NCBI GenBank assembly: GCA_020721585.1
Contig: DYMK01000006.1
Span: 74,901-117,018, forward strand
Source of the DNA: Sulfuricurvum sp.
GTDB taxonomy: Bacteria; Campylobacterota; Campylobacteria; Campylobacterales; Sulfurimonadaceae
Length of the DNA: 42,118 nucleotides
Reading direction: 5' to 3'
In this document: in pieces, positions 1-42,118 of the stretch
Position numbering within the stretch: position 1 is the stretch's first letter
Layout of the letters: each line of letters starts with the position of its first letter
The notes under the pieces: generated by a model
The model's input: the letters and a program-made list of their open reading frames with translations, nothing else
The model's database searches: none
What the model was told of the DNA's origin: nothing
Made by a program: the position numbers and the translations under genes

Positions 1-1
1 A

Positions 2-1816
2 ATGTACACTATTACTCTCTCAGCAAAGACCCTTGTTTTTGGAATTTTTTCGTACCGTGCTAACTCGGAGATCATTGGAGAATATCAACCTATCGCCCAG
101 CACCTTGCAAAAGAACTTAATACAACTATCCTCATTAAACCTTTAGGTCAACACGATTTGGACCATCAAATCCAAACAGGAAAAGTGGATATTATCCTGA
201 CCAATCCTGCCCATCTTCTTTGGCTACGGACACAAAATAAAGTAACACCCCCCATTGCAACACTTATCAAACAATATGGCAATACTACCACCGCCTCATT
301 TGGTGGAGTGATCATCACCAGTGCCAGTCAACGCACCATCAGAACACTTGGCGATCTTGAAGGTAAAACCATCGCTATCCAAGATAAAACGCTCTTGGGG
401 GGATATCAAGCACAACGGTACGAACTTAACCAAGCGGGACTGTATTCAGATAATCTGTTTCATACCATTACCTACCCCAATGATGCGGCTGTTATAGAAG
501 CCATCCTCTCCGGTCATGCCGATGCAGGGTTTCTCCGTACAGGAGTTTTAGAAACAATGATCCACAAACATTTAATTAATCCTTCCCATCTTCTTATTCT
601 TAATTCTCGGCATTATCCATTGTTTCCCCTCAAAATTTCTACCGCCCTTTATCCGGAGTGTTCTGTTGTTACCTCCCTAAAACTTCCCCCAAAAACGGTT
701 ATGAGTATTGCCATTGCCCTCTACCGATATCACAATACCCTACCGGAAGGATTTAATAGCATCACAGGATTTAGCATTCCTGACGACCATAATGAGGTTA
801 AAAATTTGGCAAAAACCCTACAACTCCCCCCTTATAATTATCCACTGGCGTTGAGTTTGCCCGATATTTGGAATCACTATGGCATTTTTGTCCTCATCTT
901 TGTAGCCTTAGCCCTTTTGCTCTTGCTCCTTGGAAAGCGATTGACACGAAAAACCCGTTTTGAACAAAAATACGCCCACTCAATCTTGAATGCTATTGCC
1001 AGCCCCATCATTATCACCGATGAAAAAAAAGTTCTTAATGCCAATCAAGCGCTTCTTGCTTTTTTTGGATTCTCCTCTTTTGACGTATTTAGCCAAAAAC
1101 ACGACTGTATTGGTGAATTTTTTGAAGAAGATGATATTGAAGCCTATTTGCTTCCCCAAATGGATAACTTAACGTGGATTGAGTATATTCTGGCGTATCC
1201 TGAGTACGAACACAAAGTCAAAATAACCCTTAATCAAAAAATAACCCGTTTTAAATTAGCTGTCTCTTTTGTCGATGATCCTCAAAAATTTCGTGCGATT
1301 GTCACCTTTACGGACATCTCTTCCTTGGTAGATCAATCCAGCACCGATCCTCTCACTAAAATTGCCAACCGTTTTCACTTTAATTTACTCCTCAAACACG
1401 CTATCCATCGGACGCATCGTGATAAAACTCCGTTGAGTCTAATCTTTTTTGATATTGACCACTTTAAAACAATTAATGATCTGCACAGTTATCTTATTGG
1501 GGATGAGGTGCTTCGCCATATCGCGTTTATTGTCAAAAACTCTCTCCGTAAAAGTGATATTGTCTGCCGTTGGGGAGGGGAAGAGTTTATGATTCTCCTC
1601 CCCAATACTCCTGCCAATTTCGCCGCCCAAGTGGCTCAAAAACTCCGCAAAACGATTGAAGAGCAAATGTTTAATGTCGTAGGCCATGTCACTTGCTCTT
1701 TTGGGGTGACCCAATTGCGCGACGAGGAGGAGGAAACGTCTGTTTTAGAGCGGTTAAACGAATTGTTAGAGAGTGCGCAACAAGGGGGATGCAATCGCGT
1801 CGTCATTGGCTATTAA
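2..1816 (+). CDS. Diguanylate cyclase with PhnD-like periplasmic sensor domain, 5' end outside window
   Basis: A predicted inner-membrane c-di-GMP synthase that senses a periplasmic ligand. About residues 10-285 resemble PhnD/phosphate-phosphonate binding proteins (opening with LVFGIFSYR, and containing DIILTNPAH and HADAGFLRTG). A hydrophobic segment follows at about 293-312. Then comes a PAS-like region with IIITDEKKVLNANQALL, and a GGDEF domain with DPLTKIANR, FFDIDHFK and the active-site motif GGEEF at about 526-530. The first ATG lies at the very edge of the window, and the binding domain starts almost at once with no signal peptide. The real start and signal sequence are therefore probably upstream. 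The domain calls are solid; the ligand is unknown. Confidence 0.85.
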   Translation: MYTITLSAKTLVFGIFSYRANSEIIGEYQPIAQHLAKELNTTILIKPLGQHDLDHQIQTGKVDIILTNPAHLLWLRTQNKVTPPIATLIKQYGNTTTASFGGVIITSASQRTIRTLGDLEGKTIAIQDKTLLGGYQAQRYELNQAGLYSDNLFHTITYPNDAAVIEAILSGHADAGFLRTGVLETMIHKHLINPSHLLILNSRHYPLFPLKISTALYPECSVVTSLKLPPKTVMSIAIALYRYHNTLPEGFNSITGFSIPDDHNEVKNLAKTLQLPPYNYPLALSLPDIWNHYGIFVLIFVALALLLLLLGKRLTRKTRFEQKYAHSILNAIASPIIITDEKKVLNANQALLAFFGFSSFDVFSQKHDCIGEFFEEDDIEAYLLPQMDNLTWIEYILAYPEYEHKVKITLNQKITRFKLAVSFVDDPQKFRAIVTFTDISSLVDQSSTDPLTKIANRFHFNLLLKHAIHRTHRDKTPLSLIFFDIDHFKTINDLHSYLIGDEVLRHIAFIVKNSLRKSDIVCRWGGEEFMILLPNTPANFAAQVAQKLRKTIEEQMFNVVGHVTCSFGVTQLRDEEEETSVLERLNELLESAQQGGCNRVVIGY

Positions 1817-1885
1817 GCTTCTCAGGAGGGAATAAGGGTTAAAAATGTACCCTATTATCCTAACGTTGAATCAAAGGTTGCAACA

Positions 1886-2323
1886 ATGTCCTATTTTATT
1901 TGGTTAAGCTTGGGTGTAGGTGCCATTGTCATTGAGATGATGATCCCTACCTTGTTTTCATTATTCGTCGGAATCGGTTTTTTTGCAGCAGGAGTAGTTG
2001 CCTATTTTTTCCCTGAAATGATTTTTGTGCAGCTTGCCACAGCGGCGATGACCATGGTGATTATCGCCATTCTTTTTCGTAAACGGGCAGATAAACATAC
2101 AGCGCTCTCAGAAGTGGGTACCCATAATGAGTTTGTTGGGGTCGTAGGAAAAGCGCTCACCCCACTTTCCCCGTATGATGAGGGAGATGTGCTCTTTCCC
2201 CAAAGTGTCATGAGTACTCGCCAGTGGAAAGCACTTTCGCTGAACGAACCTATTGATGAGGGGACATTTGTCGAGATTGTTACCCTATCTGGCAATACGT
2301 TGATTGTTAAATCACACCTATAA
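1886..2323 (+). CDS. NfeD-family membrane protein
   Basis: A short NfeD-like protein of 145 aa. It has two or three hydrophobic N-terminal segments (about 5-75: IWLSLGVGAIVIEMM, LFSLFVGIGFFAAGVVAYFF, QLATAAMTMVIIAILF). A C-terminal small beta-barrel of OB-fold type follows, with FVGVVGKALTPL and ending GNTLIVKSHL. NfeD proteins work with SPFH/stomatin partners in membrane microdomains, and such a partner begins 11 bp downstream, so the two form an operon. The gene lacks the ClpP-like protease domain of long NfeD proteins. Confidence 0.85.
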   Translation: MSYFIWLSLGVGAIVIEMMIPTLFSLFVGIGFFAAGVVAYFFPEMIFVQLATAAMTMVIIAILFRKRADKHTALSEVGTHNEFVGVVGKALTPLSPYDEGDVLFPQSVMSTRQWKALSLNEPIDEGTFVEIVTLSGNTLIVKSHL

Positions 2324-2334
2324 GGAGAATCACA

Positions 2335-3252
2335 ATGAGTTCAGGTGCCCTTTTTTTTATTATTTTGGTGGGTGGCGTTATTTACACCCTAACGCGCATG
2401 GTCAGAATCGTCCCCCAAGGGGAGGAGTGGCTCATTGAACGGCTTGGGAAATACAGCAAGACCCTTATGCCAGGGCTTCATTTACTTACCCCCTTTGTCG
2501 ATATTATCCGCTACCGTATCATCACCAAAGAACAGATGCAACACACCAAAGAGCAAGAGGTGATCACCAAAGACAATGCAGTCGTTATTATCAGTGCCAT
2601 CGTCTTTTACCGTGTTACCGATCCCAGTAAAGCATCCTACTCCATTAGTAACTATGAAGCAGCGGTGAGCAATATCACGATGACCACCCTACGCGGGGTG
2701 ATTGGGGGGATGACGCTCAACGAATCACTCTCCCACCGAGACCAGATTAAAGCCGAAATCACCCTCAAAATTCGGGATTCCCTCACCAGTTGGGGATTGA
2801 CCTTGGGAAATTTAGAGGTTCAAGAGATTCGTCCAAGTCCCCGATTACAAGAAGCCATGGAGCGACAAGCGGCGGCTGACCGTGATAGAGAAGCGGCCAT
2901 TTTGATCGCCGATGGGGAACGACAAGCTGCCATTGCCAAAGCCGAAGGGCGCAAAAAATCGGCCATTTTGGAAGCTGAAGGGAGATTTGAAGCCTCCAAG
3001 CTCGAAGCCCAAGCCAAAGTCGAATTAGCCGAAGGGGATAAAAAAGCGATGATGATCGTTACCCAAGGGCTTTCCCAAGGAGAGACTGCTCCGTATTATC
3101 TTTTGGCGCAACGTTACATCGATAGTGTGCAAAATTTGGGAGAATCATCCAACTCCAAAGTGGTCTTTATGCCCTCCGATTGGCAAAAAGGGCTAGCAGG
3201 GGCGATTGGTTCGTTGGGTTCATTAGGAAATGCCCTCAATGATAAAGAGTAG
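2335..3252 (+). CDS. qmcA: SPFH/stomatin-like membrane protein (QmcA type)
   Basis: A 305-aa stomatin/prohibitin-family protein. It has one N-terminal transmembrane segment (about 4-20) followed by an SPFH domain with VPQGEEWLIERLGKY, PGLHLLTPFVD and AISAIVFYRV-like strands. A long Ala/Glu-rich coiled coil (about 175-240, with repeated AEGRKKSAILEAEG-like units) leads to a C-terminal tail. Such proteins oligomerise into membrane scaffolds. The SD is good (AAGGAG before ATG) and the gene directly follows nfeD, the usual partner order. The symbol is by family resemblance to E. coli QmcA. Confidence 0.85.
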   Translation: MSSGALFFIILVGGVIYTLTRMVRIVPQGEEWLIERLGKYSKTLMPGLHLLTPFVDIIRYRIITKEQMQHTKEQEVITKDNAVVIISAIVFYRVTDPSKASYSISNYEAAVSNITMTTLRGVIGGMTLNESLSHRDQIKAEITLKIRDSLTSWGLTLGNLEVQEIRPSPRLQEAMERQAAADRDREAAILIADGERQAAIAKAEGRKKSAILEAEGRFEASKLEAQAKVELAEGDKKAMMIVTQGLSQGETAPYYLLAQRYIDSVQNLGESSNSKVVFMPSDWQKGLAGAIGSLGSLGNALNDKE

Positions 3253-3847
3253 TTCTAAAGTTCCTTCTTTCATGCGAGGGATTGCAGTCATCATTGTCCT
3301 CCTAATGGGAGAAATATCCCTCTATGCAAAAATTTTCAATCACGATGCTATGGCAAGCGATTCCTTAACCCAACTAACATGGCAAGATGAACCCTACAGT
3401 GATGCGGAGGAGGAGGCATACCTCACCGGCAACACGACCCAAAAGGTCGGAACATGGGAGTATGCCAATGGCTATTGTGCAAATCTCTCCTTGGGGGGGT
3501 ATCACGATTGGCGACTTCCCAGCGTCTACGAGTTACTCACCCTCAGTGATGATACCAAACCAGCTGCACCCTACGTCGTAGAGGGAATTAATCATCTTTC
3601 CTCAGGGAGCTATTGGAGTGCTACGGCTAAAGATTCCCAAAGTGTCTGGATCGCCAATCCTCAAGTGGGGTATTTGGAAAACGATCCTAAAACCCTTATT
3701 TTTTATACGCGGTGTGTGCGGGGAAAATCCTTAACGATTCCTACCCTAATGGTACTCAAAAAAGAAGGAAAACTTTTCTTTGATCTCCAAAAAATCGACA
3801 CCTTGCGAAGAATGGGGATCGTTAGAAATTTTATGTCAATCCAGTAG
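3239..3847 (+). CDS. Exported DUF1566 (Lcl-like) domain protein
   Basis: A predicted secreted protein of about 202 aa. It has an N-terminal signal-like stretch (GIAVIIVLLMGEISLYA) and a DUF1566 domain with the typical LTWQDE, GYHDWRLPSVYELLTL, SGSYWSAT and TRCVRG motifs. The ATG at 3239 is preferred because AGGAA lies 9 nt before it; the ATG at 3230 touches that SD directly. The start overlaps the end of the SPFH gene by 14 nt, so the two are translationally coupled. Its stop is only 15 bp from the first CRISPR repeat, so no room is left for a conventional leader. Function unknown. Confidence 0.8.
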   Translation: MIKSSSKVPSFMRGIAVIIVLLMGEISLYAKIFNHDAMASDSLTQLTWQDEPYSDAEEEAYLTGNTTQKVGTWEYANGYCANLSLGGYHDWRLPSVYELLTLSDDTKPAAPYVVEGINHLSSGSYWSATAKDSQSVWIANPQVGYLENDPKTLIFYTRCVRGKSLTIPTLMVLKKEGKLFFDLQKIDTLRRMGIVRNFMSIQ

Positions 3848-3892
3848 AATATCCATTACACGGTTATAGCCCCCCATCTCACTCGGTTTCGC

Positions 3893-4295
3893 TATAATCC
3901 CTGCTCCCTACCATTATCCGCTCTCCAAGTTATAGCCCCCCATCTCACTCGGTTTCGCTATAATTTAATGCTATTCCGTCACGTTCAAATATTTTGTTAT
4001 AGCCCCCCATCTCACTCGGTTTCGCTATAATTTAATGCTATTCCGTCACGTTCAAATATTTTGTTATAGCCCCCCATCTCACTCGGTTTCGCTATAATTA
4101 CTGCAGGTAAAACAGCAGCACTTGGGTTGTTATAGCCCCCCATCTCACTCGGTTTCGCTATAATTATAGTCAACATCGATACTAATTCCCTGCGTTATAG
4201 CCCCCCATCTCACTCGGTTTCGCTATAATTGGTGGACTAAGTCCACGTCGATTTCAGGGGTTATAGCCCCCCATCTCACTCGGTTTCGCTATAAT
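3893..4295 (+). promoter_or_regulatory. Intra-repeat -10 boxes (TATAAT at the end of every repeat)
   Basis: The last six bases of every repeat are TATAAT (first at 3893-3898, last at 4290-4295), the consensus sigma70 -10 hexamer. In Neisseria and Campylobacter type II-C arrays, crRNAs are known to start inside spacers from promoters carried by the repeats; the same is inferred here. No clear -35 box is visible. Confidence 0.6.
3965..4098 (+). repeat. Tandem duplication of one spacer-repeat unit
   Basis: The 67-bp unit 3965-4031 (31-bp spacer plus repeat) is repeated exactly at 4032-4098. Both spacers start TTAATGCTATTCC and end CAAATATTTT. An exact copy points to recombination or slippage between repeats rather than two independent acquisitions. 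Confidence 0.97.
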
Positions 4296-4304
4296 ACCAT
4301 CTCG

Positions 4305-4326
4305 AAAAAACCCCGTACCACGGGGG
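4305..4326 (-). terminator. Intrinsic terminator of the cas operon
   Basis: On the minus strand a CCCCGT / ACGGGG stem with a 3-nt loop is followed directly by six T residues (complement of 4305-4310). It lies just past the cas2 stop and before the array. It would end cas9-cas1-cas2 transcription before it runs into the array, which reads the other way. Confidence 0.8.
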
Positions 4327-4363
4327 TTTGTCACGGTTTTTTTCACAAAAAAATCTCCGAAAA

Positions 4364-4687
4364 TCAGAACAAAAGCAGCTGTTTTGAACCAATTTTTTCC
4401 TCTTTTTTATCCGTTCCGACCAAAATTTTCATCCGTTCAAACTGCGTATTGGTAATAATCATCGCGCGGACGTTCCCTTTTGGGGGGAGGTTTGTTTCTA
4501 ATTGTAACATATACCGTTCGGCAGTATCTTGTCCCTTGCAAATACGACAATAGACCGAAAATTGGAGCATATCGTACCCATTTTTGAGGAGATAGGTATG
4601 AAATTTGGTATAGGCTTTGCGCTCTTTTTTCGTCGCGGTAGGAAGATCAAAAAAAACCATAAGTCGCATAAATCGCTCCTGTGTCAT
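4364..4687 (-). CDS. cas2: CRISPR-associated endonuclease Cas2
   Basis: A 107-aa Cas2 of the type II kind with the N-terminal ferredoxin-like strand MRLMVFFDLPT, where the Asp is the conserved metal ligand. It continues with YTKFHTYLLKNGYDMLQFSVYCR and LPPKGNVRAMIITNTQFERM. In intact systems Cas2 forms the spacer-integration complex with Cas1. The reading frame is full length and undamaged. Its start overlaps the end of the broken cas1 by 4 nt. With Cas1 disabled, this Cas2 probably has no working partner encoded here. Confidence 0.95.
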   Translation of the reverse strand: MTQERFMRLMVFFDLPTATKKERKAYTKFHTYLLKNGYDMLQFSVYCRICKGQDTAERYMLQLETNLPPKGNVRAMIITNTQFERMKILVGTDKKEEKIGSKQLLLF

Positions 4688-5239
4688 ATAAAACTCACTG
4701 TCTGAATGAGGGTGGGGTCTTTGGCTTTGGTCGCTCGTAATAAGGATTGGGCGGTAAGCTCACACGCGTAAGGGAGGGTAGTCTCCATCGCATCCACGCG
4801 GCAGGGCATGGTCATAAGGTCAAAAAGGTGGGTTTTGTACCGCATATCCAGCATAAGAGGGAGTTCCTCCCCATCCTCATCGAGTAACTCACGGACGATG
4901 AGATCCACAAAGGGGCGGAAGGGTTCGATCATATCATCGGCAAGGTTAAACGCATTGAGTTCATTGCAATGGTGCCACCCCAGCTTGGCGCGAATGGGCA
5001 TGAAAGGGGAGCAACACACATGAGGGAATATGTTTCTCATCACAGATATAGGTGACCGCACCACTTAGGGCAAGGGCATCGATAAGGGGGGTGGTGAGGG
5101 TGGCTTGGCGTGTTTCGATCACGACACAGGAGAGGTCACTTAGGGGAATGGTGTACTCTTCACCATTATCCAATACTAATGAATCGTGTCGTAAACTAAG
5201 CCGTGCAGGGTGTGCGATGTGCAGTGTCCGCCATCCCAT
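4684..5239 (-). pseudogene. cas1: cas1 with large internal deletion and frame change
   Basis: The first 86 or so codons encode a normal type II-C Cas1 N-terminus (starting MGWRTLHIAHPARLSL and reaching CDEKHIPSCVLLPFHAHSRQ). The C-terminal part (LGWHHCNELNAFNLADDMIEPFRPF onward, to cas2) is in another frame. The join is near 4980-4986. Only 556 bp remain, against roughly 900 bp for the family, so about 110 codons are missing. The lost part should carry the conserved active-site Glu region (NxEAxxAxxYF type) and the NxxLNYGY helix; the His of the HH motif and the acidic MIEPFRP motif remain. The SD and the position 9 bp after cas9 are normal. The product cannot be a working integrase. Confidence 0.92.
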
Positions 5240-5248
5240 TATCGCCTC

Positions 5249-8200
5249 CTATCGTTTTCGTTTTTGGGTTTCTTGGGGTATTGTCCCCAACCGTTTTTCG
5301 CCACGGACTTCGTGGTAATAGCCCAGTGGATCGATGGTGTATTTTTTGACTTTGAGGGCATTCAATACATTCAATTGACAAGTATATTTTCCATTAATCT
5401 TTGTATTTATAAAAAATTCTTTTGCACCATTATCTATAGTATTGAGTAGTATGCTTGGGCCAATTAATTGCATAAAAAATCCTTTAACTTCTTTTGCTGG
5501 TTTATTAGCTGTTGCTTTTGTACTTATGCTAATAATTTCATCTTTATACAGGCTAAATAAAAATTGTGCATCTTCAGCAAGTTCTTCTCCATAGGCTGTA
5601 ATATTAGGCAACGCTTTTTTCGCAAAATCTACCACATAAATGGGGACGAGATAATATTTTCCCCTTTTTGTGAACACATCGACACGAGGCATATCACCAT
5701 TGTCACACATCCCTTTGCCACTGTTGACACTCACACCACGCCCTTTGTAATCGCTTGGACGTTGGATGGTCTCTTTGTGTGCCGCACCCGTTACACTCGC
5801 ACGCGGTGGTCGGCTGATCAAAAGGCGGTTAAACGGTATCTCTCGCCCATCTTTGGTGATAATGGTTTCGGTACGCTCTAGGGTGAGGGCTTCCTCTACC
5901 GCATGGCGAAAATGTTCCATGGGAGGGTTAAAAATCGGTTTAGCTTTTTCGTGGCGGGTCTCTTTTGCCTTATAATAATGAGAAAGTTTTTGCACCATTG
6001 ATTGGGTCGCAAACGCGATGACGATAGCATCAAGGGCGTGGTGGGTGTGGATATTACGATCTTTCATGTACCCCTCTATCCATCGGTAACGTAGCTCACT
6101 GGTGAGTTTTCCACTGCGCACTTGGATACGGAGTTTGTCATCGTCATGAGCAAGTTTCCAATACCGCTCGCAATAGCTTTTAATCGCTTTGGACATATAG
6201 CGGGTGTCGTTGAGATTACGGCTGAGAAACTCATTTTGGCTGTTGTCATCGAAATTCTTTTTAAGCAGTCGGCTTACTTTTCCTTTGCCCATTTTGGCAA
6301 GATTGGAATGGGTATTCATCCTCGCTTCAAAATGTTCCCATCGTAGGGCATCGTGACCAAACCACTCATAAGGGGTACGATTGGTTTTTTCTTGATTGGC
6401 TTGGGTCATGCACAAGACTTTATTGGCTTGGCTATCATCACCACTGCGACTGCGGGGGAGGATATGGTCTATTTCACAATACCCCTCATCGAAGAGAGAC
6501 TCAACTAAAATCTTCTCATTGGTGTAGGGACAAAATTCCCCTTGTTGGTCAAAGAGCCGTTTTTTGAGAATATTTTTGCGCGTGGGGGGAATGAGGGGGA
6601 AGTTTTCCGCCATCCATCGTTTGGTAGCGTCACGCTCTTTTTCATTTTTCAGCTGACCCTCTTTCATGGCGTTAATATCCGCTTGGGTATTGACCTCCCG
6701 TGCCAATTCAAAATGGACTTTGTCAAAGGTTCCGTATTTTTTGACCAACGCATTGGCGATTTTACGAAATTGGGCAAATGCGCGGATAACGGTGGGATTG
6801 AGAATCGCAATATCGGTTGCTTTGAGCGGTGGGAGAAAAATAGCTTTTTCTTGGGTTATTTTGGGAAGTAAACCATTGTCCATCGCATAATGTACCGCTT
6901 CATCATAACGTTGGTAGCCATCGCTCATGATGGAACTAATGATACGCATCGCTTTGAGGGAGAGGTTATTAAAATCGGTAAAAGTGATAGGATAAAGGGT
7001 CTCAATGAAATGAGGATCAAGAGAGAGCTTGGCAAGTTCCTCTTTTTTTTGCCCTTCGTCTTTGTAATAGGTGAGAACGGTTGCGATTTTATCGGCTAAA
7101 TCATTATTGGCTATAAAATGGTTAAATCCCTCATCTCCTAAAACTTTTTTAAAAGTAGCATGACCTTTGAGACTGATCCATGGTTTGGTCTCTGTCTCTT
7201 TGATAACGTTTTTCCATTCGGTCGTCTCCGATTTTTTGCTTTTGTACGATAACCCTTTAAATATCGTCGAAAAATCATTTTTGAGTCCTAAAAAATCACG
7301 CAACTGTTTGTAGTCGATTGTTGCTTTAGTGATGACAAAGTGCATCAGCTCATTAACCGTTTTGAGTTCAATGATTTTGCGTTCTTTTCCCTCATGATCG
7401 ACCACGACCGTAGCGAAAAATTTACCCAATGCCACAAATTTCTCCGCGGTAGGAGCCGATTTTGGAGCGCGTTTTTCGTGGGGGAAAAAGGTACATTTCC
7501 CGACCATGTTTTCGATACTTTGCATCGGGCGGACGTAAAGGGCGATAACTTTCCACGCGCTAAGGAGTTCATTGGTAGCAAGCGTACTACCAAGCTTTTG
7601 TTGTTTGTCAAAAATCACTTTCATCTCATTTTCCAAAAAATCACGCGGAATAGAGAGCTCATAATCGGGAATTTTTTTCTTTTGTTTTGGGTCATACACA
7701 TTGCGATTTCGTTTTTTGCCATTGTGCTGACGCTCACGCCAAAGCCATTCCCCTATCGAGAGACATCCCGCAGCTTCAAACGTCGCTTTTAACGCTTTTC
7801 CCGCTGTTTTGACTTTGCCACTCTCTTCATCGGTTTCATTATCCCCGATAAATTTATACCCCCGATGTTTAGCAATATGAATCATTACACGGGCAAGTTC
7901 GTTTCCGCTTAGGAGACGATAGAGTGCATCATGACGTAATTGCCACACATCGGTACGATTAGCAGGGCTGTTAAACATTCCATTATCCAAATCAAAATCA
8001 TTTTTTTGGAGGAGTCTATGGTCAATACAGAGTTTTTTGATTTGGTTCATCCGAACCCGTCGCCGTTTGATGACCCGACGAATACCGCGTGCATTGCGTC
8101 GCGCTTCATTAAGACTTTTATGATCTTTGGGGGTTTGAGCAGCGGTAAAAAGTCGTACACCGCATCCGACAATGCTATTATTTTCTTCATGTTCTGCATC

Positions 8201-8266
8201 ATGCTCGACAACCGCCCAGCCCAATGAACTAATTCCTAAATCTATCCCTAAAATTCTCTCTGTCAT
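5249..8266 (-). CDS. cas9: Type II-C CRISPR RNA-guided endonuclease Cas9
   Basis: An apparently intact compact Cas9 of 1005 aa. RuvC-I is ILGIDLGISSLGWAVV with catalytic Asp9. An Arg-rich bridge helix spans about 56-80 (RRNARGIRRVIKRRRVR). RuvC-II is KVHFELAREVN with Glu520. The HNH domain has CEIDHILPRSRSGD, with His601 the general base and Asn615 after it. RuvC-III is HTHHALDAIVIAF with His743 and Asp746. Together with tracrRNA and crRNA it should cut matching DNA; the PAM cannot be read from sequence. Codons about 896-973 in the PAM-interacting region are far more AT-rich than the rest of the gene. The gene is followed directly by the cas1 remnant and by cas2. Confidence 0.97.
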   Translation of the reverse strand: MTERILGIDLGISSLGWAVVEHDAEHEENNSIVGCGVRLFTAAQTPKDHKSLNEARRNARGIRRVIKRRRVRMNQIKKLCIDHRLLQKNDFDLDNGMFNSPANRTDVWQLRHDALYRLLSGNELARVMIHIAKHRGYKFIGDNETDEESGKVKTAGKALKATFEAAGCLSIGEWLWRERQHNGKKRNRNVYDPKQKKKIPDYELSIPRDFLENEMKVIFDKQQKLGSTLATNELLSAWKVIALYVRPMQSIENMVGKCTFFPHEKRAPKSAPTAEKFVALGKFFATVVVDHEGKERKIIELKTVNELMHFVITKATIDYKQLRDFLGLKNDFSTIFKGLSYKSKKSETTEWKNVIKETETKPWISLKGHATFKKVLGDEGFNHFIANNDLADKIATVLTYYKDEGQKKEELAKLSLDPHFIETLYPITFTDFNNLSLKAMRIISSIMSDGYQRYDEAVHYAMDNGLLPKITQEKAIFLPPLKATDIAILNPTVIRAFAQFRKIANALVKKYGTFDKVHFELAREVNTQADINAMKEGQLKNEKERDATKRWMAENFPLIPPTRKNILKKRLFDQQGEFCPYTNEKILVESLFDEGYCEIDHILPRSRSGDDSQANKVLCMTQANQEKTNRTPYEWFGHDALRWEHFEARMNTHSNLAKMGKGKVSRLLKKNFDDNSQNEFLSRNLNDTRYMSKAIKSYCERYWKLAHDDDKLRIQVRSGKLTSELRYRWIEGYMKDRNIHTHHALDAIVIAFATQSMVQKLSHYYKAKETRHEKAKPIFNPPMEHFRHAVEEALTLERTETIITKDGREIPFNRLLISRPPRASVTGAAHKETIQRPSDYKGRGVSVNSGKGMCDNGDMPRVDVFTKRGKYYLVPIYVVDFAKKALPNITAYGEELAEDAQFLFSLYKDEIISISTKATANKPAKEVKGFFMQLIGPSILLNTIDNGAKEFFINTKINGKYTCQLNVLNALKVKKYTIDPLGYYHEVRGEKRLGTIPQETQKRKR
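5350..5600. other. AT-rich segment inside the cas9 PAM-interacting region
   Basis: Hand counts give 14, 17 and 16 G/C per 60 bases at 5391-5450, 5461-5520 and 5521-5580 (23-28%). The flanks 5281-5340 and 5701-5820 are about 50% or more. The reading frame stays open. The segment encodes about residues 890-973, in the C-terminal PAM-recognition part of Cas9. It looks like a patch of different origin from the rest of the gene. Confidence 0.75.
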
Positions 8267-8282
8267 GCCATCACCGCGTTAG

Positions 8283-8310
8283 TTGGAGTTAAGGTATTGT
8301 AGCGTATCAT
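8283..8310 (+). promoter_or_regulatory. Predicted tracrRNA promoter, overlapping the cas9 promoter
   Basis: Plus-strand TTGGAG (8283-8288) and TATCAT (8305-8310) are separated by 16 nt. They predict a start near 8317, exactly where the anti-repeat begins. The elements interleave with those of the cas9 promoter on the other strand, so the two cannot be occupied at once. Confidence 0.5.
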
Positions 8311-8324
8311 TCCCCCCTAGCCAA
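8296..8324 (-). promoter_or_regulatory. Predicted cas9 operon promoter
   Basis: Minus-strand TTGGCT (8324-8319) and TACAAT (8301-8296) are 17 nt apart, close to sigma70 consensus. They would start a transcript at about 8289, upstream of the cas9 ATG at 8266. The -35 box lies inside the start of the tracrRNA anti-repeat. Confidence 0.6.
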
Positions 8325-8410
8325 ACCGAGTGAGATTAGTGGGGCTATAATAAGAGGTTTCACGCTTTTCCTCGTAAAGCACTGCCCTACGTGGGCATCT
8401 GGTGGTTTTC
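8317..8410 (+). ncRNA. tracrRNA
   Basis: Bases 8318-8351 are an anti-repeat. GGGGCTATAAT (8341-8351) pairs with the first 11 nt of the repeat, with one G-U. ATCTCACTCGGTTT of the repeat pairs perfectly with the stretch before it, leaving a small 2x4 internal bulge, and a further GCTA/TAGC pairing follows one mismatch. Downstream come a GAGG/CCTC hairpin (8354-8373) and a TGCCC/GGGCA hairpin (8383-8397) leading to GGTGGTTTT. The GCxCTGCCC...GGGCATC tail resembles the Neisseria tracrRNA. The gene lies head-to-head with cas9. The 3' end is approximate. Confidence 0.9.
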
Positions 8411-8502
8411 CACACTAAAAAGCGTTCTTTTCCCTTTTGACCGCAACGTTTTCCATCGCTTAATTTTTTTAGTAAACCAGATTACCCTCAAAGGCTCTCT
8501 CC

Positions 8503-9807
8503 ATGACTGAAAACCATTTTCATACCGTTCGTCAAACGCTTCTAGCTCAGATGGAAGAAGGTGTGGCAATCATCGTTGCTGCATCGCCCAAAACCCGTTC
8601 CAATGACACAGAGTACCCCTATCGACAAAACAGCGATTTTTATTATCTCACAGGCTTCAACGAAGAAAATGCCATTTTGGTCTTGGTCAAAACCGCTGCA
8701 CTGACGCACACCCTTCTTTTTATCGAAGGGTACAATGCCGATTATGCGTTGTGGAATGGGGCGCGATTGAGTCTTGAAGAAGCGCGTCAGCGTTTTTTGG
8801 TCGATGATGTACATGAGCGCAGTCACTACGCGGTGAGTATTGCCGAAGTATTACGCGAACACACCCGCCTTTACCTTGATCTGTATTCGGAGGCACCTGC
8901 ACTCACCGAAGCCAAAAAAGCAGCGCACGCATTGCACCATACCCGTGGGGTGAAACGTCATATCCGCACTTTGATCGATGTGACCCATCTCATCCATACC
9001 CTACGGCTGATTAAAACCCCTGGCGAGATTGCGATGATCCGTCATGCCATTGGTATTACGCTACACGCCCATCATGAAGCGATGAGGGTGTGTCGTGTCG
9101 GGATGAAAGAGTATCAGCTTCAAGCGGCGATGAACTACGTTTTTCTCCATAACGGCGCGCACTCAGAAGCCTACGGTGCCATCGTTGCGGGGGGAAATCA
9201 TGCCAATACCCTTCACTACATCGACAATCAAGACGTATTGCGCGAGGGGGAATTGGTTCTTATCGATGCGGCGTGTGAATGGGAGTGTTATGCCAGTGAC
9301 ATCACCCGTACGTTTCCCATCAATGGAACCTTTAGCCCAGCGCAACGTGAGGTGTATAATGCCGTCTTAAACGTCCAATTGGCGGTAATTGAGGCGATTA
9401 AACCCAACGTCAAACGGGAGTGGCTCCAAACCTACAGCGAAGAACTCTTGTGTGATGCGTTGATACACTTGGGGGTATTATCCGAAGATCGTACCGCCCT
9501 TATGGAAGCCAAAGCGTACAAAAAATACGCGCCACATGGGATCGGTCACTGGATGGGATTGGATGTCCATGACCCTTGCCCCTACGTGGATGAAGCAGGT
9601 GAGAGTCTCTTTCTCCAAGAGGGGATGGTGATGACCATCGAACCGGGATTGTATTTTCGTGCCGATGATGAATCGGTTCCGCTGGAATATCGGGGCATTG
9701 GGATACGCATTGAGGATACTATTCTTGTGACCGAAAAAGGCTATGAGAATCTCTCTGCTGGGATTGTCAAAACCATTGAAGCCATCGAAGCGATGTGCAA
9801 AAACTAA
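8503..9807 (+). CDS. pepP: Xaa-Pro aminopeptidase (aminopeptidase P)
   Basis: A cytoplasmic dinuclear-metal peptidase that removes N-terminal residues preceding proline. The N-terminal domain (about 1-160) has the aminopeptidase P signature DTEYPYRQNSDFYYLTGF. The C-terminal pita-bread domain carries all five metal ligands: Asp255 and Asp266 (LIDAACEWECYASDITRTF), His349 (PHGIGHWMGLDVHD), Glu380 (MTIEPGLYF) and Glu404 (IRIEDTILVT). Its length of 434 aa is normal. It starts 93 bp after the tracrRNA and reads the same way, so some read-through is possible. No functional link to CRISPR is implied. Confidence 0.95.
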   Translation: MTENHFHTVRQTLLAQMEEGVAIIVAASPKTRSNDTEYPYRQNSDFYYLTGFNEENAILVLVKTAALTHTLLFIEGYNADYALWNGARLSLEEARQRFLVDDVHERSHYAVSIAEVLREHTRLYLDLYSEAPALTEAKKAAHALHHTRGVKRHIRTLIDVTHLIHTLRLIKTPGEIAMIRHAIGITLHAHHEAMRVCRVGMKEYQLQAAMNYVFLHNGAHSEAYGAIVAGGNHANTLHYIDNQDVLREGELVLIDAACEWECYASDITRTFPINGTFSPAQREVYNAVLNVQLAVIEAIKPNVKREWLQTYSEELLCDALIHLGVLSEDRTALMEAKAYKKYAPHGIGHWMGLDVHDPCPYVDEAGESLFLQEGMVMTIEPGLYFRADDESVPLEYRGIGIRIEDTILVTEKGYENLSAGIVKTIEAIEAMCKN

Positions 9808-9825
9808 TCGGAAAAAGGGGATTTT

Positions 9826-10026
9826 TTGGAGACATTTATTTGGGGTATTGGGTTTGGGATTATAGGAATGGGCTATTTTACCATGGGGAAAAAACGGGGG
9901 TCAAGCACGTTTTTATACAGCGGAATCGCGTTAAGTATCTTCCCCTATTTTGTGGATGGGTTATGGGAAAATATCCTTGTGGGGGCGGGGTTGGCGATGA
10001 TCCCCTTTGTGATTAAGGAGGGTTAA
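9826..10026 (+). CDS. Small two-segment membrane protein
   Basis: A 66-aa hydrophobic protein with segments around 4-20 (IWGIGFGIIGMGYFTMGKK) and 29-63 (the latter possibly two passes). It resembles a widespread family of about 65-aa proteins with G-x-G-F-x-x-x-G-K near the start, sometimes named amino acid transport protein without clear proof. The start is TTG at 9826 with AAAGGGG about 6 nt upstream. It lies 18 bp after pepP, probably co-transcribed, and overlaps the tail of the convergent gene by 4 nt. Function unknown. Confidence 0.65.
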   Translation: METFIWGIGFGIIGMGYFTMGKKRGSSTFLYSGIALSIFPYFVDGLWENILVGAGLAMIPFVIKEG

Positions 10027-10451
10027 GTATAGCTGTAACTCCATCCACTTAACCCCTCTTTTGCTTCATTAAATCCATTAGAATCTCCCAAAAAGTCGAT
10101 AATATGGAGCAATGTCCATGGAATGGTCGTCGCTTCTGCCGGATCAATAATATGTCTGGGCATGGGGGTATTTTGAGGCGTGAGGGCAAAGGCGATCCGC
10201 TCCCGATTACTCAATACATGAGAGGTGGCAGTGATCCCATGCTCACGGCAAAATTTTTCCAAGATAAGGGGTCTAACCTCTTCTGGAATCACCTCAGCGG
10301 TATTGAGAATAATCGTAAAATGGATCGGATGCGCGGGAGGTTTTAGCATCGAAGGTGCTGCCATGAGGATGAATTCTACATTTTTGAGATGGTCGGTGAT
10401 CTCACTAAGGGAAAGATAGCTGTGAATTTTGAGCGGTTGTATCGTTGACAT
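10023..10451 (-). CDS. Hypothetical protein, coupled to upstream unknown gene
   Basis: A soluble protein of about 142 aa, not recognised. The ATG at 10451 overlaps the stop of the preceding gene (TAATG) and has AGGAGG 7 nt before it, which favours this start over the TTG 6 nt upstream. The C-terminus contains PWTLLHIIDFLGDSNGFNEAKEGLSGWSYSYT, rich in aromatic residues. No signal peptide or membrane segment is visible. Translational coupling suggests it acts with the neighbouring gene. Confidence 0.7.
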   Translation of the reverse strand: MSTIQPLKIHSYLSLSEITDHLKNVEFILMAAPSMLKPPAHPIHFTIILNTAEVIPEEVRPLILEKFCREHGITATSHVLSNRERIAFALTPQNTPMPRHIIDPAEATTIPWTLLHIIDFLGDSNGFNEAKEGLSGWSYSYT

Positions 10452-10933
10452 TACCAAGCCTCCTGAAATAAAGTGTCCAACACCGAAGCAATACCGATGT
10501 GAAGATTGTAATGGGCGATGGGAAAATCAAGCGATTCATTGGCTAAATTCACCCCATAACTGCTTAAATAACGTCCCAACGTCTCCAAATCAATCGCGGT
10601 ATAGGGGCTAGTCGTTGTCCGTTTTGTCCGCAAAAGTACCCCCGCTTCATTGCTTTGGGCTAAGGTAAAAGCTAAGGTTTTAAGACTCACCAAGTCGCAC
10701 CAACGCAACACTAACGCAGCATCAAGTACCTCTTTTCCCCTCCCCTCAGGATCGAATAAAAGCCCTTGATTGCGCAAAGGGATCAAAACACTCACAATCG
10801 CTTCAGCAAGGGGGAGCGTTTTGGTCGCCCAAAACGGAGCTTCGTTGCTACGTTCTAACTTGGCACCTAACGCACCGATAATGGCGGCAGATTCCCCTGA
10901 AGCTAAAAGGGTATTGAGGGAGGATAAAATCAT
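10451..10933 (-). CDS. Hypothetical protein with faint resemblance to a conjugative coupling-ATPase segment
   Basis: A 160-aa soluble protein. The ATG at 10933 is preferred because AGGAG sits 6 nt before it, whereas it abuts the ATG at 10939. The stretch FWATKTLPLAEAIVSVLIPL followed by RNQGLLFD recalls the FWxxKAxxLLxAxMPVLVWLRDxxG pattern of TraD/DotL-type coupling proteins, but no Walker motifs are present. If the resemblance is real this is a stand-alone segment, not an ATPase. It forms a two-gene unit with the next gene downstream. Function unknown. Confidence 0.65.
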   Translation of the reverse strand: MILSSLNTLLASGESAAIIGALGAKLERSNEAPFWATKTLPLAEAIVSVLIPLRNQGLLFDPEGRGKEVLDAALVLRWCDLVSLKTLAFTLAQSNEAGVLLRTKRTTTSPYTAIDLETLGRYLSSYGVNLANESLDFPIAHYNLHIGIASVLDTLFQEAW

Positions 10934-10983
10934 CGGCATCTCCTATTTTTGTGCAACTGTAACCTTTTTTGGATAACAAGACG

Positions 10984-11012
10984 ATTATACGCACACAACG
11001 CGCAATGTGCGT
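10984..11012 (-). promoter_or_regulatory. TATAAT box next to a perfect 7-bp inverted repeat
   Basis: ACGCACA (10989-10995) and TGTGCGT (11006-11012) form a perfect inverted repeat directly upstream of a minus-strand TATAAT (10989-10984). This could be a promoter with an operator for the two unknown genes below it. It could also be the hairpin end of the metal-efflux operon, but no T tract follows. Confidence 0.35.
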
Positions 11013-11659
11013 TAGTTAGCAATAAGGTATCCTCGCGTTTTAATCGTTTTGATGAGGGTTTTGGAGAGTTTTTTGCGCAGTCGGGCAATCAATTCATCAA
11101 TGGCATTGGGGGTGATGTTTTGGGGATTATCGTACAACGCATCCATAATATCCTCGCGTGAGACAACCCCGCCTCTCCCAAGAAGGTAAAAAAAGCAGGC
11201 GTGTTCGTTTTTGCTCAAGACAATGGGATGCCCCTCACCAAGAATGGTTTGACGCTCAAGGTCAATCTCAAATCCCTCTAAAAGGAGCGTTTTAGGGGAA
11301 AAGCGACGACCCAAGGCACCAATGCGCGCCCGTAATTCTTTGAGGTCAAAGGGTTTTTCCATGTAGTCATCCGCCCCCATTTCAAGCCCTTGAACCTTAT
11401 CATCAATGCTCCCTAAGGCACTCAAAATCAAAATAGATTGTTGCGTGTTTTTGCGTTTGGCATACCGGATAAGTTCGTACGAGGCATCAATCCCATGAAA
11501 CGTCCGATCCAAAATCAAAATCTCATAATGGTACCCATCCAGATAGTGTTTCACCTCATCCACCTCCGAAGCGGTATCGATAATCCACCCCGTTTGGGTA
11601 AGTGAGCGTGCCAACAATGCTAAGAGTTCTTTTTCATCATCGGCAATTAAAATACGCAT
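11012..11659 (-). CDS. OmpR-family response regulator of the metal-efflux operon
   Basis: A 215-aa two-component regulator. The receiver domain carries the acidic pair DDE at 7-9, phospho-acceptor Asp51 (ILILDRTF) and the conserved Lys in MEKPFDLKELRARI. A winged-helix DNA-binding domain follows (about 125-215: LSKNEHACFFYLL, NAIDELIARLRKKLS, IKTIKTRGYLIAN). It starts directly after the DUF3240 gene and is the last gene of the efflux operon, so it probably controls that operon. No histidine kinase gene is next to it. Confidence 0.9.
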   Translation of the reverse strand: MRILIADDEKELLALLARSLTQTGWIIDTASEVDEVKHYLDGYHYEILILDRTFHGIDASYELIRYAKRKNTQQSILILSALGSIDDKVQGLEMGADDYMEKPFDLKELRARIGALGRRFSPKTLLLEGFEIDLERQTILGEGHPIVLSKNEHACFFYLLGRGGVVSREDIMDALYDNPQNITPNAIDELIARLRKKLSKTLIKTIKTRGYLIAN

Positions 11660-11947
11660 TTACCGTTCATCCGCCTCGTGGAGAAAAATTTTTACCGCCC
11701 CTTGGGGGATCACTTTTTTGATCCCCTCAACCAATGCCGTTGGGTCTTCTTCAGCCAAAAAAAGGCGAAAGAGTCCCCACTTGGCGCGTGCGGTGACCTG
11801 TTCTTTGAGGCTTACCAAAAACGATCCCGCCCCATAACGGCTACAGTCAAAAAAATAAAAATCATTGTACCCTTTGCTCAATAAAAAGTCGACCAAGAGA
11901 TCCTTACTCTCACCTTCAAAATAACAATCCAGTACGGTTGTTCTCAT
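11660..11947 (-). CDS. DUF3240 family protein
   Basis: A 95-aa small protein of the DUF3240 type, which is typically found beside CusA/CzcA pumps and has a PII-like alpha-beta pattern (MRTTVLDCYFEGESKDLLVDF, GVKIFL-like terminal strand AVKIFLHEADER). Its ATG overlaps the pump gene stop by 4 nt, so translation is coupled. A regulatory role towards the RND pump is inferred from this conserved context only. Confidence 0.8.
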   Translation of the reverse strand: MRTTVLDCYFEGESKDLLVDFLLSKGYNDFYFFDCSRYGAGSFLVSLKEQVTARAKWGLFRLFLAEEDPTALVEGIKKVIPQGAVKIFLHEADER

Positions 11948-14900
11948 CGCTTTTTCCTTAGATAGATCATTTTAAACGCAGGTGGGAGGATCATTAAGGT
12001 CAAAATAGTCGAAGTGACCAATCCCCCTAAGACAACGATGGCAAGCGGTTTTTGGATCTCACTGCCCACCCCTGTGGCGAATAATAGCGGTAATAACCCC
12101 AACGCGGCAATAAAGGCGGTCATTAATACCGGTCGCAACCGTCGCGATGCCCCCTCTTTGACCGTCTCCTCAATGGTATACCCCTTGGCAAGTAAGGTAT
12201 TAAAATAACTCACCATCACCACCCCATTAAGCACCGCAATCCCAAACAAGGCGATAAATCCTACCGAAGCTGGCACCGAGAGATATTCCCCACTTAGGGT
12301 CAAGGAGATAATCCCCCCTGTGACCGCAAAAGGGATATTAAGCAAAATGAGTGCGGTAGAACTAATTGAGCGAAACGTAAAAAACAAAATCATAAAAATA
12401 ATCCCAATACTAATGGGGACAACGGTCATAAGTTTGGCGGCGGAACGCTGTTGGTTTTCAAACTGCCCCCCATAGACCAGATGATACCCTTTGGGCAGGG
12501 CAATGTCATGGGCAATTTTTTGTTTGGCTTCCTCCACAAAACCGACCAAATCACGCCCCTCTACATTGGCACGCACGGTACTAAGTCGCTCCCCATTTTC
12601 CCGATTCACTTGCAATACCCCCTCGATACTGTCTATGTCGGCAATGCTGGAGATGGGGACAGAAAGCCCTTCACTAAGCGGCAATTCCAACGATTTGAAC
12701 TGCTCAATGTTATGCGCCACATCGCTATCCAATCGCATCAATACGGGGATTTTGGAATTTTTGATGGGTAATTCTCCGATCCCTACCCCCTCCAATGCTG
12801 TTTTAAGCAACAATCCAAGCTCGGTCGTATCGACCCCCGTTTTAGCAGCTTCCGGTCGATTGGGTTTGACCCGAAGGTAATTGACCCCTTCATTAAGGGT
12901 CGTAAAGACCTCTGCGGAGCCGTGGATTTTTTCCAATGTTGTCGCAATATCAGTACTAAGACGATTAAGCGTTTGGATGTCACTGCCGTAAATTTTTACC
13001 GCCAAATCCCCCCGTGACCCTGTGAGCATCTCCGATACCCGCATCTCGATGGGTTGGGTAAATCCAAAACTCACCCCCGCGAAATCTTTCAGGGCATCGT
13101 GAATCTCTTTTTTGATCGATTCTTTGTCTTTGACTTTCCACTCTGAGATGGGTTTGAGGATAATAAACGTATCGGTTTGGTTTAGCCCCATGGGATCCAG
13201 TCCCAACTCATCCGACCCCGTTCGGGCAATAATCGTTTTGACCTCAGGAACGTGGGACAAAATGGCATTTTGTATCGCCAAATTCAGCTCTTTGGACTCC
13301 TCTAGGGCGATGGAGGGGGGCGTTTCAACACTCAAAATAATGTCCCCCTCATCCAACGTGGGCATAAAGCTTTTCCCCACAAAACCAAAAAGCGAAAAAC
13401 TGATGACCAAAAACACAATCGCGATGGTAAAAAGGAGTTTTGTCCGTGTGAGGGCAAAATCCAACATCGGGGCGTAGACTCGGGTAAAAAATCGCCCCAA
13501 AGGGGTCTCTTGATGAGGGGTATTTTTTAGCATCAATGAACACACTACGGGGATCAGGGTCAACGAGAGGATCAGTGATCCAAACAACGCAAACACAATG
13601 GTCATCGCTACGGGGGCAAAAAGTTTTCCCTCCAACCCTTCAAGGGTTAAAAGCGGTAAAAAGACCACCGCAATGATCAAAATACCGCTAAAAACGGCGG
13701 TACTGACCTCTTTGGTCGCACGGTAAATTTGGTGCAGTTTGGGCAATGACGTATCCCCATGGGAGAGTTTTTCAAAGGCATTTTCGACCACAACTACCGC
13801 TGAATCAACCAACATCCCAATGGCAATGGCTAATCCCCCCAAGCTCATTAAATTGGCACTGAGTCCAAAATAGTGCATCATCACAAACGCAATCGCCAAG
13901 GAAAAGGGCAAAATAAAACTCACCGCAATTGCCGCGCGAACATCCCCCAAAAAGAGTATTAACAAAATAATGACCAACACAATCGCTTCAATGAGGGCGT
14001 GGGAGACCGTAGAGACCGCTTTGTCAATCAAGATACTTCGATCGTAAAAAGGGACAATGCTCACCCCTTTGGGAAGAAGAGGCGTGAGCGATTCCAGACG
14101 CTCTTTGAGTTGGGTAATGGTCTCTTTGGCGTTGGCACCTTTAAGGGTCAATACCAACCCTTGGGTCGCCTCCCCTACCCCATCTTTGGTCACAAAGCCC
14201 ATGCGGGTACGGGAATCATCGCGCACTTCACAAAAATCCCCCACACGGATCACCCCGCCATTGGGGGTGGAGAGGGTGATATTGCTAATCTCATCGGGGT
14301 TAATGACACCGCTTTGGATTTTGACCAAGAAACTCTCCTCTTGCTCATCAATCCGTCCTGCCCCATCGTTTTTGAGATTGGCTTCAAGGGTTGTTTTGAG
14401 TAAACTTAAAGGGATCCCCAAATAGCGCATCGCCCCAATATCAGGCTGTACCACAATCGCACGCGACTCTCCCCCCAAGGAATTGACATCCGCAACCCCC
14501 TTGGCGGTACGCAAAGCAGGACGGATCACAAAATCAAGCAACTCCCGCTTCGCTTTGGGGGAGATATTCCCCTCGATCGTAAACATAAATGCCTCCCCCA
14601 AAGGGGTGGTAATGGGTGCCATCCCACCACTCACCCCACTGGGGAGATCGGGGAGAAGGGTACTGAGTTTTTCGGCGACTTGGGCGCGGGCGCGGTAAAT
14701 ATCCGACCCATCCACAAAATCAATGGTCACATCCGCAAGACCGTATTTGGAGGTACTTTTGAGCAATTTTTCGTGTTCAATCCCCAATAGCTCTGCCTCA
14801 AGTGGGCGTACCACACGACTTTCCACCTCTTCTGGGGTCATACCGGGGGCTTTCATAATGATTTTAACTTGAGTCGAGGAGATGTCGGGGAATGCGTCGA

Positions 14901-15009
14901 TGGGGATATGGATAAACGAATAAATCCCATACCCAAACAATCCCAACGATACCAGAATCACCATCAGTCGCTGTTTGAGGGAAAATTCAATGAATTTATG
15001 CAGCATCAT
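11944..15009 (-). CDS. czcA: Heavy-metal efflux RND pump (CzcA/CusA family)
   Basis: A full-length 1021-aa inner-membrane RND transporter that exports metal cations by proton exchange. The first membrane helix is at about 12-30 (LMVILVSLGLFGYGIYSF), followed by the periplasmic porter domain with IPIDAFPDIS and VNSLGG. The proton-relay helix is AIAIGMLVDSAVVVVEN with Asp402 and Glu409, the signature of the heavy-metal RND class. The second half repeats the arrangement. The relay motif does not let me separate Cu/Ag from Zn/Co/Cd export. The ATG overlaps the adaptor stop (ATGA). Confidence 0.93.
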   Translation of the reverse strand: MMLHKFIEFSLKQRLMVILVSLGLFGYGIYSFIHIPIDAFPDISSTQVKIIMKAPGMTPEEVESRVVRPLEAELLGIEHEKLLKSTSKYGLADVTIDFVDGSDIYRARAQVAEKLSTLLPDLPSGVSGGMAPITTPLGEAFMFTIEGNISPKAKRELLDFVIRPALRTAKGVADVNSLGGESRAIVVQPDIGAMRYLGIPLSLLKTTLEANLKNDGAGRIDEQEESFLVKIQSGVINPDEISNITLSTPNGGVIRVGDFCEVRDDSRTRMGFVTKDGVGEATQGLVLTLKGANAKETITQLKERLESLTPLLPKGVSIVPFYDRSILIDKAVSTVSHALIEAIVLVIILLILFLGDVRAAIAVSFILPFSLAIAFVMMHYFGLSANLMSLGGLAIAIGMLVDSAVVVVENAFEKLSHGDTSLPKLHQIYRATKEVSTAVFSGILIIAVVFLPLLTLEGLEGKLFAPVAMTIVFALFGSLILSLTLIPVVCSLMLKNTPHQETPLGRFFTRVYAPMLDFALTRTKLLFTIAIVFLVISFSLFGFVGKSFMPTLDEGDIILSVETPPSIALEESKELNLAIQNAILSHVPEVKTIIARTGSDELGLDPMGLNQTDTFIILKPISEWKVKDKESIKKEIHDALKDFAGVSFGFTQPIEMRVSEMLTGSRGDLAVKIYGSDIQTLNRLSTDIATTLEKIHGSAEVFTTLNEGVNYLRVKPNRPEAAKTGVDTTELGLLLKTALEGVGIGELPIKNSKIPVLMRLDSDVAHNIEQFKSLELPLSEGLSVPISSIADIDSIEGVLQVNRENGERLSTVRANVEGRDLVGFVEEAKQKIAHDIALPKGYHLVYGGQFENQQRSAAKLMTVVPISIGIIFMILFFTFRSISSTALILLNIPFAVTGGIISLTLSGEYLSVPASVGFIALFGIAVLNGVVMVSYFNTLLAKGYTIEETVKEGASRRLRPVLMTAFIAALGLLPLLFATGVGSEIQKPLAIVVLGGLVTSTILTLMILPPAFKMIYLRKKR

Positions 15010-16061
15010 TCAAATCCCATACCGCTTAACATCCCTTTGAGATTCATGAGTCCATCAATGACGACCTTATCCCCCTCGTGCAATCCGCTGGGTTCCACTG
15101 CCACACTTGTTTGGAAAAGTTGCTGTATTTTGATCGTGCGGGGAGCAAACCCCGTCGCAGTTTTAACAAAACAGATGTCCTTGCCTTGGTATTTGGTCAC
15201 CGAAACACGGGGAAGCAGTATCCACGATGCCCCAGAGGGAGAAGCGATAAAAAACTCACTGGAAGTTCCTGCACGGTAGCTCTCTTTGGGCTTTGTAAGG
15301 GTCGCTATTGCCAACGCTGAGTTATTCATCCGATCCACGGAGGAGGAGATGGCACTCACGCTTCCAATATGCTCTCCCCCCTTATCCATCACCGGCGCAC
15401 CTTTGGTGATGAAACGGATCAACTTAGGGGGAATTTTGATGTACGCACTTAGGGCAGCGGGATTAGCAATGGTCAAATACGGGGTAAAAGGGGTGATTTT
15501 TTCCCCTGCTTTCATAGGAGCATGGGCGATAATCCCACTGCGTGTTGCCCGAATGGTAAAGAGCATCCCCCCCTTGGGTTCCTGATCTGCCCCTGCAAAA
15601 CGGAAACGGTTGGTAATCTCAGCACGTTTGGTTTGAAGACTCATCACCTCAAGGGAACTTTTTTGGGATTCACGCTCCGAAATGACCCCTTCATGATAGA
15701 GCTTTTGGTCTTTTTTGGCATAGGCTTGAGCAATTTTGAGTTGATTATTCACCTCAATCCACGCATAACGACTGCTTAAAAGTTCAGACGAAGCAATGGT
15801 ACATATTGGTTCCCCTTTGGTCACACGATCCCCCGTTTGTTTGATCAGCTCCACCACGGTCGCTTCGGAACTTAAGAGATATTTTCCAGACCCTTGGTCA
15901 CTGTAATCCAATGATCCGATAAAGGGTCCCATCGCTTCCCCTTGGACACGGTGAACCGTTGTTGTCGTAATCCCAATTTTTTTGCTTTGTGCTTGGCTTA
16001 GGGTGATATTTGCCATTGCCATACTCACCATCACCATCCCCAGTAGTATACTTTTTATCAT
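15006..16061 (-). CDS. czcB: RND periplasmic adaptor (CzcB/CusB-type membrane fusion protein)
   Basis: An exported adaptor of about 351 aa with signal peptide (ILLGMVMVSMAMA). Its barrel-sandwich halves include SSEATVVELIKQTGDRVTKG and IRATRSGIIAHAPMKAGEKI, and a coiled-coil hairpin lies between them (about 95-140). A C-terminal strand region ends VVIDGLMNLKGMLSGMGFE. It links the pump to the outer-membrane channel. The ATG at 16061 forms an ATGA overlap with the upstream gene and has GGGGAG upstream; a GTG at 16067 is the alternative. No His-rich metal-binding N-terminus is seen. Confidence 0.9.
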   Translation of the reverse strand: MIKSILLGMVMVSMAMANITLSQAQSKKIGITTTTVHRVQGEAMGPFIGSLDYSDQGSGKYLLSSEATVVELIKQTGDRVTKGEPICTIASSELLSSRYAWIEVNNQLKIAQAYAKKDQKLYHEGVISERESQKSSLEVMSLQTKRAEITNRFRFAGADQEPKGGMLFTIRATRSGIIAHAPMKAGEKITPFTPYLTIANPAALSAYIKIPPKLIRFITKGAPVMDKGGEHIGSVSAISSSVDRMNNSALAIATLTKPKESYRAGTSSEFFIASPSGASWILLPRVSVTKYQGKDICFVKTATGFAPRTIKIQQLFQTSVAVEPSGLHEGDKVVIDGLMNLKGMLSGMGFE

Positions 16062-17248
16062 TCCCACACTCTCCCCAATTTCTCTTCTAATCCACGCATC
16101 TCATCAATGTAATTGCGTTTAAGCTCTAACGTACGCAATTGTTGGTCATAATAGCTGTTTTGACTCGCCAAATACTCAAATTGAGAGATAACTCCCCCCT
16201 CATACCCTTTTTGTCCCATTTCTCGTAACTTTTTTTGGGTGGTATGCATCCTCAAGGCGCGGGTTAAACGCTCCGCTTTGGTTTTGAGATGCTCCAATAG
16301 GGTCGGGACAATGATCCGTAATTTCCCCATCACCACCTCACGTTCATGGATCAAAGCGGATCGTTGCGCCATTAACGCACTGCGTTGTTGCTCATTTTTA
16401 CCGCTCAACGACAAGGGAATCGCCACGCGAACATCAACACTCTCTTGCACGGGTTCATGGGTCATCCCAACCCCCACGGAAATAAATTGGTTCCCCTCAT
16501 ACAAAGCCCCTTTGATACGAAGCGTTAGAGCATCAATTTCAGCGGTGAGCATCTGCACCGAAAAAGCCTGTTTTATCCACCCCTCACTCTCCCCTCGATC
16601 AGCAATAAAAGCAAACGAAAGGTCATCAATAACCACGTCTTGGGTTGCCATGGTCGCTTCTTGAAACGTATGTTGAAGATGTTCGCGTTCCATTTTTGCT
16701 AAATCACGCTCTTGGTGTGTCATGTATACTTCATTGTGCAGACGGATCAACTCCATTTGGGACAATCGCCCTGCTGCGACCTTTTTCTCCCCGATGGCGT
16801 AGGCTTGGTCAAAAAAGGTCGCTTTTTCTTCTAAAATTTTAATCCGTTCATCCTCAACCATCGCGATAAGCCAATCGTGTTTCAATGCGATACGGATCCC
16901 AATTTCATATTGCTGTCGTTGTTGTTGAAAACGTTGTGCCTCTTGATCGTAGTATTCCCCTTGAATTTTTGCCCATTGCGGTTTTTTGAGTTGCACATTG
17001 AGCATCGTATGGTACCGTAGCCCACTGTTAATGGGGTCAAGCCCCCGCACCTCAGAGGCATCGGCTTCTAAGCTTAAGGGTTCCCCCGCTAATGCTGAAG
17101 CTTTGGCATGCACATTTGCATCCCTAAGACCTTGGTTTTGGATCAACGCTCCCGATACACGATACGCCCTCTCACACACCGCATCAAAACTCATCCCATA
17201 CCCACAAAAAGGGAGGAAAACGGCCACAATCACTGATACTATTCGCAT
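16058..17248 (-). CDS. czcC: Outer-membrane efflux protein (CzcC/TolC type)
   Basis: An exported 396-aa TolC-like channel, first gene of the efflux operon. It has an N-terminal signal peptide (MRIVSVIVAVFLPFCGYG) and two long coiled-coil halves rich in Leu/Gln/Glu (about 95-190 and 285-390, with QRDLAKMEREHLQHTFQEA and EYLASQNSYYDQQLRTLELK). Beta-strand segments are around 240-280. It forms the outer-membrane exit of the metal pump. The length is typical of CzcC. Confidence 0.88.
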   Translation of the reverse strand: MRIVSVIVAVFLPFCGYGMSFDAVCERAYRVSGALIQNQGLRDANVHAKASALAGEPLSLEADASEVRGLDPINSGLRYHTMLNVQLKKPQWAKIQGEYYDQEAQRFQQQRQQYEIGIRIALKHDWLIAMVEDERIKILEEKATFFDQAYAIGEKKVAAGRLSQMELIRLHNEVYMTHQERDLAKMEREHLQHTFQEATMATQDVVIDDLSFAFIADRGESEGWIKQAFSVQMLTAEIDALTLRIKGALYEGNQFISVGVGMTHEPVQESVDVRVAIPLSLSGKNEQQRSALMAQRSALIHEREVVMGKLRIIVPTLLEHLKTKAERLTRALRMHTTQKKLREMGQKGYEGGVISQFEYLASQNSYYDQQLRTLELKRNYIDEMRGLEEKLGRVWE

Positions 17249-17280
17249 TATCTCTCTTTACTATCCAAGTATAATGGGTC

Positions 17281-17286
17281 ATTATA
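17281..17286 (-). promoter_or_regulatory. Candidate -10 box of the metal-efflux operon
   Basis: Minus-strand TATAAT lies 33 nt before the czcC ATG in the 153-bp divergent gap. No convincing -35 is seen, in keeping with a regulated promoter. A plus-strand TACAAT at 17368-17373 could serve the lipoprotein gene. Confidence 0.4.
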
Positions 17287-17401
17287 GGGAAAGGAGATGA
17301 GAAAATCATGAGAGGAAGAGACAAAAGGTTATTTCCCCCACTACCAAAAAAATTAATCTAATATTGCTACAATACTAAGAATTAAATCCAAGGAATTTTT
17401 T

Positions 17402-18088
17402 ATGAAACGAAGTATCGTATTGGCAACCGCGTTAGTGATACTGATGAGTGGATGCGCTACGCCCTACTCTGAGGCACCAATTCCAAAAAACTACCAACAC
17501 ACTGAGCAAATTAAGTTGCAAGCGGGTGAGCATTGGAAAGTCATTGCGAATGACCTTGCGACCTCGGTTCTTAAAAACATCGATAAATCGAAAATTGTTT
17601 ATCTCAATGAACCCTCCACTAAATCCGATTTTAATGAAGCCATGCATTCCATGCTTATTAGTGCCATGGTCAGTAAGGGGATTACCGTCGTCAAATCAAG
17701 TGCAAATGCCAATCTCTCCATCGACATGCACGCAAAAATACTTAAATTCACCAAACACCGCGAAGGCAATTCGGTTGGTTCATTGACAGCTTTGGCAGCG
17801 GGTGTTTGGGTACTACGCTCCGCATTAAGTAGCTTAAATCCGATGAACGCCATTCGTGTCAGCACCATTGGATTAGCAGCTGCAGTCGATGGGTATAAAC
17901 TCTCTAATTCGGAAAATTCTTCAGGTGAAACACCACAAAATGAGATTATTGTCACCATCACCGCATCGGATAAAAATCAGTATCTTTCCAGTATTAGTAA
18001 CGTTTATTACACATCCGATGATGATGAATTGTTGTATCGCTCTGAGTATCGCTCCGATGATTATCGCTCGATCCCAATCCTACGATAG
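17402..18088 (+). CDS. Predicted lipoprotein with internal hydrophobic region
   Basis: A 228-aa lipoprotein. The lipobox is LMSGC with Cys18 after a basic/hydrophobic signal (MKRSIVLATALVILMSG). The mature part has a central Ala/Leu/Gly-rich segment (about 125-165, SLTALAAGVWVLRSAL) and a polar C-terminus with repeated YRSxYRSDDYRS-like units. The pattern loosely recalls TraT-like surface lipoproteins but I cannot confirm it. SD AAGGAA lies 7 nt before the ATG. It is transcribed away from the efflux operon. Confidence 0.75.
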   Translation: MKRSIVLATALVILMSGCATPYSEAPIPKNYQHTEQIKLQAGEHWKVIANDLATSVLKNIDKSKIVYLNEPSTKSDFNEAMHSMLISAMVSKGITVVKSSANANLSIDMHAKILKFTKHREGNSVGSLTALAAGVWVLRSALSSLNPMNAIRVSTIGLAAAVDGYKLSNSENSSGETPQNEIIVTITASDKNQYLSSISNVYYTSDDDELLYRSEYRSDDYRSIPILR

Positions 18089-18110
18089 AGAGATATAGTA
18101 TCCCGAAACA

Positions 18111-18148
18111 CCCTTAAAACGTCACCCCTTTCCAACCGTTTTTAAGGG
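18111..18148. terminator. Hairpin between convergent genes
   Basis: CCCTTAAAACG (18111-18121) pairs with CGTTTTTAAGGG (18137-18148), an 11-bp stem with one bulged T and a 15-nt loop. It lies between the lipoprotein stop and the end of the heme operon. No strong T tract follows, so termination is only likely. Confidence 0.45.
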
Positions 18149-18163
18149 CGAAAGATAAGCATT

Positions 18164-18661
18164 TTATCCCTTGCTATGACCCTTTTGGTGGTGACCCATG
18201 ATGTGCGTTACCACCTCTAACGTTTCATTTAACCCATACGCCTTGCCAAATCCCATCACAACACTGCCGTTTTTGGGAGAGAGCTTAAAGAGATGAAAAT
18301 CGCCCATTTGGGTCAATGAGGTGACCAGTTCCGGATCAAAGCGAGCTTTTAACGACGCAATCACGGTGCTATAGTCATCATTCTCTGAATCTATCTCCGA
18401 TGCCATGGCTTCAATCGTTATCCGTTTTCGGGCAAAAGGTTGAACGCATTGCGATTCATCTTCGACAAAGAGGAGGGAAACGTTAGGATGAGATAAGAGA
18501 TTGCGCCCATGTTGTGCAACGGTACTGATAAGGATATAAAAATCATTCTCCACTCTGACATACGGGGCGGTGCTTGCGTGCGGAGTGCCATCAGGGGTGA
18601 GAGATGCCATTACGAGAGTCTGAAACGTCTCTAAAAAAAGTTTTACCTCGTGTGTTGTCAT
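18164..18661 (-). CDS. HugZ/HutZ-like heme utilisation protein (PNPOx-like split barrel)
   Basis: A 165-aa split-barrel protein of the pyridoxamine-phosphate-oxidase-like fold. It contains SLTPDGTPHASTAPYVR, FYILISTVAQHGRNLLSHP and SLLFVEDES, typical of HugZ/HutZ heme oxygenases. The C-terminal tail HIMGHHQKGH is His-rich, as in HugZ proteins that bind heme there. It is the last gene of an operon headed by hemN, which fits a heme role. Flavin-dependent oxidase activity instead cannot be excluded. Confidence 0.8.
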   Translation of the reverse strand: MTTHEVKLFLETFQTLVMASLTPDGTPHASTAPYVRVENDFYILISTVAQHGRNLLSHPNVSLLFVEDESQCVQPFARKRITIEAMASEIDSENDDYSTVIASLKARFDPELVTSLTQMGDFHLFKLSPKNGSVVMGFGKAYGLNETLEVVTHIMGHHQKGHSKG

Positions 18662-18999
18662 TATTTTTCCTTCAACGTTTGGACTATCACCTCTTTAAGC
18701 GGTTTTAGCATCGTACGGACAATATTTTCAATAATTGCCATATTGACACCCTCATAATCATGCGCTATAAAATTACGGACATTATACGCACCTTTAGCGT
18801 ATTCGTTAAGCAGTTCATTCTCAAAGCGCATTTTTCCTAATGCTTCACCTATCTGTAAAAGCGACATCAAAATAGCAGGTTTAGAGATGCGATGCGAGAG
18901 GGCATCAGTGACAATGCCATTATGTTGCGCAACAATGTATTCAATATCATCAATCATCTGCAGTATAAATTCAAGTTTCGATTTAGACATTGACGACAT
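18661..18999 (-). CDS. hepT: HepT-like toxin (copy 1)
   Basis: A 112-aa all-helical HEPN protein with the RX4HXY motif RNFIAHDY (Arg75, His80, Tyr82). In studied HepT/MntA pairs HepT is an RNase whose Tyr in this motif is AMPylated by MntA. The start at 18999 overlaps the antitoxin gene by 17 nt; an in-frame ATG at 18990 is possible. It touches the HugZ-like gene, so the pair sits inside the heme operon. The motif is intact. Confidence 0.87.
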   Translation of the reverse strand: MSSMSKSKLEFILQMIDDIEYIVAQHNGIVTDALSHRISKPAILMSLLQIGEALGKMRFENELLNEYAKGAYNVRNFIAHDYEGVNMAIIENIVRTMLKPLKEVIVQTLKEK

Positions 19000-19300
19000 C
19001 CGCTAAAATATATTTTTTACCGACAGCGTTTAGGGTTTCGACATCGACAAAATCGATCTCTTTTTGAAAATCCTTCTTCAACGCTTCTTTGGTATCAACG
19101 ATATGATTAATACCATTCCAGCCGCTGTATTTTTCCAAATACTGATTTATATCTTTTATTGTGTACAAAATATCAATGTCACTTTGCTCGGTTGCTTCAT
19201 CACGGGCATAGCTCCCAAAAAATCCAAGAAGTATAAACCCCTCCTTTTCGTATTTTGGTTTGAGAAGTTTTAATTTTTGAGATAGATCCTCTTTTGTCAT
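18983..19300 (-). CDS. mntA: MntA-like nucleotidyltransferase antitoxin (copy 1)
   Basis: A 105-aa minimal nucleotidyltransferase with LGFFGSYARDEATEQSDIDI, giving the GS-X10-DXD active site (Gly29-Ser30, Asp41, Asp43). It is the expected neutraliser of the adjacent HepT by AMP transfer. Its ATG overlaps the stop of the Fe-S protein gene by 4 nt, so its translation is coupled to a heme-pathway gene rather than to a promoter of its own. Confidence 0.87.
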   Translation of the reverse strand: MTKEDLSQKLKLLKPKYEKEGFILLGFFGSYARDEATEQSDIDILYTIKDINQYLEKYSGWNGINHIVDTKEALKKDFQKEIDFVDVETLNAVGKKYILADVVNV

Positions 19301-20586
19301 CGACTATTCCCCCTCAACGCTTGAGCTATCAATTCAATCGGGTTTTTAAAGACAACATCCACATTGGCTTCATTCAGTGCGTTATTGATCTGCATACGGC
19401 ACGCGCTGCACTCAGCGGTGACCACCCTCGCCCCACTTTGGGCAATCATGGCGGCTTTGGGGCGACCAGCGGCTTGAGCAAAATGGAAATTTTCCGTTTG
19501 CATCGTCACACCCCCAAAACCACAACACGCATTGGAATCGCTCATCTCGGTGATGGTGTAGTTTTGCCCCACCAAGGCACGAGGTTCTTTATAAACCCCC
19601 TGCATTTTACGGGCGTGACAGGGGTCATGATAGGTGACACTGAGATCACTGCGCCCTTTACTCGCTAGCAATGCTTTAAGCTGAGTTTTTTGCTCCAGCC
19701 ATTCGGTTGCCATAAAGATTTTACCTTTGAGCTTTTGAGCGCGTGCCAACCATTCAGGCTGATCGTGGAAAAAGTGTTCATAATCGACTTTGATCATCGC
19801 ACTGCACGTCGCTTCGGGGATAATGATCGCTTCGACCTCATCGATAAAACTCTCAAAATAGACGATGTTCTTTTTAGCGTTATGATCGACCGTTGCAAAA
19901 TCCCCCGTAAAATAGGCAGGCGCGCCACAGCACAGCTGTTTTTTGGGGATAAAGGCATCAATTTTCAACGCCTCCAAAATCTCCAAAAGCCCTTTTCCGA
20001 TCTCAGTATAGTTGTAGTTCGCCAAACATCCGATGAAAATTGCCACACGACGTTGTCCGCCATTGGGGATATTTTCGGGGTGAGCGTTGAGAAACGAGGT
20101 TTTCCCCATGGAGGGCAAAAGGCGGTCTTTTTTAATGAGGGGGAGACTAAAACGGGGTTGCATCGAGTTGATCTCAGCTTTAATTTTAAACCCGCACGTT
20201 TGGAAAACGTATCCCAGTTTAAACAACATATCCATGGTCATACGGTGACGGAGGAGATAAAAAAACGCCCGTTTAAACCACGCAATGCCGTATTTATCGG
20301 CAATATCGGCGCGTACTTGCTCAATAATCATATCGGTCGGAAGGGCTTTGGGACAGGCATCCACGCAGTTGGTACACAAAAAACAGCTCTCAAAAATCGC
20401 TTTAGCGTTGCGGTCTAACTCAAGGTCACCCCGTTGGTACGCCCCCAAAAGATCGATAAATCCACGAGGAGAGGTCACTTCATCGGCATTAACATTATGA
20501 ATCGTACAAACGGGGATACATTTCCCACATTTGATACACGCATCGGAGGTTTCGGTAAAATTGAATAACGCACCACTTCGTGTCAT
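19297..20586 (-). CDS. GlpC-like Fe-S oxidoreductase subunit
   Basis: A 429-aa protein with two 4Fe-4S ferredoxin clusters near the N-terminus (Cys17/20/23/27 and Cys68/71/74/78). Two CCG domains follow (KQLCCGAPAYF and NACCGFGGVTMQ), as in GlpC, GlcF and heterodisulfide reductase subunits. It starts 1-2 nt after hemN. The same neighbour order is known in Helicobacter (hemN followed by a glpC-like gene), suggesting a redox role linked to anaerobic heme synthesis. The donor and substrate are unknown. Confidence 0.88.
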   Translation of the reverse strand: MTRSGALFNFTETSDACIKCGKCIPVCTIHNVNADEVTSPRGFIDLLGAYQRGDLELDRNAKAIFESCFLCTNCVDACPKALPTDMIIEQVRADIADKYGIAWFKRAFFYLLRHRMTMDMLFKLGYVFQTCGFKIKAEINSMQPRFSLPLIKKDRLLPSMGKTSFLNAHPENIPNGGQRRVAIFIGCLANYNYTEIGKGLLEILEALKIDAFIPKKQLCCGAPAYFTGDFATVDHNAKKNIVYFESFIDEVEAIIIPEATCSAMIKVDYEHFFHDQPEWLARAQKLKGKIFMATEWLEQKTQLKALLASKGRSDLSVTYHDPCHARKMQGVYKEPRALVGQNYTITEMSDSNACCGFGGVTMQTENFHFAQAAGRPKAAMIAQSGARVVTAECSACRMQINNALNEANVDVVFKNPIELIAQALRGNSR

Positions 20587-20587
20587 A

Positions 20588-21955
20588 TCATACTGTCTTA
20601 CTAAAGGTTTTTTGGTTGCTAGCGTGCCGTTTCATGTAGGCATCAAAGGGCATGGCAATGTTACGGATCAACAACGTTCCCGTAGGTGAACACTCAATCA
20701 GCGTTGGAGTAATGGTGAGGAGTCCATCTGCTTCAAAGGGTTGGAGTGCTTGGAGGGCATCGGCAAAATAGTCGCTAAAGCTCACCCCATAGAGCCGTTC
20801 AAACCGCGCGATGTCGAGTTTAAAATTGGACATGAGTTCCATAATGACGTATTGGCGGATACGGTCATCTTCGTTGAGAGAAACCCCGCGCTCGTAGGGG
20901 AGTTTTCCCGCATCAATAGCGGCTTCATAGCTTTCCATGTCTTTGAAGTTTTGGGCGTAATAATCAGCCCCTTCCCCAATGGAGGTGAGACCAATGCCGA
21001 TCAAATCCGCCCCCCCTTTGGTCGTATACCCTTGGAAATTACGATGCAATTCCCCTTTATTAATCGCTTTAAACAGCTCATCTTGAGGTTTAGCGAAGTG
21101 ATCCATACCGATCATTTTATACCCATGGGACTCCATATAATCGATGGTATAGCGCATAATAGAGAGTTTTTCAGCGGGATGAGGAAGGGTCGTCTCGTCA
21201 ATTTTACGCATCGTTTTTTTGAGCCATGGGACATGGGCGTAATTAAAGACGGCAAAACGGTCAGGATCCAAGGAGATAGCCAAAGCTAAGGTTTTTTTAA
21301 AGGTTTCCAAACTTTGATACGGCAATCCGTAGATCAAATCAACATTGACACTCACCATGTTATAACGACGGGCTAACTCCATCGCTTGCTTGGTAATATC
21401 GTACGGCTGAACCCGATGTACCGCAACTTGGACTTTTTCATCAAAATCTTGAATCCCAAAACTAACCCGATTAAAGCCCGCTTCGCTCATCACCCGCATC
21501 TGATCGTCATTGATATGACGGGGATCAATTTCACAGCTGATTTCGGCATCTTCGGTAAAATTTTTGAAATGGCTTTTAATCATACCGATAATTTCATTGA
21601 GCTGTTGTGCATCAAAAAAGGTAGGTGTCCCCCCCCCAAAATGGAGCTGAATCACGGGACGTGTGACATCGATATGGGTACTTAAAATATGAAGTTCTCG
21701 ACGCAAATAATCGATGTAACGAACTTTTTTATCCTCTTTGGAGGTAAAGACCACATTACACCCACAAAAATAGCACGCATTTTTACAAAAAGGCAGATGA
21801 AAATAGAGGGATAAAGGGCGTTTTGGATCGTGGGTGTGGAGCTTGTCAAGATATGCAGCATACCCAAATGAGCCACTAAACTCAAGAGCGGTGGGATAAC
21901 TGGTATAGCGCGGTCCGGGTTTGGAATATTGGGTGAATTTATCAAAATCAAGCAT
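20588..21955 (-). CDS. hemN: Oxygen-independent coproporphyrinogen III oxidase (radical SAM)
   Basis: A 455-aa HemN, which decarboxylates coproporphyrinogen III to protoporphyrinogen IX without oxygen. The radical-SAM motif is HLPFCKNACYFCGCN (Cys57, Cys61, Cys64, plus Cys66 as in true HemN). It also has GPRYTSYPTA near the start, the SAM-binding HFGGGTPTFF and SFGIQDFD. A C-terminal HemN domain is present. The length is normal. It heads the operon continuing to the Fe-S protein, MntA, HepT and the HugZ-like protein. Confidence 0.95.
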   Translation of the reverse strand: MLDFDKFTQYSKPGPRYTSYPTALEFSGSFGYAAYLDKLHTHDPKRPLSLYFHLPFCKNACYFCGCNVVFTSKEDKKVRYIDYLRRELHILSTHIDVTRPVIQLHFGGGTPTFFDAQQLNEIIGMIKSHFKNFTEDAEISCEIDPRHINDDQMRVMSEAGFNRVSFGIQDFDEKVQVAVHRVQPYDITKQAMELARRYNMVSVNVDLIYGLPYQSLETFKKTLALAISLDPDRFAVFNYAHVPWLKKTMRKIDETTLPHPAEKLSIMRYTIDYMESHGYKMIGMDHFAKPQDELFKAINKGELHRNFQGYTTKGGADLIGIGLTSIGEGADYYAQNFKDMESYEAAIDAGKLPYERGVSLNEDDRIRQYVIMELMSNFKLDIARFERLYGVSFSDYFADALQALQPFEADGLLTITPTLIECSPTGTLLIRNIAMPFDAYMKRHASNQKTFSKTV

Positions 21956-21988
21956 TATGGGGATCCATGTGATGGTATTAGTGGCGCG

Positions 21989-21994
21989 ATTATA
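21989..21994 (-). promoter_or_regulatory. Candidate -10 box of the hemN operon
   Basis: Minus-strand TATAAT lies 34 nt before the hemN ATG in the divergent 145-bp gap. No clear -35 box is seen. Confidence 0.45.
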
Positions 21995-22100
21995 CTCAGT
22001 TGGATTAAAACTCCCCTAAAGGAGCATTATTAGCCCCGATAATAACTTTATAGTATTATTTTAATTTATCCATAAAGTGTGCTAAAATAACCAAAAAATT

Positions 22101-22865
22101 ATGAAGAAGTCCCCGATGCCCCTTGCAAAAGTTCTTATCATTGAAGATGACGAAGTGACCGCATTAACCCTTCAAATGTCACTGGAAAAATTTGGTTATG
22201 AAGTACTCTCTTTGGTCAACGAAGAGGTAAGCGCGCAACATAAAATCAAAATTTACAATCCCGACATTGTCCTTATTGATATTGGACTCAAAAAAGAGGA
22301 GGGGGGGATAGAGGTTGCCAAATTTATTCGCGATAAAATGCTCTGCCCCTTTATCTTTTTAACGGCGCATTCGGATAATACCATCCTTGCAAAGGCCAAA
22401 AAAACGGAACCTTTCGGGTACATCGTTAAGCCCTTTGATCCTCTTAATCTTCATACCACCATCCAAATGGCGTTGTACCGTTTTCAAGAGGAACAAAAAC
22501 GGCTTGCCAATGTTGATCTTCTCAAAACCGATAAAGAGCATTTGGAGAAATTGCTCTATGCCAAAAAAGTCTCCGATCAACCGTATGTTGAGTTTGGGGA
22601 GGGGTATCGTCACGACATTTGTTTGGGGGAGACGTTTTACCGTGACCAAAAAATCAAGCTCACCAAAAAAGAGAACGCTTTTATCCACCTTTTGATTGCC
22701 CAATTGGGAAGTGTGGTCGATTTTGCCCAAGCAACCCACTACGTGTGGGGCGAAGAGGGGGCAAGTGATAACAGCGTCCGCACATTGGTGTGGCGACTGC
22801 GCAATAAACTCCCTACGGATGTGATTAAAAATGCTTCGGGAATTGGGTATTACCTCGAAGCGTAA
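22101..22865 (+). CDS. OmpR-like response regulator with extended linker
   Basis: A 254-aa regulator. The receiver domain has EDDE at 15-18, phospho-acceptor Asp60 (IVLIDIGL) and the conserved Lys in YIVKPFDPLNLHTT. A longer-than-usual linker (about 125-165, Lys/Glu/Leu-rich, possibly coiled) leads to a winged-helix domain (KLTKKENAFIHLL, NSVRTLVWRLRNKLP). An ATG 15 nt downstream (22116) is an alternative start; neither has a strong SD. Its 3' end overlaps by 16 bp the convergent hybrid kinase gene, a plausible functional partner. Confidence 0.88.
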   Translation: MKKSPMPLAKVLIIEDDEVTALTLQMSLEKFGYEVLSLVNEEVSAQHKIKIYNPDIVLIDIGLKKEEGGIEVAKFIRDKMLCPFIFLTAHSDNTILAKAKKTEPFGYIVKPFDPLNLHTTIQMALYRFQEEQKRLANVDLLKTDKEHLEKLLYAKKVSDQPYVEFGEGYRHDICLGETFYRDQKIKLTKKENAFIHLLIAQLGSVVDFAQATHYVWGEEGASDNSVRTLVWRLRNKLPTDVIKNASGIGYYLEA

Positions 22866-24781
22866 ATTGCCTTATACGCCTCCAAGAGGTGGGTATACCC
22901 TTTTAGGAGTTTTTTCTCGCCTACCTTTTTTAGCGCGTCCGCTTCCAATTGCGCTGCCCAATACGAACACTGCTCAAATCGAAAATTAGCACTGGAACCT
23001 TTGATGGTATGGGCAATAGGGGCAATATCTTCATACGACAATGTTGCCATAGCCTCTTTTAACTGCACCAAGAGCTTCTCCATCGTTTTATGAAAAAGGG
23101 TCAGCAGTTGCTCAATTTGTTGAGGGGAGAGTTGCATCACCTTTTCCAAACGTGCCATTTCATCACCTGTTGTCCAATGCGCTAAAGGAAGACAAGGGTG
23201 ATTGCGCACGTGCTTAGTGATGTAATGCGCTAAGATCGTTTCAATCGCTTTGGGGCTAAAAGGTTTACTGATAAATCCATTGTATCCCCACTGTAATGCC
23301 CGTTCTTTGGAACCTTTAAGCGCATTGGCACTGAGTTGCACAATGGGGGTAGGAGGGTGATGATACGCTTCTTCATAGAGACGAATTTTTGCTACTGCTT
23401 CATGCCCCAAAAGTAAAGGCATCTGTTCATCCATAAAAATAAGATCATACCGTGTGGTACAAACCCGCTCGTATGCCTCTTGACCATTGCCAACCAGTTC
23501 TACGGTCAGTCCATACCGCTCTAAGGTAATACGGATAAGTTCTTGATTGGCTTCATTATCTTCAGCAACCAACACCTCTCCCTCGAAAAAAAGCGATTGG
23601 GCATCCAGTGTCGTTTTGGCATAGCACACAGTCTCTTCCAAAAATTCCACCGCAAGGATAACCGTAAAAAGGGTTCCCTCGCCCAAGGTTGATTGAAAAC
23701 TAATTTCCCCCCCCATTTGTATCGCCAGCTGCTTACAAATCGATAACCCTAATCCACTTCCTCCGATCGTATGGGCGCGATTTTTGGTATTGGCTTGATA
23801 AAAAGGGGTAAAAATACGCCCTTGATCTTCAGGTGAGATCCCCTCTCCTTGATCGCGGATACGGATAATCAGGGTGGAATTTTCTACATCATGATCAATC
23901 ATCACCTCAATGAAAGCGCCATTGGGGCTAAACTTAATGGCATTGCTTAATAAATTTCCCATAATCTGTTGGATCCGAAACGAATCGCCACAGATACAAA
24001 GAGGAGTATTTGGCTGAATACGGTAATCAATGGTTATCGATTTAAGGGCTGCACTGGGGATAAAGAGTTCTAAAGTATTACTCATCTCTTCATACACATT
24101 AAAAGGGTGAGGGTCGATGGCAAACTCCCCACTGCGCAATTTACTAAAATCCAAAATATCATTAATAATGTGGAGTAAGTTCTCTCCACTTTGGGCGATG
24201 ATGGTCAAATATTTTTCGATCCGATCCCCTAAATTTTCCCCTTGCAATAAATTGACAAATCCCAAAATGGCATTTAAGGGAGTTCGTATCTCATGGGACA
24301 TATTGGAGAGAAAATACTCTTTGGCTTTATTGGCTTCAATCGCCTCTTGCTCTTTTTGGTAAATAGTGTCGGTATAGAGGGTCAACACACTGGCAAAATT
24401 CATATCAAACAGATAACTAATTGCCTCAAAAATGGCAAGGGAATTGATCCCTAATCTGTAGGTCATCGCCACTACGGAGCGTTTAAAGTAACTGCACACA
24501 ATAAACAACTCATCGGCACGGATCTCTTTGTCATTGAGATACTCAATAAACTCTTTCATAATCGGACATTTGCCCAATTCCACCTCTTTGGCAACCACAC
24601 CAATAAAATAATCAAACACCCGACTGGCGTAATAGCGTCTAAACCGCTCAATATCAATGGTATGATGCGCTAAAATGGTGGCGCACTGCTCTTGAATGAC
24701 CCACGCATCTAAAATGGTCTCTTTGGCATCAATGAGTGCCTCTTTATGGGCATATAATTCAGGAAAATGGGGGAAATTCAT
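22850..24781 (-). CDS. Soluble hybrid histidine kinase (HisKA-HATPase-REC-Hpt)
   Basis: A 643-aa phosphorelay kinase without transmembrane segments. An all-helical N-terminal sensor region (about 1-145) is not recognised. The kinase core has SNMSHEIRTPLNAILG with His163, then N (LLSNAIKF), G1 (DQGEGI) and G2 (GGSGLGLSICK) boxes. The receiver domain has Asp451 (LIFMDEQMP). A C-terminal Hpt has IAHTIKGSSANF with His591. It can pass phosphate onward, perhaps to the convergent response regulator. It lies 18 bp after the deformylase-like gene and is probably co-transcribed with it. Confidence 0.93.
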   Translation of the reverse strand: MNFPHFPELYAHKEALIDAKETILDAWVIQEQCATILAHHTIDIERFRRYYASRVFDYFIGVVAKEVELGKCPIMKEFIEYLNDKEIRADELFIVCSYFKRSVVAMTYRLGINSLAIFEAISYLFDMNFASVLTLYTDTIYQKEQEAIEANKAKEYFLSNMSHEIRTPLNAILGFVNLLQGENLGDRIEKYLTIIAQSGENLLHIINDILDFSKLRSGEFAIDPHPFNVYEEMSNTLELFIPSAALKSITIDYRIQPNTPLCICGDSFRIQQIMGNLLSNAIKFSPNGAFIEVMIDHDVENSTLIIRIRDQGEGISPEDQGRIFTPFYQANTKNRAHTIGGSGLGLSICKQLAIQMGGEISFQSTLGEGTLFTVILAVEFLEETVCYAKTTLDAQSLFFEGEVLVAEDNEANQELIRITLERYGLTVELVGNGQEAYERVCTTRYDLIFMDEQMPLLLGHEAVAKIRLYEEAYHHPPTPIVQLSANALKGSKERALQWGYNGFISKPFSPKAIETILAHYITKHVRNHPCLPLAHWTTGDEMARLEKVMQLSPQQIEQLLTLFHKTMEKLLVQLKEAMATLSYEDIAPIAHTIKGSSANFRFEQCSYWAAQLEADALKKVGEKKLLKGYTHLLEAYKAIYASR

Positions 24782-24799
24782 ACGAAAAGGGGGTTCTTA

Positions 24800-25609
24800 T
24801 TAAGGGTTTACCCAAAAAAAGACCCCAATGGTGACGATAATAAACTCTAATCCTAAAATGGCTAGCGTACCGATAATATTACCCATTTGACAACTGGTAC
24901 ATTGTTTATAACGACGTGCTTCATAAAGGGCATAAAAATAATAGATACCCATTAACAAAGGAACGGGTATCAGGGTAAACTTATCAATGGTAAAAAGGAG
25001 TTCATCCACAGGAGAAGCAACAAAAGGGATGATCAAAAACGTCAATGCAATCAACCCCAAAAGAATTTTGGCTCCCCGTTTAAAATAGTCCCGCACAAAC
25101 ACAGTCGGACACGATTCGCCCGCCATAAACCCTTCTTTTTCCAGCTGTTTTAATACGTCTACACGTGCATCTTTATCCATTTTATCCAGCAGCGATCCCC
25201 CAAATAAAAAATCAATCTGTTGTTGGACACGTCGAGAAAAATTACCAGAGACATTGAGATGCCCCAGTTCTCCATGACGATTTTCATATACCACCTTAAT
25301 GGTATCGTATCGCTTGATAGAGGTACTAAACCCCACGGGGAAATACGCACTGGATTCCTCTTCTAGGGTGGTTCCCTCGGTCACAATAATACGGGGATTG
25401 ATGAGTTCCAACAAACCATCGGGAGATTTTAGGATGATAGCACACGCAGGAACGGCGATTTGGATGGCAGAGAGTGCTTCCAAGCCGTGATAGTCCATTG
25501 TTTGTTGCATATTTTCCAAAAGGGTAAACAATTCATCATCAAATTTTCTAACATCCGCCGAAACGTGTTTAATGCGTTCATCAGGATAGATGATCAATTC
25601 TTTAATCAT
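24800..25609 (-). CDS. Peptide-deformylase-like protein without metal ligands, fused to a membrane domain
   Basis: A 269-aa protein. About residues 1-165 follow the peptide deformylase plan: YPDERIKHVSADVRKFD, then HGLEALSAIQIAVP where GxGLAAxQIG is expected, with Gln50 kept. EESSAYFP stands in place of EGCLS, so the metal Cys is gone. VQQQIDFLFG (128-137) replaces QHExDHLxG, so both metal His and the catalytic Glu are gone. Residues about 180-266 hold three membrane segments with a CTSC motif (237-240) between the second and third. It cannot be a deformylase; a binding or signalling role is inferred. The kinase gene follows. Confidence 0.8.
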   Translation of the reverse strand: MIKELIIYPDERIKHVSADVRKFDDELFTLLENMQQTMDYHGLEALSAIQIAVPACAIILKSPDGLLELINPRIIVTEGTTLEEESSAYFPVGFSTSIKRYDTIKVVYENRHGELGHLNVSGNFSRRVQQQIDFLFGGSLLDKMDKDARVDVLKQLEKEGFMAGESCPTVFVRDYFKRGAKILLGLIALTFLIIPFVASPVDELLFTIDKFTLIPVPLLMGIYYFYALYEARRYKQCTSCQMGNIIGTLAILGLEFIIVTIGVFFWVNP

Positions 25610-25637
25610 AGTGGAAAATCTTTCGTAGGAGATAATA

Positions 25638-25651
25638 CCCCCATAAGGGGG
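25638..25651 (-). terminator. Short GC hairpin after the small-protein gene
   Basis: A perfect CCCCC/GGGGG stem with a TTAT loop lies 9 nt past the stop of the 53-aa gene and is followed on the minus strand by TATTATCT. It is probably a (partial) terminator between the flavoprotein unit and the deformylase-like gene. Confidence 0.45.
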
Positions 25652-25659
25652 ATAGTTTG

Positions 25660-25821
25660 TTAGTGGCTTTTGCGAACAACGATCAACATTTTAATGTTGA
25701 TTATAATAAAGCGGATAAATTGCCAAATTTTACACGTACGGAAAAATTTAACAAAACTTGTAGGAACCATTGTCGTAAAACTTGCATCATACGGTTTAAC
25801 GTATTTTTCGATCTCTTTCAT
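25660..25821 (-). CDS. Small basic protein (53 aa) downstream of the SQR-type gene
   Basis: An open frame of 53 codons beginning MKEIEKYVKPYDASFTTMVP and ending with a hydrophobic, then basic tail (FIRFIIINIKMLIVVRKSH). AGGAG lies 6 nt before the ATG and the gene starts 17 bp after the flavoprotein stop. The last third (about 34-50) could insert in or lie along the membrane. Position and a strong SD argue for a real gene, perhaps helping the flavoprotein associate with the membrane. No known family recognised. Confidence 0.7.
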   Translation of the reverse strand: MKEIEKYVKPYDASFTTMVPTSFVKFFRTCKIWQFIRFIIINIKMLIVVRKSH

Positions 25822-25838
25822 GTATTTCTCCTTTATTT

Positions 25839-27308
25839 TTACTCTGGAATCAATGTCCAGCCCGGATTGAGCTTGGCTTTATAGATAAACATATGGTGTA
25901 GAATGTGTTTAATCCAGTGACCTGCAAGACCGATCTCACCAAAGGTATAATCCAAATCACGTCCAATACCAGGGTATTTTTCAAAATCGGGAACAACGGG
26001 ATAAACGGTCAATGCTGCTGCGCTACCATCAAAGAGACCTTTACCGGCTGATGCAACACACGCTGCACCCATTTCTGCCATAGATGCGTGATGCAAATGG
26101 GCACCTGACCCTTTTTTGATCAAATCACACACACTGTGCGCAACCGCTTTACCGATAATACCACTTGGCATACCGGTACGTGGAGGAGTTGGGAAAATTT
26201 GGGTTCCGTTTGGTGAACTCATTGGTTTAGAAATTGGGTGCGGAGGAGCAAACGCAATTCCTGCGGCAAATAAGTTTTTGTACGTCGGATTTTGGTACGT
26301 TTTAGGCCAGTCAGAGGCTTTCCAATTTTCGTAAGCACCAGCTGCGTAGTTTGCATCTACTTTCATAAATCCATTGGGGGCAAATACCGTTGCGGTAATG
26401 TCTTCGCCTGCTTTATCAAATGCCTTAAGACCAACACCCGCAAATGGGGGAATCAACATCGCAAAATCGAACTCTTGCTCACCCATTGAACCATCGAGAA
26501 GCTCATACGATACTTTCCCTTTTTCAACTTTGTTAACGTGTGCGCCGATCAACCATTTAACCCCACGCTCAGAATACAATGATTCTGCAAAAAGACGTGA
26601 AGAAGCGGCGTATCCACCACGTTTCATGTGCAATCCGCCAATACCGAAATCCCCAAGGAACGACTCGTTAGAGATCCATTGAAGGTCTGCCATATCACGA
26701 ACGCCTGCTTTGCGCAATTCATGTTCGATGTTGAAGATGTATTCAAATGCGGCACCTTGACACGTACACATACCATGACCCGTACCGATGAGGAATTTTT
26801 GACGCTCCCCTTTTTTCATTTTGTCGATACATTTGTGCAACTCGTGTGACGCGTGTACTGCGTGATCAGCCGTACATACCGAAACAGTAAATTCACCCAA
26901 ACCATTAGCATCACCTAAACCCGGTGTTGCTGCAAAGTTAAGTTTTGGCCCCGTAGCATTGATAAGGTAGTCGTAGCTTACCTCTTCGGTTTTGCCTACT
27001 TTACCTTGACCTGTATACTCAATGGTCACAAAAGGTTTATCGCTTGAAGCGTTTCCTTCCGGATTAAGCGTAAGTGCTTTTGCTTGTTTATAGGTAATTC
27101 CCGCTTTTTGATAAACAGGGTCAAGATCAAAAGTGACCTCTTCTTTGGTCATTTCACCAACACCTACCCAAATATTGGAAGGGATCCAGTTCCATTTTGC
27201 ATTGGGGGTAACTACAACGACCTCATGTTCTTTGCCGAGCCAATCCGCAGCGAAGGTTGCCGCAGTATGTCCAGCAACTCCGCCACCTAAAACAACTACT
27301 CTTGCCAT
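25839..27308 (-). CDS. Sulfide:quinone oxidoreductase / flavocytochrome c sulfide dehydrogenase-type flavoprotein
   Basis: A 489-aa FAD-dependent oxidoreductase. The N-terminal dinucleotide-binding motif is VVVLGGGVAGHTAA, and WNWIPSNIWVGVG is typical of SQR-like enzymes. Candidate redox cysteines include Cys145, Cys160, Cys181/Cys183 (GMCTCQGAAFEY) and one in MGAACVASAG. The C-terminus (about 460-489: GHWIKHILHHMFIYKAKLNPGW) looks like an amphipathic membrane anchor, as in SQR. Oxidation of sulfide with electron transfer to quinone is inferred; the SQR type is not settled. SD GGGAG precedes the ATG and a TATAAT box lies upstream. Confidence 0.85.
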   Translation of the reverse strand: MARVVVLGGGVAGHTAATFAADWLGKEHEVVVVTPNAKWNWIPSNIWVGVGEMTKEEVTFDLDPVYQKAGITYKQAKALTLNPEGNASSDKPFVTIEYTGQGKVGKTEEVSYDYLINATGPKLNFAATPGLGDANGLGEFTVSVCTADHAVHASHELHKCIDKMKKGERQKFLIGTGHGMCTCQGAAFEYIFNIEHELRKAGVRDMADLQWISNESFLGDFGIGGLHMKRGGYAASSRLFAESLYSERGVKWLIGAHVNKVEKGKVSYELLDGSMGEQEFDFAMLIPPFAGVGLKAFDKAGEDITATVFAPNGFMKVDANYAAGAYENWKASDWPKTYQNPTYKNLFAAGIAFAPPHPISKPMSSPNGTQIFPTPPRTGMPSGIIGKAVAHSVCDLIKKGSGAHLHHASMAEMGAACVASAGKGLFDGSAAALTVYPVVPDFEKYPGIGRDLDYTFGEIGLAGHWIKHILHHMFIYKAKLNPGWTLIPE

Positions 27309-27343
27309 ACTTTCTCCCTATAACTCAAATTCCATAGAATGCG

Positions 27344-27349
27344 ATTATA
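27344..27349 (-). promoter_or_regulatory. Candidate -10 box of the SQR-type gene
   Basis: Minus-strand TATAAT lies 35 nt before the ATG. The -35 region is not clear. The rest of the 255-bp gap to pepN is AT-rich with no gene seen. Confidence 0.45.
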
Positions 27350-27536
27350 ATCCTATTGCGTCACAATCTTATCACATACTTACTTGAATCCCAATATTTT
27401 TTGGGAAAAGACCAATCCAATGAGATGGTGTTACTTTTTTTCCCATACTAATATCAAAAATATACCATTCTTTTAAAAAACACGCACCCTATTTTTTTAG
27501 ACTATAAATAAATATTATTTAAGTGGAAAAATATAT

Positions 27537-27558
27537 CTATTATAATATCCTATAATAG
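27537..27558. repeat. Perfect 8-bp AT-rich inverted repeat
   Basis: CTATTATA (27537-27544) and TATAATAG (27551-27558) are separated by 6 nt, just beyond the pepN stop. It is followed on the plus strand by TCTTTTT. It could be an operator or a weak hairpin. Confidence 0.5.
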
Positions 27559-27563
27559 TCTTT

Positions 27564-30161
27564 TTACGCCCTTAGGATTTTTTCCATAATTTCATACACA
27601 TTATTAGAAAGGTTCGGATGATTTTTTATCCGCTGTAGCTCTTTACCCATTAACCCTTTTTGGTGGGGGTTTAACCGTCCATAGTGTTTAAACGCCCCAG
27701 CCAATCCTGAAGCGATTTGAGGATTGAGTCCATCGATTTGGATTACTTTGTCCGCCATAAAAGCAAAGCCTTCTCCCAAATCATCGTAAAATGCGACCGA
27801 ATTGCGGGCAAAGGTTCCATATAAGGCGCGGACAAGATTGGGAATTTTAGGATCAAAGAGACGATCCTCTTGCAACGCTTTGACCCGCTGTAATGTCCCC
27901 TCACGCGCAGAAGCAGCACAGAGGGCAAAATATTTGGTCATCACCAACGTCTCATGTGCATAGCGTTGGTAAAAATCGTCCAATGCTTCGCCAGAAAGAT
28001 GGGGGGCATACTGCTCTAACAGTCCCAATGCCACCAAGCGGGTGGTCATGTTTTTGGATTCGTAATAGACATCACGGCACATCAATGCCATGGATTCCTC
28101 CTCCAAACGCATCAAAAGTCCCAAATAACGGTGCAATAATCCCCGTTTACCCATACTGACTGCATCAATCGCCGAATTTTTAGGGTCATAAAGCGTCTCT
28201 AATTGCCCAATCAAAATCGGTTTAAACGCTTCGGCTAAGGCTTTTTTGAGGGTTTCGAGTGCCGTATGGATCGCACCAATGTTCAAAATGCTTTGCCGTT
28301 GCATCAACGTCTCAAGGGTCGGAAGGGCGAGTAATTCCCCTTTAAAGAGGGGTTCCAAACAGGTATCGTCTATAATTTTTCCATACGCTTGGATAAACGC
28401 TGGATTAATGGATTCACCTTCCATCATCCTTTCGATGGTTTGAATGCCAAACGCTTGAGAAGCTTCATACGCAACAAATCCATCGCTATCGTTGGCCATC
28501 AAAAAAGGGTAATCCAACGCTTCACACGCAACGATAATGGGGGCAGAAAAATGGCGATTAAGGGAGAGTTTTACGGGAGAAGGAATGTTTTCAAACACAT
28601 GATGGGATACCGTTTCACTAACCCATAACGTTGTTCCATTCAAAAGCGTGCTGTTTGTTACCAAAGGTAGCTCTTCCCCTTTTTCACTCACCAATGCCAA
28701 TGTGAAGGGGAAGGCGTAGGGGAGTTGTTCTTCACCACGGGTATTGAGGGGAATTTTTTGTTCCAAGGTAAGGGTTAAAGTGTGGTGATGGGGATCGTAT
28801 TCACTCGAAACACGAAGCGTCGGGGTACGCTCTTGGCTATACCACCGTTTAAATTGGGTCAAATCAAGGGGACTTTGGGTCTGCATCGCCCATAAAAAAT
28901 CGTCCGTCCCCACCGCTTGACCATCGAAAGTCTCAAAATAGGTATCCATCGCACGACGAAATTTCTCTTCACCCAACAAGGTGTGCAGCATTCGTATCAC
29001 TTCTGCACCTTTTTCGTAGACCGTTGCGGTGTAAAAATTGTTGATCTCAATAAAATGATCCGGTTTGATCGGATGCGCGGTGGGGCCTGCATCTTCGACA
29101 AACTGCCGTTGGCGTAATGCTCGGACATCGTCTATACGTTGAGTGAGGGGGCTGTTCATGTCGGCACTAAAACATTGATCCCGAAAGACCGTCAATCCCT
29201 CTTTGAGGGTCAGTTCAAACCAGTTACGGCACGTAATGCGATTGCCCGTCCAGTTGTGAAAATACTCATGGGCAATGACACTCTCAATCCCCATAAAATC
29301 GGTATCGGTCGCACGGGTCTCATCGGCAAGGACGTAGTGGGCATTAAAGATATTTAACCCCTTATTCTCCATCGCCCCCATATTGAAACTCTCCACCGCA
29401 ACGATGTTGTAGACGCTTAAATCATACTCGCGACCGTACGTCACTTCATCCCATTCCATCGCTTTTTTCAAACTGTGCATCGCATGGTGACATTGCGCTT
29501 CATTTCCATGGTCACAATAGATTGCCAATTCAACCTTTTTTCCACTCATGGTCGTAAAGGCATCGTGAATGCTCCCTAAATCTCCCGCGACCAACGCAAA
29601 CAAATAGCACGGTTTGGGGATCGGGTCTTCCCATATCGCGACGTGCTTCCCATTCTCCAAAGTAGCAGTACCGATAAGATTCCCATTGCTAAGCAACACA
29701 GGAGCAAGCGTTTTATTGGCAATAATCTTGGTCGTAAAGCGGGTCATCACATCGGGACGATCGATAAAATAGGTGATGCGACGAAATCCGTGCGGTTCGT
29801 TTTGGGTACACCAAATACCGCCTGAGCGATACAACCCCTCCAACGCGGTATTTTCATCAGGATAGATACGGTTGATAATACGGATGCGTGCGCTATTGGC
29901 ATCCAAAGGAAGCAGCAACGCATCATCGACCAGAACATACTCGTTTTCATCCAATAGGATGTCATTGAGCCACACTAACTCTAAATCTAACCCCTCTCCG
30001 TCCAAACGAAGGGTTTGTGCGTGAGGATTTTGTCGTCGGATCTCCATCACATTTTCCACACGGGTGGAGGAAGTCTCAATAATAAACTCCAACGAACACT
30101 GCTCAATCGTATAGTCACTGGGCTGATAGTCACATAAGTAGGTGGTTTTTGGGTGGTTCAT
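27564..30161 (-). CDS. pepN: Aminopeptidase N (M1 zinc metallopeptidase)
   Basis: A full-length 865-aa cytoplasmic aminopeptidase. It has the substrate-binding GAMEN (262-266) and zinc site HEYFH (His298, Glu299, His302) with Glu321 in LKEGLTVF. The N-terminal beta domain and C-terminal helical superhelix match the PepN subgroup found in Proteobacteria (PF11940/DUF3458 type C-terminus). It degrades peptides from their N-terminus. It stands alone between two strand changes. Confidence 0.95.
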   Translation of the reverse strand: MNHPKTTYLCDYQPSDYTIEQCSLEFIIETSSTRVENVMEIRRQNPHAQTLRLDGEGLDLELVWLNDILLDENEYVLVDDALLLPLDANSARIRIINRIYPDENTALEGLYRSGGIWCTQNEPHGFRRITYFIDRPDVMTRFTTKIIANKTLAPVLLSNGNLIGTATLENGKHVAIWEDPIPKPCYLFALVAGDLGSIHDAFTTMSGKKVELAIYCDHGNEAQCHHAMHSLKKAMEWDEVTYGREYDLSVYNIVAVESFNMGAMENKGLNIFNAHYVLADETRATDTDFMGIESVIAHEYFHNWTGNRITCRNWFELTLKEGLTVFRDQCFSADMNSPLTQRIDDVRALRQRQFVEDAGPTAHPIKPDHFIEINNFYTATVYEKGAEVIRMLHTLLGEEKFRRAMDTYFETFDGQAVGTDDFLWAMQTQSPLDLTQFKRWYSQERTPTLRVSSEYDPHHHTLTLTLEQKIPLNTRGEEQLPYAFPFTLALVSEKGEELPLVTNSTLLNGTTLWVSETVSHHVFENIPSPVKLSLNRHFSAPIIVACEALDYPFLMANDSDGFVAYEASQAFGIQTIERMMEGESINPAFIQAYGKIIDDTCLEPLFKGELLALPTLETLMQRQSILNIGAIHTALETLKKALAEAFKPILIGQLETLYDPKNSAIDAVSMGKRGLLHRYLGLLMRLEEESMALMCRDVYYESKNMTTRLVALGLLEQYAPHLSGEALDDFYQRYAHETLVMTKYFALCAASAREGTLQRVKALQEDRLFDPKIPNLVRALYGTFARNSVAFYDDLGEGFAFMADKVIQIDGLNPQIASGLAGAFKHYGRLNPHQKGLMGKELQRIKNHPNLSNNVYEIMEKILRA

Positions 30162-30274
30162 GGGTACTCATTTTTGGTTTTTGACATCATATACTAAAAT
30201 GGGGGATATTCCCAACCCTTTAAGAATAATTGGAGTACCATAATCGTACCGATAGGATAAAGGAGAGAGAGGAT

Positions 30275-30616
30275 ATGCAAGAGGGTGGAATGATTACGGT
30301 GTTTTTGGGCATCATGGCAGTGTGTATGGTCATTATGACCATTATTGTGGTAATCGTTGGGTTGAAAGTTCACAAAACCATGAACCAGCTTCAAACGTTT
30401 GTCAAGCATACCGAAAAAGAGTTGACCCTTTTCTTTGCCAAAGCGGTGCTAAGTTTACATGAACTGCACCAATTGACCCGTTATCTCCATACACAAACCA
30501 AAGCATTGACCCTTAAAGCCTCCAATGGAATTGCCAAAGTGACGTTAGCGTCCCTTTTGGTGAGTGTCGTATCGGCAATACTCAAAAAATCCCATCCATC
30601 AAAGGACAAATCATGA
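30275..30616 (+). CDS. Small membrane-anchored protein (DUF948-like)
   Basis: A protein of about 113 aa with one strong N-terminal membrane helix (ITVFLGIMAVCMVIMTIIVVIVGL, about 7-30). A helical cytoplasmic part follows, with VHKTMNQLQTFVKHTEKEL, resembling DUF948 proteins. A second Ala/Val/Leu stretch (about 86-103) lies near the basic C-terminus. The ATG at 30275 is chosen because AGGAGAGAGAGG precedes it; an upstream in-frame ATG at 30230 lacks this. It is coupled by ATGA overlap to the next gene, a common pairing of DUF948- and YtxH-like proteins. Confidence 0.7.
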   Translation: MQEGGMITVFLGIMAVCMVIMTIIVVIVGLKVHKTMNQLQTFVKHTEKELTLFFAKAVLSLHELHQLTRYLHTQTKALTLKASNGIAKVTLASLLVSVVSAILKKSHPSKDKS

Positions 30617-30921
30617 ATCAAAACAATGGACTAAGTTTACTCGTAGGGGTGTTATTGGGGGGAGTGGCAACCTATTTTGCCATTAAACATCAAGATGACA
30701 TTATGGACAAAATTAGTGATCTTGAAGAGAGTATGACCTTTGACCGTCATGAACTCATCGAAAGTGCCAAAGAGAAACTCGAAGCCCTAACCGCCACCGC
30801 GCAAGCAACGTTTCAAAAATACGCTCATGGTAGCGGTGAGAAGCCCGTTGATGATATGAAGACCATCATGGAAGAGCTTCATCGTCTTCAAGCGGAAGTC
30901 AATTCTCTCAAAGGATATTAA
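30613..30921 (+). CDS. YtxH-like small envelope protein
   Basis: A 102-aa protein with an N-terminal Gly-rich membrane helix (LSLLVGVLLGGVATYFAI, about 8-25) and a charged helical tail (LEESMTFDRHELIESAKEKLEAL) typical of YtxH-like proteins. These are often linked to envelope stress in other bacteria. It overlaps the previous gene by 4 nt and its end is 6 bp from the convergent exporter gene. Confidence 0.7.
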   Translation: MNQNNGLSLLVGVLLGGVATYFAIKHQDDIMDKISDLEESMTFDRHELIESAKEKLEALTATAQATFQKYAHGSGEKPVDDMKTIMEELHRLQAEVNSLKGY

Positions 30922-30927
30922 AAAACC

Positions 30928-31992
30928 CTATCGCCCTCGGGGATGGTGCCGTCGTAATACCCGTAAAAGGGTAACGACAAAAGCGACGATGGCAGGGCCT
31001 AAAATAAATCCCCAGAATCCAAACGTCGTCAATCCCGCTAAAATCGCGAAAAACAGCAAAAATTCATTAATCTCTTTACGACCTTGATTGAGAAGATGAT
31101 TGAGTTTTTGCAAAATAATTAACCGAACAATGTTATCAATAAAAAACGACAACATCCCCCACGAATAAAAAGCAATAATCATCGCATTGGCACCATTGCC
31201 TTTGAAAAATTCGTTCAGCGCAATGGGAATCCAAATCAGAGCCGTCCCAATTAAGGGGATGACCGAAGCACCCGCCACCATTAATCCCAACAACCACGGA
31301 TCATACCCATCAAAAAAACTAATAAAAATTCCAAACGCAATCCCCTGCGTAATCGCCACCCCTAAAAGGGTATACAACCCTGTCGCGGTCGTAGAGATCA
31401 TATCAAGCAAAAATTCGGAGCGAACGCACCGTTTGAGGGGAATAATGGGGGAGAGGGAAAGCATAAGATCGCGTTGATACCACGAAAGAAAAAAGAAGAA
31501 AAAGACAATAATCACCATATTGCCCAATGCCCCCATCAATCCAAGCACCCCATCCCCTACACTCATCGCTGCGGTGGAGACGATTTTTTCTTGGTTTTCA
31601 AGGAGTTTTTGGGTGAGGGTCGCCACGGGTTTTTCAATGGAGCTGGGAAGCGTTGGGATCAACGAAAGAAGATGCGTCGCTTGGTGATAGTACGTTTTTC
31701 CCATCTGGAGAATTTCAGCCGGGTGCGAGATGAGATAGCTGATAAAAAAGAGGATAGGGACAAATAAAATCGTAATGAGCAAAAGGGTCATCGCCGTAGC
31801 GGTAATCCAATGCGACCGTTTTGCCAAATGGGGATAGTGTTTAATCCGCCGTTCAAACGCGACATGGATCGGGGTAAACGCAATCACCAATAACAAGGCG
31901 ACAAAAAAACTTTTAAGAAACGGAAAAAAAAGCCATAAAAATAATCCAAAGGCAAGGAAAATAAGGGTTCGGACAAAAGAGTTTGCGTGCAT
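30928..31992 (-). CDS. AI-2E family (PerM/YdiK-type) membrane transporter
   Basis: A 354-aa polytopic membrane protein of the AI-2E/UPF0118 family. Two N-terminal hydrophobic helices (IFLAFGLFLWLFFPFLKSFFVALLLVI region) precede a large soluble loop. Further helices include MVIIVFFFFFLSW, and the C-terminal block VIPLIGTALIWIPIAL and FGFWGFILGPAIVAFV carries the family signature. The substrate is unknown. Family members range from signal exporters to Na+/H+ antiporters. Confidence 0.88.
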   Translation of the reverse strand: MHANSFVRTLIFLAFGLFLWLFFPFLKSFFVALLLVIAFTPIHVAFERRIKHYPHLAKRSHWITATAMTLLLITILFVPILFFISYLISHPAEILQMGKTYYHQATHLLSLIPTLPSSIEKPVATLTQKLLENQEKIVSTAAMSVGDGVLGLMGALGNMVIIVFFFFFLSWYQRDLMLSLSPIIPLKRCVRSEFLLDMISTTATGLYTLLGVAITQGIAFGIFISFFDGYDPWLLGLMVAGASVIPLIGTALIWIPIALNEFFKGNGANAMIIAFYSWGMLSFFIDNIVRLIILQKLNHLLNQGRKEINEFLLFFAILAGLTTFGFWGFILGPAIVAFVVTLLRVLRRHHPRGR

Positions 31993-32007
31993 ACTGTGAC
32001 CTCTTGG

Positions 32008-33444
32008 TTAATTATTGTGGGTATAAATCAATGTTTCGATCATCTTTTGGTTCATAGGTGAAGCGTATAATACCCCTTGGATGGTATCGCATCCCATCTC
32101 CCATAAAGCATGGGAAACTTTGGTGCTTTCAACCCCCTCTATGGTCACTTTTAACCCTAAGCTTTTTGCCATTGCAATGGTCGCTTTGACAAATCGGTGA
32201 CACTTTTCATTCTCAATCTCGGTGACATATTCATCCCAATGGACGATAAAAGAGTGGTCAATTTTGATCTCATACACGGGGAGTTGGGAAAGATAGACCA
32301 GTGATGACCGACCCGTTCCAAAATCATCCAATGCAAACCGAACCCCCAATGCGGTAAATTTTTCCATAATAGCGATTTTAACATGAATGTCAACCAACTC
32401 AATGCTTTCGGTAATTTCAAAAATTAAGCGCGATAAATTTGCTCCACTGTGACGCAAAATCTCCTCAATTTTTTCAACAAATGTGGGATGGCGCAACCAT
32501 GCAGGATTAATATTGATCGAAATATCCATGGTCGAGAGGAGAGGATTTTTTTCCCACGCTTTAAGGGTTTTACACACTTCAATAAGGACTTTTTCGGAAA
32601 CAATGCTGATCAAATTACGCTTTTCGCACAATGGGATGTATTGATTGGGGCAAATCAAATCCCCCTCAGGGTCTTGAATGCGCACCAACGCTTCAACTCC
32701 CATGATCACCCCGTGTTGAGAGAGTTTGGGTTGATAATGGAGGATAAATGTATCGTTTTTAATGGCATCTCGAATCTTTTGTTCGATGACAATTTGCTCT
32801 TCCAAACGTGCTTTAATCGCATCATCGAAAAAAACCACCTGATCTTTCCCTTTTTTCTTCGCTTCATACATCGCTACATCGGCATGACGGATGAGTTCCT
32901 CTACCGAAGCGGTACTGTTCGATCCAAACAAAACGACCCCGATGCTCCCTGAGACAAAAAAGGTATTACCACTGACGTGATAGGTGTGTTTGGCACACGC
33001 CAGAATTTTTTGGCACAAATCAGAGACCACCGTAATGGCTTGATCGACATTGCTGGTGATCCGCTCGATGAGTAACACAAACTCATCCCCCCCAAAACGG
33101 GCAAAAACATCCTCTTTCCGGATATTGGCGGTAACCGATGAAGCAACATCGCACAACAATCGATCCCCCTCATCATGCCCAATGGTGTCGTTGACCTGTT
33201 TAAAATTGTCCAGATCCATAAACAACACGGCAGTATGTCCCCCATGCCGTTTTACCACCGAAAGGGCGCGCGCTAAATTTTCTTCAAAGACGGCACGATT
33301 GACCAATCCGGTCAAAGGATCATGAGAGGCAGCGTATTGGGTCTCTTCGAGCATTTGACGGTTAATGTCGTACAAATAGTCGTATCGGGTCGATATTTCA
33401 TCGAGCAAATTGCGAAGGAGTTGAATTTTAATGGCGCTGTTCAT
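32008..33444 (-). CDS. GGDEF-EAL c-di-GMP protein coupled to a FIST sensor
   Basis: A 478-aa protein with an intact GGDEF motif (118-122, ARFGGDEFVLL) and SHDPLTGLVNR at its start. The EAL domain is also apparently intact, with GVEALVRIQ (251-253), ININPAWLRH, EITES and the DDFGTG loop. It has no transmembrane segment or own sensor domain beyond a short N-terminal helix. It overlaps the upstream FIST gene by 4 nt (ATGA), so the FIST protein is the probable sensory partner. Whether it makes or breaks c-di-GMP is not decidable from sequence. Confidence 0.92.
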   Translation of the reverse strand: MNSAIKIQLLRNLLDEISTRYDYLYDINRQMLEETQYAASHDPLTGLVNRAVFEENLARALSVVKRHGGHTAVLFMDLDNFKQVNDTIGHDEGDRLLCDVASSVTANIRKEDVFARFGGDEFVLLIERITSNVDQAITVVSDLCQKILACAKHTYHVSGNTFFVSGSIGVVLFGSNSTASVEELIRHADVAMYEAKKKGKDQVVFFDDAIKARLEEQIVIEQKIRDAIKNDTFILHYQPKLSQHGVIMGVEALVRIQDPEGDLICPNQYIPLCEKRNLISIVSEKVLIEVCKTLKAWEKNPLLSTMDISININPAWLRHPTFVEKIEEILRHSGANLSRLIFEITESIELVDIHVKIAIMEKFTALGVRFALDDFGTGRSSLVYLSQLPVYEIKIDHSFIVHWDEYVTEIENEKCHRFVKATIAMAKSLGLKVTIEGVESTKVSHALWEMGCDTIQGVLYASPMNQKMIETLIYTHNN

Positions 33445-34598
33445 CGTTCGGTAATTCCCACTAAGAGTGACGTTTGATTGTAGACATTAAGCCCTTTTCC
33501 ATTGCGTTTTGAACCCACTTCGCCAAACGTAAAAAAGCCAAATAATGGAGCATTAAGGAGTTTAGAATAAATTTTTGCCTCCTCTTTTTGGCGATCTTCA
33601 AGGGCGTATTGACGAGCAATACACGAAAAATTAAACGCCAAATCGCATTGAGGTAATTGGGAGACAACCTCCTGCGCACTTTGGGCATCGGCTTGAAGTA
33701 AATTAGAAGGTTCCGCATACGAGAGCTTAAAACGAGTTCCTATTTTAAGAGGGGTATAAAACTCAACGGAATCGTGATGAATCGCTTTAAAGGTACGGAC
33801 AACGGTGATGGATCCATCCGCTTCATCCAACAAGACAATGGGGGAATACCACAAATGGCGTATCTCAAAATCGGGGATATTCCGTGTCAGTCGATCAATG
33901 GTGTGGATAAATGAGCGATTATGATCAATGGCTACATTCCCCTTGCCAGCTACCCCCGTAATCGTATACGCCACCCCCACAGGATTGTACCCCAATGAGG
34001 CACTCATAGCGCAGTCACATCCACAAAAACTCACCAAGACAAATCCCCGTTTAACGATTCGATCGGCAGTCGCTTGATAGGTCAAAGTCTCTTTGGTCAG
34101 AGGATCGCGTGTCCCACTGCACGCCCCGCCGATAAAACGGGAAAAAAGGGTTTTATCCTCCCCAGCGGCTTCAAGCGCATCGATAAACGTACTAAATTCT
34201 CCCTCCAAATGACCTGAAAAAAAGCAGTGCGTCGCATCACGATTCGCCTCTAAATAGGCGATAGTTTGGTTCACTGCACGATCTTGATACGTAATCATGT
34301 CCTCGATAAGGAGGGTTTTAATGCTCCCCTCCCGTTCAAAAGCAATGACGCACATCGCAATCCCCGATACTGTCTCCATCCCCGAAAACGCATCTATAGC
34401 ATGAAACGCCAAAAAACGATCGGTCGCAAAATGGTGTTGGACAAAATGGGTCACCTGTGCAAGGGGATAATGGGGTGCTACGGCGATGAGAATAAAATCA
34501 TGGGTGTCAATCATCGGATCAGCATGATAGGCAACAATAATCTCTTCAATGGCATAACGTAACACAGGATGGGTGGAAAAATAGTTTCGTGCAATCAT
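33441..34598 (-). CDS. FIST-domain sensory protein
   Basis: A 385-aa FIST_N/FIST_C protein. Central motifs include FIGGACSG, GFVLVSFCGCDCAMSASLGYNP and the C-terminal CDLAFNFSCIARQYAL with GFFTFGEVG, where the late Cys and Glu are typical of FIST_C. FIST domains are thought to bind small ligands such as amino acids. No membrane segment is visible. It is translationally coupled to the GGDEF-EAL gene, forming a two-protein signalling unit. Confidence 0.88.
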   Translation of the reverse strand: MIARNYFSTHPVLRYAIEEIIVAYHADPMIDTHDFILIAVAPHYPLAQVTHFVQHHFATDRFLAFHAIDAFSGMETVSGIAMCVIAFEREGSIKTLLIEDMITYQDRAVNQTIAYLEANRDATHCFFSGHLEGEFSTFIDALEAAGEDKTLFSRFIGGACSGTRDPLTKETLTYQATADRIVKRGFVLVSFCGCDCAMSASLGYNPVGVAYTITGVAGKGNVAIDHNRSFIHTIDRLTRNIPDFEIRHLWYSPIVLLDEADGSITVVRTFKAIHHDSVEFYTPLKIGTRFKLSYAEPSNLLQADAQSAQEVVSQLPQCDLAFNFSCIARQYALEDRQKEEAKIYSKLLNAPLFGFFTFGEVGSKRNGKGLNVYNQTSLLVGITER

Positions 34599-34646
34599 TC
34601 ATACCTCTTATTGATAAACGCTTTTAAGTTATATTTGAGTTTTGTC

Positions 34647-34666
34647 ATTCCCGCAAAGGCGGGAAT
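34647..34666. repeat. dRS3-like 20-bp dyad (ATTCCC-N8-GGGAAT)
   Basis: ATTCCCGC AAAG GCGGGAAT is a perfect 8-bp inverted repeat in the 143-bp gap between the ABC exporter and FIST genes. Its outer form matches the neisserial dRS3 consensus, and similar dyads are scattered in many proteobacterial genomes. A second short inverted repeat, CTCCT...AGGAG, follows within 30 bp. It is probably a dispersed non-coding repeat; on either strand it lacks the T tract of a terminator. Confidence 0.65.
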
Positions 34667-34741
34667 CCAGCTAGACTCCTGTTCTCTAAGGAGAGACGGA
34701 AGCTTTAGCAAAAAAATCTTCCCAAGGCTATTTGTTGCTTA

Positions 34742-36544
34742 TCATACCCCCAAAGAGGTAATGTTTCCATTTTGATGGACAAAATGGTGAAAATGTCCCT
34801 CTTGGTGTTCCAAATCTTCCCGTCTCCCCTCTTGGAGGATTTTTCCATTCTCTAACACATAAATGTAGTGCGCTTGGGTCACCGTACTTAACCGATGGGC
34901 GATAATAATCACCGTTTTGGGGCGTAAAAAATCCTCTAACCCTTCAAATAATGCCCGTTCGGTATGGACATCCAAAGCAGAGGTGGACTCATCGAAGATC
35001 ACCACTTTGGGATTGGTTAAAACCATCCGTGCAATGGAGAGACGTTGACGTTGCCCCCCCGATAACCGAATTCCCATTTTCCCCACAGGGGTATCCAACC
35101 CTTGGGGAAGGGTTTGGACAAAGGTCGCCAATTGTCCCATCCTAAGGGCATTCCAAATGGTCTCATCGTCGATATTTTCCCCCATCGTGAGGTTAAAACG
35201 TAACGTTTCATTAAACAACAAAGGCTGTTGCAATACCACAAAAACCTCTTCGCGTATATGGGCAAACCCTAATTCCACAACATTGACCCCATTATAGAAA
35301 ATAGTTCCTGAGGTGGGGGTATAAAAACCGACCAATAACTGCGAAAGGGTACTTTTTCCACTCCCACTGGCACCAATAATGGCAATTTTCGCGCCCGCTT
35401 GGATGGAGAGACTAATCCCTTTAAGGACGGGTTCTTTTTCATCGTACCCAAAAACCAAATTCTCGGTTTGGATAGAGAGCGCCGGTGTGGCAAGCGCCGG
35501 ATGAGGATGGGGGGGTGAAGTGGGTTCGATGGGGAGTAAGAGCAACTCATTGAGTCGGGAAAGGGCATTTTTGGCATTAGCAAAACTGTATTGTAACGAT
35601 AATAATTCTTGGACGGGGGTCATCATAAACCACAAATAGCCAAAAATTCCAAACATCAACCCAATGGAGAGATCGGAGTACAATACCATCACCAACCCCA
35701 TCGCCCGAAAAACCTCAAATCCGCTCAAAAAGAGGGTATACGAATATTTTTCTCCGTACAATGCCTCAATCCCATACTGACTGGCACGTGCGCGAAGGGT
35801 CTGAGATTGGGTAATGGCACGCCCAATAAACTCCGATTCTTTATTGCTGGAGCGTATTTGTCCAAACAGATCGCACGTTTGGGTCAACGTATCGGCAAAT
35901 TCGGCAATGCTTTTGTTTTGCTCTTTTTTAAGCTTCCCGACCGCTGTCGAAATTTTACGGGTCACGACCATGATGAGAGGTTGAAAAATCAAAATTAAAA
36001 TCCCAAAAAGGGGATTAATCCAGATCAAAATCACCGCCACCCCCACCAAGGTGGTTACAGAGACCACCAGTTTGGATAACGCTCCCCCTAAAAACTGTTC
36101 GATGGTATCAATGTCGGTGATAAGATGGGTAATGACCCTCCCTGACCCTAAACGCTCATACGCCCCCATGGAGACCACTTTGAGATGGTTCAGAGCTTGC
36201 ATTCTAATCGAAAGGGAGAGTTCTTGGGAGAGGGTGATAAAAAAACGTTGCGATACCACACTCAAGAAAAAAAAGAGAAAGCGTAGCCCAATGGTCACCC
36301 CCAACACAATGGCGATATAGACCAAAGGGTGATGCGCGCTTAGCACCTGATCAATCGTATGGGTGACTACTCCCCCTTTTTTGAGCAGTACCTCATCGAC
36401 CATGACGGGGATCAATAAGGGAATGGGGATAGAGACAAGGGTCGCTAGCAAGGCAATCCCATTTCCCCACACCAACGCGCGTTTATGGCGCAACAACATC
36501 GTAAAAAGGGAGTGAAAGGTTATCATGGTGGGATTATAACCCAT
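34742..36544 (-). CDS. ABC exporter, fused membrane and ATPase domains
   Basis: A 600-aa half-exporter of the MsbA/multidrug type. Six membrane segments lie in about 1-320, with extended linker helices. The nucleotide-binding domain carries Walker A IGASGSGKSTL, Q-loop LQQPLLF, signature LSGGQRQRLSIARM, Walker B VVIFDESTSALD and the H-loop IIAHRLS. It works as a dimer; the substrate is unknown. A second ATG at 36526 (MITFHSLF) follows a TATAAT and may be the true start. It starts 5 bp after the helicase gene. Confidence 0.9.
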   Translation of the reverse strand: MGYNPTMITFHSLFTMLLRHKRALVWGNGIALLATLVSIPIPLLIPVMVDEVLLKKGGVVTHTIDQVLSAHHPLVYIAIVLGVTIGLRFLFFFLSVVSQRFFITLSQELSLSIRMQALNHLKVVSMGAYERLGSGRVITHLITDIDTIEQFLGGALSKLVVSVTTLVGVAVILIWINPLFGILILIFQPLIMVVTRKISTAVGKLKKEQNKSIAEFADTLTQTCDLFGQIRSSNKESEFIGRAITQSQTLRARASQYGIEALYGEKYSYTLFLSGFEVFRAMGLVMVLYSDLSIGLMFGIFGYLWFMMTPVQELLSLQYSFANAKNALSRLNELLLLPIEPTSPPHPHPALATPALSIQTENLVFGYDEKEPVLKGISLSIQAGAKIAIIGASGSGKSTLSQLLVGFYTPTSGTIFYNGVNVVELGFAHIREEVFVVLQQPLLFNETLRFNLTMGENIDDETIWNALRMGQLATFVQTLPQGLDTPVGKMGIRLSGGQRQRLSIARMVLTNPKVVIFDESTSALDVHTERALFEGLEDFLRPKTVIIIAHRLSTVTQAHYIYVLENGKILQEGRREDLEHQEGHFHHFVHQNGNITSLGV

Positions 36545-36549
36545 CAGCC

Positions 36550-37788
36550 TTAATGCGTTCCCCCAAACCTAACCGCTTTAGGGTGGACAAAACACAATCG
36601 TTCCCAAGGGCGATTGGGTTGGGTCAAGCTCACCCGATGGGCAGAAACCGCTCGGGACAACGCCACGTAAAATTGAGACGGGGCAAAAATTTCGTTGGTA
36701 TCGATCACATAATCGACCAAACTCATCCCTTGGGATTTATGAATGGTGATCGCAAAGGCTAAGGCGAGGGGAAAATGGCTCAACGTGATGAGTTTTTCTT
36801 CCTGAAAGGCTTTGTTTTTTTCGATCCATTTGGTTTTGATGGTCTGGATTCGTTCCACTTTGACACTGTTACCATCGGTTTTTTTGACCCAAATCACCTC
36901 CTCATCAAGGGCGATAATCACCCCTTTTTCCCCATTGTAGTAGTTCCACGCATTTCGGGTAAAGAGGATAGGCGCGCCTACTTTAAACCCACTGCTGTGT
37001 TCTAAGCGACTCTCTAAAAGAAATTTTTCAATGTCCCGTTCGTGGAGTTTGGGATCATGGAGGGTAATATGGGTGGGTACTTCAATCATCTCTCCAACCA
37101 ATTGCGCCAACTGCACGCGATTGTGATTTTGGGCGCTGATGTTTTTTCCATACAACCACGTCATCGCCCCCACCTCTTGGGGTAAGGGTTTGACCAAAGC
37201 ATCCAACATTTTCCCCTCGTTTTCCCCAAGGGTGGCATGACGGACACGCTCCAAAAGGGTTAAAAAATCGACCTCATCGGTACGATACGACCCCTCTAAG
37301 GCAAGGGTTGCAAATCCAAAGCGTTCCCAGCTTGGGGATTCAAAGGCAAAATAGATCGGTTCAGAGCCTCGAACCACCGGGGGAAGCTGCAAAAAATCCC
37401 CCACCACAATCAATCGCCCCTCAAAATTCCCCTGCAAAAGGCGCAAGCGGATCATATCCAACACACTAGCACTCACCATCGAAATCTCATCAATGATAAT
37501 AAACGTCATACTGTGGATGAGTTTTATCACTTTTTTGGAAGGGTGTAATTTACCATTACGCTCCAACTCTTCTTGGGAATTGGCAATCCCAAGATCAAAA
37601 AAACTGTGAAGCGTCTGCCCCCCAATCAACGTTGCTGCCATCCCTGTGGAAGCTAAACGGGCAATAGTGTGACCCTTTTGGTGCGCATCGTCGATAATGG
37701 CACGAGTAAGAGTCGTTTTCCCCGATCCTGCACCACCGGTGATAAAAAGGTGGGAAGTTTCCAAAAGCGTCAGGGCTGTTTTAATCAT
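36550..37788 (-). CDS. PIF1-like DNA helicase / AAA ATPase
   Basis: A 412-aa superfamily 1 helicase with Walker A ITGGAGSGKTTLTRA and motif Ia-like ASTGMAATLIGGQTLHSFFDLG, both typical of PIF1. Walker B is IIIDEISMVSASVLD, motif III is VVGDFLQLPPV, and motifs V/VI are ITIHKSQGMSL and YVALSRAVS. It is compact, without added domains, and probably acts in replication or recombination. Upstream lies the HepT2/MntA2 pair on the same strand, 43 bp away. Confidence 0.92.
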   Translation of the reverse strand: MIKTALTLLETSHLFITGGAGSGKTTLTRAIIDDAHQKGHTIARLASTGMAATLIGGQTLHSFFDLGIANSQEELERNGKLHPSKKVIKLIHSMTFIIIDEISMVSASVLDMIRLRLLQGNFEGRLIVVGDFLQLPPVVRGSEPIYFAFESPSWERFGFATLALEGSYRTDEVDFLTLLERVRHATLGENEGKMLDALVKPLPQEVGAMTWLYGKNISAQNHNRVQLAQLVGEMIEVPTHITLHDPKLHERDIEKFLLESRLEHSSGFKVGAPILFTRNAWNYYNGEKGVIIALDEEVIWVKKTDGNSVKVERIQTIKTKWIEKNKAFQEEKLITLSHFPLALAFAITIHKSQGMSLVDYVIDTNEIFAPSQFYVALSRAVSAHRVSLTQPNRPWERLCFVHPKAVRFGGTH

Positions 37789-37831
37789 TCATTGTCCCTT
37801 TGTTGAACCATATTGATGGTGCTAATAAAAA

Positions 37832-38227
37832 TTATTTTTTTCCCAGTAAATCAATCTCATAAACATCAGAAAAAATTTGTTCTAGCACTTTTTTTAGGGG
37901 TTTAATATGATTTTGACACACATCAAAAATAATTTCGGCATTTAAATCAAAATAGTGATGACTGATAATGTCTCTCAACCCAGCCACCTCTTTCCATGAA
38001 ATTGACGGGTACTTAGAAAGTAGCTGTTTATCCGTTTCTTTGTCCAAATTTTTTACACTTTCACCAATGGCAATTAACTGCATACAAATAGCATCCAATT
38101 TCTCAAGCCCCGCTTCATCATCTAAAAACTGATCACTACTCTCAATTGTGCTAAAACGTCTTTCTACTCGACTGCACGCACCAATCATCTGCGTCAAAAT
38201 ATTTTTAATAAGTTCTGATTTAAACAC
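37832..38227 (-). CDS. hepT: HepT-like toxin (copy 2)
   Basis: A 131-aa HEPN protein with RX4HXY motif RDIISHHY (Arg85, His90, Tyr92). It is longer than copy 1 and only distantly similar, with the different N-terminus MFKSELIKNILTQMIGACSR and an LEKLDAICMQLIAIGESVK helix. It overlaps its antitoxin gene by 8 nt. The region is visibly AT-richer than the helicase gene downstream, which suggests recent gain. Confidence 0.85.
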   Translation of the reverse strand: MFKSELIKNILTQMIGACSRVERRFSTIESSDQFLDDEAGLEKLDAICMQLIAIGESVKNLDKETDKQLLSKYPSISWKEVAGLRDIISHHYFDLNAEIIFDVCQNHIKPLKKVLEQIFSDVYEIDLLGKK

Positions 38228-38498
38228 GAATTCCCTCTTCGAGTATCATTTTTTTTAAAAAAGGGTTCATTTTTTCACGTAACTGTACAATATCTACTTT
38301 AATAGATAACGCTTCTTGAATTTCTTGCATAATCCGAATCAATAAAAAAGCATCCGTTTTTTCGAGTTTTACCGCAATATCAATATCACTATTGTCATGG
38401 TTTGAATGACTGGCATACGAACCAAAAAGATACATTTCAACAAGTGAGTGGCGTTTTTTGATACGTTTCAATGTATCCATTACATCCAATTGGGACAT
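38220..38498 (-). CDS. mntA: MntA-like nucleotidyltransferase antitoxin (copy 2)
   Basis: A 92-aa minimal nucleotidyltransferase with YLFGSYASHSNHDNSDIDIAV (Gly26-Ser27, Asp38, Asp40 of the GS-X10-DXD site). The ATG at 38498 is chosen because AGGAG lies 6 nt upstream; in-frame codons further up to 38543 lack an SD. It is the expected partner of HepT copy 2. An independent lineage from copy 1 is likely, so cross-talk is not assumed. Confidence 0.85.
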   Translation of the reverse strand: MSQLDVMDTLKRIKKRHSLVEMYLFGSYASHSNHDNSDIDIAVKLEKTDAFLLIRIMQEIQEALSIKVDIVQLREKMNPFLKKMILEEGIRV

Positions 38499-38560
38499 TT
38501 GATTCTCCTTAGTATGGTCAAAAGTATAACACACCGTTTGCAATAAATTTTTAATTCCTT

Positions 38561-39640
38561 CTACCGCATTCTCATCTCGACTACCCGCCCAAAAGGGGCT
38601 TCACCCGCGTTAGGGGTAATCCAAAGCGTCTCGTAGTGTGGCTCATTATCGGGAAATTTCCCCTCCAAATCGGTGAAATACACGAGCATTTTTGGCGGTG
38701 TTACGTGGGTGGCTATCCACTCAAAAACAGGATTAAAATCGGTACCACCCCCACCTATGAGAGGATAGCTAAGCGACTCGCCATTGGTAAAACGTTGGGA
38801 AAAACGTATCCGGTCATCACACACAATCAGGGTAATGGTATACGACCCAAACTGTTCTACAATCGATTCGACCTCAGCAATAAACGCCCCCAAAAGAACC
38901 TCATCCACTGACCCCGAACTGTCAATGGCGATACACAGTTCCAAATGGCGTGAGAAGACACTGGGGAGATAGATCCCTTGATAGAGCAGTTTTTTACTGG
39001 GAGGAATCATCCCATAATCACTCATATAGTACCCACCAATACCATCGCGCAACTCACGTCGCCAATCAATGGTTCCACGACCCATTGGGGGAATCAGTCG
39101 CTCTAATCCTTGAGGTAAACTTCCCATCCCTTGGGCTTTTTGGAGGGCATTATGGGCTAGTTGTTCCCTTTGGGCAGCGTGAAGTTTTTCATCCGCTGTC
39201 TCTTCGGTGCGCCGTGTATCGCGATCTTTATCATTAAGCTCGTCACGGCTAATCGTGTCCAAAAGTGCTTCATAGATGGCTTCCGCGTATTGCCCCTTAA
39301 AACGGGGATCGTAGGTGATTTTTTCAGGAGGGGTAAAATCGTTGTCGATAAGCAACCCATTAATGGCGTGTTCGCACGCAGTGTACCACAACCATGGGGA
39401 GCGATTCCCTCGACGAACAGGGTGTGAGAGTACCGTATGAAGGGCAGCGTTGGCAAGGGAAAATACCACTTGATCCTCACTTAGGGTTTGAAAATACCCC
39501 TCTCGATACTCAAAACGGTTGTCAATCAAGGTGAAACTCTCAAGGTTGTCATTTTCCACCATCTCCAGACCACTGACCAACATCCCAAAATAGGGGTAAT
39601 CGACAAGAAGTTTGGCTTTAATGGGGCTAAAATCTAACAT
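38561..39640 (-). CDS. DUF2201/VWA-like protein with altered metallopeptidase motif
   Basis: A 359-aa protein. The N-terminal half resembles the DUF2201 putative metallopeptidase domain (ALHTVLSHPVRRGNR, WYTACEHAINGLLI), but NAALH stands where HExxH is expected, so the zinc site seems lost. The C-terminal VWA-like domain (about 230-359) has an intact MIDAS: DSSGS, then GGGGTDFNP, then FTDLEG. Such proteins usually sit beside a MoxR-type AAA ATPase, and none is found in this window. A binding or scaffold role is inferred. Confidence 0.8.
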   Translation of the reverse strand: MLDFSPIKAKLLVDYPYFGMLVSGLEMVENDNLESFTLIDNRFEYREGYFQTLSEDQVVFSLANAALHTVLSHPVRRGNRSPWLWYTACEHAINGLLIDNDFTPPEKITYDPRFKGQYAEAIYEALLDTISRDELNDKDRDTRRTEETADEKLHAAQREQLAHNALQKAQGMGSLPQGLERLIPPMGRGTIDWRRELRDGIGGYYMSDYGMIPPSKKLLYQGIYLPSVFSRHLELCIAIDSSGSVDEVLLGAFIAEVESIVEQFGSYTITLIVCDDRIRFSQRFTNGESLSYPLIGGGGTDFNPVFEWIATHVTPPKMLVYFTDLEGKFPDNEPHYETLWITPNAGEAPFGRVVEMRMR

Positions 39641-39656
39641 TGGTAAATTCGTATCA

Positions 39657-40922
39657 TTAAGGAATACCCACTTTCAAGCGATAATAATATTTATTCCCCT
39701 TGAGAGCTTTTAGTTTATCAATCAAATCAAAATCTCCCATTAATGTCAAATCTTTTTGGATGGTTTGTTGAGAAACACCACATTTTTTAGCCAATTCAGC
39801 CTTTGTCAATAAAAATGATTTATTTTTATCGGACAAAATTTCGATGATTTGATTTTGTCTTGGGGTAAGATCAAGACGCTGATTTTCTGCGCGTCGTTTG
39901 ATTATATCTTCACGCAAATAGGTATTGATGCGGTGCTTGAGAACCTCTAAACCCTGTAACATCACATCGCTCATATAATAAAAGAAATAGGTCATATCAA
40001 AATTTTTATCCTGACCGACATCACTGCGTTCTACGTCAATAAATGCCTTGTAATAGTCCTTCCCTTTTTTCGTGTAAATGATCTCTGAGAGAGAAATATA
40101 ATAAAACATATCGTAGCCGTAGATTTTTAAAAGATACGAAAACAGTATCCGAACCGTTCGCCCGTTTCCATCATCAAACGGATGGATATAAGCGAATAGA
40201 AAATGAAATGCAATTGCTTTATAAATATTCTCAATCGGCTTGGCAAATTCATCATCCTGTAAAAAATGGATGAGTTCATCGAGCATTTGATTCATCGTAT
40301 CGATATTGGCGATAGGGCTAAAAATAACTTTTCCATTGGCGTTGATAATCTCGTTGGGTTCAGTACGATAACTCCCAACGGTATATCCATCGTCAAGCGA
40401 ATCTTCTACCGTCGCTTTATGGGTTTGCCAAATCAGGTTATGGGTTAACAGCTCTGTTTTGTCTTTGAGTGCCAACAGCGCTCTAAAATTGTTCAACACC
40501 ATAAATTCGCTTTTATTTTGCGGCTGCGATTTTCCATAAGCCAATGTTCTTGCCCGTTTTACAGTAGTGTTTGCACCCTCCATCGTTGAAGAATAATACC
40601 CCTCTTCAATGAGCGTTTCACGCAGAAGCTTAAAGCTAAAATCGTCCTGAAAGTTATACTCGAAACTTTTCCAAAACGCTTTGATCTTATCCATACTCTC
40701 TTTGAGCCTAAACGTCTCAACAAAATAAAAATGTTTTTCGCCAAAACCAAAAAGATTCTCTCGATTTTTTAAGCGGTATTGTTTTATTTTTGCCGTTACC
40801 TCTATATAGTCGCAACCGCTCTCTTCAATCAGTTTTTTTCGATTTTCAATCTCAAAAAAGGTATAGTAATGGTTGATCGTGAGATATTTAATCCACTCTT
40901 TGGACGTTGTCGGATAAGCCAT
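39657..40922 (-). CDS. Fic-domain AMP-transferase with N-terminal inhibitory motif and C-terminal HTH
   Basis: A 421-aa class II Fic protein. The catalytic loop is HPFDDGNGRTVR (His247 to Arg258). The inhibitory helix motif [S/T]xxxE[G/N] is SSTMEG (Ser111, Glu115), so the protein can block its own nucleotide site. The C-terminus (about 350-421) has a winged-helix region (LTKAELAKKCGVSQQTIQKDLTL-type). It transfers AMP or a similar group to a protein target that is unknown. The stop is near the VWA gene (16 bp). Confidence 0.9.
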   Translation of the reverse strand: MAYPTTSKEWIKYLTINHYYTFFEIENRKKLIEESGCDYIEVTAKIKQYRLKNRENLFGFGEKHFYFVETFRLKESMDKIKAFWKSFEYNFQDDFSFKLLRETLIEEGYYSSTMEGANTTVKRARTLAYGKSQPQNKSEFMVLNNFRALLALKDKTELLTHNLIWQTHKATVEDSLDDGYTVGSYRTEPNEIINANGKVIFSPIANIDTMNQMLDELIHFLQDDEFAKPIENIYKAIAFHFLFAYIHPFDDGNGRTVRILFSYLLKIYGYDMFYYISLSEIIYTKKGKDYYKAFIDVERSDVGQDKNFDMTYFFYYMSDVMLQGLEVLKHRINTYLREDIIKRRAENQRLDLTPRQNQIIEILSDKNKSFLLTKAELAKKCGVSQQTIQKDLTLMGDFDLIDKLKALKGNKYYYRLKVGIP

Positions 40923-41026
40923 TACAATGTCTCTAACATAAAATATGTCTGTCCAAAAGAGAAGTCGACAAAGGGCGAAATGGCTTTTTCTTGATGGGGT
41001 TGTTTTAGGTATTTTAGTTGCATTGA

Positions 41027-41542
41027 TTAATGTCCAAGTTTTGCTAAAAAGTATTTTAAAGATTTATTTTTTGTTTTGTCAATATCTTTTTTGGAAGAGA
41101 TAAATCTTTTTACCAAATCCTCTTCGGATAATTTTTTTCCTGAATCAAATTTATTTTTTAAATCTTCTTTTGATTTATTATCACTATTTTCCCAGCCTGA
41201 GAGCATCCAAGATTCAATTTCTTTTGCAACAATAGCAACCGAAGTATTGGTCAGCTTGTCTATTTGAATTTTGTTTCCATACCAACTTTTAAGCTCTAAA
41301 ATACACGTAAATTGCTGTCCCTTATCGCACTGAGTATCTAAGTCAACTAAAATAAAAACCTTTTCGCATCCTCTATTTAATAGGGCATTTACATCTTGTT
41401 TTATTTTATCTTTATTGAGTATTTTGCACGTCCCTTTTTTTCCGGGACTTGTAACAATTAAATCTTTATAAAATTTAGGTTTAAAATACGTATCAAAAAA
41501 AAGTTTGTCGCTATCACCCTCAACAATCAAACCTATTTTCAT
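41027..41542 (-). CDS. TOPRIM-like protein (DUF4276-like) coupled to an AAA ATPase
   Basis: A 171-aa protein with a TOPRIM-type arrangement: GLIVEGDSDKLFFD (acidic Glu8) and FILVDLDTQ (DxD) further on, then a charged Lys-rich C-terminus. It resembles small TOPRIM/DUF4276 proteins found next to ABC-type ATPases in defence pairs, but it is not an identified family member. The start overlaps the ATPase gene stop by 4 nt. The DNA is clearly AT-rich compared with the rest of the window. Nuclease activity is an inference. Confidence 0.7.
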   Translation of the reverse strand: MKIGLIVEGDSDKLFFDTYFKPKFYKDLIVTSPGKKGTCKILNKDKIKQDVNALLNRGCEKVFILVDLDTQCDKGQQFTCILELKSWYGNKIQIDKLTNTSVAIVAKEIESWMLSGWENSDNKSKEDLKNKFDSGKKLSEEDLVKRFISSKKDIDKTKNKSLKYFLAKLGH

Positions 41543-42117
41543 AACAATTCATCCTCTAAGCTATCTAAAATCCCGATTTTTATCATTTCTACTATATCAT
41601 TTTTATATATTTGCATGATTTTTTTGATATTTTTAATATCCTTAGCTCTTATCCCCTTAGTATCACCCTCATAGTCACGAAACATAAAAATAATCTCATC
41701 AAGTTCTAATTCACCGAGCATCTCTGTACTATGCGTCGTAAAAAATATTTGTGACTTATTATCTCTCATAGTATTGAGAATATACGAAAGTGTTTTCATG
41801 TGCATATGACGCTCAGGCTCTTCAAAAACCAAACAACGTGATTTGGATGTTAGTAATGCCGTCATCAAACTTAGAAAATGGATTGTCCCATCTGAAACCC
41901 TCTGTTGACTTATTTGATTATTTACGCCTGTGGTATTTTCATTGAACATGACTGTGGGAAAAGCACCATCCACAAGTTCGATAGATTCAACCAAATCAAC
42001 TTCACCTATCAGAGAGGTTGAAATAGCCTCAAAAGTCTCTTTGTCTAGGGTTTTAAGAAAATAGGCTAGATTTGTACCATCTTTCAAAAGATATTTTTCT
42101 TCAAATTTTTGATTCTC
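41539..42117 (-). CDS. AAA/ABC-type ATPase (AAA_21-like), N-terminal part outside window
   Basis: The C-terminal part of an SMC/ABC-like ATPase: signature QQRVSDGTIHFLSLMTALL, Walker B CLVFEEPERHMHM, and the His switch FFTTHSTEM. The open frame runs through the window edge (ENQKFEEKYLL precedes the first in-window start), so Walker A must lie beyond 42118. It is coupled to the TOPRIM-like gene. ATPase plus TOPRIM pairs (OLD-like, PARIS-like) act in phage defence; membership here is not established. Confidence 0.8.
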   Translation of the reverse strand, partial: ENQKFEEKYLLKDGTNLAYFLKTLDKETFEAISTSLIGEVDLVESIELVDGAFPTVMFNENTTGVNNQISQQRVSDGTIHFLSLMTALLTSKSRCLVFEEPERHMHMKTLSYILNTMRDNKSQIFFTTHSTEMLGELELDEIIFMFRDYEGDTKGIRAKDIKNIKKIMQIYKNDIVEMIKIGILDSLEDELL

Positions 42118-42118
42118 T

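Follow-up and report, generated by a model that had tools for sequence, protein, structure and literature searches.

The type II-C CRISPR-Cas locus of a sulfur-oxidizing Sulfuricurvum sp. keeps an array and a full-length cas9 beside a cas1 that is visibly broken. It raises the question of whether such a locus can still acquire spacers, or can only use those that it already holds. The stretch of DNA analysed, referred to here as the window, is 42,118 nucleotides long. Our reading is that cas1 of this chromosomal locus was very probably inactivated by one 338-nt deletion between 4-nt microhomologies, with acquisition lost and the interference parts retained.

The minus strand of the window carries, from 5239 to 4684, a type II-C cas1 with a single clean 338-nt deletion. 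This pseudogene (4684..5239) is 556 nt long, whereas the gene measures 894 nt in each of four relatives that have it intact, two of them Sulfuricurvum sp. (L013, which is genome G009, and L014) and two Campylobacterales MAGs (L011 and L012). Each of the four reference genes is 891 nt plus the stop codon, that is, 297 codons in one unbroken frame. Their loci resemble that of the window in the order cas9-cas1-cas2-array, in a nearly identical 36-nt repeat and in Cas1, to which the window fragments are 63-90% identical; they differ in having the complete cas1. End-to-end alignment with these intact genes, which the preliminary description had proposed as a check, covered the first to the last codon and contained one gap only, of 338 nt. 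The loss corresponds to 112 codons plus 2 nt, with residues 90-201 gone, and thus shifts the frame. Native Cas1 residues 1-89 are followed by PLQ and a stop, which gives an N-terminal open frame of 92 aa (4961..5239, minus strand). From about residue 202 on, the gene is open in another frame (4684..4975, minus strand) down to its normal stop, a TGA that overlaps the ATG of cas2. The profile of type II Cas1, TIGR03639, has 278 positions; the match of the first open frame is confined to positions 1-88 (E 2e-17) and that of the second to 198-277 (E 6e-16), both scoring under the family cut-off. The Cas1 fold is therefore represented by its two ends in two frames, and no full-length chain spans the model. 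At the junction (4975-4972, minus strand) lies the 4-nt word GCAC, present there in single copy in the window and at both edges of the gap in L013 and L011, the two closest relatives. This pattern marks a deletion that joined two very short stretches of homology.

The catalytic residues were placed by aligning the protein with type II Cas1 chains of known structure. The catalytic Glu, E146 in the numbering of L013 (the NxE glutamate, which aligns with E149 in those structures), falls inside the lost segment. The other two active-site residues, His203 and Glu218, survive in the out-of-frame remainder only, and the Glu-His-Glu triad is present in no single polypeptide. For the type II-C system of Riemerella, mutating the corresponding residues abolished the nuclease activity of Cas1, and deletion of cas1 or of cas2 each abolished spacer acquisition (PMC6008519). 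The genome assembly, 99.9% complete in 112 contigs, was searched for a second type II Cas1 with TIGR03639 and for the general Cas1 family with PF01867; neither gave a match, and no Cas1 of any type was found there. A plasmid-borne cas1 could be missed, because the genome is a draft. Since the catalytic Glu, 112 residues and the frame are lost and no second cas1 was found, the sequence leads us to conclude with high confidence that spacer acquisition should be dead in this locus. There would be no functional Cas1-Cas2 integrase and no addition of spacers. The preliminary description had anticipated most of this: a cas1 lacking its middle and the region of the active-site Glu, with halves in different frames, about 110 codons or 340 bp short, and acquisition dead unless a second intact cas1 lay elsewhere. 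All of these points hold, and so does the existence of a junction, which lies some 8 nt away from the position first given (4980-4986).

The interference parts show no comparable damage. The cas9 gene (5249..8266, minus strand) encodes an uninterrupted, full-length protein of 1005 aa that matches TIGR01865 (E 5e-188) and contains the RuvC and HNH catalytic motifs (GIDLG, HFELARE, EIDHILP and HHALDAI). Cas2 is encoded by an intact open frame of 107 aa (4364..4687, minus strand). Neither csn2 nor cas4 was found in the operon (4364-8266); its cas genes are cas9, the cas1 remnant and cas2 only, as befits type II-C. The tracrRNA lies upstream of cas9 (8318..8440, plus strand, 3' end approximate) and consists of an anti-repeat (8318-8353), which matches the array repeat, and a structured tail. 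It is conserved in three loci, those of the window, L011 and L012, and the stem of its tail varies on both sides with the pairing kept (ACGC/GCGT in the window, AAGC/GCTT in the relatives). The duplex of repeat and anti-repeat has an energy of -46 kcal/mol. The fold of the tail by itself does not outperform that of shuffled sequence (z -1.1), and an Rfam search returned nothing at threshold. Interference is plausibly intact; it is judged here purely from the anatomy of the locus, because no spacer target was found. Cas9, the tracrRNA and the five distinct spacers could still cut matching DNA.

The array (3863..4295, plus strand) comprises seven identical 36-nt repeats and six spacers. Every repeat terminates in GCTATAAT, a -10-like element, as would be expected of II-C repeats that bear their own promoters. 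New spacers enter II-C arrays at the last repeat (PMC12080349), and by this polarity the entry end is here the cas2 side, where the segment that separates cas2 from the last repeat (4296..4363) has a layout similar to that of the relatives, with a hairpin and a AAAATCAGAACAA motif. Spacers 2 and 3 (3965-3995 and 4032-4062) are identical, leaving five distinct spacers, and the two adjacent 67-bp spacer-repeat units (3929-4062) are exactly identical, a tandem duplication. Recombination can add or remove array units without Cas1. The duplication indicates that it acted on this array at some time, and the array would now alter by this route only. The preliminary description was right to call cas9, cas2, the tracrRNA and the array undamaged. 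Its term 'frozen' for the array overstates the case, because one unit has been duplicated exactly and recombination acts without Cas1. Its statement that the array can still cut its targets goes too far as well, since no protospacer was found in the viral, phage, plasmid and same-genus collections searched. Nor can the small size of the array be taken as evidence of freezing, as it had been, because six spacers are likewise found in L014, whose cas1 is intact (L011 has 12 and L012 has 14).

Targets of the spacers were sought in several collections. Exact PAM-side seeds of 20-21 nt from all five distinct spacers had no match in IMG/VR, comparison with phages and plasmids gave chance-level matches only, and no convincing protospacer was found in genomes of the same genus. 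Self-targeting was not seen either: within its own genome, no spacer matched anything beyond the array and the tracrRNA. Spacer 4 (4099-4128) has apparent matches in several same-genus genomes, which were rejected as chance, being mostly to a conserved DEAD-box helicase ATP-binding motif with 6-7 mismatches. The contigs of the viral collection were also searched for this cas9 and this repeat, and none carries either.

Synonymous sites are saturated in comparison with the nearest relatives, which renders dN/dS uninformative. Lineage-specific amino-acid changes were therefore used, and those private to each of three lineages were counted. For the window, L013 and L011 respectively, the counts were 43, 41 and 46 in cas9; 7, 6 and 10 in cas2; 3, 5 and 2 in the N-terminal part of cas1; and 14, 3 and 5 in its C-terminal part. 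The excess in the C-terminal part has p values of ~0.009 relative to cas9 and 0.010 relative to the N-terminal part, values that come from small counts and several comparisons. Only this out-of-frame remainder is accelerated; cas9 has no excess. The acceleration agrees with a loss of constraint and with a deletion of fairly recent date. The lesion would be younger than the split from the sequenced relatives, and it looks recent, neither cas1 piece having any added stop codon.

If the lesion is recent, cas9 may be intact for that reason only, and the whole locus, interference included, may be silent and decaying. The empty target searches are compatible with such a general decay, as is the state of the gene in the order, where cas9 scores over the cut-off yet is interrupted or partial in 13 genomes, compared with 74 in which it is full length. 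However, Cas9, the tracrRNA and all the repeats are undamaged, and cas9 shows no acceleration. We therefore regard silent interference as unlikely here, although it is the possibility that deserves most attention after the loss of acquisition alone.

The order-level sample comprised 399 genomes, in 74 of which cas9 is an unbroken frame of 900 aa or more. With damage classes taken from family-search rows and not from curated gene models, cas1 is missing or damaged in 7 of these 74 genomes, about one in ten. Five have no cas1 match over the cut-off (G000, which is the genome of the window, G121, G146, G247 and G406) and two a partial match (G276 and G316). Like the window, the six genomes other than this one combine a full-length cas9 frame with a truncated, fused or missing cas1; unlike one another's and the window's, their lesions are different and independent. 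G406 (L044, 5623-6162) has about 55 N-terminal Cas1 residues fused in frame to a complete Cas2, and keeps cas9 and a short array of four repeats, the last partly degenerate. G276 (L049, G276:C9:92000-102500) has a frame of 1227 aa made of Cas9 without its C-terminal end and Cas1 from about residue 90; the N-terminus of Cas1 is absent and the active-site triad is kept, an apparent natural Cas9-Cas1 fusion formed by deletion. Just the first ~98 Cas1 residues are left in G121, a C-terminal loss, and G316 has a late cas1 frameshift. Neither cas1 nor cas2 was detected at the loci read in G247 and G146. The latter genome has two inverted cas9 copies of equal family score about 22 kb apart (L046 and L047, G146:C1:690000-722000), with no cas1 or cas2 detected near the pair.

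The opposite state, a cas1 scoring as intact and full length with an interrupted or split cas9, was found in five genomes (G151, G169, G264, G312 and G395), and both genes are damaged in G255. With 7 cas1-damaged and 5 cas9-interrupted genomes, the modules decay both ways, and loci that have Cas9 but no working acquisition thus recur. The recurrence of independent cas1 losses beside a full-length cas9 could also mean that loss of acquisition was selected, for less autoimmunity or a fixed useful memory, and did not arise by drift. Yet the reverse loss recurs too, and 7 against 5 does not establish a bias towards either gene, though of the two cas1 offers the shorter target; selection for the loss appears doubtful.

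The draft state of the genome leaves room for an artefact of assembly or strain mixture, in which the gene is really intact and ~340 bp were dropped by the assembler or binner. Assembler collapse requires a long repeat. The two edges of the junction have just 4 nt in common, and in the intact relatives no exact repeat inside cas1 exceeds 13 nt. Moreover, the missing middle was found on no other contig of the assembly, and the C-terminal piece has already accumulated its excess of amino-acid changes. An artefact is for these reasons highly improbable.

The quiet N-terminal part of cas1 is something that simple loss of constraint over the whole gene would not predict. There is a very slim chance that the 92-aa peptide is still made and selected for another role, for instance Cas2 binding or regulation of the locus, because the N-terminal part is unaccelerated whereas the out-of-frame C-terminal part is accelerated. 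Although acquisition genes can be supplied across CRISPR types (PMC8092290), service of the array in trans by a Cas1 from elsewhere in the cell deserves almost no credence, with no Cas1 of any type in the assembly and no further genomic copy of the array repeat except in the tracrRNA.

Inactivation of cas1 by one small deletion, with the interference parts kept, makes this locus a clean example of a natural separation between the writing of CRISPR memory and its use. It adds a data point on how frequently acquisition goes before interference does, and it cautions that an array beside cas9 need not mean a locus that is still adaptive. Models of CRISPR function are unchanged by this deletion, and the locus is a fresh example of an already known, ordinary CRISPR decay. 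A published case is that of Campylobacter coli clade 3, which has cas9 and repeats only (PMC4607530). As in the Sulfuricurvum locus, Cas9 and the repeats are kept there, the acquisition genes are non-functional and the genome has no other cas genes. The two differ in that cas1 and cas2 are wholly absent from C. coli clade 3, whereas the window keeps an intact cas2 and a remnant of cas1.
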